Assembly: GCA_033030425.1 (NCBI GenBank)
Contig: JAUFSD010000006.1
Coordinates: 1,922,001 to 1,986,000 of the forward strand
Source: Verpa conica
Lineage: Eukaryota; Ascomycota; Pezizomycetes; Pezizales; Morchellaceae
DNA: 64,000 nt
Reading direction: 5' to 3'
Positions 1 to 64,000 of this stretch are shown here, piece by piece. The translations under genes and the position numbers were made by a program. The notes below the pieces were generated by a model. The model saw only the letters and a list, made by a program, of their open reading frames with translations, was not told the origin of the DNA and ran no database searches. Every line of letters begins with the position of its first letter. The first letter of the stretch is position 1.

Positions 1-158
1 TGGTAATTACTTCCATAACTCAACATCTTGCCACTTTAGAACCAACTTCCGTACCCTCCCCAACTATTCCCACTGAGCACTCACAAGCGAAATATTGCAC
101 CCATAAGCTTGCACGCTCCTGATAATTTCGGATGCCTTGCCCTAAAGGTGTCAGTATG

Positions 159-1726
159 TCAAGAGACATCACGGTGCTCCAAAAGTACTCTGACTATATC
201 CTCATACCCAAATCTTTGTGCATCGTCCAATACTGTATCCCCATGAATATCGCAGATAGAGCCACAAGCACCATTCTCTACCAATAGCCTAACTGTTGCC
301 TCATGCCCTCCTCGAACTGCCAAAGCAAGTGGTGTCCTTGTCTTCCTTAATTCCAGAGCATCGATATCCGCTCCATAATCCAGAAGTAACCGGACAACTC
401 CAGTATGTCCCCCCGCAGCCGCTACGTGAAGCGATGTACGCCAGTCAGAGGCCCTCGCAGTAACATCAGCACCCTTCTCCAGCAAAATATTGACCACTCT
501 CTTATTTCCACTTTGTGAAGCGTAATGAAGAGCTGACATTCCGAGCTGGTCCACGGCGGTGATATCGGTACCCTTCTCAAGTAGGAAACTAGCCAATTCC
601 CCATCACATAATGGGTTTTTTTTCATCGCGGCGAGGTGAAGAGCCGTTCTGTACCCTGCTCCCCCCGCTTTCCGAGCGGTTCGGGCATTTATATCGGCAT
701 TGAATTCTAGTAGCAGTTCGATGATCCGGCAATCCCCTTGACATACAGCCCAGTGGAGCGGTGTACTTCCGCCATAGTCTATGGTAGAGATATCTGATCC
801 TGCTTCAATAAGCAACCTAACAACTGCTTCGTTCCTACTCTCCACGGCGTAGTGAAGTGGTGTCTCATTTTCTTGAGTTTTGGCCGAAACGTCAGCACCT
901 CTCTCAAGGAGTTTCATGACTAGAGATTCTCTGGGACCATGGCCGCGGGCCGCTTGGTGGAGTGGTGTGGCGCCTTTCCGGTCTCGAGCGTGAATGTTGG
1001 CGCCATACTCCAACAAAAGCCTAGATGAAGAACAGTGAGCATCTCCAGTCCTAAAACCATAGCTTACTTTTGGTTCGGATATTATACATACATCGATATC
1101 GACTCGCGCCCCCGGTATGCCGCCCTGTGAAGCGGTGTCTCCCCAAGCAATGTTGTTGTTTCGACATCCGACCCACTTTCCAACAATAGCTTGACTATTT
1201 GTTCATGGCCGACCTCCACCGCCGTATTGAGCGGAGTCGACCCTTCAGCACTCCGCGCAGTGATGTCAGCCCCTTTCTTCAACAGCATCTGGAGAATACG
1301 CTCATCAGAAACTGCCTTATGAAGCGGTGTTGACCCATTAATGGTCTGGGCGGCGACATCGGCCCCGCGCTCAAGCAAAAGCTCTACAAGCTTCACGTGA
1401 CCATTCCCCGCAGCCCAGTGCAACGTTGTACGCCCGCGAATATCAATCGTCTCATTGACATCGACTGCGACTAGTTTCTCCAGTACCAGTCTTACCAAAG
1501 CTTCGTTCTTGCGCTCCACTGCAGAACAAAGCCCGGTCTTGCCATCCTCCTTCGCAATTCTAGTCAGAAGATTGTCCTGATGGGATACGAGGTGTAGTGC
1601 CAGTAAGGCTGCTAGGCGCCGGTTTGCCCTAAGGAGAGAATTCAGGTCGTTCGCGTTCAAGTATTGACTAATTATGAGGATGAGCTCGTTGGGAAGCCGA
1701 AGAAGTGGAAATCCGATAAGTGACAT
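159..1726 (-). CDS. F-box and ankyrin-repeat protein
   Basis: Two exons, 1726-1092 and 1020-159, joined over a 71-nt intron (1021-1091) with donor GTATGT and acceptor CTAG. The join keeps phase and restores an ankyrin repeat (SMLLLEYGANI), giving 498 residues. The ATG at 1726-1724 opens an F-box-like segment (LLRLPNELILIISQYL, about residues 8-23, then a short helical tail to about 50). Ankyrin repeats fill the rest from about residue 90, with recurrent TPLH, LLLE-GAD and GRTTLHWAA units, roughly twelve in all. Proteins of this plan are usually taken as substrate adaptors of SCF ubiquitin ligases, with the ankyrin stack binding the target; the target here cannot be told. The gene is intact, and there is no neighbour within 5 kb upstream. 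Confidence is high for the gene, moderate for the ligase role. Confidence 0.9.
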
Positions 1727-4700
1727 GAGAGGTTATTATCTGATATTCTTTTCGTATAGATACGAGGAATTACCTTTGTGATGAATGTCGCCTACGGGGA
1801 AGGGATTCCTGCACTTTTTATCAGATATTAAGTCTTCGAGCCCGATCTGCCTTGAAGGAAAAACGGCCTCTGGATCGAGACCGATTCGTGTCCTGAGACA
1901 AACCAGCCAATGATCACGATATCGGATCTGGACAGATCTCCTAATGTCGCTATGTCAAACAAGCCTCGCAGCCTGCTGGCTCCAATCGAGTGCCAATTTG
2001 TGCCCCGATGCCCCGGGTAGCCATTTTTTAAAAAAAATCGAAACTGATATTTAGTTAGCAGGCAGATTAGCGGTGGATTCACAGTCATGAACCATTGCAA
2101 TCGAGTCTGCAGGGTATGCATGTGGGGGAACCAGAATGCTGGGCTAAACCCTAGAGCCTCCCTTTCTGCAGTCTGGGGTCTATGAAGTGTTGTAGGCTAT
2201 GTGTCTGCTCTAATTCCTCCCCGTCTTTCACCTCGTCTTCCTTCTTCCTGGTCTCTTATTTTATGCTACTTCACTTTTAATTCCTTGTTTTGCACTCCCC
2301 GGCTTTTCAGATGTCCAATATATGTTTATGCCCCCGGGATCTCTTTATAATCCCGGTACCAGGTGATTCAGCCACAGTATAGAGGATTAAGGGGTTATTC
2401 ACATATCAGGCAACGGTAATTCGGGGTCATCGCGCCAAGGCGTATTGATAACCCTAACCCTTTAAAAGACCTGTACCACAGCTCATCACTCGCTATGATT
2501 CCTACCTTATCAGAGCACGTTATTTGTTTGTTCTCTTATAATAGTTTATCAATAATATTAATTGTGATTAAAAGAACCATTGAAGTCTTCAAATTTCAAA
2601 AATGGACATCAAGGAGCCTTCTCGCTGTACGCGTTATATATTCTACCAAAAGAGTGTCCTAGAATCTACTATGCTCTATGCCCTATGCCAGGGGTCGGCC
2701 CAGTGCAGCCTCTGGCCTACCAAAAAACAAGAGACGTTACACTGACGAATGACTACAATCGATTAGCAGCCCTCCCTGCCAATCGTATCTGATTGACATT
2801 TGTGCACGGGGCTGGGCCCGTGCCCCATACATTCTGTATGGTTTTGTATGATATGCAGACCCAGTCCTGTGCATAAACGTCAGTCAGCTACGAGTAGTCC
2901 TCTAGATTGAAGGCCAAAATCTCTAAGTCGTCACCCAAGAATTAAGCTGACCTACCTTGAGGTTTGAGCCATATAACTACAGCCTTTATATTTCTTCCAA
3001 ATCACTACGAGAGGTTCTCTTATCTGCTCTACCGAAGGATGTAGATCCTCTACTCGCCAATCGGCAGGTATGCTCCACCAGAGACTCTCACCCCCAGTAA
3101 GGGCCCCTGTCCGGAACTAGTACTTGCAGCGGGTAGGTTTACCTGCATTGAGATTGTCGGTAATTTTGTTGTGTTGTGCACGGGAGTATAGGCTTGGCAG
3201 TAGTGCACATGTGGCGGCGCAAGACAGCTCGCAGATCGAACAGTTTCTCGTGGAGAATTTCTGTCATTCAATGACGTATAGGGCCAAATTCTAACAGAAT
3301 TTTTCATAGCGGGGCCGGGTTTGCAGCTGCAGGCAGGTGAAACAAATTTGGGTCAAGCCCAAAATTGTGTACTCGAGGCAGGTATAATGGAGCAAAAGAT
3401 GTAAGCCCAGACAGGGGGGGGTGCCCTAGGAAATGTAGGTGCACTCGTCAATTGGTGACAATAGCTCATAGCTACTGGAAAACTAGTGGTGCGGGAGATT
3501 CAAAACTAGATACTTTTGCCGATTCACCGTGACTGGTTGGTTCATGGGATAGACAATTAACATTCCAACAGTTGTTGATCACCAGAATGCACAGACATTG
3601 CCCTTGCATTCGCGTCTCGCACAAGCTCAAGATCAACAAACTTAATATCAGTTTAATCAGTGGTTTGTGCTATCTGGGCCTAGACTCTGCTCCAAAAGGT
3701 CAAAACCCCCGACAAAGTACATATATCCTCCAATTTGAGCCACCCCATAATCAGTTGACTAGCGCCCTCTAGAGCCACAAAAAAAAGCGTCCAGCACTTG
3801 AGACAGAGCAGACCTGAGAACAGGGTACCAAGTTGCCCAAGTGCTCCCCAAGACCGCCCGAGAAAATGTATGTTATGACTCTTCTTGCACCACTCGGAGA
3901 TGTATAAGGTTTCTGTTGTGGCTTGATGTATTACACTTGTCAAATATTAGCGACCCCCAGGATGGTCTGTTTCACAAGTGTAACATCTCCATGTGCATTG
4001 TTGTGCACACTTCCCATCATGCAAGCGTACTGTAGAAACTGCCATTTACATAGGACAGCCGAGCCACAAGAGACAAGGAAAACACTTGCCAGTAGGTAGG
4101 TAGGTGCGCTTCAGTAAACCTCTAGTATAATTTAATGCATGCGAAAGTCTTTATCGCTCGAGATCGATTCTCACCATTGATTCCTGAGGCTATGCTGTCT
4201 CTAGGGCTAGGGTTACTGTAAGTTGCTTGTGGAAATAATAATATAACTTTCCGTACTCAGAGCTCTCACCGAAAGCTACTTTTGTCTACTTGCATGGCCC
4301 GAAAAAGGGAAAGACTTATCCTTTGCAGCCATCGAGGCTGCTTCAACACATACATGTGTCCTTAAACAAAGCATTTAAACCTTGCTACAGCTCGTGGTGG
4401 TCTCAGCTGCAATATATTGCTCAAAGAAAGCCACAATTACCCCACCTGGTTGGCCTAATGTGGTGATAATGAGCTTTGTTCGCCTTTCGATAGGCTCCTT
4501 AACTATCCTAATTTAAAAGAATTTGTGTAAGGTCATGTTCCCACCAAGAACTCTCAGGGCAGATATATGGGTAGAGATTGGTGATGGGTAATGCAGGGCA
4601 CCACGGGTCTAGCACGGTAAGATGGGGGTTGAGCGCACCATCCTACTACATGTATGTTGAAAACGCACGTGCTGCTCAAAAACCCTAACTCTCACTCCGT

Positions 4701-6797
4701 TACTGCCCTTGGACTCTTATCTTCCATCGATCTCCACGTAACTCTAAAATATATCTGATAAACTTAAAAGAATTAGATCTAGATCAGGAGGCAGGTGCTA
4801 TTCTCTATGTCTAACCAGAGAATTTACGATTCCTCGAAAGACTACACGGAAAATCTCGAATATATCTCTAAAAGGGTAAACTCATAACCTCCACCATCCA
4901 CTCTTTTATCACCTCAATTAACCAGGTCATGTCATTTAAAAGCCTTCTTGCCACCTAGGAGGTATCCCCTAGGAAACAGAGTACCATAACTCACTTGTCA
5001 CCAAAGAATACTAGCCCTTGATATTTCTGCGGCATAAGTTCCCCCCTCCTGATCCCTCGCCCCCGATGAAACCGACTATGATCTGTCTAACGAGATTCAT
5101 TCCCGAACCGCCCGATGCCCCCTTCGAACAAAAAAACAGCAAGCAAGACATTTTTAACTGCAATATAGATGTAGATTCTGGCTTGGTATTATAATATAAC
5201 TACATACGTATGATAGATAAACTACTATCGAAACCAATGAGCTAGAAGAATCATAGGAGAAAAAACTTGACCGGTTAGAATCAAGAGACCTACCGTAATT
5301 ATTATGAAATTCGAAATATCAGAAGGTTTTTTGGGGGGCTATAGGAGGTTTTGTGGGAAGTTTCAGGTCATAATACTCAAACGAACCATATTTATGGGTT
5401 TAAGAGGTTCAAATTTAGGGGATGGATAAGGTATTTCACGGCGAAACCGAGAAACCAGCCACATGATATCTACAAAGCTAAAGCCAAAGCTCAATACTAC
5501 AGCAACGAAGTGGGACTAATACCCGGAGAAACCTTCAAGGAAGCTAAGTGATCGGTTTCTAGGGTGATTGACTTAATTTGGTGAAACACTTTATCTAGCT
5601 CTTTAACTAAGCGCCCCGGAGGTGTGGGATATCTCGGTATAGGTGGGCTGGGAAAATAATAGTGTTCTTAGTTCCTCAAAGCGGTATAGAGTAGAGATTT
5701 AACACGGCCGGCCCAGACTGGTATACACAGTAGTAATTGCGATTTTATCCGGTCCGGGCCAGGCCAGTTAGTTCTTGGGCCGGACCTACCCAATTCAACC
5801 TCTTTTATAGAGCATTAAGTCACTTAGTTTACTTTTCTTTAGTAGAGGTTATAGATTTAGGGCTCGAATTCTATAAGTTATCCTAAATATAAGGGTGCTA
5901 GTAGTAGACTTCTAGACACCACTATAAACTCCACACCCCCCCAAGATTCTATATATATCTCTATATTGAGGTATCTTTAGATATAAAAATTTACATAGAA
6001 TCTATGAAAATTATTATTAAATTTCCTATCAAATATTCCTAAGGCTAGGATATTTTTATGACTAGATCGAAACAATAGCTAACTTCGATCCAATTTATTA
6101 AAAAGTCAGGTATAAACCAATGGGCTCGAGAGCGTGTAACCATATAGATCAGGCCTAAGAACCTTTTGCGGGAGAATTTTAGGATTTAGGAACGGCAGAC
6201 CGTACGATCAGACTTTCAGTTGCTACGATCTAGGTTATAAGTGTGATCCATCACATAATCTTAGGCTTGGGAAACATACACCCTATCATATTTTACCCAA
6301 ACTAATTATATCTGCGGATCCTACTAATTATGGGCTATCTATCAGATTTAGCGGGACCTCAATACGAAAGAATTTCCACTTTTAAATGTTTAGCAACCAC
6401 AAGAAGCAGTATAAAAAAATAGTAAGCATATAATTGTATAAGGCTAAGCATTATGCGTAGTACGTTGTAGAAATGTTAACCTTAATATTATCCTTGTAAT
6501 CTTTGGAAACCCATATATTGTGCAATGCTGTCTTCCACGTGTCATAAACGGAATACGACCTGTTTTACACTTCAAAAGCTCTTTGTCACACTTAATACTT
6601 TTCAGCATGCCATTATCTGCTATCTCTCCAACCTGCTATTTGCGTCGCAACTCAGGGCAACAGTTTGGAATATAGTTCAAATCAAACTTTCTTTGTCTGT
6701 CTACAGCTATATATCAACAGTAGTAAAGATACTTCGGAATGTAGATTTAAAATCTCAATAACATCACTAAATATAAACTAGAGATAGTCTAAAGAAA
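1727..6797. other. gene-poor AT-rich spacer, 5 kb
   Basis: I find no convincing gene. Open frames here are short, often lack ATG and show no family motif. A two-unit telomere-like motif (TAACCCTAACCCT) lies at 2449-2461. GC-rich tracts such as those near 5705-5790 (GGCCGGCCC, GGTCCGGGCC) stand inside otherwise AT-rich sequence and look like remains of repeats. I see no paired terminal repeats, LTRs or tRNA. Confidence 0.5.
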
Positions 6798-7247
6798 ATG
6801 GCGAACCCGATAACCGATCAAGATATGCCATTCCCTACGGAAAATCTTCAAAATCCCATAGATACCCTAACTCCCTCCAATAACATTACCACTCCGGCTT
6901 CTGAAGAGCAGTTGCAAGAGTCACCGCTACTCACTAGTACGCCCCAGAGATGGAGGAAGTCCCCTGGTATGGAGGAACTACGAAAACTCGCAGCACGTCT
7001 AGAGAAAAGGTTTGGTGAAGCAACAGCTCGTATAACTGCCGAAGCGCATGGGGGAGTAAGTTATGCACTCTAATTTGAATTTGGACTTGAGGTTCTATCA
7101 GGCATTACAAAGCTAACATTAGATTCTGCTTAGAGTGAACCTATTCTGAACTCTCCCGAGTTAAAGGCCCCCATATATACAAAGGAAAGCTTAGGTCCCC
7201 GCGCAAAATACCACACGTGGATGGAAGAAGTCGAAGACTGTGATTGA
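6798..7247 (+). CDS. small hypothetical protein, two exons
   Basis: I do not recognise this protein. The ATG at 6798 follows AAGAAA, a fair fungal start context. Exon 1 (6798-7055) ends at the canonical donor GTAAGT. A 78-nt intron (7056-7133) with GCTAACA before the acceptor TTAG leads in phase 0 to exon 2 (7134-7247), giving 123 residues. The first half is polar and Pro/Thr/Ser rich. Residues about 50-80 (RWRKSPGMEELRKLAARLEK) look like a basic amphipathic helix. The C-terminus is acidic (WMEEVEDCD). It converges on the Atg8-like gene, with a 422-nt gap. The canonical splice signals and open phase are the support. It could be a chance pair of frames or a relic of a longer gene. Confidence 0.45.
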
Positions 7248-7669
7248 TCAAGAGTCTCAGTATCTAATACGGGTTTAGAGATGATCAAATCCGTTTCGAT
7301 GGGCTTTCCTATATATTTTGTTTCTGAATATATGTGCTCGAGTATTTTGAGAGTAGATTTCATATACCTAATAAATCAATGGGGAAAAAAAACGAAAAAA
7401 CTAGAAAAGAATATTGCGAGTTTCATCAATCATCACTCGAACCCCAGGCCTATTGACATATAGTACTCCACATAGCCTTAGGCTAAATTGTTTCCAAACA
7501 ACCAATAGCCTCGGTGGCTAGTCCCCCGGGCTCCAAAGTAGAGAAGGCCATAGCATTAGAGCCGGACCCAAGTCCTTACTAGATGATATAATGTTTGAGG
7601 GCCACTATAGACGTCCATGTAGACCTAGCCTACCAGAGAAGTAGCAACCTTAATCACCCCTACCGGTAT
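7248..7669. other. convergent spacer
   Basis: This is the 3' meeting ground of the small unknown gene and the Atg8-like gene. It is AT-rich and has no feature I can name. Confidence 0.4.
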
Positions 7670-8176
7670 TTACCCAAACGTCTCCTCGCCCGCATAGCTA
7701 TCCTCCATATATATAGTCAGCCCATTGACCCATAAATACCAACCACAAACCCCAGAACTCTCTAGCCCTGATATAAAGAGATTACATACGTTACATAAAG
7801 AAACCCATCCTCATCTTTATGTTCCTGATAGATTGGACCCATCTCTGCCGAGGTCGGTATAAGTACCCCACCCACAAATATAAATAACGCCTGGGTTTTC
7901 GATAGCTGGATACGGCTCCGGATCAACCATAGAAGCTGCGCAACTGGTGCAAGGGGTGACATGAGGAATTTCGTCTTGGCTATGGAGGAGATGTTTGATC
8001 TCCCAGCCTTCTCGCAGATTACTGGAATGTGCCCAGGCCGAGCAACCAGCATTCGATCAACTGCATCTTGACGCTCCTGGAAGGTGTGCTTGTCCTTGAA
8101 GTTGCTGTAAATATCACGACATATATTAGCCCAAATACACATATGATTTCGATAATCGATAACGTTACCTAGACAT
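7670..8176 (-). CDS. divergent Atg8-family ubiquitin-like protein
   Basis: Three exons: 8176-8169 (8 nt), 8104-7790 and 7697-7670, joined over introns of 64 nt (donor GTAACG, acceptor TTTACAG) and 92 nt (donor GTATGT, acceptor GATAG). The product is 116 residues and aligns end to end with Atg8/LC3 as I know the family: MSSNFKDKHTF at the N-terminus, HIPVICEK, an FIFV core strand, IYQEHKDEDGFLYVTY, then AGEETFG. Atg8 is conjugated through its final Gly to phosphatidylethanolamine on autophagosome membranes. Here the stop codon follows directly after that Gly, so no tail is left for the Atg4 protease to remove. Many positions that are nearly fixed in fungal Atg8 differ (for example AVDRMLVARPG, LMSPLAPVAQLL), so this is more likely a diverged paralogue than the main ATG8. 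The first exon codes only for Met-Ser and two bases of the next codon. Confidence 0.85.
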
Positions 8177-10009
8177 GCGAATACCTAGCAAATAGAGCGC
8201 GTAGGCGTTGTTAAGAAGATTCCTACCTATTTTTTCGACTTCTGTAATTGAAGGGGGCGAGAGCAGTCCTAGAAGAAGAGAAGTAAAGAGGATCTGTAGA
8301 TAAAGGTAAAGTGACTCCTGAGCAGAGTCAATAAGAACGAGTCAATACCCGGAAATCCATACAGGTGAGTGCACGCTACTATGACTGCCTTACTTCCAAG
8401 GGTATGAGACACGAGGCTGTGACTACAAATATGCTAGAAATAGTATTAAAAGGAACCCATTCTACCAAGCACGGTGGGGGGCCTTGATTACTTGAGCCAA
8501 TGGTTCTCTTGCCCCTGAGCTCTGTCCCGGCCTCGCCACCCTTCTGAGCACTGTTGTTGTTTCTCGCCATTCCTACCAGAAGTCCTACTCTACACATAGT
8601 CCTCCACATTGTTATTACCACTACGGTCTATCACTTAACTACATACTCAAATACTCTAGCGAGATTACGCGTTCAGTGTACATGGTCTCTTCATTGGCTT
8701 CAAGTCACGTCACATACTCTCATCTACCCTGCGCCACCCAAGGCTTTGGCGCATGCGTGGCGCTTAACTCACTCATAGACGCCCTCAGTAGCCGTGGCAT
8801 AGAGGACTCTATCTGTATGCACGCGGCAGAATAACTCTAAACCAACCACCAATAACACACACTACAGTTACTGGTGGGGGTATTAATTGTTGACCCTAAC
8901 CCTTGAGCCTCATGCTCTGTCCATCACTCGCTCTTATCACCCCACCTGTACCACAATCATGAGATTAGTTAGGTCGCAGCAACTGAACCATCTGCATAGA
9001 AAGATGTTTCTACATATTCTCCGCATAGCCAGCCTTATATCAAATAAGACTAGGTGGGCCGGGCTGAAACGCGGTACACATACTTGGCTTTTGTGCAGTA
9101 CTCCTGCATCACTACACCACCTCCTACGATAAGCAGTAAGGCATGCATATATATGCGAGGAACTATGCGCAGGGAACTTCCTACGTAAAGCCTCCCCCAA
9201 GAGTAGCATAGTTGATTCCTAGAGTGCTCTAGCTAGTTCCCGCTCCTTCGGTCGACCCCTACTCGTGCTCCCGGCACTCATATATTGAACATGGATGAAG
9301 GGTTCCGGGGTTTTTGGATCGGAAGGGATATTCAGCTTCAACGATCAGGGAGGTAGGCTATCATCAAGAATTTTGTTACAAACACCGATCGAAAAAAATT
9401 ATATCTTGATTTCGATTCAAGTATGATTTGTTCTTATTCGACAGTCTAACTACCGACTTCTTAGACAAAAAAATTACCCGTAGCTCATACGTAGACTATG
9501 AGGACCCATATCCAATCCAATCCCAAGAAGAAAAAAATAAACAATATAACGAAGAAAATTATGGACAAAAGAGAACACCCTTTCCCGATCTTTCTCCCAA
9601 AAATACAAAGTAAAACGCCCCACCCTGTAGTGTATATTTATGTATACCAATCCCAATCTGTTCTGCGATGTCATAAAGCTGTATCTTGGGCATTCACTCC
9701 CCTGCTCCACTCCCCCTCCCCAACAGTCCCCGCCAACATATAAGTAGTAACCAAATTGTGTAAGCTGTGCTTCAGAAGAAAAAAAAAAATGAAACGCGAT
9801 CCTGCAACAAAATAAATGCGTGTCACGACCACAGAAATCAAAACCGAGAGAAAAAAAGATCCAGGAGAAAAAAAACGCTAAAAGAACAAAATCAAGGAGT
9901 AAAAAAGAAACCCACGCTATGCAATTTACAGATGAACAGACAAATAAACAAATCGTCAGAGCCAGGGGAAAAAAAAACCAAGGCCCAACTCAACTTCAAC
10001 CTACCATAA
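8177..10009. other. spacer between Atg8-like gene and large low-complexity gene
   Basis: No gene is supported. A telomere-like motif (ACCCTAACCC) lies near 8893-8902. The 9770-9990 stretch is A-rich, with many AAAAA runs on the + strand. It is the 3' flank of the large minus-strand gene, so these become T-rich tracts in the transcript sense. Confidence 0.4.
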
Positions 10010-13000
10010 TTAAAATAGTTCTGCCTCTCCACCCTGCACACTCTCATTCGCGCAAACCCTACACATGACAAATCCACAGCTATCCAAACAGACCCACATA
10101 TTCGGAAACGGCCCCCTCCTACAAAACCTGCACTTCCCCGCATCACCGCTCCCCTGCATCCCCTTCCGAGGCTTCAACCTGTGCTCTTGGATAATCAACT
10201 CCCCGTCTGCTCCATCGCCCGTACGTGCAATAGCGGTCTTCAGAAAGATGGTGCCAGGCATCCGTGCGATCTCGGAGCGCTCCTCATCGGTAAGGGCCAC
10301 TGCCTGGACATCGGTGGTGGCGGTGGTTGGAACTGCAGGGAGAGCTGGGGCTGGTGGTGGGTTGGATGGGTTGGAGGAAGACCGATTATGGCCCGATTTC
10401 CAACGAGAGAAGGATGATGTCGATGAAGGTAGGGTGGCACCTGAAGTGGCGCGAGGGCGAGTGGTTGGGGCGTTCTCAGAGCTATCTTCCTGGATTGTCT
10501 GAGGTACTTCGGCGGAGAGTGGATGAGCACCATACTTGATTGCTGATGAAGGGCGAGATATGATATCTGGGGTTATGTGTGAATTTGTACCCCTCTTGTT
10601 CACGTGAGAGTTGAGGCGGGTGAACGCATGTCGTAGGCTGACTGTTTTTGATCGTCGGGGTTCCGCCACGACCGGCGATATTGGCGATGGGACCGGGAAG
10701 AAGACAGGTATCGAGACGTCTGCATCAGAGGCTTCTGTGTTGAAAACAATCGGGCGCATCTGCATATCGTCTGGGATCCGCTTCGGCGAGAGGCCAGTGG
10801 TAAAGCTATATTCTGAAGGGGCGGTCGGAGATGCCGGAGCTGTCCTGAAAGATCGGGTATCAAACGGGGGTGGTGGGATGACAATCTCATGTAGGAGGGA
10901 ACTTGGCTTGCCCCGCGAAGGCCCGCCTGACGAAAACTTTTCTGGGTTGAAAGTAGATGCACACGGGCTATGTGGAGGTGGGAGAGTCATGTTTTCGTCA
11001 ACGTCTCCCAGATTATCCATGGGCAGGCCTGGTGACTTGGGACTATGCATGCTCCTGTTGGAGGCCATCGACATGGCTGAGAACGATGTGCCAGGGCGGT
11101 TGGCTGTGGACGGCCGGGCGACCGAGTTCAATCGTACTCGAGGGGTTAGTGACAATGGTGCTTTGGCCTTGTTCACCGCCGATGACCTTGAACTCATTGT
11201 ACTCATTCGAAGAAGCTTCGGCCCGGCTTCCGAGGGATGCAGGGCAGGCTTTGCCGACCCGGCCGATGGGATCGGGATCGGTGCAGGTCTCGGCGCCAGG
11301 AACGATGGGGTTTCTCGGCCAGTTGTTTCTTCCCGAATTGAGGCCACAAAACTTGGAGCCCGGCGAGTGGCCGGGCTCTCAGAACGTGAACGGGATACGG
11401 GCCGGGGGATTCTAGATGGAGATGTTGTGGAGAAATGCTTATTCACAGTGGGAGTTGGGGCTTCAACTTGCACGGAGGGGATCCCCGAATTCGGGCCCAC
11501 ACTACTATCATCCAGATATACAAAAACTTCTTGTGACCTGGCATCATCCTGAGCATCCTCAAAACTATGATAGTAGTCTAGGCTATCAGTTTTATCCGGA
11601 GAAGTCCTAGCAAACTGGTAATCACCATCAGGGGTGATGGGGCTCGCAGGAGACTCCGATCGCCTCTTCTCATCTTCGAAACTACGAAAAGAACTGCGGT
11701 TGCTGCGGATTCCAGTCGACTCGGTGCTAGTCGACGAGTCTTGGGTTGTTTCAGTAGTAGTAGTTGGGGAGTCTGCCGACCTGTAAGATGAGTGACCAGA
11801 TGCGGGTTCAGCTACGGAAGGCGGATAATCCTTTTGTGCGTACTGGTTCGGGCCCGAGATTGGGATTGTGCCGTACCCAAAATCTTCAGTCGGAGCCGCC
11901 ACCAACTGGCCCGGATGCACTGTGGTGGGGGGTGGCGGGGGGTGCGCAGTGCGCGGGGAGGATGGCACCGAAGCCGAAACCAGTTTCGGAGAATCCACCA
12001 GCTGGGCCTCGTGGATACTTGAGGCAACAGTGGCAGGGCTCAGAGGACTACTTGCCCGCCTATCACGACTGTGGAGCAGACCACGTATCTTTGTCGAAAA
12101 CATACGCGAAATGCTGTGAGGCGAAGAAGGCGCCTTTGGCACGCCCGAGGCCCCAGTGCTGATAGGGCGGGGGAGGTCATGGCGTGCACGGGAGTTTGCA
12201 TTGCTATCCGATGACCGCAGCTTCGGCATTGCAGGGTCGGAGAAGAATTGTTCTAGTTTAAGAGTAGGTATTACTAGTCCCGAGGAGAGTCCCTTCCCGG
12301 ACTGAGGTGTGACGGAAGAAGGAGAAGGTGGAGGCGGAAGAGGTGGAAGAAAGCGCTGAGCTGGCGTGTCTGTGGGTGATGCGAGAGGATCCGCTTCGAG
12401 GCCGCCTGCACACCACGGAAATTCAGCTAAAAGATTGACGTTGACGGCTGCTGCTGTCTTTGTCGATGATGAGGGTGATGAAGATGAGGCGTCGCAAAAG
12501 ATAGCTGTCAATTCCGACTGACTTTCGGAATGCTGATGAAGGTTGACAACCGAAGAGTCGGACAACGACGGGGGTGTGTTGAAGTCTTCGTCTACGGGAG
12601 AGACGTGGGTAGGGGAAGAGAGAGAGCAGTCGTGGTCTTCGGACAACGAAAAGGCTTCGGGGTCAAACAACACAGACGGAGTTGGTTTAGGGGATGTGAG
12701 GGACGATGAGGACGAAGAGTAGACGAACGTCGTTTCATGGCAGGGCAGAGGACTGGCAATTGCGTCTTCGGGGCTGAGTGGGGAGATCTTTCCTTTGCAG
12801 GCGAAGGTTAGGGGTGGGCCGAGTGAGGGTGCAGGAGCTACGGCCACAGCGGGGGAGTTTTCGACCTTGTGGATTGTGGGACGGTGGTCAGTGGGGTGGT
12901 TGTAAATGTGGTGGTGGTGGAATATGTGATGCTGGTTGTCGGACAAGGCTGCCACCTGGCCAGCTGTGAACGTGTCTGCGTGTTTGCAGGCGTGTTGCTG

Positions 13001-13867
13001 GCGCGACCCCCAAAGGGAGGGAGGGATAGGCGGAAGGCATTGGCCGAGGGGGGAGGCGAGAGACAAATCGTTGGTTGACTTTGACCTGTGGAGGGTGATT
13101 GGGTCGCTGAAGTTGAGGAAGCTCAAGTGATCGGAGGGTACGGCAGTAGTAGGCCTATTGACTGCTGAATGCGAGCTGTGGTAGGTTGGCCTCCTCCCAA
13201 GGGAAGGCCCTGATTCACGGTAGAAGGTGGGGCTATCGCCATTCTCATCGTTCGTCTCATTGCGAAGGCTCAGAATGTGGCTGGAGTGGGATACGAGTGG
13301 ACTCGAAATAGTAAAGACCGGCGTAGAGGGTGTTGAATTTGTGGTTGAGGTTGAGGAATTGGTAAGGGTGGGGATAAGCCTGAGCCTTGGTGTGGCACGA
13401 GTATTGGTAGCAGTAATATTGGTAGTAATAGTAGCAGTGGCAGTGGCAGTAGTAGCAGCAGTAGCAATAGTAGTGGTAGTAGAAGCGATATCAGTAGCAG
13501 AAGCAGTACCAGTAGTAATAGCAGTAGTAGAAGCAGTAGCAGTAGCAGTGACGTTGTTAACATTGCATCTATCTTCTTGCCTTCCTCTGCTCCATATTCC
13601 TCTTCCTTCTTCTTTTCCCTTTCCCTTTCCCTCTCTACTCCCGCTTTCTTCTGCTTCGTTTCCCTCCCCTCCCACTCCCCCTCCCACCCCCACTCCCTCA
13701 CTCTCTACAGCCTTAGACGGGATCTTGAGTGATAATCCATTACTGCTATTATTATTATTATTATCCAGTGCGTTGTCCCAATCCCCGGCATTCTTCTTCT
13801 TGTCCTTGTTATTACTGCCGTTATTGCTGGAAATAGACCATATGGACCACTGCGTGATGCCCGCCAT
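10010..13867 (-). CDS. large disordered protein with C-terminal Cys cluster
   Basis: This is a single open exon of 1285 residues. The start is the ATG at 13867-13865 (context GCAG-ATG-GCG). The frame stays open upstream to a GTG, but no earlier ATG exists. I do not recognise the family. Most of the chain is Ser/Thr/Pro rich and probably disordered, with a Thr/Ala tract coded by a trinucleotide-like repeat near 13410-13555, poly-Asn near the N-terminus, His runs (HHIFHHHHIYNH) and many SPK, RSSS and SPSS sites that suit phosphorylation. The last 40 residues hold a Cys set (CRFC, WVC, DSC, MCRVC, from about residue 1246) that could bind zinc. Just before it lies DEERSEIARMPGTIFLKTAI, the best-ordered segment. 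This plan (long linker plus terminal ribbon) fits a scaffold or regulator, which is inference only. The overlapping + strand frames are shadows of the repeat-rich sequence. Confidence 0.88.
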   Translation of the reverse strand: MAGITQWSIWSISSNNGSNNKDKKKNAGDWDNALDNNNNNSSNGLSLKIPSKAVESEGVGVGGGVGGEGNEAEESGSREGKGKGKEEGRGIWSRGRQEDRCNVNNVTATATASTTAITTGTASATDIASTTTTIATAATTATATATITTNITATNTRATPRLRLIPTLTNSSTSTTNSTPSTPVFTISSPLVSHSSHILSLRNETNDENGDSPTFYRESGPSLGRRPTYHSSHSAVNRPTTAVPSDHLSFLNFSDPITLHRSKSTNDLSLASPLGQCLPPIPPSLWGSRQQHACKHADTFTAGQVAALSDNQHHIFHHHHIYNHPTDHRPTIHKVENSPAVAVAPAPSLGPPLTFACKGKISPLSPEDAIASPLPCHETTFVYSSSSSSLTSPKPTPSVLFDPEAFSLSEDHDCSLSSPTHVSPVDEDFNTPPSLSDSSVVNLHQHSESQSELTAIFCDASSSSPSSSTKTAAAVNVNLLAEFPWCAGGLEADPLASPTDTPAQRFLPPLPPPPSPSSVTPQSGKGLSSGLVIPTLKLEQFFSDPAMPKLRSSDSNANSRARHDLPRPISTGASGVPKAPSSPHSISRMFSTKIRGLLHSRDRRASSPLSPATVASSIHEAQLVDSPKLVSASVPSSPRTAHPPPPPTTVHPGQLVAAPTEDFGYGTIPISGPNQYAQKDYPPSVAEPASGHSSYRSADSPTTTTETTQDSSTSTESTGIRSNRSSFRSFEDEKRRSESPASPITPDGDYQFARTSPDKTDSLDYYHSFEDAQDDARSQEVFVYLDDSSVGPNSGIPSVQVEAPTPTVNKHFSTTSPSRIPRPVSRSRSESPATRRAPSFVASIREETTGRETPSFLAPRPAPIPIPSAGSAKPALHPSEAGPKLLRMSTMSSRSSAVNKAKAPLSLTPRVRLNSVARPSTANRPGTSFSAMSMASNRSMHSPKSPGLPMDNLGDVDENMTLPPPHSPCASTFNPEKFSSGGPSRGKPSSLLHEIVIPPPPFDTRSFRTAPASPTAPSEYSFTTGLSPKRIPDDMQMRPIVFNTEASDADVSIPVFFPVPSPISPVVAEPRRSKTVSLRHAFTRLNSHVNKRGTNSHITPDIISRPSSAIKYGAHPLSAEVPQTIQEDSSENAPTTRPRATSGATLPSSTSSFSRWKSGHNRSSSNPSNPPPAPALPAVPTTATTDVQAVALTDEERSEIARMPGTIFLKTAIARTGDGADGELIIQEHRLKPRKGMQGSGDAGKCRFCRRGPFPNMWVCLDSCGFVMCRVCANESVQGGEAELF
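13410..13555. repeat. AGT/AGC-rich trinucleotide tract inside the coding region
   Basis: Imperfect runs of AGTAGCAGT and AGTAATA units code on the minus strand for a Thr/Ala/Ile-rich stretch of the large disordered protein. Length variation here would stay in frame if units change by threes. Confidence 0.7.
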
Positions 13868-13989
13868 CTGCACAAGGTGTAATGTGTCTGCTTGTACCAC
13901 AGCCTGTCGGGTGGGACTTTACTCAAAATGGACTGGGAGTGACAGCAAAACACAACCACCACACACAGAACAGCGATGTTGAATATGAC

Positions 13990-14024
13990 GGTATGACGAT
14001 ATGGTGATATGGTGATATGGTGAT
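13990..14024. repeat. short tandem GATATGGT repeat in promoter
   Basis: About three copies of an 8-bp unit (GATATGGT) lie about 120-155 bp upstream of the start codon of the large minus-strand gene. They could act as repeated binding sites or be neutral; the sequence alone does not say. Confidence 0.5.
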
Positions 14025-16857
14025 TGACCGGTCAGCTCTGAATGATCCGCTTCTCTTGTCAATGTTCAATTGTGAGAGGCCCGGAGAACGAGTGAATAAA
14101 AGAAAGAAAATGACTATATGACGATCTAGAAGAAGTCACCCCCTTCTCGTGGGAGAACTCTTGCAAATAAAGGGTCTAGTTCACTGTTTCCCTCTTTGAC
14201 CCCTCGAACGAATTCCCATGCCATGTCCAAATTAGAGGCATCGGCCCTGGAGAGACACCCTCACTCGCCCCTGTATACTCATCCACAGATCTATCCTCTT
14301 CTGTCGCCCCAAGACCCGGTGTTTAAATCCCTACAGAGTCCTAGAGGGGTCTCGGTATGTACCAGAAAGCCCAAAGTCGCCCAGGTCAAGCCTATTCAAT
14401 CCACATCCCGCATCACGCAAACACTTGTGCAAAGCCCCCGGACAGATCCCTCTTGCCTCACACCCCCCCTCCCCTCCCTCTCCAGTCACTACAATTCACC
14501 CAACGGCCCAGGAACCTCCACATATACGCTTGTGAATTGTTTCCCGGACAATACTCTCTATCCGAGGGACGTAGAAGATTGACAATTTCACTCAAAAGCA
14601 AGCTCTGCTAGCCCACCGCGATATCATATCGGGTAGATGATGATGAAATCAGTCTCGCCTATGCACCTCCCACTGCGGCAATCTGCAACTTTACGGGAAC
14701 GCAGCTGCTTCCTGCGCTGCCGTCCAAGAGAAGTAAACAACACAACGCGACGTGGCAGCCTTCCATGCCCACCCCACCACAAGCGCGAGAAAAAAAAAAT
14801 GAAAAAAATTTCACTGACGAAATCCTCACCTTGTTTTCCCCTCCGTCGCACCACGGCCGCGCGCCACGTGCACCTATTCTGGCTTGGGCTGTACTACATT
14901 GAGATTGCCAAAATAGAAACCCTTGCAGGCCGTTTCGTTTCGTTCCCTGGGTTGGCCTGGTCGGGAGGCCCTGCTGCTCTGGGGGATGGCGATCCTGCCA
15001 GGAGCACGGCTTAGGTAAGCAGGCACATGAAGAGTTCCCGGGGCTTCGAGAAGCATTTGCTGTATGTCTTCAGTAACTCTCTTCCCCCGAGTAGAGTGAC
15101 CCCCCCCCGGACCTGGCACATAGCTCATAGTACCAGGGTGACCTTAATCTTGTTTTATTATGACAATCTCGCAATACAAGGCCTTGGGTAGGGCCCGGTC
15201 CAGTTCCCAAAGGAGCCAGTACACTCAACAATATCAATCACGTGACCTGCAATCCTAGCCAGCACGGAAGCACTGTCCCGATCAAATTTGTGGAATTTCC
15301 CCTAAAGTGTTCGCTCGGTGTCTCATTAAATTCCCGTCTCCAGAAATGAACAACGTCCCGTCCCGTTCTCTTGGAGGCGGAAGATCGAACTTCGAGAGGC
15401 ATGTGCCTTGCATCCCCAAGCCAGGCCGCCAATTACAAGAGTTTGGTACCTTTCTCCCTGTACCGCGGCTTTAGTGGCAGGTGCTCCATCAGAGTATTCC
15501 ATCTTCAATTGACTGAACGATGATGCGCATTGCATAGGCAAATAGTGACTATGCACGTCGAGCTGGATGGGATTCTACCGTATTGCGGTGGGTCTTCTGG
15601 AAATCCCGATCGAGTGAACTGCGAATTTGGAACACCATCTACCTGGGCCATCGGATTTTAAACTACGATTCTTTCTTTTTTCCACCCCCCAAAAAGCAGC
15701 CTATGTCGCCATACTTACAGCTAAAGCCACGACACAATTGCAGACTTTACAGGCTCGGGCCATCTCTAAACATGGTATTATCAAATGACTTGTCACTTCA
15801 TTCCCCTGAATGATACGTCCTTGCAATCTGTACAGATGCCCCAAATCACGCAGGCTCTCCTGAGTGGGGCATGGATACACGCGTACCTTGTTCGCATCGT
15901 AGTACGTACTGCCTTCAGATTGCTCTGCGAGGTGGATATGAGATGGGCCATAGTTAGCAGCGTGTGATAGAAGGACATGGGGAAGCATGTACCCATTAAA
16001 GCACTCTACCTGACACAAAACCGGAAATATCTAATACCTAATCCATTGATAGGTTATATCGGTCTATACCCATGCCAATATGCAATACTTTGCCGATATA
16101 TGCAGGTACAATTTAGTATCCATTACTAGTGCTAATAAGATAGCTCTCGAGCCTTATGCAGCAGACAAATAGTGTAGGCACCCACTACAATAGAATTCAA
16201 AATTCTAGTCGCATATATATAGGCTATGCATTAATATCCTAATTCCAGTTCCCATCTTTCCAACCACGGGTTTCTCACGAATGCTTACTGAAAAACATTG
16301 TCTCCCTTCTCTAATGATTGCCAAACGATACTATTCTTCTTCATATATAATCAACCGTAGGGCACTTTACTCCTAAGCCCAAACTTTAGATTCGGAGAAG
16401 TGGGTAGAGAATTCAAAATATTCATAGACTATCACTCCGTTCGTGCACCGTGTTAGATAAATTTCATGCTGCTCCAATCAGAACCTAAGAAATATCAACC
16501 AATGAATTGAAACTCTTCTAAGGAGTGTCTACCACCAATTGCTCTAGCGGCGTAACAATATAAATCTCAGCCATGAGCACCTTCCACTTATAGATATAAA
16601 CCTTCTTCTACGATAAGGTTCATAAACTAAGCTCTTTCAATCACTAGGCCTTGTCTTTTGCCATACATTTGTTGATAAGGGCTGAAAGGCAAGTAACTGT
16701 CCATAGAATGATTACTCTGCAGCTGGGGATAATTAAGGTTATCTCACGCTCTTGGGAAAAACACTTCAAACTTACAAGTTCATCTCATTCCGTGACCCGA
16801 GTAACATGTAGGTCTGCTCCTATGGTGGTATCCCCAGGTTTGTTTCACTACTCACTA

Positions 16858-17000
16858 TACAGCGTACGGCAAAAAAGATCGAGAAACGCGGGGCACGAGA
16901 ATCAGCGTTCCTGTTCGTTCTTTAGGGTTTTGGCAAAGATTCTAGTAGTAGGATTGGCCGCAAGACCCTGATTTCTCGATCTTTTTTGCCGTACGCTGTA
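16858..17000. repeat. perfect 29-bp inverted repeat with 85-bp loop
   Basis: The left arm 16858-16886 and right arm 16972-17000 are exact reverse complements (core GTACGGCAAAAAAGATCGAG). The spacer is 85 bp. It would fold as a hairpin if transcribed, or could be the ends of a very small inverted-repeat element. I see no target-site duplication. Confidence 0.85.
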
Positions 17001-20000
17001 GGAAGTTGATTATTGATAAGATGGTATCTTTAATCCAACCAATTAGGGTTGACCTTCGCTACCCGAGGCGACATTCGCTCCCTAAACCGCGATGCTATAC
17101 ATACATGAATGTAGATTTATTCTTTATATGGAAGGTGGCCCGTGCAAAAGAAATGTAGAATAAACCATTTTGATCTAGGACACTGACCAGAACCTCCCCC
17201 CTGTAACTGGACGTGAGTGAACCTACAATCCCGCAATTCTACCTATTGTATAGCTTCTGTGAGAACGGAGTCAGCTTCCTTGATAGATTTAGCCTGAGTC
17301 CGAAAAGTATATTGGTTTTGCAGCTCTGCTCATGACTATAGGGTAAGATGTTTTTGAGACACCATTTGATGACTTAAGATCGATCGGTGGATCGTGTGAT
17401 CTACATACTCTGTGGCTCTTGCTATTGATTGGAAACCTTGAGCGAGTGGCGTTATAAACGCACTGCCTGTTATTCATATCCAGCGGCGGCTTTCAGTCAA
17501 GTTTGTGGAAAGAAATGAAAGGCAATATCTGGGTACTCTGGGAATAGGAAAATCTCTCTCACGATCTGAGCTCAAGATGTAGAGCCTTTTCTGAAACATC
17601 TTCGGGCCACCACGCGTTTCTGTTATGTTGCATGTGTAGTAAGCTGCCAACGGTCTCACGACCATTGGTGCCCTACCTCTGCCGAAAGTGACTATCATTG
17701 CTTACTATTAGCTACGCCGGCGGGGCCCGCTAAAGTAGGCGGCCGGTTGCCCTCCTAGCGCTTTGATAGTCTTTAGTACAAATAGATATACAGAGAATTT
17801 GATACGTAATTTATATCGGCGATTTTTATATATCTCAGGCCGGTATTTTCTCGGGTTTGGGTTTTTTTAATTCAACAAATAAGGTGTTATATCTCTTTTT
17901 ATCTCAGTTTTAGCGAAGAGAGGGAAATAACGCGCGGCAGCTATATTATTGAGTTATATTTTAACATGACAATCGATTTTACTACGGGTCGCGGACCTTG
18001 GAGCTAGCTGAGGAGCTTCTGGGTTCCGTAGCTTCTTTATATTATTTTGATAGCCAAAAGACAATCACCTGCTAGTATTATTATGACCTATGAAATTATA
18101 GTCGGAAAACAGGTCCTTTCGGTCGCTGAATAAGTTATACCATTAGTTTTGTCGATAAACGGGTAATAATAGCATATATAAGCCCGTTTATTGTTTGGAT
18201 GAATTCTATAAACATCTTATGGGTTCATTGTCTCACCTTGCTTTATTGTTAAAAAGTACGACTTTATGAGTTTGACTTAGATATATAAACTTTTTGAGAT
18301 CCGTATATTATGGTCTGTCTGTGAGTAGCTATTATACTATATTATTTAGTGGCCATGAAAAAATAACTATATACTAGGATCAGGTGTATGGAACTGTAGC
18401 CTTTCACTATTTGCCTTAGTATATATTTTAATAGTTTGAGACTCCGAGTGAAAATCCATGCAAATAGTACTAATCTACGGTTAATTGATTGATTAATCAT
18501 AGCACAGTATCAAGCTAGGACACATACTATAGGAATACAAAAGCTTATACTTGAGTAGGTTCAAAGCCATTGTAGATGGTACTGAGACCAGAAGTCGAGG
18601 TACCCATACTAACTTTATCTTATTGGCCTCTGGGGATTCCTGGTATACGTGTTTACATCTAGGAAAGTTTTATAGCTAGAAGAAAATTGATTCTGTGCTA
18701 GTTCAAGGGGGAGATAAAACTGCCCTGGAAATTTGCACATCTACCGCATAGGTAGAATATGATGGAATATTAAAATAAGTTGTATACGTCAATGTCTACT
18801 CGAGCGCCTTGGCTGGCATCATATGGATCTACAATACATTAGGAACTTTTAAGGAATCAAGTAATTCTTAGACATAAGCTAACAAGTAAGATACGTGTAC
18901 TAGGCGCTACAAAACTCAGGATGGTGATCACCCGTGATTGGGGCTTCAATAAGTAGAACCCCGCCAACTGGAACTTCAGAACTAATGTGAAGAGCAAATA
19001 CAAGGACCTTTGCACCCACTGTAAACAATTTATCTTTACTATTTTAACTTTGAAAGTGTAAAAACAACTACGGAAGGCATATATAAGTAGAGAAAGGAGT
19101 CTTTAGCATCAGTGGTGGATTTCATATGTAAGCATGAGCATAACCCTAACCCTACAGTAACTGCTACCAAAGCGTATTCTGTGTAGCCGTGATAAGAGGG
19201 AAAGATATCCCACCTGAGACGGGCTCGGACGAGACCGAGACATCACATTGTGCTGATCAGCTAGAGTATTCCAGCTGGAGCAAGATACTATTACCCGGTA
19301 TCCCAATCAGTTGTCAAAAATATGATCCCTCACTAGTCTGTAATTTTCACCGCGGCAATGCGTTTATACGGTGGTGTCTCTGATCAGATCTCTTGGCTAG
19401 TTGCGTCGTGTCAGCCATATAACTGCCGCGTGTCCGGTGCCTCAGGCATAGCTCTTTGTAGCTCAGCTATGCTGACCGCAAGGTAATAAGGCGCTATTCC
19501 CCACATTCCCTGGGTAGGGAGAGATTGGGTTTGCCGAGAAGGGTTGGGTGGGGCTGTTTTTCGTTGGTTTACGAAGCTCTACCCCTTGTATGCATACGGA
19601 CCGTACTAAAATAAATGGAGCTTATCCCATTACACCTACCTCCAGATATATCTGTTACATCAAAAGCTTAATCCTGGAACATCTCGTTTGTTCTTGGCTG
19701 CTTCTGTTCTTATCTATTTTTCACTGTAGACTGTTTGTCTAACACTATTCAAGTTTCCTACTGTTTCAGGCGTATGCGGGGACGGAGCCTGCGGACTTCG
19801 GGTTTTAAGCCTTTTGTGTGTACATGTTGATTCTTATGGGTGCATGCTTACCACACGACAGCAGCTGGTAAGTGTGCTAGGCATGATCAAGGGCTAGATT
19901 TTATGTGTGTTTTACCTAATGGGGAATACTGCCTGTAAATCCGCCAATATATATAAACATTAGGGCAATATAAATAAAGCTTGGGGTTAAGATCTTATCA

Positions 20001-20291
20001 TTGGGTTTGTGCTACCACGGGCATAAAGGTCGACGACCGGTGATCACGGAGTCAGCAATGTAGTTTTTATGTAAGGATATTACTTCGTTTCACATCTAGC
20101 TCAAGATATTATAGATATAGAGATCATCAGATAATTCCCTCAGCAGCAGGCCTCCTAGCTAGAGCTCTGGAGAGAACGCTAGACATGAAAAAGGAAAGGA
20201 AAGGAAAAGACCAATAGCCCTGCCACTAGCCAAATTTGGTGAGTTGAAACTAAAGAGCTCAATTGTTTTCAATAAGAGAAACACACGCCAA

Positions 20292-22288
20292 TTAGGCATC
20301 CTCAAGAATATTTGACACCCCTTGGCCATCCTCAATAGCAACCTTAGTCTTCTTCAAACTAGCTGCCTTCGGGAATGGGGCATTGAAGATATCGTTCAAC
20401 TCTTCAAGGGTCCTGTCCTTGGTCTCAACGTAGAAGAAGTAGATAAAAACGGCTTGGAACGCGTCCCAGGCAATGTAAAGGAAATAGAACCTCCATTTGA
20501 CTATTAAGGTGTTAGTACAAGTGAAGCCAATAACCCGAGACATGAGGAAACTTACCATCTCCGAGACCGACTGGCGTAGCATACTGGTTGAAAAAACTGG
20601 CGATATTGACCCAGAAATTGTAAACAGCCATTCCCTTAGCTCTGGTCTCAAAGGTAAGACATTCCACGGGGTACAAGGCTTGGAACGGGGTGAAGCCAAC
20701 GGAGAAGGTGAAGCCAAATAAGTAGATCATGGCAATTGTAGCGTTGGAAGCTGCCTTGTTATCGGTTCCTGCAAATTTTGCAGAGAGTCCGGTAATGATG
20801 GCAAACCACATGACGAACAGGCATGATGTGGTGAAAAGCATCTTCCTTCGGCCAACTTTGTCTACCAAAGTGGATCCAATCAACGCTCCGATGAAAGAAA
20901 TGACGGAAATGACACCGCTGAGCATAAGCTGGGTATTGACACTCTTAACACCAGCTGGAGAAATTGCGAATGTTAGATTTACCAATTAGTGGGAATGTGA
21001 TATCGACTGACCTTGGTCCAACATTACAGGAAGGAAGTAACTGATTGCAGCATTTCCAGACCATTGCCCAAAAAACGACATGGAAACAACCATGACAAGC
21101 CTCCATCTTGCTGACTTAGTTGCAACCAACTCCCTGTAGTCCCACCAACGCTTGTCCGAGCCATCGATACTGATTTGCTCTTGCATTTCCCTATAACTGA
21201 GCTGCACAATGGCATTCTGTGGGTCATCTTCTCCGTGGTATTTTGCAAGAACCTGTAGTATAAATGTAAGCATTTACTGCCCTTTATTATTACTGGGGTA
21301 TAGTAAAGAGTCAATCTTACAGCAAGTGCCTCCTCATGTCTGTCATTCCCCATGAGCCAACGTGGCGTTTCTGGAATCAGGAGCGAGCCAACAAGGACAA
21401 TGCCCGAGAATGACATTTGGAGCCACAATGGAATCTATCCGGTATAAGTAGGTTTCTTCAAATCTTCAGTGGCAAGTATACGTACCCTCCAGGAGTTATT
21501 GCTCTCTGGGTAGTGAAGGCTGGTTCCATATGAGATCCATGAGGCGGGAATCGCTGGATTGATTGCATTAGTACAGAGATAATGACCGCAGTGATATAGG
21601 AAAACCTACAGCCCATAAACCAGAAACTATTGAAAATTCCTGTAAGGACCCCACGATATTTCGGATGAGCCATCTCAGTGACATAACTAGGCCCCGCTGT
21701 TGCAGACATTGCAACCCCAAAACCAAGAATGAATCTTCCGCCCTTGAATTGAGCCATAGTATTGGCCGGCGCCTGGATACAGGTACCGATAATGATGAAC
21801 AAAGCTTATAGCAACTATGATCAGCTATAGGACCAGGGGGGTTATATTTAGTATTTCACCAACCTCCAAAAAACATTCCCCACCGACGGCCCCATGTGTC
21901 AGTCAGTGGACCAGCGACAAATGAACCGCAAAGATTTCCAACAGCTAGTTCACAGGTCAGTATAAGCAATAGGTAGTCGATGAGTGGGAATCGTACTATA
22001 GATAGCGAAGACGAAACCGGTGGAGGCACCAGTGGTCTTCATCTCGAATTGCTTCTGATAGGGTATCATCGCATTGATCGAGCCCATTAGAGAACCATCA
22101 TAACCGTTGATGCAGGCATTCAGAGTCGCCAAAAGGCAAAGGCCATACATCTGGATCATTCGCTTTGACCATGGGTTTACAGGAGACTTCAGTAAGGCAT
22201 CTGCGAAGGCGACATTCTCGACAATAACGACTTTTGAATGCCCGGTAGGCTTTTCGAGGCCAACATCATATTTCTCGGAATCAGACAT
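20292..22288 (-). CDS. MFS sugar porter, lactose-permease-like
   Basis: Eight exons: 22288-21997, 21944-21864, 21804-21610, 21553-21486, 21434-21321, 21252-21012, 20954-20556 and 20500-20292. All are joined in phase by introns of 51-68 nt, giving 532 residues, the usual length for the family. Sugar-porter signatures are in order: [13 protein letters not shown] in the first membrane segment, [11 protein letters not shown] at about 109-119, PETPRWL at about 233, VDKVGRRK at about 361-368, and a changed C-terminal PETKG box ([10 protein letters not shown], about 488). The closest type I recall is the fungal lactose permease/hexose transporter group, which imports sugars with protons at the plasma membrane. 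The substrate cannot be read from the sequence. The start [13 protein letters not shown] was chosen because the frame upstream lacks an ATG that adds family sequence. No defect is seen. Confidence 0.93.
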
Positions 22289-25200
22289 TGTGTCGGCGTA
22301 TGTAGATCGACTCCACACCAGTTGAATAAGATTTCTTGCCAACGGCCGAACTTGAGGGTGGAAAGCAGCCAGACAGTACGCGGAGGGGGAGTATTTTATA
22401 CTCACAGGCCCGCACACTATCTAAGGGATTGTGGGGATGGTTTTATTTTCGTTTGGGTATTTTCGGTGTCGATACCCATGCCATGTAACACGAGGTACCG
22501 GCCCACACCTGGGACAACTCGATATTTGCCGTTTAAGTAGTTAGAGTATATCAGTCCTGCATGCAGCAACTAATTGCCAGTCCAATTGGTGGGCAGACTA
22601 TGGCCGCGATGCCATAAGGAGGCGTCTAGGCATGAGTAAGTTAGGCTATTACTTATCGCAATTGAGGCGAGATGTTAGCCGACGAGAGTAATATGTCATG
22701 CTACGATCGAAAGAGCAGGGGAGCACCTTACGAACGGTCCGGAGGTACAAAGTGAATAATAATTTTCCTCTTTTCCCTGTTCGTACGTAATGTATAATTG
22801 TGTGTTTGTAGGCCAAAACATACGTTCCCTATATTGACACGAAGCTTAAAGGGAAATGCCTATAGCTAGGTATTACGGCTTAGGGATAGAGTGCAATTTT
22901 GAGAATTCATAAGTATAGAAATTTATATATATACATGCAAATACTTATTGATCCGACCCGGATCTGAATTCACAATGAAAGAGGGTGGGGGGGGTCAACA
23001 TACCACTGCGGTAACACGTCTACGCGTAGAACTCCTCTTAACTACCTCCCATAAAGATCCTCTTCCAGCGTATTTGGAATAATCACTATAATGCACCGTA
23101 GCATGGCTTGTAGTTGATACCCCGCACGGGGGGGGGATAGGTCATATGAGAGAAAGCATTTTAGTAATCTGGGTATCTAGTACAATAACACTCTGGAGTT
23201 TTGTGGGGAAACATCCCCAGATTCAATACAGTTTTGATAGTTCTGGCGCCCGGTCGCGAATATCCAGGTGACATGACATGACAGGAGTAGCCGCGATGGA
23301 GACTTGCGTGGAACCCAAACTAGAACCACTTGTCTAATGCATATCCCAGTAACCCCTTGAGGTATCTTGTGCTATACGCGGGCCGTTCTTGGTGATATGT
23401 TCCTGGAATTCTTACACCGCAATACGGCCCTGCTTTCCGGTAGAGGAGATCTCCGGGGGGCTCTTGTGGCATCGCCGGCTGGACGGTCCGCCAGAGCCGT
23501 CACCGCGAAGGTAAGCTGTGTGTTACAGCACCAGATCCACGAATTCCAGTGAAACTTCATGATCGAGGCTAAGAATCTCCGCTCCCCACAATCCTGGGGG
23601 TGGCTGGCCTACCTACATATAGCATGTCCGTCGTTTCATGTTCAGGGTTAAACTCTTCCTCTTATCCAGAAGACGTAAGCTCAGAGATTGCACCGTCAAC
23701 AAACTCTTACTAGAATAGGTAATTAACCTATGTCCGTAACGGTACTGCAATAAAACTGCGTAGATTAATAGCATCTAGAACCGTGTTTACATGTATATTA
23801 ATACGCAGATCATTAGGTGGAGCAAATTCCGGAGATGCGGGACCCTCGCTTTAGTTTACTAGGCCATGGGTATTGAACCCTGGCACTTGGGTGGCGTCTC
23901 ATATTCTGGATACCTATACGAATTTTACTTTTCTCGGGAAATTTGGAATTTTTCATGACTACATATGTCTGTCCTCGTGAGTGTCGGTTCTGAAATTTTC
24001 CCTGCTCTTTTCTATGCATTTACCAGTGGCGTTTATTTTTTTTTTATTTTTTTTTTTGCTGCACGCGATTTTTGAGCCTTATCGGTAATATATGCTGCTC
24101 CATTGATAGCGAATTGGTTAAATTCTGATCCTGGTCCTGCCTGGGATTGACTCCCAGTCAACGGAAAATCGTTTTCTTGCTATCGCCAAACTGCTAGAGC
24201 CGAGATAGTAGAGATCTGTAATTGTAGTGAGGACGTGCAGCGCAGAAGAACAGCTCTCATGTTTAATGAAGAGCACCTGTCTAGTGTGTAAGAAACTCAC
24301 GCATATATTGGTGGTACAGAAATGAGGCTTTTACGAGCTTATGTCAATCGAGTCTCGCTTACATAGATTACTTGTACAGCACTGGAGTTATTGGTAGCTG
24401 GGAAAGGGCAAGAGGTGTACACTACCGGGCCGGGTCGGATCATATCAAGTTTTCAGAATCGAAAATTAGTATCGGAAGCCAAGAATTGGAGATTAGTCTT
24501 TTGTGGGGGCGTGGTTTGACGGGAAAAAAACTGTATAGCTAGAAATATCCTATATCAATAGGTCTCCGATGTGTCCAAGAGGTTTCTAGCGGCTATATGC
24601 TATATGCTATATACTGACGTGTTAACCATATATACATATAACCAAGCAAGCAAAACGTATCTGTATATTAATGCTGGATAGGTTTGAATCAGGCTCATAT
24701 CAAGTATCGACCCTATATTATATGACTGTGTCAAGACAGTGTTTACCAAGTGTTTGATCTGTTCCCGGGGGACGATAGGTGTTCTAGCAGGGGCAAGGAG
24801 GAAAGAATCCGATTGGATAAGAGCATATGTGAGTAAAGTACTATATGTGGCGCATAGTACGGGCCCTAGGATTCAGGCTACGGAACAAATTGACATTTCT
24901 CCGGAACTAACAAAACTGTAAATATAAAATTCTGTAGTAGAATTAAGAACCTTTGAGATTGAACAGGGGTTTTGATCACATTTTAGAAGGGTGGTAGAAG
25001 GATCACGCGGCTAAATACCAAGGGTCTTTCGTTGACATAATTCTCCCAAGGATATACAAAAATACATGTGTTTAAGACATCAGAGCTAACCTTCCTGTGC
25101 TTGGCCGAGGCTTACCGTTTTCAAATTAAGGCTGCTGTTAGTGTTTTTGTCTTAAGTGCTCATATGTTTAAGGGGAGTATCGATATCAGTATGTGTAGTT

Positions 25201-25450
25201 TAGGCCATATGATTTGCGATTACTTATGATAAATTCATTCATTCATATGATTTGCGATATTTGAACCGAGTGATCGCGAATGACCGACCGAGTGCACAGC
25301 AAGTGTATACCAGTATACCGGATCACCTGCACGTAATTACACTGTTTTCAGGGAAGAAAAGTCTCTATCATAAATAGATGAGCTGCCAAGGTATTTGTAC
25401 AACGGAATAAAGTTTAGCTGCTCTTATGATCCAGGTCTTGACCATCGATC
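22289..25450. other. spacer, 3.2 kb
   Basis: No gene is supported. The first 200 bp is the promoter of the sugar porter. Short simple tracts occur: G-run near 22985, poly-T near 24038-24056, a GCTATAT triplet run near 24593, and a 15-bp direct repeat (CATATGATTTGCGAT) in two copies between 25205 and 25260. Confidence 0.4.
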
Positions 25451-27878
25451 TCATGCAATAGTATTTAGTCCGCTCCCAAAATTCTTCGCAACACCATATC
25501 CCTGGTTATCTGACTCATCGGGCGAGCCATTCCCAGATTTTGGTGGTACCCATGTAACCTCCCAGATCCAGGTTTGAAGCCGTGCGTTTGGAAAAATGCG
25601 GTGGAGCACAGCATAGATACACGCAGAAATTGCAAAACCAGACAGGAAGGATAGCTGATAAAATAAGTAATATGCATGAATATTATTGGATGGGCGCATA
25701 TTGAGCAAACCTCATAAATTTCCATAACTCCCACTGCCGTGTTTTTGTCGTTTCTTAGCATGGCCGCAAAGCCAGGAATGTGCGGTATAACTCCACAACT
25801 CCACTAATGTATATTGCAATTTTGCGTATATTAGAGAAGGTTCCTCATATGGTTCTATACTTGGTATAGCTAAGAATTTCTAGTTAGGAAAAGGGGGGGG
25901 GGCACTGCTACTGAGGCTCTCCAGTCAACTCCTTTTGTGAACCAATATATACTTCTCGCATCTCTTACATATCTGTATTATCTTTAGTAATTGATTTATG
26001 GAATTTGAAATGATTACAGGGGCCTCACAGGTCTATAATCTTAAGTTTTTGCTGGTGAACTAAGTAGTAACTCGAGACTATGAGCCCAACTATCGGACCT
26101 AAAAAGACGCTATAGCTTCCCATGACATTAATGAAGACTGTGGCTGTATTCACAAACCTCCATGGGTTGAAAATAGGGCTAAGAATAGCTGTTAGGTATG
26201 CACCACGGCGAGTGGTAATATAGCGTGGGAAAAGGGCAGCCATATCGAACCCTCCGCTCAGCGAGTTTCCCGGTACATTTATCCCAATCTGCGATACCAC
26301 AAGTACTACTCCACTAAAGAAAATAACAGTTCTAGTGAGCACTGTTGGATCGTTTTTCTGGAGTAATGTGAGCATTTCTGTCAAGCCCCAGACTTGTTCC
26401 TGGTCTTGGAAACGATGTTGGGTTGCAGCGGTGACAAATATTCCAACCGTACAGCATAAAATATAACTTGCTGGTCCGGAGTAGAATTGTCCATAAAATG
26501 CGTCTCTAGGTGATCTACTAAATCGCGTATAGTCGTTACTGTTAAGAATTCCAGCTGCTATAGCTCCAACCATAGAAACGGATCCCCGGGCTATCGTCCA
26601 ACTTATTGAGGGGGTTGGGACTGGTTGAGGGGGGGAAAGTCCGTCAGGAGACATTGTTGAAAGTGCCCAAATAAAGAGAGCTATGAAGAATATAGACACA
26701 GATGTAGAAGTGACCTGGAAGAACCTTTGGAGTTTATGAGGGTGTATCCATATTAGTGGGAGCGAGATAATATTGAAAACTATATAACATAGGCTACTCA
26801 GGGTGAAGTTCAAATTTAGTTTGTGTACTTGGGGTTGAAATCAAGTTTTGTGCGTGTGTAGTAGGGAAGTAGATAGATGTGAAATACCATTTTGTAGCTG
26901 TTCCAAACTCTACAAGGTCAAGTGTGTTGGGGATGCGTTCTTCAATGTCTGGAAATATTGCGTGTAGGCAGACGTAAAGCGATTCTCCACCAACCCAGCT
27001 ATACAGATGTTAATATCTAATCTTTATAATTTATGCAGTAGAAGAACCTACGCTTGGAATCCGTACCAGACTATACTCCAGGTAAATTCAGTAAAACTTT
27101 CCATATCTCTCAATTGATAGAATTTAAGAAGATTATACCAAGGCTTAATATAACGCGGTTCAAAACGACAAATAGCGATCCATGTATTCCCCATATATAG
27201 CGGTTTGTGACTGGGAACCCAAGTTGATAATACATTCCTTTCCTAGTTAGCTACAGCTATAACCTACTGAGAAAGGTCATACCTGGAGTGCCTAGTTTGA
27301 AATCCTTGGATTTAGTAGACTATCCGAACTGTTGAGTCACTGGGATCATCTACCGTTCAACATCAAGAAAAATATCGATATGAAGCTTCCAATAGTTACC
27401 GCTATTAAGGATTGCCACCAATTCAGACCAATCGCTAGGAAAGCGGATCCCATCATGTAAGTTGCTATGGTCGTATTACTCAAAATCTGTTTGTGGTAAA
27501 AGTCAGTGATGTTTCAATGGGTGAGCTTGTTGGTGGTAAAACATACTGATAGCTGAGTATATGTCCAGGTAGCTGTAGATACAATCATTAGTTTACTGAG
27601 GGCCGAGGAATAAGAGGTTGTAACTACTCCATGTTCTTCTTTCCGAGCTAATGGGCTCGATATCTGTGCTCCTTAGACTTCCGATAACTTGTATTTCTTA
27701 GGGATAGCTATAGCAAACCTTTGCTTATCCACCCTTTCTCCCATATCTCTTTCTCGAGCTCAATCTCACTTATAGGGTAGCTAACACTGCCATGGCTGAG
27801 CAAGGATGTGGATTCATTCTGTTCGTTGTTAGAGGTGCTCGAGGGCCGAGGGCGGTACCTAGAGGTCGAGAAATCCAT
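25451..27878 (-). CDS. NCS1-family nucleobase/allantoin-type permease
   Basis: Twelve exons: 27878-27719, 27663-27628, 27572-27547, 27486-27354, 27291-27283 (9 nt), 27237-27139, 27070-27052, 26998-26888, 26796-26029, 25972-25906, 25803-25711 and 25654-25451. They total 1725 nt, coding 574 residues. Every join keeps phase. The product follows the Fur-like NCS1 family throughout: KDIEPISSERRTW, GSAFLAIGLNWWQSL, YQLGFPVTNRYIWG, SLVWYGFQAWVGGESLY, SNDYTRFSR, NSLSGGFDMAALFPRYI, YSVFLGPIVG, DWRASVAW and GVIPHIPGFAAML. These proteins import uracil, allantoin, uridine or thiamine-like compounds with protons or cations; which one is unknown. Two choices are soft. The exon starting at 26796 could start at 26793. 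The exon ending at 25906 uses a poor donor (GTGCCC) beside a C-run; the GTAGCA donor six bases earlier also keeps frame. Earlier I saw a frameshift near 27605; the intron 27573-27627 explains it. Confidence 0.85.
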
Positions 27879-28822
27879 CGCTTAAAGACCTGCCTAGTGA
27901 GGAGTGAGTAGACTTTTTAGTAGCTATTATTTTGTACTTTCAGTCAGAAAGCCCTTATAGGTAGACGATAATAACACTAAGTGATTTTGACGATGTCCGA
28001 ATTTTATGTAGTAAGCCGCCATATTATCTGAGACTGCAGCGTTCCGAGGGCTTATTCTTGTTACGTGGCTATATTTAGCTTGTTGTCCATGTAGTGATAA
28101 TGAGGTTGGAACAGGTTAATATTGGTATTGTTACTATAGCTCGAGATATGTCATATAAATTCTAGTGGGCTAAATAGATTCGATAAATACAAGTCGATTA
28201 AAAGGGGGTAATAAGGGCACAAACTGTTTTTCTAAGGGTTGGTTTGTGTTATTGGGATTTGGTAATTTATAGTAGTTGACCCAACCAACTTCGTGACGGA
28301 AGATGGCAAACCAAGTCTAGAGGGTTCATATTCACTCTCCGTTCATGAGCCCCCAATTAAGTCCATCGGAAGAACTATTATATCTATGGGTACTGATTGG
28401 CATTTACTGCATTATGCCACGCGTAGGCTCGGGTAATACTGTCAATTAACTTGTACGGACAGCAGGTTTGAAGAACCCTAACCCTATGCGCCAGATGAGG
28501 CTCTTTCCATCGGCGTCTATCTCTTACCAGAACTGTTCCTTGGTCAACTATCCGACGCGCTCTCAGTAGGATAGACTAGCTATAGGTTTTCTGCCCACAA
28601 ATAAAATCAATTGCTTGGTGCATCGGTGGCATTTTCAATGACGACGTATTACGACATTTGAGATCTGGCATCAGGCCTCACGATCGGTTGCGCTGCTGCC
28701 CATGCTACATATGTAGCATGGCTCCACTAAGAGTTTTGTATCAACAAACAACCAACAATTAATTCTACGAAAGAATACTTCAGGCCCTTCTCTTGGAACA
28801 AGACCTACACTATTCAATTCAA
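27879..28822. other. divergent promoter region
   Basis: This 944-bp stretch lies between the start codons of the NCS1 permease (-) and the reductase (+). It holds a telomere-like motif (AACCCTAACCCT) at 28474-28485 and a 22-bp palindrome at 28700-28721. No coding frame is convincing. Confidence 0.5.
28700..28721. promoter_or_regulatory. 22-bp perfect palindrome upstream of reductase gene
   Basis: The half site is CCATGCTACAT followed by its exact reverse complement with no spacer. It ends 101 bp before the ATG at 28823. Its position in a divergent promoter suits a dimeric regulator, but no known factor is recognised. Confidence 0.45.
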
Positions 28823-30416
28823 ATGGCCCCGGCTCTATCAGGTCGGAAATATGATCTTGTCATCTTCGGCGCGACAGGGTACACTGGGAAGTTGACCTCA
28901 GAGCAAGTTCTCCTGAGCAGTCCTTCAACCCTGAAATGGGCCATTGCTGGCAGATCACTTCAGAAACTTGAGCTGCTTGCTGCTGATTACAATAAAAGAT
29001 TCCCTGACCGACATCCTGTCGGTACGCGCGAAGGATCTACCCCTTGATGAGCATAACTGTCGGCGGCTGCTAACCGGGGGTTTTGGGGTTAGGTACTTTC
29101 ACCTCTGACTTGAGCGAAGATGACCTAAATAATCTTGCGCAATCAACCCGCTGCTTGATATCAACCGTGGGGCCTTACATCAAATACGGAACACCGGTAG
29201 TAGGGGCCTGTGCATTGAATGGAACCCATTATGTTGACTCTACGGGCGAAACTCCATGGGTGAAGATAATTATAGACAAGTACCATGAAATAGCACGGGG
29301 TAACGGGGCGATTGTAAGTGTTAACCCTTTAATCTAATTGTAATCGTGGTATTAACTTGCACCTTTAGATGATACCGCAATGTGGAGTCGAGTCCGCCCC
29401 TGCCGAATTGTCCGCTTATTCTGTCGTCAAACTCGTTCGTGAGAAACTCAACTGCCCGGTCGCAGACATGGTATTCACTGTCGATGAGATCAAGTAAGGC
29501 TCCTTGAGTCTTTATAAAGTTTCCGTTCAAGTCTGACAACCATTTAGGACTGGGGTTAGTGGTGGAACTCTCGAGGTATCACCTTCTGTCAATTTGTTTC
29601 ACGTGGATTATCCCAGTTTGTTCTAAAACTTTGATAGACTGTGCTATCTGTCTTCGAACACTGTAGCATTAAAGAAATGATCGAATCTGCAAAACCTTAC
29701 TTTCTGTCCCCGGTCAAGGGACGCGACATACCCCACACATTCCCTATTCGCCAACACAAGGAGCTAGGCCTCCTAACAGTGTGGATACAAGCCCTCCCAG
29801 ATCAAAACCTTGTTATGCGCGGTTGGGGGCTCTATGAAGGGGGCGAGTACTACGGGAAAAACTTCACTTTCAAAGAGTATCGTAAGACCTCGAGTTGGTT
29901 TAAGGCTATAGGATGGGTTTGCTTGTGTGCTTTGCTTTCGATAGTTCCGCTGGTCTCACCCCTAAGGTATAGAAAATTTCTTTCTTTGAGGTTGATAGAA
30001 ATCTTAATAATATTGATGTAGATGGCTTGCCCGAAAATTTATAACACAGCCAGGGGATGGCCCTACTGCCGAGTAAGTTCAATCCCCAAACTCTATTTAT
30101 TCTAGTATTATCTACTCACTATCAACACTCTAGACAAATGAAAGCGAACCGGGTCGAATGGCGCGGCGTAGCAGAGGCAGATGATGGCAAAGCCGAGCAC
30201 CGTAAGGCTTATGTATCATTTCGCACAGAAACGGATTGCTACACGTTAACTGGTATTTTATTGGCGCAGACGGCTCTTAGTATTCTGTTCAACGAGGATT
30301 CTGTTGCTAGGAAGATGGGAGGCGGTATTCTTACCCCGTCTACGGTTGCGACTGAGAAGTATATCAGAGATTTGGATAGGGCAGGGGTGCATATTGGGAC
30401 GAAACTGCTTGGTTGA
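28823..30416 (+). CDS. saccharopine-dehydrogenase-like / trans-acting enoyl reductase family protein
   Basis: Seven exons: 28823-29021, 29093-29313, 29369-29493, 29548-29575, 29638-29966, 30022-30072 and 30134-30416, with introns of 54-71 nt, all in phase, coding 411 residues. The N-terminal Rossmann fold is clear (YDLVIFGATGYTGKL, residues about 10-24). Then come CLISTVGPYIKYGTPVV, THYVDSTGETPWV, PQCGVESAPAEL, GVSGGTLETVLSVFEHCSIKEM and, at the C-terminus, GGGILTPSTVAT. This is the group related to saccharopine dehydrogenase that includes mycobacterial trans-acting enoyl reductase; fungal members usually lack an assigned substrate. A hydrophobic stretch (about 325-345) may anchor it to a membrane or lipid droplet. 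Length matches the family and no break is seen. The ATG at 28823 is the first in frame; the upstream open part starts only with TTG. Confidence 0.9.
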
Positions 30417-31099
30417 TGTGCTATTAGTATATAGTAAAGTTGGCCATTTCTTCCTACTGAAGGGGGGACCGGGGGGAGGGTATATAAAGGTTAATGGGCT
30501 TTCGACCGTAGAGTATTAACATCAAGAACCTTTCTATAGAAATGTACCGAGAGGTTTTCGATTCTATAAATTAAGATGAACCTTATTGATGCCTATGATA
30601 AATTTTATATACGGTGGGAGTCTTTAAAAAATCAAGTTAAAATTATACTACTGAACGCTATTGAGATGAGTGTGTGGGTTCGCATTCGTAAGTCGGGTAC
30701 GGGAGAAATAACTGCTACTTTTGATGTATCAACAAGTTAGTGCTGTGGGTAATTGGCTATCGGTTATTATTCTATTCTTTCCTTTAGAGAACAATACCTG
30801 CCTTGAACCTTTCCTTGTACAGTTTGGACCTCAGTTTCTTTGAAAGGTATTGTATTTAGTAGGAGGGGCTCCAGGGACGCAAGTGATATTGGTGATCTAG
30901 TGATAACGTATATACTAATTTAGTTTATTGGTATTTACAAAGAGTGATTGTCCATGATCTTTCTGCGGGGGGATGTTGCCGGTAGAGATGTACGCACTGT
31001 TATAGAGGGGACGGTGAAGTTGAAACGGCCAGGGTGCCGGTGGGGACCACACTTCAACTTCCCCGCAAATCCATTTATTTGCCCCTTAATGCTGCAATA
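30417..31099. other. intergenic
   Basis: This is the 3' flank of the reductase and the promoter of the glycosidase. It is AT-rich; I see no other feature. Confidence 0.4.
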
Positions 31100-32804
31100 A
31101 TGAATCGAGTATCAACTGAGGATCTTTGCCACTTCCGCGAGACCGCGTCTTCTCTCATCCCTCAGCTTATTGAGCGACATGAGGCTCCAAAGAATGTGAT
31201 CCGATTCGAACCCGACTCTGAGACATATCTCCGGTACAAACCAGAGAAGCTTTTCCCAGTACAAGATCTTGGGAAACGGCTATGGGGAAAGGGAGAGGAG
31301 TTTATTATCGACTTTGAGTCTCACCGGACTGGATATTTCTCTTTTGATTTGGGGGGTGAAGGCGACTCGGTTGGAGATGCGCCTGCAAGGCTTAGATTGG
31401 TTTTCGGAGAAGTCCCGGCAGACGTAGTTGAAGATCTTGATCCGGCAAAATCAAAGGTTTTTGTTTATTTCTTGAGAGTATGTTTATTATCAATATAGCA
31501 TGCTAAAACCGATATGTGTATGTAGTCATGGATATCTACAGCGTGGTATCCGGACGAGATAGTCAATATCGACGAATGCCCTTCAAGTGTGAGGCTGCCG
31601 CGCCGATTCGCGTTCCGCTATGTCCGCATACAAGTGCTGTGCGGGTCAAAGTCATACAAGATAAAGTTTTTAAATGTAAAGGCCACAGGGGCCTCATCCG
31701 CAGCCTCTCTGCCCCCTCCATACAGCACCTCCGACATCCTACTCCAGAGAATAGATGAGATTTCTATTGTCACACTTCGGGACTGCATGACCACAATATT
31801 TGAGGATGGACCAAGAAGAGATCGGCGGCTATGGCTTGGGGATCTGAGGCTACAGGCGCTGGCAAATTATCATACGTTCAAAAATTACGATCTTGTGAAA
31901 AGGTGTCTTTACCTTTTTGCAGGGTTCCCGAGGGACGATGGTAGTGTCGCTGCGGCAATTTTCGAGAGACCGGTAACAAAAGCCGCCGGAGACTATATCT
32001 TAGATTATGACGTTCTTTTCGGAGTCACTGTTTTGGATTACGTCCTGTAAGTCCTAGTCTTGGTTGCTCCTATTTTGGGCCGTTGACATTGTGTCTCTGA
32101 CTATGTAATTCTCCAGCGCATCTGGCGACAAGGCTACAGGACGTGACCTTTGGAAAACAGTAGTCAATAGCACGAGAAAGTCGGTGGCCTCGATATCTAC
32201 TGACGGGAAATTTACCCCCCCAGAAGACGTATGGGTTTTCCTTGACTGGCAGGAAGGGCTTGACCGGACAACAGGGGCACACGCTCTTATTATATTCGCA
32301 TTAAAGGCAGTCAACCAACTTGCTTCAATTCTAGGCTACCCGGAGATCAATACTGATGTTATATCGGTTTCTTCTAAAAAAGTTAGTTCCAGCTTTGATC
32401 CGCAAAAGGAAGTCTTCCTGAGTGGCCCACAAGGACAAATATCCTGGGCTTCCCAAGCATGGGTAGCCCTCGCAGATATTGTGCCGGCGGAAAAAGCGAA
32501 GATTGCGCTTATAAACGCCTACAAAGATCCTGACGCGGTGAAAGCTATGACACCATATTTGTTTCATTATGTTACAGAAGCATTTGCAAGAGTAGGGGCA
32601 AAAGAGGAGGCAATGGCATTGCTGAAGTATTATTGGGGTGGTATGGTCAACAATGGTGCCGATGCATTTTGGGAGGCCTATGATCCAGGGAACTCGAAGT
32701 TTAGTCCCTATGATGATTACTTGAATAACTCGTACTGTCATGCTTGGAGTTGTACACCATCTTATCTATTGAGGTCTGGGTTGATCCAAGAGAGTGCTGT
32801 GTAG
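31100..32804 (+). CDS. six-hairpin glycosidase, alpha-L-rhamnosidase-like
   Basis: Three exons, 31100-31456, 31526-32046 and 32117-32804, with introns of 69 and 70 nt, coding 521 residues. The N-terminal beta domain has FIIDFESHRTGYFSFDLGGE and APARLRLVFGEVP. The catalytic (alpha/alpha)6 part starts near residue 190 with IFEDGPRRDRRLWLGDLR at about 210-227 and runs through WVFLDWQEGLDRTTGAHAL to CHAWSCTPSYLLRSG. This is the fungal rhamnosidase-like group related to GH78. The spacing D-x4-D-x6-D in DGPRRDRRLWLGD matches the acidic triad of GH78 enzymes, but the middle residue is Asp where bacterial enzymes have Glu. No signal peptide is seen, so the enzyme is probably intracellular. The start at 31100 is the first in-frame ATG; the open frame upstream begins only with GTG. 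Confidence 0.87.
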
Positions 32805-33074
32805 TAGAAGTAGAAAAAAAGACCCACGGAGTTAGCGGTTGTGTTAGCTCTTGTGAAGTGTTTTTTCTGGTTAACCATAGCCTTTTGAACAAAAAAATCT
32901 TTTAGATATTGACTAGGCACATATTTAGTTGGGGGGGGGGGTGGTTGCATAATCTATTTCAGCCTCAGCAACTCATATCGCGATGCCGTTACCCCGGTCC
33001 TTTTCTATGCATACGGAAGGTGATCGCCCCTGCCTTGTGTGACAATGTAGAATGCTCAGCCTTGTGTTGGATTC

Positions 33075-36000
33075 ATGATGACTATCACATCAGTGGTCTC
33101 ATCTGCCTCAAGTTTGCTTCGTACTCAAAAAATGGAACGAAACCTATGCACAACTGGCCTAGGGGATACAGGCAAAACCATCCTACATGATATGGAAGGG
33201 CCAAAATCTATTGAAGTCAAGCAAGCCATGGGTATGTTTTGTATGTCCGCGTGTTTAGCACTCAGGGTCAGGGGCTTTGGTCAAGCTAATTTGATATGAG
33301 AGAAGCTCAAAACAGAGAAAACGTTGAGTATTTACAGTTTGAAGGAAATAATTCATACGCTGCTTCATCAACGGGCAAGATACTTGAGCTTTGTACTCAG
33401 ACATGTGCGAGGGTCTCGCGAAACCTGGAAAGCTTTGAAACATATGATACAGGAGAGATAAGTGGGCTTATGATGCTCCAGTCGATGCGGGTTTTGGAGC
33501 GGCGATTACATATCTGGGGCCAGATAGCGACCTTCTCATTTGACGATTCCCCAGAGTGCTACTTACGTACCGACCATCCACTTCAAACCCTTACCAAAAT
33601 CAATGGAGTCCTATGTGATCTTGACCGTGGTGTGGTCGGGCTTCATTCCCCGCATATCAAAGATCAAGTCAGTTAAACGTTCATTCTAATAATAAAGGCT
33701 TTCGTTGTTAGTTATACTAAATAAAATTAAAGCGCACCTCCGGGGCTATTGGTCCGGTCGAAATCGGAAATTATCCCAAGGCTAGCAAACTTTTTTACGA
33801 ACTTATCAATCTTATCGATATTCTTTATGCACAGCTTCCAGAAATATGGCGTGAGACCAGCAAATGGGCGTTGACGGCAATGCTGATGGCAGACATCACT
33901 CCATCTCTAATTTATAAAGGGCTTCGTGGAGGAGTTCAGGATAATATATTCCCAATGGCCCTTGGCATGGAAGTTCCTAGGAATCTTTTGACTATGTTTT
34001 TCTTGCTTGACGAAATGATCAACACAGTATCACCTCCAATGTCGTACGAAAGTGGGCTTCTGAAGTCGAGCGACTTTGTCTGCCAAGGGTTCTTCGACGG
34101 AATTGGAGTCTACTTTAGACATAGTAATATATATAGCCCTTCTCCGGGTGGGTTTATTACTGTGCATACCGCGTGGCAGAGCAGGGGGACACTAGGAGAC
34201 ATGACGAATACGCCTATTATGATGGAGCACCAGAAACGATTGCAGTTACCGAAACCCGAGGAGATGCGGGTTCTAGTCCTTGCTGGTTATCTCGAGAATA
34301 GGCGTATGGGCCGAGTAGAGATCATGTATCATACTCCAGAATGGGCATCACGACGATCTGCCCCAGTGTCACTTCGTCGACTACTTGCTGAAAAGCAATT
34401 TCACACTTCCATGAAAGTAAGGATTTCTATTGCTCGGAAGTTAGCTTGCGCTTTACTTTACTTTCACGCGTGTCATTGGATCCATGGGAACATTAGCGAT
34501 CGTAACATCATCTTTTTCAACCAATCAGAATCTGGACTAAACTTCTCCGAGCCGTTCTTTTGCAATTTTACACCTGTTCCGGAAGAAAAGCTAGCAACTC
34601 TCTCAGAAACAGTCTACCGCGGTAGTTCAGGGGCCGGGGGTTACCATTTTCGATCAAAAAGTCATGATATTTACCAACTAGGCTGGGTCATACTGCAGAT
34701 CGTACTAGATGAAGAGACTATATCTCGTTTGCATCATCTTGAATCGGGACAGCAGCCTTGCAAGGATGATTTTGAACTCCTGATAGCCCAATCAGTTCAG
34801 TTTTCGGTCATGGATAAACAAGCGGCAGTTTCTTTGAAGGATGCAATTATGGGGTGCCTTTCTGGGCAGGCTGCACTTGAGGGAAACATCCAACATGATG
34901 AAGAATTTAATCATTGCACAGGGCTTTATTGGAGAGTAGTTAGACCACTGGATCACTGTTTATCACTTTTGATGAAAGTCGAGGAGATTGATTCAGTGTT
35001 TCCAACGGAGATTTGCTGGACTGGACGTCGTACATTAGGTGTAGGTACCCTCTGGAGTGACTGCTATAGCTATTCTTGGGAAATAACACGGTTACAATAT
35101 CTAGTTGGAAGGTTATCGGAGGGGAAGTCAGGAGTATATAGAAGGAGTAGTGGAGTCTAAAATAACTAGGGAGAACAGCTCCCCAAGGATAAGCATAACA
35201 AGTATACAGGGGGTAGAGACAACAAACAATCTTCACGAGAAAATAATTGAGAAGGACAGGAAGCAGATATACCCGGTAAATGCTGATCCGTCTCAAATTA
35301 AGAATTGGCAAAAAGATATGCTTCCGCGACTGGAGAAGATTCTCGAGCTATATCTTCCCCCGACCGAATCAGCATCCATCGATCTTCTCGGGATTGGAAC
35401 CTCAAGAGAAACATCGAGACCAACAATCGTTGTGACCTGCAAGAGTAGTCGACAAATTAAGGCACATATTCTGAAGAAATTTTCTTATGATGCGAATACA
35501 TTTGATCTCAAAATCAGGAAGGGCTTTGTTCGCAGATCATCTAGCAGGAAAGTAAGGAGCAAAGAGAGCGCTAGACGGTCAACCGGACTATTCTCTCAGG
35601 ACTGCTCTAATAGACAGTACCAGCCCAAACCGCTATCTGGCGCTTCCATTGGAGCCTGTCTAGATGGTCAGCCACTACCGCCTGGGACATATGGTGGGTT
35701 AATTCTTATCGACGGACAGCCATACGGGATGACTGTGCATCACCTACTTGATCCCGAATCTGAAGGCGAAGAAACGGATGATGAGAGTGCCGAAGACGAC
35801 TTGTCCGTCATAGCAAGTGAGGATGAGCGTGGATATGATTTCGGAGGAGACTCACTGGTTGGCACAAGTTCAAGTACGGACGTAAGTGAGATCTGATTTT
35901 TAGTCTACTGCCTCGGTTGAGCTCTTACCGATAAAATTTTTGCCGTGAAGGTAGACTCCATGCCGGTATACTGGGATGATGGTGAATCAGATGAAGGGAG

Positions 36001-36969
36001 TGATAACTTAACAGATGAACTAGAACGGATTTCGAATGCCGGAGGATTCGAATTGGGGGATCAATTTCTAGCTCCTGAGGATATTAGAGATGCCTCAAAT
36101 AACGTTAGTGAGACTCCTGGCGATGTTGGAGACATACCAGGATTAGACAAGGATCATGGTATGGATATTGTAATAACACAGCCGGCTCAAGACGATCTTG
36201 TCGACCAAGAATCTTTCGAATTCGAACAAAGCATTGGGGCTTACAAGCTAGGCACTATCCTCGCCTCATCAGGTATCCGGAGAGTAACCATTGGATCAGA
36301 AAAGCACGAGATTGATTGGGCATTAATCCAGATTTCTTCTCAGAGACTTGGAGGGCGCAACATAATTCGCGGCGGCGGGAAATATCTCCCAACCGCAGGA
36401 TCGCCGGACCTAGAGCCATGTGCCATTGTCCCAATGACAGAACTCAGTGAACTTAGCGTCCATGCTACAGGCCGTACAAGTGGGCTTCAAGGGGGGGTTA
36501 TATCTCCGGCTATGAGCTCAGTTAGACTGCACGGCCGTCAAACGTTTTCTAAAAGCTGGCACGTTGTTGGGAATCTCGGGAGTATGTATCCTTGCCTTTA
36601 GATATGTATTTGAAAAACGATTCTGATACCTCCAAAGTTCCCGGAGACTCTGGTTCCTGGGTTGTAGATAACGGCCAAGGCCGGGTATGTGGCCATATTC
36701 TTGCGCGTTGCTCGACCCGTCGGGTTTCATATATCGTCCCTATGGAGCTACTGCTTCAAGATATTAAAGAGACGCTCAAAGCAGATTGCGTAGGTTTGCC
36801 AACTGTCGCTACGGAGGTTGGAAGACTCCTTGATGAAGCTCTTGCACGGCTGGAAGACACTAGTATAGATATTCAGCGAGGATCTGGGCGGGATAGCCAT
36901 CTTTGTCCAGGGTCGAGTCCATCAACGGGTGCAGGTGGTAGTGATGATATTATCCCTTTGGCTTATTGA
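33075..36969 (+). CDS. HeLo domain - pseudokinase - trypsin-like protease fusion
   Basis: Six exons: 33075-33231, 33306-33667, 33733-35040, 35105-35881, 35951-36581 and 36638-36969, introns 56-74 nt, all phases matching, about 1188 residues (1187 if the second ATG at 33078 is used). Domains: an N-terminal stretch with GLGDTGKT (about 27-34); a HeLo-like helical domain (about 75-165, TQTCARVSRNLESFETYD then LERRLHIWGQ); a protein-kinase-like domain (about 350-585) with HGNISDRN for the HRD loop and FFCNF for DFG, so probably catalytically dead; then a fungal trypsin-like protease with TVHH (His, about 820), HEIDWALIQI (Asp, about 989) and IPGDSGSWVV (Ser, about 1082), and an acidic insert between His and Asp. 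HeLo domains permeabilise membranes in fungal cell death. The key join is intron 35041-35104 (donor GTAGGT, acceptor TCTAG). Without it the kinase part stops at 35160, and the protease part has no in-frame ATG before about 35319. Two genes remain possible. Confidence 0.75.
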
Positions 36970-38257
36970 ATTGTGTTTGGACTAAACTCCTCTCCTATGG
37001 CATAGCACACCTCGAGCGATTGAGATACATATATGGAGAATTGTGAGTGCTGGAGGCTATAACTGTATGTTAACTAAGAGTTAAGTGGTATTTGCAAGTC
37101 CACTTTTGGATAATATATAGGATCAAGAGATACTTAGGGCATGAAATTAAATTGAAATTGGATTGATGTATCTTACTCATTTCCCCTACAAAGAAGCTCG
37201 AACTACATTGATACTTTTGATTTAAAGTTTACTTTTTCTTTATCGTTATAGCTTACATTTTATATTTATTTCGTTTCGTTTTGTTTTTGTATTTGTTATT
37301 ATTTGGGTTGTTGAATACCATAGCTGATCAAGGGCTCAATGTATTTATAACTAACTAATTAATTCATTCAAGCTCTGGCGGCATCAGTTTTTTTTTTTTT
37401 ATATCAAGTGATTTTATTGTTTCTGGGTACAAAATCTGGTATGCAGTACGGAACTATGACCTATCTGGCGGCATCAGTTATCACTCGACTATATATATTT
37501 TTATTTTATTTAGTTGAATGATTAATGAATCAGTGAGTTAGCTGTAATTAACAGGGCTCGAAGGCTTCATATGGTATTCGCATAAGAGCAAAAACAACAC
37601 TACATATAAAAAACACCGTACCCACCTCCCTTCCCTGTCTAAGGTATGCTTAGTAAATAGTAGTCTCGAATTAAAAATTAAAAAAGCATTGGCGGATGCC
37701 ATCATAATTTGAAACGTTAGATCGTCTCTCGTGCCATTACTAGTACTAGATAGTCTGTTATCATAGATTGTATATATAAGCTGAGACCGGTTAGACCTAG
37801 GGCAATCGTCTAAAAACTTCATTGTAGAAAGATATAAGGCTAATAACACCAAAGTTTTCTGACTTTAGACCTGAGGTCTTTGGAACTGCACTAATTAGAA
37901 CGGTTCAGGGGCTTGAAGTAAAACATTCCTCAATAACATGATCGGATGATGATTATATTATCTTTATGGGCCGGCTATGCGATTTCCGTTGCCTCAGTTA
38001 TACCATCTGCTATTGCCACCGCTTTGTTTATCTCACTAACTATAGTACCAAAACAGAAATGAGAACTATTGGTATTGGCTGTCTAGTTCTTGGTCAAATT
38101 ACTTGAAATTTAGTGAGGTGATATATTGGGAGTAGGTTAGTATAGTTGTTTGTTTTTAAATATTAGTGATATTCTATTTCTAACTATAAAATTAGGTATG
38201 TAGTTATAGCTAAAACTATGGCCTAAGGATAGTACACCTGTTATTTTGAGCTATTAT
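36970..38257. other. AT-rich spacer
   Basis: No gene is found. A 16-bp direct repeat (TCTGGCGGCATCAGTT) occurs at 37374-37389 and 37464-37479, 90 bp apart, with a T-run after the first copy; it may mark an old small insertion. Confidence 0.4.
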
Positions 38258-38261
38258 ATAT

Positions 38262-39220
38262 ATATATATGTTCTGGCCCGTTCAGGGCACGCTGCCTAGC
38301 GGGGGGACGTCCCCTGAACGGGCCGGCCTGTTGGAGGGATATCCCCCCAATGGGCTACCTGTTGGGGGGATATCCCTCCAATGGGTAGCTATAAATCAGT
38401 TTTATAGGGCATCTCCTCAATGGGCTACCCATTGGAGGGACACACTGCGTCCCCTGAACAGATAGACAGCTATTTTACCCTATTAAATCCTATTTTACCC
38501 AAGTATATCGCTTATAAAGCGCCCATATTTATCAGATAACATATAACTATTATTTGCTACCAAAAAGCGCCCACAATATACAAATCCCTAGAGACAATAA
38601 CTGTCAAGAACACACATTTCCTAGTCTGCCTTGTCTCTCTCCTTGTTTCATGTATCGTTCCATATCTCGTAGGATCTCTGTTATCATTGGTCATGTAAGA
38701 AGTACGCCTCGCAGGACGAGACGTCTATAGTTTCATGTAGAAGGAGGTCGCTCCTTCAGTTTCATATTGTCTCATTGTTGATCTCAGCGTCCCTCCAGAA
38801 AGGGTATAAAAGGGACGCATCTCTGTCAGTTAGTTAGTTCTTCACGCAACAACTTATATTGTTACCATACCTACCTTGTCCTTGAGTCCCTAGTCTCTCG
38901 ATACTAGTCTTACCGTGTGATTATCGCCTGCTGTTCCCCAATAGGTGATCGGTTTTTACAATAACCCATGGTATAAAATCACAAAAAATCTTAAAATAAT
39001 CTCAGGGTAGGCTGATATTTTTCTGACTACTCACTTAATTTATTTAGGATTTCCTGTATTAATTGAGCCATGATTTATCACCTACCCATATGGGGGACAC
39101 TGGTATCCCTCCAACAGGTAACCCATTCAGGGGATGCCTACCTGTCCGCTCCCAGGCTGGCCCGTTCAGGGGACGTCCCCCCGATAGGCAGGTCCCCCCA
39201 ACGGGCCAGAACATATATAT
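38262..39220. mobile_element. non-autonomous TIR DNA element (about 0.96 kb including a nested LTR)
   Basis: The two ends are inverted repeats: the left end reads ATATGTTCTGGCCCGTT and the right end is its complement (AACGGGCCAGAACATAT). Similarity continues inward for about 65 bp (shared GGGGGGACGTCCCCTGAACG) and more weakly beyond. Inside are further GC-rich subrepeats with TGGGCTACC and GGAGGGATATCC at 38335-38450. The flanks are (TA)n, as expected for an element that inserts at TA, so a target duplication cannot be told apart. There is no transposase frame. A solo LTR is inserted within it. Confidence 0.75.
38602..38960 (+). mobile_element. solo LTR of a retrotransposon, 359 bp
   Basis: It starts TGTCAAGAAC and ends GGTTTTTACA, the TG...CA ends of an LTR, and is flanked on both sides by the 5-bp target duplication ATAAC (38597-38601 and 38961-38965). 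A TATA box (TATAAAAG, 38805-38812) with sequence like a transcribed start region follows inside, as in U3/R of LTR elements; this sets the + orientation. No internal domain remains, so it arose by recombination between two LTRs of a full element. It sits inside the TIR element and is therefore younger than it. Confidence 0.85.
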
Positions 39221-40400
39221 GTTTTATGTATCCCATGGAGTGTAACTAAGCGATTTTGTAGAGAAAAGGTTTATTTAGAAGTATACGAACATTTTAATGT
39301 TTTTACTAGCTCAATAAGGTTTCTCCTCATCTAAGTGCACTAAAATAAAGGTAGTTTAGACGCTAGGTGTGCTCTAGATTCTAGGGTTGTGAGGTTTCTG
39401 TCCAACCTCTACCAAGCCAGTAATAAATTTCTAGGTAGCTCTACAATCACACTATTTTATATGTAACTTAAGGGCGTATATCTTTCCCTGGGCCCTTCTA
39501 GTACTCCTATAGCATTTTAATATTTTAGGGGAGGTTTTTTCCCAGATATCTGGTCTAAAATTTCGCACAATGAGCGGTACAGATTGTGTCCCGCTCCATG
39601 GGTAGCCATTGGATTAGTATACAGGCGACTCTGTCTATAAGAATATTATTTATAAGAATATTCTTAGTAGAAATCTATGAAAGAGCCTTACTAGGGCATA
39701 ATTGGAAGTTTTTTGCCTTAGATCTCCCTAATTAGGTTAGAGTACTCATTTTATAAGAATATCGTTCCTAAAATTTGGTCCCGTCCGTATTCATATAGTC
39801 ACCCCCAGCAGTATTATGGTACTCGCCAGGCGTACCACTCTTCCCCGCACTCATACTATCACCACACCTTAGTGCCGGTACACCGTTTCTAGTACTACTC
39901 GTACTGATCTCATAGAGTTCTCATTGCGCCAGTACAATAACACCCAGTATTTCCGGTACTATACCGCACCTCCGTCACTAGCACCGTACCCATTCCACTA
40001 ACCCCAACTCCCGCCGCCCTCCGACTATCGGTACTGTACTATGCCCCGCTGTAACTTCTCCGTCTAAGTCCATACTCTCTGGAGCTTAGTGACTTGAAGG
40101 ACTTGCTATAGCTACCTGGCCTTCGACCTCACAACCCTACTAGCTGCCCCACTAGCTGAAACAACTTCCTTACTAGCTAGCAAAGACTTCCCCCCTTTTC
40201 CTTTTCCTCTCCCATCCCCTCTATGTAAATATTTACTAACCCCTGTTTAAAATTAAATACCATGGTATTCGCTACCTCCGCGCCCTGCCTGGAGTCTTCA
40301 TTCTTGGCTATTTCCTGCCAGCTGGGGTCTAGTTCCCATCTTCTTGGGGTCTCATTCGCTGCCTACTGGGGTTCCGTTCATTACTACCCCCTAGTACTAT

Positions 40401-40435
<35 letters not shown>

Positions 40436-41003
40436 GTAGGTAGGTAGGTAGCATAAAGCTCAATATATATACTACTGAACTGTACCGTGATCCATACCCA
40501 ACTCCCGAGGGTTGAAGCAATATAGAGAGCGTAGATATTACCTAGGAGACTCCCGGAGTTTAATGGGCTTGAGATCTACGGCTAGCACTCTCGGGCGTGG
40601 GGTCTCCGCCACAAAGTACTTTACTCCCCTAATTTATGTTTTGCAGACCTCTATAGCATAGAATCGAGATGTAGTATTAGTTGTCCACCCAGAAAGTTTG
40701 ATAATGCAGCTAGAAAATAAAGAAACTAGACACTTTGGTGTAGCTATGAACGACTGTTTCTAAGCTATATAGGCCTTTAGTTACCTCACTGGGCTATGTA
40801 TAGTGACAGCTTGAAATTAGTTCCGAAAGGTTCATGTTAGCCATAATGAATGACCAGAACTAGTAGTAGTAGATTAGAGGTATGGTCTATTTCCTGATTG
40901 CTTAGCGGTCTATTTATGATATCGCGATGTCTTTAGCGGACCAGTACTCCACAGCGCACCAAATAACCTAGCTGATTGTATTCATGTACCGGGGTTGACG
41001 GTA
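39221..41003. other. spacer between two mobile elements
   Basis: No gene is found. The 39760-40060 part is rich in short GTACC/GGTAC and CCGTAC units and cytosine. The microsatellite at 40401-40452 lies here. Confidence 0.4.
40401..40452. repeat. GATA then GGTA microsatellite
   Basis: Tetranucleotide TAGA/GATA units run for about 35 bp, then change to GGTA/TAGG units for about 17 bp. It is a plain simple-sequence repeat. Confidence 0.95.
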
Positions 41004-41610
41004 AGTATGGCGCGTGCAGTCTTAAATGTGCTAGCCGAATCCGAAGTGAGACAGCAGCCCACACTGAATCTTAGCCAAACTTCAATAATCTGGGCCATGC
41101 AAAAAATCAAAAAAAAAATCCTGGAAGCTCAAGTGTATATTCAGTAGAAAATAATACTGCCATATATGATGCTAATAGGGCTTTACCTCTGGTATATCTC
41201 TTTTTACTTGTTAGGCTATGTGTAGCATCTATTATGCTTAAGTATTTCTAGGAATTGTTCTATTTGGTACTTTTACAGCCAAAAACTACACATGCCAAAG
41301 CCTAATAAAAATATATGGAGCTTTATTGGGGCTATACAAGGCCATAAAGTCGCACCTCGATATGCCGGATGCCAAGAACCCAGAGGATTTCGTACGGGAT
41401 AGCAAGGGATCCGGGATAGCAAATTTATTTTGTAGTAGAGAAAATGTTTTAGTCAGGGCATTTCGTACGGGACAGCAAGGGATCCGGCATATTGAGATCC
41501 GGCATAGCGAGGTACGGCTGTATATCTTTTTGTTAGTGTTTTGACTGGCTGTAAGAGCCGGAATATCGGCTCAAATTTTGCATCACATTTAAGACTGCGC
41601 GCGCCATACT
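41004..41610. mobile_element. second TIR element (MITE-like), 607 bp
   Basis: The terminal inverted repeats are 27 bp at 41004-41030 and 41584-41610, with one mismatch (ends AGTATGGCGCG and its complement; inner part CAGTCTTAAATGTG). The interior is AT-rich and holds a direct duplication around TTTCGTACGGGA-AGCAAGG (about 41390 and 41461). No transposase can be seen. No clear target duplication is visible. Confidence 0.7.
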
Positions 41611-41642
41611 AAGAACTGTCTCCGGTAGGGTAGTTTTTTGAT

Positions 41643-41870
41643 CTAAGCTTGTGGTTGGCCTGATAATACCACGCTGGTCACCAAAGTGGTATCCCCTAAA
41701 CCGTCACACGCAACTATTCGGGGCCGGTCCCGCCCGGGACTGTTGACGGCCCAAGGAATATGAATTGTGGGCCCTAGGCCAGGGAGTGAACCCTCAGGGA
41801 CCGTAGTTTGACTTCTATTTACACACTGCCAAACATAAACTGTCAAAACTAAGCTTGAACTACTACGTAC
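41643..41870. repeat. dispersed repeat, copy A
   Basis: It is similar to 61496-61640. The two share GCTTGTGG-TGG-CTGA-AATACCA near the left edge and GTTTGACT with a nearby GTGCC/CTGCC near the right. Over the first 54 bp I count 10 differences, mostly C/T and G/A transitions. Copy A is longer by a GC-rich segment of roughly 70 bp. The family is unknown. Confidence 0.65.
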
Positions 41871-42905
41871 TAGAGAAAAGCTAATGGAGAGCACAATTAT
41901 ATACTTATCATTTTATATTTTCAAAGCATTTTTTTGACTCTTGAAGTAGATATGGAAAACTTTCTTGGTAATTTTTCCCCTCATACAAATGATAGATATC
42001 GCGTTTCTCCTAAATGTAGCGCAGGCAAATTCGGCCCTATGAGTATTAAGTTCTCGGTATTGTGCGTGCATCCGGTACTCAAGCAAGCTGATATTAGCTG
42101 GACGAGCTATATAGTGTAGTGACCTAGAGGTCAACCACGAGGTCGATAGTGGATATCTCGAGCAGGACTTTGGCAAGGTCTCTACCCACTCACCAGGAGC
42201 CAGCACCCAAGACACAAACCGACCCTCCAGTGGAGTACCCATTCTGTCATAGCCACTGCAGTTAACTAGTGGGGGATTGAACCCTAGCCTCAGGCTTCCC
42301 AGCTATAACTGGAATATAATGGAAACACGACATCATATATCTTATGTAGTATGCATATTCCGGTCTAAGATCATAGTGATTATTTTATAGGGATGGCGAT
42401 CTGCTCAGTTGACCAAAGACTAAGCGAGCCTCCTAGATTACTGCGCGTATGCGGTTTCACCCCACCACGAAGATCCTCTCGAGTATATTCTTGTGTTCTT
42501 AGTTGGACTGGAATGATATCGCACAAATACACATTAAGGGCACGACACTCGATTTGCCTCCCGCAAGTCACATTGACGGAAGGTCTACCAGTTTCATTTC
42601 TTGCTGTCCTGGAACTTCTGGCCCCCCATTCGTCATCTTCTTCCGCTCCCAAACATGTCCGATAGGTGATCTTTTTTCCCCCCGATCTAAGGTTTGGAGA
42701 TTCCGGTATACTGCCGCGCACGATTTCAATTCGCTGATTGCGGTGTGAAGCATGAGCACCTGCATGGCAAGGCCCAAGATGATATTTCTCAATTGCAATA
42801 TCCAGGCTCTAAAAGCTGCCTATTCTTCAACGTTCATAAAAAAATTTCGCTTTCAGTCCATACCAGCCAGTTTCTAGCACCAAGTCGAGAATATTGAGTT
42901 TCGTG
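41871..42905. other. spacer upstream of DUF3433 gene
   Basis: No gene is supported; open frames here overlap on both strands and have no motif. The last 200 bp is the promoter of the membrane-protein gene. Confidence 0.4.
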
Positions 42906-45900
42906 ATGGCGCCAGACAGCACTACCCCCACGAAAGGTCCCTGGAGGCCTAAACCACTAAGGAAACCAGTACTGATAGTTTTTTGCATGATTTGCTTACT
43001 GTTTATTATCGCTCTCGAGTTAATTATTCGTGGCTGTTCTAGCCGGGGTTGTTATGTCTTTAAGACGTTACTCACAACCGGAGTATCTAACTTAGACTAT
43101 TTCATGTACAATTCGGTTCCAACTATCTTGACTGCCAGCCTCAGTTTGTACTGGTCGGTAGTGCACCACGAGGTTTTACGTCTCGAGCCGTACTTCCAGA
43201 TGAGCACACCTAACGGAGCAGCACCAGCCGACTCAATCTTCCTTGACTATCCGTACTCACTCCGGCTGTCTATACCACTTGGGGCCTTCAAGCGCAAGTA
43301 CGTATGAATCTACTTATTTTGTAAATTCGCTGACCTTTAGGCATTATGCGGTTCTGCTTTCAGCGTTTATTTCAGTGGTTATAAACTTCTTTTTTGTCCC
43401 ACTTGGCTCAGGGATCTTTGACGACACTTACCTTGAGAGATTCTTCATGGAAAACTCTACACGAGCTGTCATAAACCCTAGTTATCTCTCAGCGCAATTT
43501 GGTTTCGCCGCATACGATTACGCTTGGTTATATGGCCCCATGTTACCATTTACCACTCCAGAGTATGCTCTACTACCGATACGGAATGCGACGGACATGT
43601 TTGATACAGAAGAAACCTGGAGCGCGGAGACTATACTATTTGAGGCGAGGTGGAACTGCGAGTATGCTACGGCTAGGGTTATTTCCCAGGGTCCTATGGA
43701 GTACTTTAAATTAGAGGTTACCACAGAAAATGTATGGCACTTGTTAGAGCTCTAGTATCGGAGGTTACTAAAACAATGAACTAGAACACATCGGATATCA
43801 TTAATGGGGTCACCGCTTTCGTTACGCCATGGTCTAACATTGCGCAAGTTGTGAGTAACGATACAAACGCTGGTACCCAAACTTGGGTTGTCGTATGGGC
43901 TTCGGGGCCAGCAACAGATATTTCGATTCCGCGTAATATGACTGCACGCCGTTGTATTGCCTCTTACTTCTCCCAGACGGTAATAGCAAACTTCACAATG
44001 CCATCTGGTAAGGTGAATTACGTGAACCGCACTGGTATCCGTCAGCCATTTACCGATACATCTCTATTCGGGAGAGCAATCGATTGGGATCCCGCAGTCA
44101 TCTCAGTCTCACAAAAGGATAGAGATTCTACGGGCCAACCAGTTGGCCTGGGATACACTCCACCAGCCTTTCCAGAGGCCGACCCACAGCTAATACCGCG
44201 ACTTGGTAGAAGACCTCTCGAGGCCGACACTGCGTTGGATAACCTCACACTCGCTGGTGGGTACTCTCCAAGCTATAGTTCCGTGTCAATGAGGAACAAG
44301 CGTGGGCTCCGGTCACTCGCACTCTATAATACGACAACCGAGACACTTTCACAACTTCTTGATCCAGAAGAGCTTGACAAGGCTTACGGTAGTGCTTTGC
44401 GACTGTTGTTTGCGATGGCGGTCTCTATGGAGATGATTGATACCAATGCGAAAGTGCCAGTGAGTGTCACACGCAACCTCAAGATAAGGGGCTTCAAGGT
44501 GTTTTTTGAGTGGGCACGCGGGGCACAGGCATGCCTGTATCTAGTAGTCACGTTTCTTGTTATCTTTATTGGGCTCAATAGAAGACGACAGTTGAATCTG
44601 GACGGTGAACCGAATAGCCTCGGGGCGGCGCTGCGCCTGCTGGAGGCGAGCCCTCAATTAGCTGCAGATATGGTCAATGCGGAGTTCCTTAAGGCTGATA
44701 CATTACGGGATATTCTAACAAAAAGGGGGAGACGGTACAAGCTCAGGCTTGACCCGGTTTCAAGAAGACCAAGTGTGGGGGCAGATGGCGAAAGTTATGG
44801 GAAAGAAGAACTACCTGGGGTGACAGAGAGCTTGGAACTGCGAAAGGATAGCCTCCCTGCCATGAAAAGGGTGGTGGGGGTGCCAATACTATTGTGTTTG
44901 GTAGTGATTCTTGCATTGTTGGTAACTGCCTATGTGTATTCGAAAGTGAATAATGGTAAGTGTATTGAATTCTTGGAATTAAGCTTGCGGGGAGTAGTCG
45001 GGGGAGGGGGAGAAGGGGAGAAGGGGAGAAGGGGAGAGGGGGCGGAGCTCTAATTCTTTTATTCCATGGTTCTGACTTTAGATATTATAGGCCTAGTGAC
45101 AATCAACCGTAGCAACCAAAACATATATAGATTCCTATTCACTTACGCTCCAGTTTCAGTGAGTATGGCGCTCAGTCCCACCCTCATTCATCTCGCCACA
45201 TGCCACTCCATGGTATCTCCGTATAAATGGCTCATCAAGATCTCCACGGACACCACCACGTCCGAACCAGCTACACCCAAGGTTTCTATAAAAAGCCGTA
45301 AGTCTATCTTAGTCGATTACGACATGTCTCCGGCACAGTTCCAGTTAGTCCGTGCTATCCGTGGCGGGCATAAGTCCTTCACCGCTCTCATTATTGCAAT
45401 TATACTTACCCGCCCACTGTCTGTTGCATTCGCTTCATTATTCACAATTACCTCATATGAATACCAGTTCAACAGAGAGGCTCTTACGGTCGTCGTTCCC
45501 CCCCAAATCCGCAGCCCATTTCGGAATACTACGATCGGGGAGTACTATACCCTGGAAGGGCGTTTTTCCGGCGGTAAACTTCCGCCAAACTGGGCGACAA
45601 GCCGATATTATGTGCTCCCATTCAAACCTACAGTGCTTGATGGCCTGTTGAAGTATGAAGGGCCTACCCTAGGTGTTGGTGTTGATATCGGGTGTTCACT
45701 GGTCCCGACTAGAAGCATTAATGTAACTGAATGTGCCAACGCATATGGCGTGGATCGCCAGGGGACGAACTGCACAGGCGTTATCAGAGTAGATGATATC
45801 TGTTGGCCACATATTATCCCGCCGCCATATAATATTGGAAATGTCGACGGTCTGGACTACCGGTGGAGCGGCATTTCTGGCGATAGCTTTGCGCGCAGTG

Positions 45901-46895
45901 CTAGATGCCCCGACACTTTCTTTGCCACATGGGTTGAGCGCCCAGCAAACCCAACTCCAGATCCACAAGACAACACAACATTATACGACAGCCAGTTCAA
46001 TGCACTTATCCTAAAGTGCACGATGACAGAAAAGATAAGCTGGATCAACACTACTGTTGACCAGACAGGGCGCATCCTCTCGACAGTTGAAACCAGTCAG
46101 CTGGATGCACAGGAGTTAGAAGATTTATACTCCCCACTCATAGAACCCAGGGACGGCCTTGTTCCCACCTTCCTCGACAGTATCAACAATAGTACCTATT
46201 TGGTAGACAAAGGCAGTACACATCAGATTATGTGGCTCGACTATTTGATGGCCACTATCGACCCTTCAATTGTCCGCAACATTACGAACGTCACCCACAT
46301 CCCAGACACAAGACATGTTGTGCCGGCCCTTGAAAATATACTCCGGCGGCTCTTTGCCATCAAACTTGAGCTTGTAGCTGACGACATTCTTTCCCTGGGA
46401 GAGCCAGAACTCGCAGTTATAAGGGCCACAGGGCAGAGGAATAGGGTTACGGTAAATTTCGTATTGTTTGTTATGTCAGCAGTCATCCTGCTCTATAATA
46501 TTGTTGTTTTGGTAGGGCTATACTTTTTCGACAATGTGGAGGTTCCACGTGTCCTTCCTGATAGTCTTGCAGGAATGTATGGGCATCTGTATGCCAGCGA
46601 TTTGAAGAGTGAATGTGGTCGGTTCAGTGTGAAGCATGAAGAGATGAAGATGCAGTTGAAAGAGGTTGGTGGGGGCTATTGTTATGGAGAATTTAATTGT
46701 GGGGGGGATTGTGTGCCTGGGGCATGTGGGAAAAAGCATTTTGGGGTGTTTCGTCAACCAAAGGTGATAGGAACGGTGAGTACAGGAAGTGTTCCATACG
46801 GAGAGGAGAGGACATACGAGAAGGGGAAATCAGGGGCGGTGAACGAAGATATAACCGAGGTACAAGAGAAAGATTTGGAGAAGGAAATTAGTTAG
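42906..46895 (+). CDS. DUF3433-type large membrane protein
   Basis: Four exons: 42906-43297, 43341-43731, 43785-44955 and 45082-46895, with introns of 43, 53 and 126 nt, coding 1255 residues. The layout matches the fungal DUF3433 family as I recall it, in which a transmembrane/extracellular unit occurs twice. Unit one has LVLRLEPYFQMS-like sequence (EVLRLEPYFQM) with GAAPADSIFLDYPY; unit two begins in exon 4. Membrane segments are visible at about 20-42, 135-155 and 615-635, and again near the end (VNFVLFVMSAVILLYNIVVL). Between them are Asn-rich extracellular-type loops with several N-x-S/T sites. The function of the family is unknown; members are abundant and variable in fungi. The third intron carries a GGGGAGAA tandem repeat that makes it longer than the rest. 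The ATG at 42906 was chosen; the frame upstream opens only with TTG. Confidence 0.85.
45000..45046. repeat. GGGGAGAA tandem repeat inside an intron
   Basis: About four units of GGGGAGAA/GGAGAAG lie in intron 3 of the DUF3433 gene, without in-frame effect. Confidence 0.6.
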
Positions 46896-47417
46896 GAGTC
46901 CTATAGTTATTATGTTGTTATTAATCCTTTGGTATATTTTCGATTTTTAAAGCAATGTACATATAAAATGTTCACGTTGTTCTTTTTCCTCCGTACAAGC
47001 TGCGCATAGGTTAGACACTATTAGATTGATCCTGTGGCGCCTGCCTATTCCCGCCCTATGGCAATCGAGCCCCCGGTAACTAACCACACCCCTAATACCA
47101 TCCAATCTCGCTGCCACCAGCTGCGCATATATCTACGCCCGTGCTACGATGGGGTATGCGTGAAAAGTAACTGTCACGTGACTTGACTGACTAAGCCATT
47201 TGTCATCAGTCATCAAGTCTTGGCACATACCTCCCAGCCCCCCCTTTCCCTTTCCCTTCCCCCAGCCCTCTTCCGCCTCTTTCTCTTCACCACCCCTCCC
47301 CTCAACCTCCACCTGCCACCGATGAGTCCCCACCGCTTATCTCCAACCATATGCCAACGAGGCAAGCCCTTCCGACGCATCGTCCCTCCTTAGCTCTCCT
47401 CTTGGTGCATTAACAGA
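46896..47417. other. intergenic
   Basis: This lies between the DUF3433 stop and the next ATG. A C/T-rich tract (about 47235-47320) lies just upstream of the next gene, typical of a fungal promoter. Nothing else is seen. Confidence 0.5.
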
Positions 47418-49754
47418 ATGGTAGCTCACAAGAATAATTCAAAATATTTCAAGTCTCATCCCAGCCGATGGAACTTCATAGATTTCTTGAAGTATAGACA
47501 CCCCCGGGATGCGACGCGTCGCAAGATCGTCGATTCTTGGGTCAAATCACTCGAGGATATTGCATCCTGCAACGCTCGATGCCATACTGATGAGGGGCGC
47601 AAGAGTGCAAATACATTGCTGAGGCGGTTTAGGGAGGTATATATGTTCTCTAATTCACTTTATTTCCTTCCCCCTCCCCTTCTACCCCCCAGTGGCACTA
47701 TGTTGCTGGACAAGCCCGGATAACCTGAAAGCTTGTTCGGCCCTTCGTCCAGCATCGGTGTCCATCGCCGAGATGACCTGTTAGCTTGTCTTGACGGCCC
47801 CCTTCCCCCTCCCCTTCAATCTTTCCCCCCCCCTCTTTAGCCACAGGAGATCTGCCTAGAATCCAGAAGCGGGATCCGTTAGCTCCCGTAACTGACACCA
47901 TGTTGCTGGACTGGTCCAGACAATCTGAAAGCTTGTCTGACCTATTCTCCATGCGTCGGTGCCCATTGCCCAAGATGACCTGCTAGCTTGTCTTGACGCG
48001 GTGGGGTTGATTCACTCCACTTTTGCACACTTACCTCACCCCCCCCCCCCACAATGCTCTTCCTTTCTTCCTACCATTGTAGGCCTGGTTCATTCTGGGC
48101 CTCAATGGGATATGAATATGATGGCTGCTAAATTTGTTTAGAGGGGCTCAGCGGACCGAAAATACGCCAAAATTTGGGCCTCCCTTAAGAAGCCGATAGA
48201 ACGACCACCGCCAACCCCCGCGACGATCAATTACGCACCCGTTTTCCAAAACGGCGGCAGCGCACCTCTTTTCCACAATGGCGGCAGCGCACCAGTTTTT
48301 CATACTGCAGGCACCGCACCTGTCACTATCAACAACAGCGATAACAGTCTATCCTTATCTAATACAGAGGGTGGTGATGAGGGGACAACTATAGAAGATT
48401 GGGAAGCCTCAGACAACGGCACCGGGGAAGGGGAGGAGGGTGACTGGGATGATGAGGAAGAGGAAGAGGAGGAGGATACCGCTAGTCATATCTCCACCTC
48501 AGCTGTACCTCCACATTTTGCAGCATTCAAAGCAGCCTATAGAAATACCGAAGGCCACCGGTGGAGCCTGTCATCCGGCCGAGATGTTGAAACCGTCCTC
48601 TATGATAAATTTCATAAAGCTAACGGTGTTGGTTTCCATGCAAACCTTGCACTCTCCTTTATCCTCGATTTAGGGGATGACGATGACGACGACAATACCA
48701 GCAAGAGCTGGTTTTCAAAGCAGGAATGGTTGGAGATCAAGGCTACTGTTCCATCACTGTCAAGCGAGGGGTTGATGCCATTATTCAAGAGTTTTGATCG
48801 GTTCGGTGGAGCAAAGACAATAACAGAGTTTAGAAATCGGGTCGACACTACACGATATAAGCAAGAGGATGAAGTTTACAATCGCGAGAAACATTATGAT
48901 CTGTGGTCTGCAGATTTAGCTGTGCAGCATATTCTTGGCCTTTGGGAGGATCCAGACCAGCCGCTTCGAGCACCACAACTTGAAGACACTCTCTCGAGTT
49001 CTCTATGGGCACATATTATCGATCATCCTATCCTCGGGCTAGACGGAATTCAAATGGTCCATAAGGAAAGTTCTTGTCGCTCCACTGCTAGTCGGAGAAA
49101 TCGCCGTCGCACGCTGCCGACACAGAGGCAGATTAGTGGGCCGAAGATGGACGGCATCATCCGATCTATCAAGGACCGTAGTGAGGAATTCGGTGCTATG
49201 GAGGTCGCCAACTCCTTTGGAAGTATAGGCACAAAGTCTACTAAGTTGTTAGTAGATACAAACAAATTAATCAAGGCGCTGAGAGATATGCTCTTTGCAC
49301 TACATCAACGCGTGAACTTTGATCCGGAGGTCACTGAGAGGCTACAGGTGGTGGGAATTATGTGTGCAGGTCTGCAGGTCCAGTTCTTCCGGTTATATTG
49401 CAAGGGTCATGTTTCCGTCCTTGTTCGGGAGAGTATAGAGGAAGTACCTGCAGATTGCTTGGAGTTTAATCGGCTGAAGAGGCTAGTTATCAAATTTGCA
49501 ATGTTAAAGGTATCAACACCATGAACCCTTTCTTCTCTATTTCCAGTTCATGCAGCCCTAGCTAACTGGTCATCTTGCAGGGTATAATCGCGCAGTCTGT
49601 AATCGCGGTCAATGAACGTTATCATACAAGTAATAGTACTGGTGAGAGAAACTTAAGCGACGAGGAGAGACTGCAACAGCTCCTTTCCGGTCACGCTGAA
49701 GATTGTCGGCCAAAGTTACACTGGGCTGGGGATTCGCCACCCTCGGGCTGGTAG
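47418..49754 (+). CDS. hypothetical acidic protein
   Basis: Exons: 47418-47636, 48142-49509 and 49581-49754. The second intron (71 nt) is standard (GCTAACT branch, TTGCAG acceptor). The first gap is 505 nt and bears a tandem duplication, so a small middle exon may be missed. If joined directly the phase fits and the product has 586 residues. I do not recognise the family. The N-terminus is basic (HKNNSKYFKSHPSRWNFIDFLKY). Three repeats of GG(S/T)AP(V/L)FH-type follow at about 95-120. Then come a strongly acidic tract (DDEEEEEEED) and a mostly helical C-terminal half with RRNRRR, which could be a nuclear signal. The acidic tract plus basic patches would suit a nuclear or chromatin-linked protein, but that is a guess. 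Confidence 0.62.
47655..48005. repeat. tandem duplication within an intron
   Basis: Two copies of a unit of about 150 bp, each with a CCTTCCCCCTCCCCTTC tract followed by ATGTTGCTGGAC, CTGAAAGCTTGT and GATGACCTG-TAGCTTG. The second halves lie at 47698-47810 and 47898-48000. The copies have diverged by many point changes. Confidence 0.7.
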
Positions 49755-49881
49755 GTATTGACCGGCGCCATAGATTACAAGATATTTAGAGGGGGCATTC
49801 TTAGTCGAGGATAGTTTGAGGACCTTCCGTACAATATCGGATCTCAAGAATACCTTAATAATTTATGCACTTTTGTTACTA
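49755..49881. other. short spacer
   Basis: This is the 3' flank of the acidic-protein gene. No feature is seen. Confidence 0.4.
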
Positions 49882-50140
49882 AGGCGTTCATTAAAACCCC
49901 GTGATTTTCGCAACCACAATACTAAATCCTACCAAATATTGCCAAAATCAACCCTAAAAAAACTCAAAAAACAATCCTAAGGCGATAAAATATTTTTTTA
50001 AAGGATCTATTGTAATTCTACAATACTCTCATTATTATTCTGGTTATTGCTGTTATCATTGTGGCTTTTCTTGTTGCCCATATAATTTTTGGTGTGGCCT
50101 ACGGTTGCGACAAGAATCACGGGTTTTTAATGAACACCCT
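49882..50140. mobile_element. MITE-like element, about 260 bp
   Basis: The ends are imperfect inverted repeats: GTTCATTAAAACCC and CCGTGATT-TCGCAACC on the left match the complement of GGTTGCGA-AATCACGGG and TTTTTAATGAAC on the right, with small indels over about 38 bp. A TA dinucleotide flanks both ends, as expected for a Tc1/mariner-type target. There is no coding capacity. Confidence 0.65.
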
Positions 50141-51869
50141 AGTATAATACTACTAAATATACTCTTCTCCCCCAATTCTCAGGAATGCAAACACCTGTTA
50201 TATAAGCTGGAATTTTATATTAGATAACCTCTATGTGTTGGAAACCGCGGCAAAATCAAGTTCTCTAGACTACTTTTTTTATTCAGTTACTAGCTACTCC
50301 CGTAGTCTACTAATTTACTATACAGTATATTCTACGTGGACTCTATTGAGGGCTATGCTGCTACTAAAGTCTTCTATATATCCTATACCTAGAGGGAAGG
50401 CAACTCGCTTTCGGGCGGTAGGTCCCCTCCCGTCATGTATTATATGATCAATTAAATAGTCAGGAATCTGCCATCTATATGGGAAGGGGGGACCTTATGG
50501 TGGCTTGAGGTTTGACTATATATGGTCTGCTATCCATCCTTGTTCTCCTATGTAGTTGGCTTGGTGAAACTCGTGAGACTCAGCTATCCGTGTGCTCACA
50601 TTCAGTATAGCTTTATGTAATCTATGATACGGCGGATTATTGAATTACAAGATTGGTATGTTCAGATACATTTACACGCGGATTATATAGATAAGAATGG
50701 AATCAGTGCTAACATGAAATAGGAGGGTATAGTATTCTCAATTATATGCTTATAGTTACATGTGGTTCCGCTGTCGCATATCTTTTTGCAAGAGATTTTC
50801 CGGCATCAAGGGCTCTTTGTATCTAGGAATAACCAATCTGTTTATCACAGATACCTATCTCCTGGGGATGGTTTGAAAAATAGAGGGGAGTTATTAGGTA
50901 GGACAGAAATACGGAGAAAATGATAGAGAATTATAGCGGTGGCGGGGGGGGGGGGGGGTAGACAGAGAAAGGGAACTTGTCAGGATATAGCGCAAATTGA
51001 AGGCTAACTATATTATTGAGTAGCTGTTTCCAAGCTCTGTAGTTAATGTAGGATGTGCACAATATTGGGGTTGGAGTTAGCGTTTATTGGTGTATTTGCG
51101 CTTTTTTTTGGTTGTTCTTTATTAAATATCAATCGAACAACCAGTAGTGATACTAATGCAACCTTAGTACTAATGGCGGTTTCAGCATTAGAAGTTTTTA
51201 CACTAGCGACCACGACATCATATAGATATATATCCTGACGATGAAAGGGTGCACACAATATCGTTCCACTACACGTAGATTCTGGCACAGGCTCTACTAA
51301 TAAGGTGATTTTCCTTTTTGCCCACCATACCCGCTCCAAGAGGCCATTTCCTCGGTATTTTAGGTAAAAAACGGTCTATAAGATAAACCTATGGCCGAAA
51401 ACGTAATTTTCTCCGTGCTTTCCGTCGAAATGGGTTTCCCGGCCAGGGGATGGTTACAGACATAGGTGTGGTAATTAGTATGTTCCCGGTATAAAATTTT
51501 TTTCCGGTATCAAGCGAAGGTATAGTGCGTGTTTTCCCGCGCTTTGACCTTATAGACCCAGACAATTTTCCCGGATGTTTGTGGTGAAAAATACAACTTC
51601 TAACCTACATAGGAAAGTTATTTTGAACTAATAAAAAAAGGGGGCTAGATTCTCCCTAGACACATTTAAAGGGAAAATAGGGGATTTCCTCATCATGCTG
51701 CTTAAATCGAAGCTCTCTTACCCCTGTTCCCCTAACCCTGATTATGCTGTAAAGGCCTAGATAACTACACCTCTTCTTTGACACTTTTCATAAAATGATA
51801 GATACAGAATAGATTGTTACTTGGTGATAGAAAACGAGTCTTTATGGAAGGACAAATGTGCCTAATAGC
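50141..51869. other. gene-poor stretch
   Basis: No gene is supported. A run of 15 G lies at 50944-50958. A short frame at 51053-51238 is hydrophobic and vaguely like a two-helix membrane tail, but it is not followed up by neighbours (see rejected items). Confidence 0.4.
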
Positions 51870-52210
51870 TCTGGCTCGGGGTGTCCCACTGGCCTAAAAA
51901 GGCTACGGTAGTTGACTCCGATAAGCTCTTTGACCTTTGCTACAAATTTGTGACACAGGATAAACAACGCGAGATGGTGAGATTCGTACACTTGTCTATG
52001 AAAGACTATCTTGAGAGTAAAATTTTCAACCTGTTTGATGCGAATTGAACGGCCGCCGAATTCTTCCTATTGTTCTTAGAGGACTCTAGGTCATATTTTC
52101 CGATTCTAGGGTCATTTAAACAGTCACTGTCCGAGAGCTCAGCCATAAAAACATTCACCAAATACTCGAATATACACTATTCAGATCATGCCGAAAGCTC
52201 TTATAATGAA
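51870..52210 (+). pseudogene. fragment of a fungal NLR (NACHT) protein
   Basis: One frame reads KLFDLCYKFVTQDK, then MVRFVHLSMKDYLESK, then a stop, then TAAEFFLLFLEDSRSY. This fits the segment after the NACHT domain of fungal NLRs, where the usual pattern is a cluster like LAHLSVKEYL followed by a short ANALAAEFCL-like helix. The stop in the middle, and the lack of P-loop sequence upstream or repeats downstream, mark it as a relic. Coordinates are approximate. I rely on the recalled family pattern, not on an alignment. Confidence 0.5.
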
Positions 52211-55200
52211 AATTCAACGATTTGTATGCAGGCCTTCCAATAGGCATGCCCGTCCGGGCTAAAAAGAATATAACACGCTGCACCTGCGCCAGAATGTGGG
52301 GGGTATATACTACCCTAGGCTCGTTCCCATCCCCATCTATTGCAAACACCACTACCCTACGTCAATAACCTAAACGACGAGCCTAGTACTTTCTATAAAG
52401 ATCTAAATAAAGCTATAAACATACACGCAATCGGTTAGGTCATAACTCTAGATTTAATGAGTCCTTATATCTGTCCATCAAATCTAACTAGTTGCAGAAA
52501 CAATTATTAAATTAGTGCAAGTTGACTTACGCATATTAGCCATGAGAGATTTATTGTGGGCTTGAAAATTAGTAAACCTAATATATGTCAACCCTACCGG
52601 GAATTTTCTCTATCGAACTCCATGTATTTATGATTAACCCACCCATTCATTCATCCCTATCGAACTTAGGGGAATCAGAGTGACAAATTGTGATGCACTC
52701 TTCTGCCCAAACTTTGTGAAAATATTCAATCCGATGAATTAGACCACAAAGATATTGCTAGAGCTACCATATAGCTTTGTTTAATACTTTCGCTCTGACC
52801 TATTGTATATATGAAGCTTGATAAAAATAGTATAGTACTACTGACACTGACTAGGGTCTTTCGTAGGTCGTCATTATACCTAATTGAAACAATTTATATT
52901 CTATACACCTTGAAGCTTGCCGCTCACGTCGAGGACAACATAAACGGCAATTACTATAAAATACCTATGCAAGGGGTAGACCATAAAAAAACCACAGAAA
53001 AGGTACTTTAGTTTTTTGAGTACCATTTTTATGGTACCTTTACCAGTACTTTTATGGTAGTATCTCGCCTTAGTATCCGATCACACAAGGCGTCTAGATT
53101 GCCATCTGGTCTAAAGGCGCTATGTCTCGGGTGCCTCCTATGTGGGCTTGAAAAGGCCTTGTGTAACCGTCCATTAAGGCGAAATCATACGGTACTATTT
53201 CTAGGGGATTGTGTATAACATAATGGATTAGGCTGTATCCAAGTCTTATCTACAACTTCATACTAAACCCTTTTAGTATAGGAAAGATAAGAAATACCGT
53301 AACTAGATTCTTACACGACCGGGTTCTGGAGGTAACCCTTTTTCACCGAGAAATATCTGTATATCAACCTCACCAATCGACACCCAGTGTTAATATATCA
53401 AGAAAATATTCTCTATTCTCTATTCTCTATTCTTTCTTCATAACCCATCTGAAGCCTGTCACTTAATCTTCTCTGGGGTAGACACACTCATCTAGTCTCT
53501 GAAAAGACAAACTCATTAACGTATCAGTTGGCAAAAAAACACTTGTTATCCTCTTCATCTCTCTTACAGTAATCGTCCCTTTTCCTTTCCAAAAGTCCGA
53601 TAAAAACCACTTTTCAAGCGCCAGCCCTAATCAAAACCACGTTTTGATAATTCGCCGTCCATCTAATTTCAAGGATACTCGTTCACTGTACTGTCGCTTA
53701 ACTAGGTTTTTCGATCCGTACACAATTAGCTAGATGTTATTTAGACGTGATTTACGATGTAATGTTATTATATTTTTTTTAGTATCTGAAATATTCTCAG
53801 GGGTCTGACCTAGTCCGACCGTGCCCAAAGCTCTATATGGATCGGACAAGGCGGCGCCGGACCACCAGACAAGGCCTGGTTTGACCCGTATATAGCCCAG
53901 TCCAAGCAGATCTCTGCTGATAAAATCATGCGGAGCCATTACTATGCAAATTGCTGCATAACAGGATCTCGAATTATCAGTGGCGAAGGAGCTGATGGGT
54001 CATGTGTGAACACGACTTTTGGTATAGTCTCGGGGAAATCTAGGGTGTATAAAACCAACAGAAGCACCAAAGCCCTTCGTACCCAGGTTATTATGTACAG
54101 ATTAGAAGGGAGTGATCTCATGACGGTGGTCTAGGATTGAGGTTATAAATCCTTCGTGTACCGAAATCAAGTTAGTCTTTGTACTTGTACCAGCATATTT
54201 AGCTCTATCTATGGTAAATATGATTAGTTTGGTACACCTTCAAGTATACAGCCTCACCTTTCTATGCCGGATCTCAATATGCTATATCCCTTGCTCCCCC
54301 GTAAAAAACATTCTGGGCAACGTGTTTTTTCTCCTGCAGAAAAAATTAGCTACCCCGGATTCTTTACATAATCTTCTTGATTCTTGGCATCCGGCTTACC
54401 GAGGTGTGACTAAACTAACCCTAACAGGTACGTAGTTGGGAACGTCTCTAGCAAGGGATAATGGCACATCGTCCTAGGAGTAGGCAGAAACTCTCGGGGA
54501 ATTATGGAACCGGCACCTTTTTAATTTTTCCGAGTCACCCAATGTAGTATATTTAGGCATATATCATAGCTTTCTTAGTTTTAAATATATAGGATTTATA
54601 GAAGGGGTAGGGATCTTTTAGCGCTGCTTAGCCATCACTAGTTGATGACACCTAGCTAGCAGCTTGAATAGGGGATCACATAATCCGCTCGTAGGTCTTT
54701 TCTGTGCTAGCCGACCAATATCGGTGTGTAGTAGCAAGCGCAGAGCTTAATTAGAAGTATACACGGAGAACCAAGATCCCGCTAACAGCCCACAAGACAG
54801 CTCTTAAGCGTTTCTAGGGTATGTGCAGTGGTCTTTCAAATCATCACGTATAATTTTATCTAACTACCAACGGCAGATGTATAAGCCCCCCCAAGTACAT
54901 GCAGCGGCATTTCTAAAATCTAGGGCTGTCCCAATTAATCTACCCAGGAAGTGGCCGTCGCATCCGGCCCGTGCAGCGGATCCTCACGGATGCACGTAAT
55001 TGACCCCTGCTTGTAGATCATTGATTTCAGCCGCCATTGTTGGTTAGTTACTCATGACTACAACACAACTCGCGGTGGGAGTAGTAATGGTGATAGTAAC
55101 TAACGCATGCGGTCATCCGTGATTAATCCGATTCAGGCACTGAGATCAGTTAGGGCTTACTGGTCGGTTAACGGATGTCGCTTAGACTAGAAAAGTGTCC

Positions 55201-56206
55201 GACCGATTAGGTTGGTAGCCGTCGGCTGGCACAGTACAGTAGACCTCGGCCAGGTTATTGTAAGGATCGGTTTTACTAATAAAACTATCCATATTGGGTT
55301 TCCACCCCCCTGTATTAATCTTGCTAGAGATTTTAGGAGCTATTTACAGCTTGGCGGGCAATATCCGCATGCCTATGTCATATCATAAATTTATCTCGGC
55401 CCGGGTATCAGACTCCAACACCTCCACCTGGAGAAAAGAAGATTATTACCGTATGCTGGATCGTGTTGTACTACACCGCTATGGTAGAGCCTTGCTGGCC
55501 AAACTAACTATGTAATCTTCGGAATTCTAGTTGACGGCAACCATTTGAAAGGCAGGTGTATAACAGATTCAAAGGTTCTTTTCCTTTCAGTATAACCTCT
55601 AGATATCTGAAGTAATGATTAGACTTTTTGGGTGGTTGGTGGTTGAATGTTGTTTGGAATAGAACTAGATGAATCAAACGGACCACAAATGTATCAAAGC
55701 TAAGCCAACCTAAGCGTGCCTACAGTTTATACCTTTTGAACTACCTAGGGGAGTGCTGTTTGGGGCTAGGCATTGCTAGGATTGCTGCTCTACTAGGAGC
55801 CATCATCTAATTTCAGAGTGGAGAAAAATGGCCTTTTTTTTACAGCCAGCAAAGATCACTGGACCTCTCGAATACTAATTTGGTTAGGAAAATGACGCTA
55901 GACGTGAACCTGACTGTTGACTAGCTCGTCCAAGTTGTTGGTTTTGGATATTTTTTCACTCCGTTCTACCATAAGTTATAGTGGTGCTAGCTAGCTTGGT
56001 AGAGTGGACAACACGGCTTTTCCGGGCACTCTACACGGGACCGGTTAGCCCGGGACTACTAGTGACGAAGTAAATCCTCAATGGCCCGTGTCAGTACTAA
56101 ATTGTGCTTCTGCAAGCTTGTTAATAATCCTAGTGATATTTTACTAAGCTTCGATAGTCAGCCATATGTGCTACGATATCAACAGGTTGGAGTTCTTCAA
56201 TAACAG
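52211..56206. other. gene-poor AT-rich spacer, 4 kb
   Basis: No gene is supported. Short simple repeats occur (CTCTATT units near 53412-53432). No LTR or TIR pair is seen. Confidence 0.4.
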
Positions 56207-56213
56207 TATAAAT
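56207..56213 (+). promoter_or_regulatory. TATA box of secreted-protein gene
   Basis: TATAAAT lies 143 bp before the ATG at 56356. It is followed by a C/T-rich leader, a typical layout for strongly transcribed fungal genes. Confidence 0.55.
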
Positions 56214-56355
56214 AAGGTCTCCTGCCCTCCTTCAGTCCCATCCTCACCTCACCACCGAACTCAATTCCTCCTCCACAGCCATCAATCCTCTACATCGTCA
56301 TTCATACGAACGCTCTTCGGCTTCTCTTAGTTAAAAACCCTCAATTTTAAACAAG

Positions 56356-56930
56356 ATGCATTTCACCAGCTTCATCTCTCAGCTCCCCGCTCTTGCAGCA
56401 CTCTTGGGGACCGCAGCAGCCGTCAACATCCAGGCTTGGCAGGGATCTGGCTGTGGTAACGGTGGAAATGCCTACTATGCAGATGTTGCCGCCAATACTT
56501 GTGTAGCATTCTCCAACAGCTTCGGCGTTCAGTTCCAGAATATGCCCAGTGGAGGTCAGGGCCAGGTTTACTATAATAGCGGCTGCAGCAACTTCGCCCA
56601 AGCTGGTGGAAGCGGAACCTACTGCTTGGACGCACACAATAATATGAAATCCGCCAACTGGTTCTATCCTTCCAAGAGACTCATGGTGCGCGAGCCAGAG
56701 TCCCAGGACCCGCATACCGGCTTCGAGTATACCGCTCCCGATGGCACGAGGAAATATATTCTTTGCTCCGCTAGTGACTTTGACCATATCTTTGCTCTCC
56801 TCGACGCCGAGGATTGGACCGCTTTGGCTGAGTACCCTGAAGGTAAGTCTTAAATTCTGAAATTTATTGCACCAAGTTACTAATATTACATCTATCATAA
56901 ATAGATACCAACCCACCAAAGAGCGAGTAA
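56356..56930 (+). CDS. small secreted cysteine-containing protein
   Basis: Two exons, 56356-56842 and 56905-56930, with a 62-nt intron (donor GTAAGT, acceptor ATAG), coding 170 residues. A signal peptide is clear (about residues 1-22, FTSFISQLPALAALLGTAAA). The mature part has Cys at 33, 49, 77, 90 and 137. Residues 25-105 are Gly/Asn/Ser rich with alternating aromatic residues (NAYYADVAANTC, GQVYYNSGC), which recalls small beta-sandwich, crystallin-like secreted proteins; this is weak. After a dibasic SKR site (about 106-108) the C-terminal part is different, acidic and helical (SDFDHIFALLDAEDW), so processing at that site is possible. No close family is recognised. It could be a surface or effector-type protein. 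Confidence 0.85.
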
Positions 56931-59900
56931 CTTTTTGACACATGAAACGACGTGGTCTCCTGGGGTTGTAAGTTTAGTTGGGCTATAGATTAAGATTGTT
57001 TAGGATTATTTTGTACTTCTTTCATTTTATTGATCTTGTCGCCTAGATTTGTATTGTTAAATTCCATATACCTATATCTTTGCTATGTTGTTCTCATTGA
57101 TATAGGTAATCATTTATTACCATATAGTGAAGTTACCCATGGAATTGATTGCAAGTAAAATATTATAGTGCTATAAAGTTCATGGGCAGCTCTAAAACCC
57201 GACAAGGCAGATTCCGTAGAAAGAGTATGCCTTCCAAATGAACGGTTATTAAGCCACAAGTCCTCCTAAATGTAATGGTTACCTACTTTGTTGATCATCT
57301 TAGCTACAAAAAAACTCCCATGAATGAGTTCAATTATAGTTATACAGAACCATGTACGACACAAACGAATACTAGCTCTTTATCAAGCAAATAGGGTACT
57401 GATTACTTATCAGCAAATTTTGTTCAGTTGGCATCTAGCCCTCTAAAATCTTAATTACCGACTATGTATGATACATCTATATAGCTCATATTCTCTAAAT
57501 ATTGTTATACTTGGGTATCGTGCGGATTTCACTGCTGTACTACATACGCCGTATTCTTACGCCGCTACTATATACCTAGTGTTAAAAGGTCAGACTAGTA
57601 GTCTCACTCAGTCGACAATCTTTGCTCACTGAAAAGTTCCACTCTTATGAATCAATAACGATGATAAAATTTATTCGACTAAGGAATTTGCTGCTAGGAG
57701 GTCGGTTAATAAGGAATGGATTGAATGAGATTCAGTGAAATAAGAAGCCTGTCAAATATTCAAGAATCCTACCGGGAATCGAGAGAAAAAATTATTCAGA
57801 GGTAGAATGATAGCTTCTCTTTATTCCCTGATTAGTTACACGAGAATTTTAGATAGTCATACGTCGGAGTTATAGTTTCGATTTATCACTGGTGGTAAAC
57901 CCGAGTATAGCGGGTACAGGGACAAATACTAAGCGAGCCTTATGGCCCTAGAACGAATCTTTTACTTTCCGTCAATTATAAGGGCCCGCATAATAAAAAC
58001 AAGAGCAAGATTTCCTAAAAGCTTATAATTCAAAATCCGTTGAATTTAATTTTAGGGCGTGTATATTTCATCACAAGGGGCATATATTTAAGGGTAGCTC
58101 TAAATCTCGCTTACAGCTAAATATTAGACCTACTCAACGGCCGCGGAGCTTTAAGCCTAGCACGGGGGAAAACGTTCTTTATTAGAAATGGTGATATAAC
58201 TTCCTCTTTATCCCCGTGCCTAACTCCGCCAAGACATTTCTCATGTAATTTGTCCGTAGTTATAGTACTGCTTCTACTCCATACCAGAATGCTGGAAGCA
58301 GATGCTTTCCACCTGCTGAATCACCATGTGTTTACCAATTACCACTCAGTTGACATTAAAACCGATTAGTTTTCAAAAGAAAATTCCTTGTTAATAACAT
58401 GAAGAATTGATCAGTAAAATTAGAGTGCCCGGTACACATATTACTCCTTCAACCCTCATACTCGAGGTTATAAACACTGGAGCCTGAGCCAGCAGCTTTA
58501 TAGATATAGGCCTATGAATGAATCATAACTACATACAGCCCTGGGGCTAAGGTATTCATATAGGCCCATGAAAGGCTGGTTATGACAAGAAGTTATTCTT
58601 AAACTCACCACTGTTAATAAGTTCATGTAACAAGAACTATATTTTATTAAAACACTTGGTTTTAGTCTACTGGTAATTGAATTTACCGCGGGTGGTAACG
58701 TGGGTATTCGCGTATTTACGCTTCCATAGCGGATCAGCGGGTGCCCCTAGCGGAGAAGCCCGTCCGCTTTAAGACTAAGACCAGACGGCCTGTAACTTTA
58801 TACTCTGTCCTTTGCTCTGCTAAAAATGCTCTAGGTCCCAAAGCATGAGAATCGGAGACTACATGGGGCCCCACAGCCCGCCAAGATAGTAGGGTAAGGT
58901 TTTTTTTGTTTCAAGTCTAATATTGGGCTCCATTGATGCCTTATTTGGGAATTACTTGTTTTGTTTTGGAAAGTGTAACAAAAAAAATTGCCATGACTTA
59001 TAGGGCCCTTCAAAATCCTACAGTCACTGTAGCCCGGGACAATATCACCCTAGACGGACTATGATCCACAGGCCGTCCCGTCCTGAGATCACGGCGGGCC
59101 CCCGGACGGTTGGGAACACTAGAGGTTACAGGTCGTAGAGATTAATTTGGCACAGAAACTATTATTGTGGGGCACGAGCGCTTGATTGGAACTAACGGAG
59201 ACGGTATCTTGGGAATGTAACGCGGGGTAAATAACCGCCTACTCCAGTACTGATGTTGGATATATGGACAAGTATTTTTGCCATACTACCAATCACCCTA
59301 TATCTCAATCCATAGGCTATGGAATAAATGGCTACGTCATTCCATAGACCGTTCCGGGCTCTGTATGGTTTCTCTAGGTAGGGTATGGATTTTGATTTCC
59401 ATTCACAACCCCTGGATATTTGTAAACATCACAAATTACCTTCAGTCCTAATCTCATTCCTATGTTTGCTACGTAGTACTATAGGATCTAATGTCTTACC
59501 CCTCTGAGCTTGCCTAGTTTGCACCCAGACATACTTTGGCTCGGGGGTTTTAATAAAATATTAATACTTATATTTGTATGGAACTACCATGCGATACTTG
59601 AATTTGTATAGAGCCATCACATAGACGTAAGTGTCTTCACGGGCAAAAACCCTACTAAGCCCTATATCCTCCGAAAATACTATAAACATAAGTACCATTA
59701 CTGAACGACCGAGCTTGCTGGAAAGACCCGACGATTCACGCAAATGAGCTACTTAAATTCATATGAAGTCATGACATAAACTTAAATAAATTTGGAGGCC
59801 AAAAATCCACCCGGGACCAACCTACTCCCCCAAGATATCTGACTGTTCTCGTGATAATCAGGGCATTCTGGTAACCTTACTATTCCAGACCGTATGGGCT

Positions 59901-60792
59901 GCGCAGCCAAGCAAGCAACATTCTGGGGCCGGGCATGAGACTACCTCCATCCTTGTATCCGTAGAAATGCTACACATTCTTCCGCATGACCACCGGGGGA
60001 TTCAGCTCCTATATTAACAGATATCTGGAGATTCGAAGTGTTATCGGCGTTTCGCACCGAAATCCAGCCGTTGCTGACATAAACTGCTTACAAAGATTAA
60101 TAAGCAACTATATAATGTGAATTGCTTATAAAAATTGAGTGGTGGGCGGTAATTCCGGAGAAAGAGCCTACAGGGTATGATCGAACTTGGATCTGAAGAC
60201 CTTGGTAGTACTACGGGTTTGCAGTTTCTACATTATTTTGCGTGCTATAGACTGTTTGGCATAATACCAGTATAATAAATTGCCTTGAGACTTTCTAGAT
60301 CTTCTCATCGTCTTTAGCCTTTAAAAGCCACTGCTATAAGCACTCTGGGAGGAGGTTAGGTTGCCTGATATTTATATGAAACTAGTATCAGTTCCTCATG
60401 AATAAGTAATGTATATCATGCGGCTTGGTAAACGGTGCGATTGATAGCTGCTGATTCTCTGAAGAACATCTCATAGGACTCATAGAACTATAACTTCCAG
60501 ACTTTAGTACTACGTTTAGGCTAATTTTCCGGGTGGCAGGGCTTAAGGGACCTTGTTGGTATGTGCTCCGAACGGGTCATATAACGCGTTCGGAGTACTA
60601 ACTCTACTGCATACATCATATCTATATATTTTAAAAACTGCTAAGCAGTCGTTACCGCCGGTAAGACGGTTTATTTCTCCGTGACTCTTTCTGATCCCAG
60701 CTAACCCTCTGCTCAGAGGTTTCCTGAACGCACATCAGATTCCCCAATCACTATCTCACCGCCTAACACATTCACCAAAACCTGTCCTCTAC
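56931..60792. other. gene-poor AT-rich spacer, 3.9 kb
   Basis: No gene is supported. Near the right end an imperfect inverted repeat of 12 bp per arm (CTCCGAACG core) lies at 60563-60598, about 250 bp before the next ATG. Confidence 0.45.
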
Positions 60793-60800
60793 TATATAAA
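60793..60800 (+). promoter_or_regulatory. TATA box of second secreted-protein gene
   Basis: TATATAAA lies 49-56 bp upstream of the ATG at 60849, with a C/A-rich short leader between. The expected start point about 30 bp downstream would leave a very short leader. Confidence 0.65.
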
Positions 60801-60848
60801 CCCCGCATCTCCCCTCACTACTCCTCACTACACAATACACAATACGCA

Positions 60849-61217
60849 ATGAAGCTATTTTACATACTCCCCCTCCTCCAGATGGTACTTAGTACCCCCG
60901 TCCCACAGGCTACCACACCCGTTACAACCTGCTTCCCCTCTCCTGACGTTCGTCGTCTTCTTACCTCCGACGCCGAGCCAGTCCTAAACCTCATGTTGCA
61001 ATACTCAAACACGGCGTACACCGGACGATGGGCATTTTGCTACATATTTGGGGAAGTGACAGTCTTTAGTGAAGGTGTAACAACCTACCAGTGGACGGCA
61101 GCACAGGAGGCAAGGGATTACATCTTTGACCAGTGTACGGATGAGGATGGGACTACAGGTGGGGTTGTGGAGATGGAGGGGTACTCGGTGCAGTTGGCGT
61201 ATGGGGAGGGTTGTTAG
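60849..61217 (+). CDS. small secreted four-cysteine protein
   Basis: A single exon coding 122 residues. The N-terminus is a signal peptide (MKLFYILPLLQMVLS), with cleavage likely before or near PVPQ. The mature protein has four Cys (28, 64, 96 and the second last to last residues GC at 122), enough for two disulphides. A WAFCYIFGEVTVFSEG core and an acidic loop (CTDEDGTTGG) follow. The family is not recognised. Size, signal peptide and even Cys number are typical of fungal effector-like or surface proteins. The upstream TATA box and the leader context (ACGCA before ATG) support it as a real gene. Confidence 0.8.
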   Translation: MKLFYILPLLQMVLSTPVPQATTPVTTCFPSPDVRRLLTSDAEPVLNLMLQYSNTAYTGRWAFCYIFGEVTVFSEGVTTYQWTAAQEARDYIFDQCTDEDGTTGGVVEMEGYSVQLAYGEGC

Positions 61218-61953
61218 GTGATGAAGCAGTCTGGAAATAGAACAATGGAGTGACTGGTAGGAGTGATGGGTTTGACGGTAGGGTGGATACTGACGCATAT
61301 ACTGTAGTTATGTAACGGTCTAGTTAACTTTAATTTAACCGTCGAAGTATATATATGAGAATGTAGACTATAACCTTGAAAATACTACAGCTCTAGAAAA
61401 TATAGAGCTGGGTAACCTCATTGCACTACTTCCTTACTCTGGGCCAGAGTTTGTACCCCTACTCTCGGGCGTCGTCCCGGTTAGCCAGCTCCTCGATGTA
61501 GGCTTGTGGCTGGTCTGACAATACCATGTTGGTCAGCAAAATCGTATCTGAGCTATGAGGGCCCCAAAGCTAGGAAATAAATAACCCAAACCCACAGTTT
61601 GACTCTCATTTGTATAGTGCCTAATATAACAAATTATTAGTATGGTGCTAATAGAAAGTCTAATCTTATAGTTACTCTTTGGATTCTTTACTGTTTTTTC
61701 TGATTTTTGAAAAGGGTACACAGTTTCTTGGTACATTTTGCATGTCTGGATAGACACTATTGGGCCCTTCTGTGGTGCCCGCATATTTCCGCCCTATAAG
61801 GCATTGAATTCTAGGTACTTAAGCATACCCCCCCTAATATACTACAACCCCTAGTCACATCTTTATACTAATGAGAAGTAAATCAAAACTAGCTAATGAT
61901 ACTACCACCAGGCGACTTAGCCTATTAAAATCGCCGACCCTTGTACCACAAGG
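61218..61953. other. convergent spacer
   Basis: This is the 3' flank of the secreted-protein gene and of the methyltransferase gene. It holds the dispersed repeat copy B and nothing else I can name. Confidence 0.5.
61496..61640. repeat. dispersed repeat, copy B
   Basis: This is the shorter, more AT-rich partner of copy A at 41643-41870; see there for shared segments. The differences are biased towards C-to-T and G-to-A in this copy, as repeat-induced point mutation would leave. Confidence 0.6.
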
Positions 61954-62989
61954 CTACTCTTCCGGCTTCTGTGCCCAATAGACAAACCTTTTTACATACG
62001 CGTGTGTCTTCCTGCTCTGGCACTCTTTCTCTGCACTCCTTACAATCTCTTCCGCCTCCTCCGCCTTCATCCCCAGAACTCTTGTAAACAGAGCCATACC
62101 ATATGCCTGAAACCCGCTCTCAGCCTGCATCAAATAGTACGCCCCCAACTCTTTCAGTTTCTTATCCTTAGCCCATGGCCCCACCGGTACCTTATACATA
62201 GTGTCCTCAAGACCAACAAAGCCCGTGTCCTCCATCATCCGCCCGAGCTCCTCGACATCGACGTCTTTCCCGAAGATCGCAATAGCCTTCTGGAACAACT
62301 CAAACCATCTCCTCATCGAGCTATACTCCCCTAATGAGCCATCATCGCAATATATCAAGATCGCATACTCATCCACCTCGACCCATCCTCCCGGTTTTAG
62401 ATGCGTAAAGCTCTGCTTCAGCAATCGTCTCCAGTTCCCGATGGACCCATTAAGACAGCGTAAATGGATGAAATCGAACTTCTCGGTCCAATTCCAATCC
62501 GTCTCTGCATCATCAACCTGGAACTCGGCGTTCGGCGGGACCCAGGTCGGCTGGATCGGCGAAAGATCTGTTCCAATGACCTTGGCAGACGGGAATGCCT
62601 CGGCAATGTCAATTGCCCAGATTCCCGTGCCCGTACCAACGTCGAGAATCAGCTGAGGGGAGGGTGGGAGAGGCGCATGGTGGAGACGGTTGGATGATAG
62701 GAGAAGGTTAATATGGTGGACAATATCAAGTCGGTCTTGCTCCTTTTCGTCATTCGGGAGAGGGTATTCGCCTTCACGGTAGGCGTGATAGCGGCGCCCA
62801 TTCTCATAACGGTAGCTGTAAGGTGTTAGCAGGGATTGCAAGAAGCAGTAGAGGTCCGTACTTATAGATGGAAGATGTGAGGGAGTCGGTCGACAGCTTA
62901 CTGTGGGAGTCATAGCCCTCGTCGGAGGAAGAGGATGAAGAGGTGTCATAGGTTGGATCGACCTCGATAAATGGGTTTGTAGATGTCAT
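61954..62989 (-). CDS. LaeA-like SAM-dependent methyltransferase
   Basis: Two exons, 62989-62862 and 62815-61954, joined over a 46-nt intron (donor GTACGG, acceptor TTACAG), coding 329 residues. The N-terminus is Ser-rich and disordered (DTSSSSSSDEGYDS). Then comes the family start SIYNYRYENGRRYHAYREGEY, motif I ILDVGTGTGIWAID (about 99-112), the acidic end of strand 2 VIGTDLSPIQPTWVPPN, a FDFIHLRCLNGSI segment, and KPGGWVEVDEY. Fungal proteins of this kind resemble LaeA, the regulator of secondary metabolism, but most paralogues have no known target. No polyketide or peptide synthase is nearby, so a metabolic link is open. The ATG at 62989 begins the conserved Ser-rich leader. Confidence 0.92.
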
Positions 62990-64000
62990 GGTTGTATTTT
63001 TTTCATCTATAGTATTAGGGGGGGGGAAGGGGGATGGGGAGAGAAACTAAAAGGAGCGGGGGTGTTATGTATCCGCCATTGATGCGCCACTATTCGGGAG
63101 GCCCGACCCAGCGCCACGTGGATACCCCGCTAGGCTCGCTTAGAGACTGGCCGCTCAGGGGTTCGAGAAATGGACGCGGTCTAGATGGTTCTAATTTTTG
63201 ATTCAATTATTTGGCTGCTCTTGAGGTCTACTGTGAACGCCGCTTTGGCGCTCATAGGGTACCGGTCTCACAATCCAGGGCCTAGAGTAGCGATCACATC
63301 CTATCTGACTTGTGGGGATCGCTATTTGTTTATTGCGCAAAGAAACATCAACCACCGAACGCCGGTAGCGGAAAGCCAGTACGGCGAGTAGATAGACCTT
63401 GAGTGGAAAGATCAGCCTTGCTCAAGATGGAAAACGAGAAAGAATCTCTTGTGGTGTGAGAGAGATTCAGGTAGATTTTTACCCTTTTTCGGCTTGATCC
63501 GGTGTAGGAGGCAGTCCCAAGACGGCTGCTCGAGAGAGCTTTCGCCTGTACTTCGGTGGTAGAGGAAAGTGATGAGAGCTATAGCAGGGCGAATTATAGG
63601 AAAAGATCAGCGTAATTCCACCGCCACAGTTCTCGTTACTTATCTACCCCGAATTACGGCAGCCTTTGGACCTGCTTCCATGTGGCTCCAGCTACTGTAC
63701 GGCACCTGGTGGGGGTTCTCTCCTGCATCTCTTTTATAGGAGGTAGAGCGAGGTCTAGGACTCGGTCTGAGTATATGAGGTATTCCCTATATAACAGGTG
63801 TGTTGAGATGGGTGAAAGATCCTAGGCAAAACAACTGGAGTTTCTTTTCGCCTAGGAGTATATCTCCTAGGTGGCTGCAGTTCATATAGACGCAATATAC
63901 TCGTGCTTCGCGGTCAAGAGGTGGGCATGTGAGATTCATCTGAAGGCATAGTAGCTAGTGGGGGTAGTAGTATTGATCGTGATTTCAGAAGTAACAGACT
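62990..64000. other. right edge, no gene seen
   Basis: The first 150 bp is the promoter of the methyltransferase, with a G-run near 63020. Beyond it no coding frame is convincing. A short inverted repeat with CCTAGGAG arms lies around 63853-63873. Confidence 0.4.

Follow-up and report, generated by a model that had tools for sequence, protein, structure and literature searches.

A pseudokinase-protease gene of Verpa conica as a probable diverged member of the SltB family

The 64,000-nucleotide stretch of Verpa conica DNA analysed here (the window) contains a row of open frames in which the original prediction had recognized a HeLo domain, a pseudokinase and a trypsin-like protease, encoded by one gene in a combination not known before. 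The locus raises the question of whether these frames do belong to a single gene, and whether such a gene is a new kind of fusion, perhaps for membrane-permeabilising cell death, or a relative of something already described. The predicted three-part order, of a helical part, a pseudokinase and a protease in one gene, is real, the frames of the window joining in phase. What they encode is, with high probability, no new kind of fusion; we regard the gene as a diverged member of the known SltB family.

The predicted gene and its join

The gene is predicted to extend from about 33296 to 36969 on the forward strand and to specify one protein, in which helices at the N-terminus are followed by a pseudokinase and this in turn by a chymotrypsin-like protease. 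Five exons (33296-33667, 33733-35040, 35105-35881, 35951-36581 and 36638-36969) join in phase to give 1139 amino acids with no internal stop; the stop-to-stop frames from which they are drawn are 33290-33676 upstream, 33721-35160 for the kinase, and 35105-35896, 35921-36601 and 36553-36969 for the protease. Exon 33296-33667 carries the start codon and HeLo-like helices 1-3 (KILELCTQ.. from 33377, LMMLQSMRVLERRLHIWGQ from 33467 and LQTLTKINGVL from 33581), and is collinear with the relatives P0012 and P0013, whose single ORF runs from the N-terminus into the kinase. The intron that follows, 33668-33732 (GTCAGT..TTAAAG, phase 0), excises an in-frame stop, and the exact position of its 3' end is less sure because of its AAG acceptor. 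Exon 33733-35040 begins with HeLo-like helix 4 (KASKLFYELINL from 33778) and continues into the pseudokinase. Beyond the joining intron at 35041-35104, exon 35105-35881 encodes a conserved region with two family-conserved blocks, W..LPRLE and IDLLGIGT..TIVVTC, and then the first half of the protease with the catalytic His at 35741-35743. Intron 35882-35950 (GTAAGT..GTGAAG, phase 0) excises the in-frame stops between 35894 and 35920, and exon 35951-36581 leads through an acidic linker into the protease core with the catalytic Asp (HEIDWAL) at 36314-36316. The last intron, 36582-36637 (GTATGT..CCAAAG, phase 1), lies 4 codons upstream of the catalytic Ser, and its acceptor at 36637 is fixed because the GDSG motif must come next; exon 36638-36969 supplies that Ser (GDSGSW, 36649-36651), the C-terminus and the stop. 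Three of the four introns of the model end in AAG acceptors. A putative second donor, GTATCC, is present at 36586 within the last intron; in aspergilli, the intron that directly precedes this Ser codon is reported to be alternatively spliced, with truncated products (PMC4557415).

The original prediction had joined six exons in phase, and five of these stand. The one that falls is the first, at 33075-33231, on account of its splice sites and of the lack of a counterpart in P0012 and P0013: strong donors at 33232 and 33241 reach the next frame through AAG acceptors only, the best choice of a YAG acceptor requires a GC donor, and nothing corresponds to this exon in P0012 and P0013, which read from the N-terminus into the kinase. 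Of the in-phase options for a first intron, two of which were also translated, none finds support. We have therefore dropped it. The segment is probably noncoding upstream region, and the ATG at 33296 suffices as a start without it.

Four AGGCA pentamers, the consensus for the zinc-finger factor SltA (PMC4557415), are candidate sites upstream of 33296, at 32915 and 33170 on the forward strand and at 33031 and 33104 on the reverse strand. They fall within 32805-33295, a region of 491 bp that was chosen after the fact and for which ~0.9 would be expected at the density of the window; the window as a whole shows no enrichment (117 against 130.5 expected). They are possible autoregulatory sites. 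Among the neighbours, exons at 30986-32804 on the forward strand look by eye like a glycoside hydrolase of rhamnosidase-like type, and an open frame at 26025-26840 on the reverse strand looks, again by eye, like a nucleobase/NCS1-type permease.

The link between the kinase and protease parts depends on the intron at 35041-35104 (GTAGGT..ATCTAG, phase 0). Read unspliced past 35040, the kinase frame reaches a stop at 35158-35160. The protease frame opens at 35105, and its first Met is residue 72, within the conserved W...LPRLE block, so that the earlier statement that this frame has no usable ATG before that residue is borne out by the frame translation and by the conservation in the family. The intron itself, also part of the original prediction, is supported by what is found at the equivalent place in relatives. 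In a comparison of 16 kinase-exon ORFs (P0001-P0014, P0136 and P0137), made on amino acids rather than DNA, 13 show the in-frame Val-Gly or Val-Ser expected of a phase-0 GT donor; this pair lies 16-22 residues past the LSLL with which the kinase core ends in 10 of the 13 (23 residues in the window) and 8 residues past the matching Cys in P0012-P0014. P0009 and P0136 do not fit the pattern and P0137 ends too early, and in P0002, P0005 and other close relatives similarity persists for some residues beyond the inferred donor point. In P0015 (1154 aa) a single ORF without an intron at the join covers the kinase, the linker and the protease's first half, and the fusion there is therefore independent of splicing. 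Retention of the joining intron (35041-35160) would produce a HeLo-like/pseudokinase protein lacking the protease and resembling PskA.

Membership in the SltB family

Of 7984 candidates scored with the protease part as query, with lengths limited to 0.55-1.75 times 1139 aa, 601 reached E<=1e-3. The best 120 of the 601 come from genera that include Aspergillus, Penicillium, Talaromyces, Venturia, Macrophomina, Hyaloscypha, Geoglossum and Candelina, and by family HMMs 117 of these 120 have kinase and protease on the same chain; in 110 of the 120 the N-terminal part, kinase and protease follow in the same order. The remaining 3 are protease-only ORFs of 628-728 aa from the jgi source, which are probably unspliced. 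The domain order that was to be sought in other ascomycetes is thus found there in fused form, and the triple fusion cannot be called unknown. The HMMs were built from 110-112 relatives with the window left out, which makes the counts partly circular for the relatives, though not for the window. Its kinase part matches at E 6.5e-16 and its protease part at E 1.7e-142 (both E-values for a set of 138 sequences), and the latter match confirms the trypsin-like protease domain.

The SltB family takes its name from Aspergillus nidulans SltB (AN6132), a protein of 1272 aa with a pseudokinase and a trypsin-like protease, for which PMC4557415 counted 69 homologues; the same source reports the family from Pezizomycotina only, always alongside SltA, and did not find protease-only genes. 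Loss of SltB renders A. nidulans sensitive to cations and alkali (PMC4557415). According to earlier work cited in PMC11011638, autoproteolysis of A. nidulans SltB frees the pseudokinase prodomain, and SltB then cuts SltA from 78 to 32 kDa. The window gene shares with AN6132 the succession of pseudokinase, conserved region, linker and serine protease on one chain; the candidate AGGCA sites upstream may be a further common trait. Both genes also have an intron ahead of the catalytic Ser, with identical codon offset and phase: A. nidulans sltB has a single intron, which begins at nt 3413, and the catalytic residue is Ser1142 (PMC4557415), which places the intron at codon 1138, phase 1, 4 codons before the Ser, and the corresponding values in the window are codon 1030, phase 1, and Ser1034. 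The two differ in that sltB has one intron and the window model four. P0078, from A. fumigatus, has the same length (1272 aa) as A. nidulans SltB. The gene models of two other relatives extend the SltB frame into further domains, a malic enzyme in P0104 and Drf_GBD in P0023, and are possibly annotation errors.

By its sequence the window gene is a strongly diverged SltB, and the divergence is uneven along the chain. Median identity to the family is 20% for the HeLo-like part and 21% for the kinase, against 47% and 36% within the family, whereas the protease halves reach 42% and 49% against 46% and 54%; single values against P0015 are 27% for the kinase and 52% for the first protease part. A protease tree built from 46 rows puts the window gene beside P0015 and outside the others, but the branches leading to both are long (1.12 and 4.42 changes per column, respectively) and the placement is therefore unsure. 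The lineage of the gene is perhaps poorly sampled. A search with a 16-sequence alignment brought up 15 ORFs, all of them short (328-547 aa), but no additional fused protein of the subfamily to which the window gene belongs; its scored matches did not include P0015, although this sequence is part of the alignment. A second protease of the same kind was not found in the 45.8-Mb, 25-contig assembly with the window protease exon and P0016 as queries, in searches whose counts are lower bounds, and scans of viral and of bacterial/archaeal contigs found no relatives.

The catalytic triad of the model, His773-Asp941-Ser1034, is complete. Among relatives 1000 aa or longer, 113/113 have the His pair, 112/113 the Asp and 111/113 the Ser, the misses being P0015, where the residues are out of frame, and for Ser also P0134. 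PMC4557415 left the catalytic Asp of A. nidulans SltB among residues 1037, 1046 and 1049. In P0078, Asp1032 of HEIDWAL is 105 residues from Ser1137, the same distance as from 1037 to 1142, and Asp1041 and Asp1044, which correspond by spacing to 1046 and 1049, do not fall in columns whose conservation is 95% or higher; the catalytic residue is thus likely, on this spacing, to be that of HEIDWAL, Asp1037 in A. nidulans. The published numbering of its catalytic His is 925 in one place and 939 in another. The protease exons of the window have no match in Pfam, Peptidase S64 included. Like SltB, the S64 protease Ssy5 is a fungal chymotrypsin-like enzyme that activates a transcription factor, and a weak MEROPS match of A. 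nidulans SltB to S64 has been reported (PMC4557415), but the two have no clear relation in sequence, the best score being that of P0078 (10.2 bits, E 0.25, against a cut-off of 23.6). The protease profile had no match at E<=10 among PDB sequences, the best 60 of 494 rows for the whole-family profile against the PDB are kinases, and a viral fold library returned mainly kinases and no lead. The structural model of the protease, for its part, resembles the trypsin-like protease of rice NARROW LEAF 1 (NAL1), at 14% identity. NAL1 is, to our knowledge, a plant protein without a pseudokinase.

The pseudokinase and the HeLo-like front end

The pseudokinase is confirmed by a match of the window kinase exon to Pfam DUF7580 (PF24476; E 1.7e-8) and by the loss of two kinase motifs: HGN replaces HRD at 34483-34491, and FCNF replaces DFG from 34558. 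For the window the beta-3 column, in which VAIK would be read, is unsure. At the position of the HRD Asp, 57 of 113 relatives have Asn and 50 have Asp; at that of the DFG Asp, 100 have Ser and none has Asp. A literature search turned up no paper that names DUF7580.

The HeLo domain of the original prediction has profile matches in the family and is weakly supported in the window itself. All 38 family members scanned (38 of the 70 in set A2) match PF14479 (HeLo) at E<=0.01, and 31 of the 38 match DUF7580; against the HeLo cut-off of 23.2 bits, P0018 (31.3) and P0115 (24.2) score above it and P0078 (23.1) and P0016 (17.9) below it. The window exon matches neither Pfam nor the family HMM for this part, and hhalign gives E 0.051 with a probability of 1%, although the RL..WG helix aligns in order. 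A HeLo-like part in the window is likely from its position, unproven as it is by sequence, and its assignment rests on the family. The structural model of P0113 (mean pLDDT 73) predicts four helices, at residues 2-13, 22-45, 64-89 and 107-135, ahead of the kinase; that of P0012 (mean pLDDT 49) gives a hint of N-terminal helices, and the folds that it matches are those of kinases. In the fold-match lists the rows shown are taken up by kinase and protease, with none for the HeLo-like part, which is not counter-evidence.

HeLo/HELL cell-death proteins and MLKL have a helical bundle ahead of a pseudokinase, as the SltB family does, and the family differs from them in the triad-bearing protease behind it and in the character of its N-terminus. 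A hydrophobic stretch (hydropathy of at least 1.0 before helix 2) is present in 1 of 106 members, P0080, and missing in the other 105 (the sample being 106 of the 111 members longer than 1100 aa, 4 of which have no anchor motif and 1 of which is too short). As a control, over stretches that differ slightly in length from those used for the family, the first 40 residues reach at least 1.0 in 6 of 9 long ORFs at DUF7580 loci of the same genome. All four that match both HeLo and DUF7580 (L003-L006) are hydrophobic, at 1.46-2.31; the other two, L014 and L016, match DUF7580 only, with no HeLo match at E<=0.01. The window itself has a hydropathy of 0.35 in the first 45 residues from the ATG at 33296. 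With the unsupported exon at 33075 the value would be 1.38 in the first 35 residues, and were that exon real, a killer-type HeLo helix would therefore be favoured. Pseudokinase ORFs without an SltB-type protease recur in this genome, and in L003-L006 the N-terminal helix is of the killer-HeLo type.

What seems to be new here is mainly that the front end of the SltB family looks like a cell-death domain. The available portions of PMC4557415 and PMC11011638 do not mention HeLo, a literature search gave no relevant paper with both 'SltB' and 'HeLo', and the word 'trypsin' is absent from the available text of PMC12881547, PMC10197012 and PMC9815663 and occurs once, in the reference list, in that of PMC4986451.

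A latent stress protease and its alternatives

We think it highly probable that the window gene encodes an SltB, that is, a latent intracellular serine protease that is governed by a HeLo-like/dead-kinase prodomain and serves in stress signalling. Weighing against this are the strong divergence of the N-terminal half, the long branches of the window gene and P0015, the three AAG acceptors, and the lack of another fused protein of its subfamily in the alignment search. By analogy with A. nidulans, we infer that it acts through autoproteolysis and cleavage of SltA. Its N-terminal half, the HeLo-like bundle and the dead kinase, would be a regulatory prodomain and not a pore-forming one; when cations or alkali cause stress, the C-terminal domain, a chymotrypsin-like protease, would cut the chain and separate from the prodomain, the freed protease would convert SltA to a short active form, and active SltA might feed back on sltB transcription. 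The suggestion that the protease could be a self-processing device comes close to the autoproteolysis reported for A. nidulans SltB (PMC11011638).

The reading that had been expected, a fungal counterpart of MLKL in which a HeLo-pseudokinase executes cell death and the protease is its activator or a second output, draws on the HeLo matches throughout the scanned family, on the four helices modelled ahead of the kinase in P0113, on the occurrence of HELL domains in proteins with kinase or pseudokinase domains (PMC12881547) and on the hydropathy that the exon at 33075 would confer. That exon is unsupported, however, the hydrophobic N-terminus of the control ORFs is nearly absent from the family, and A. 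nidulans sltB nulls are stress-sensitive (PMC4557415), so that membrane-permeabilising cell death is disfavoured and this reading strikes us as improbable. To much the same degree we doubt that the gene is a decaying SltB pseudogene. Its AAG acceptors and diverged N-terminal half might be taken as signs of decay, but 1139 codons have been kept free of stops and frameshifts, every catalytic residue is retained, the kinase exon is 39-51% identical to P0001-P0014, which stay open over it, and searches of the 45.8-Mb assembly yielded no other copy. The least probable of the alternatives is that our model has wrongly joined a gene for a HeLo-DUF7580 pseudokinase to a separate protease gene next to it. 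The kinase frame does have its own stop, DUF7580-type matches are numerous in the genome, and pseudokinase proteins free of a protease exist, such as the PskA (AN7985) type, which has an SltB-like, related pseudokinase half, lacks the protease found in the window gene and is reported to stand outside the Slt pathway (PMC4557415). Against two genes stand the protease frame that has no Met before a conserved block, the uninterrupted ORF of P0015, the fusion in nearly all of the best 120 of 601 relatives and the failure of PMC4557415 to find protease-only genes.

An extension of the SltB reading, which we hold to be rather unlikely, is that SltB is a repurposed MLKL-type switch. The HeLo-like bundle, together with the dead kinase, would sense the state of the membrane or of ions and keep the protease closed, and the HeLo-pseudokinase fragment released by autoproteolysis would have a separate function at a membrane or the vacuole. 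Such a switch, if it exists, would account for the suppression of vps null mutations by slt mutations, which does not depend on cation tolerance and which PMC4557415 calls enigmatic.

For the family as a whole, the regulatory half of SltB groups with the HeLo/DUF7580 pseudokinases, several of which in this genome keep a killer-type N-terminal helix, and it seems that a cell-death module was disarmed and coupled to a protease in the service of ion-stress signalling. The choice of catalytic Asp in the protease is narrowed, and NAL1, for which structures have been solved, suggests itself as a template. What was supposed to be a new cell-death fusion is recast as a testable claim on a stress pathway that is already known.
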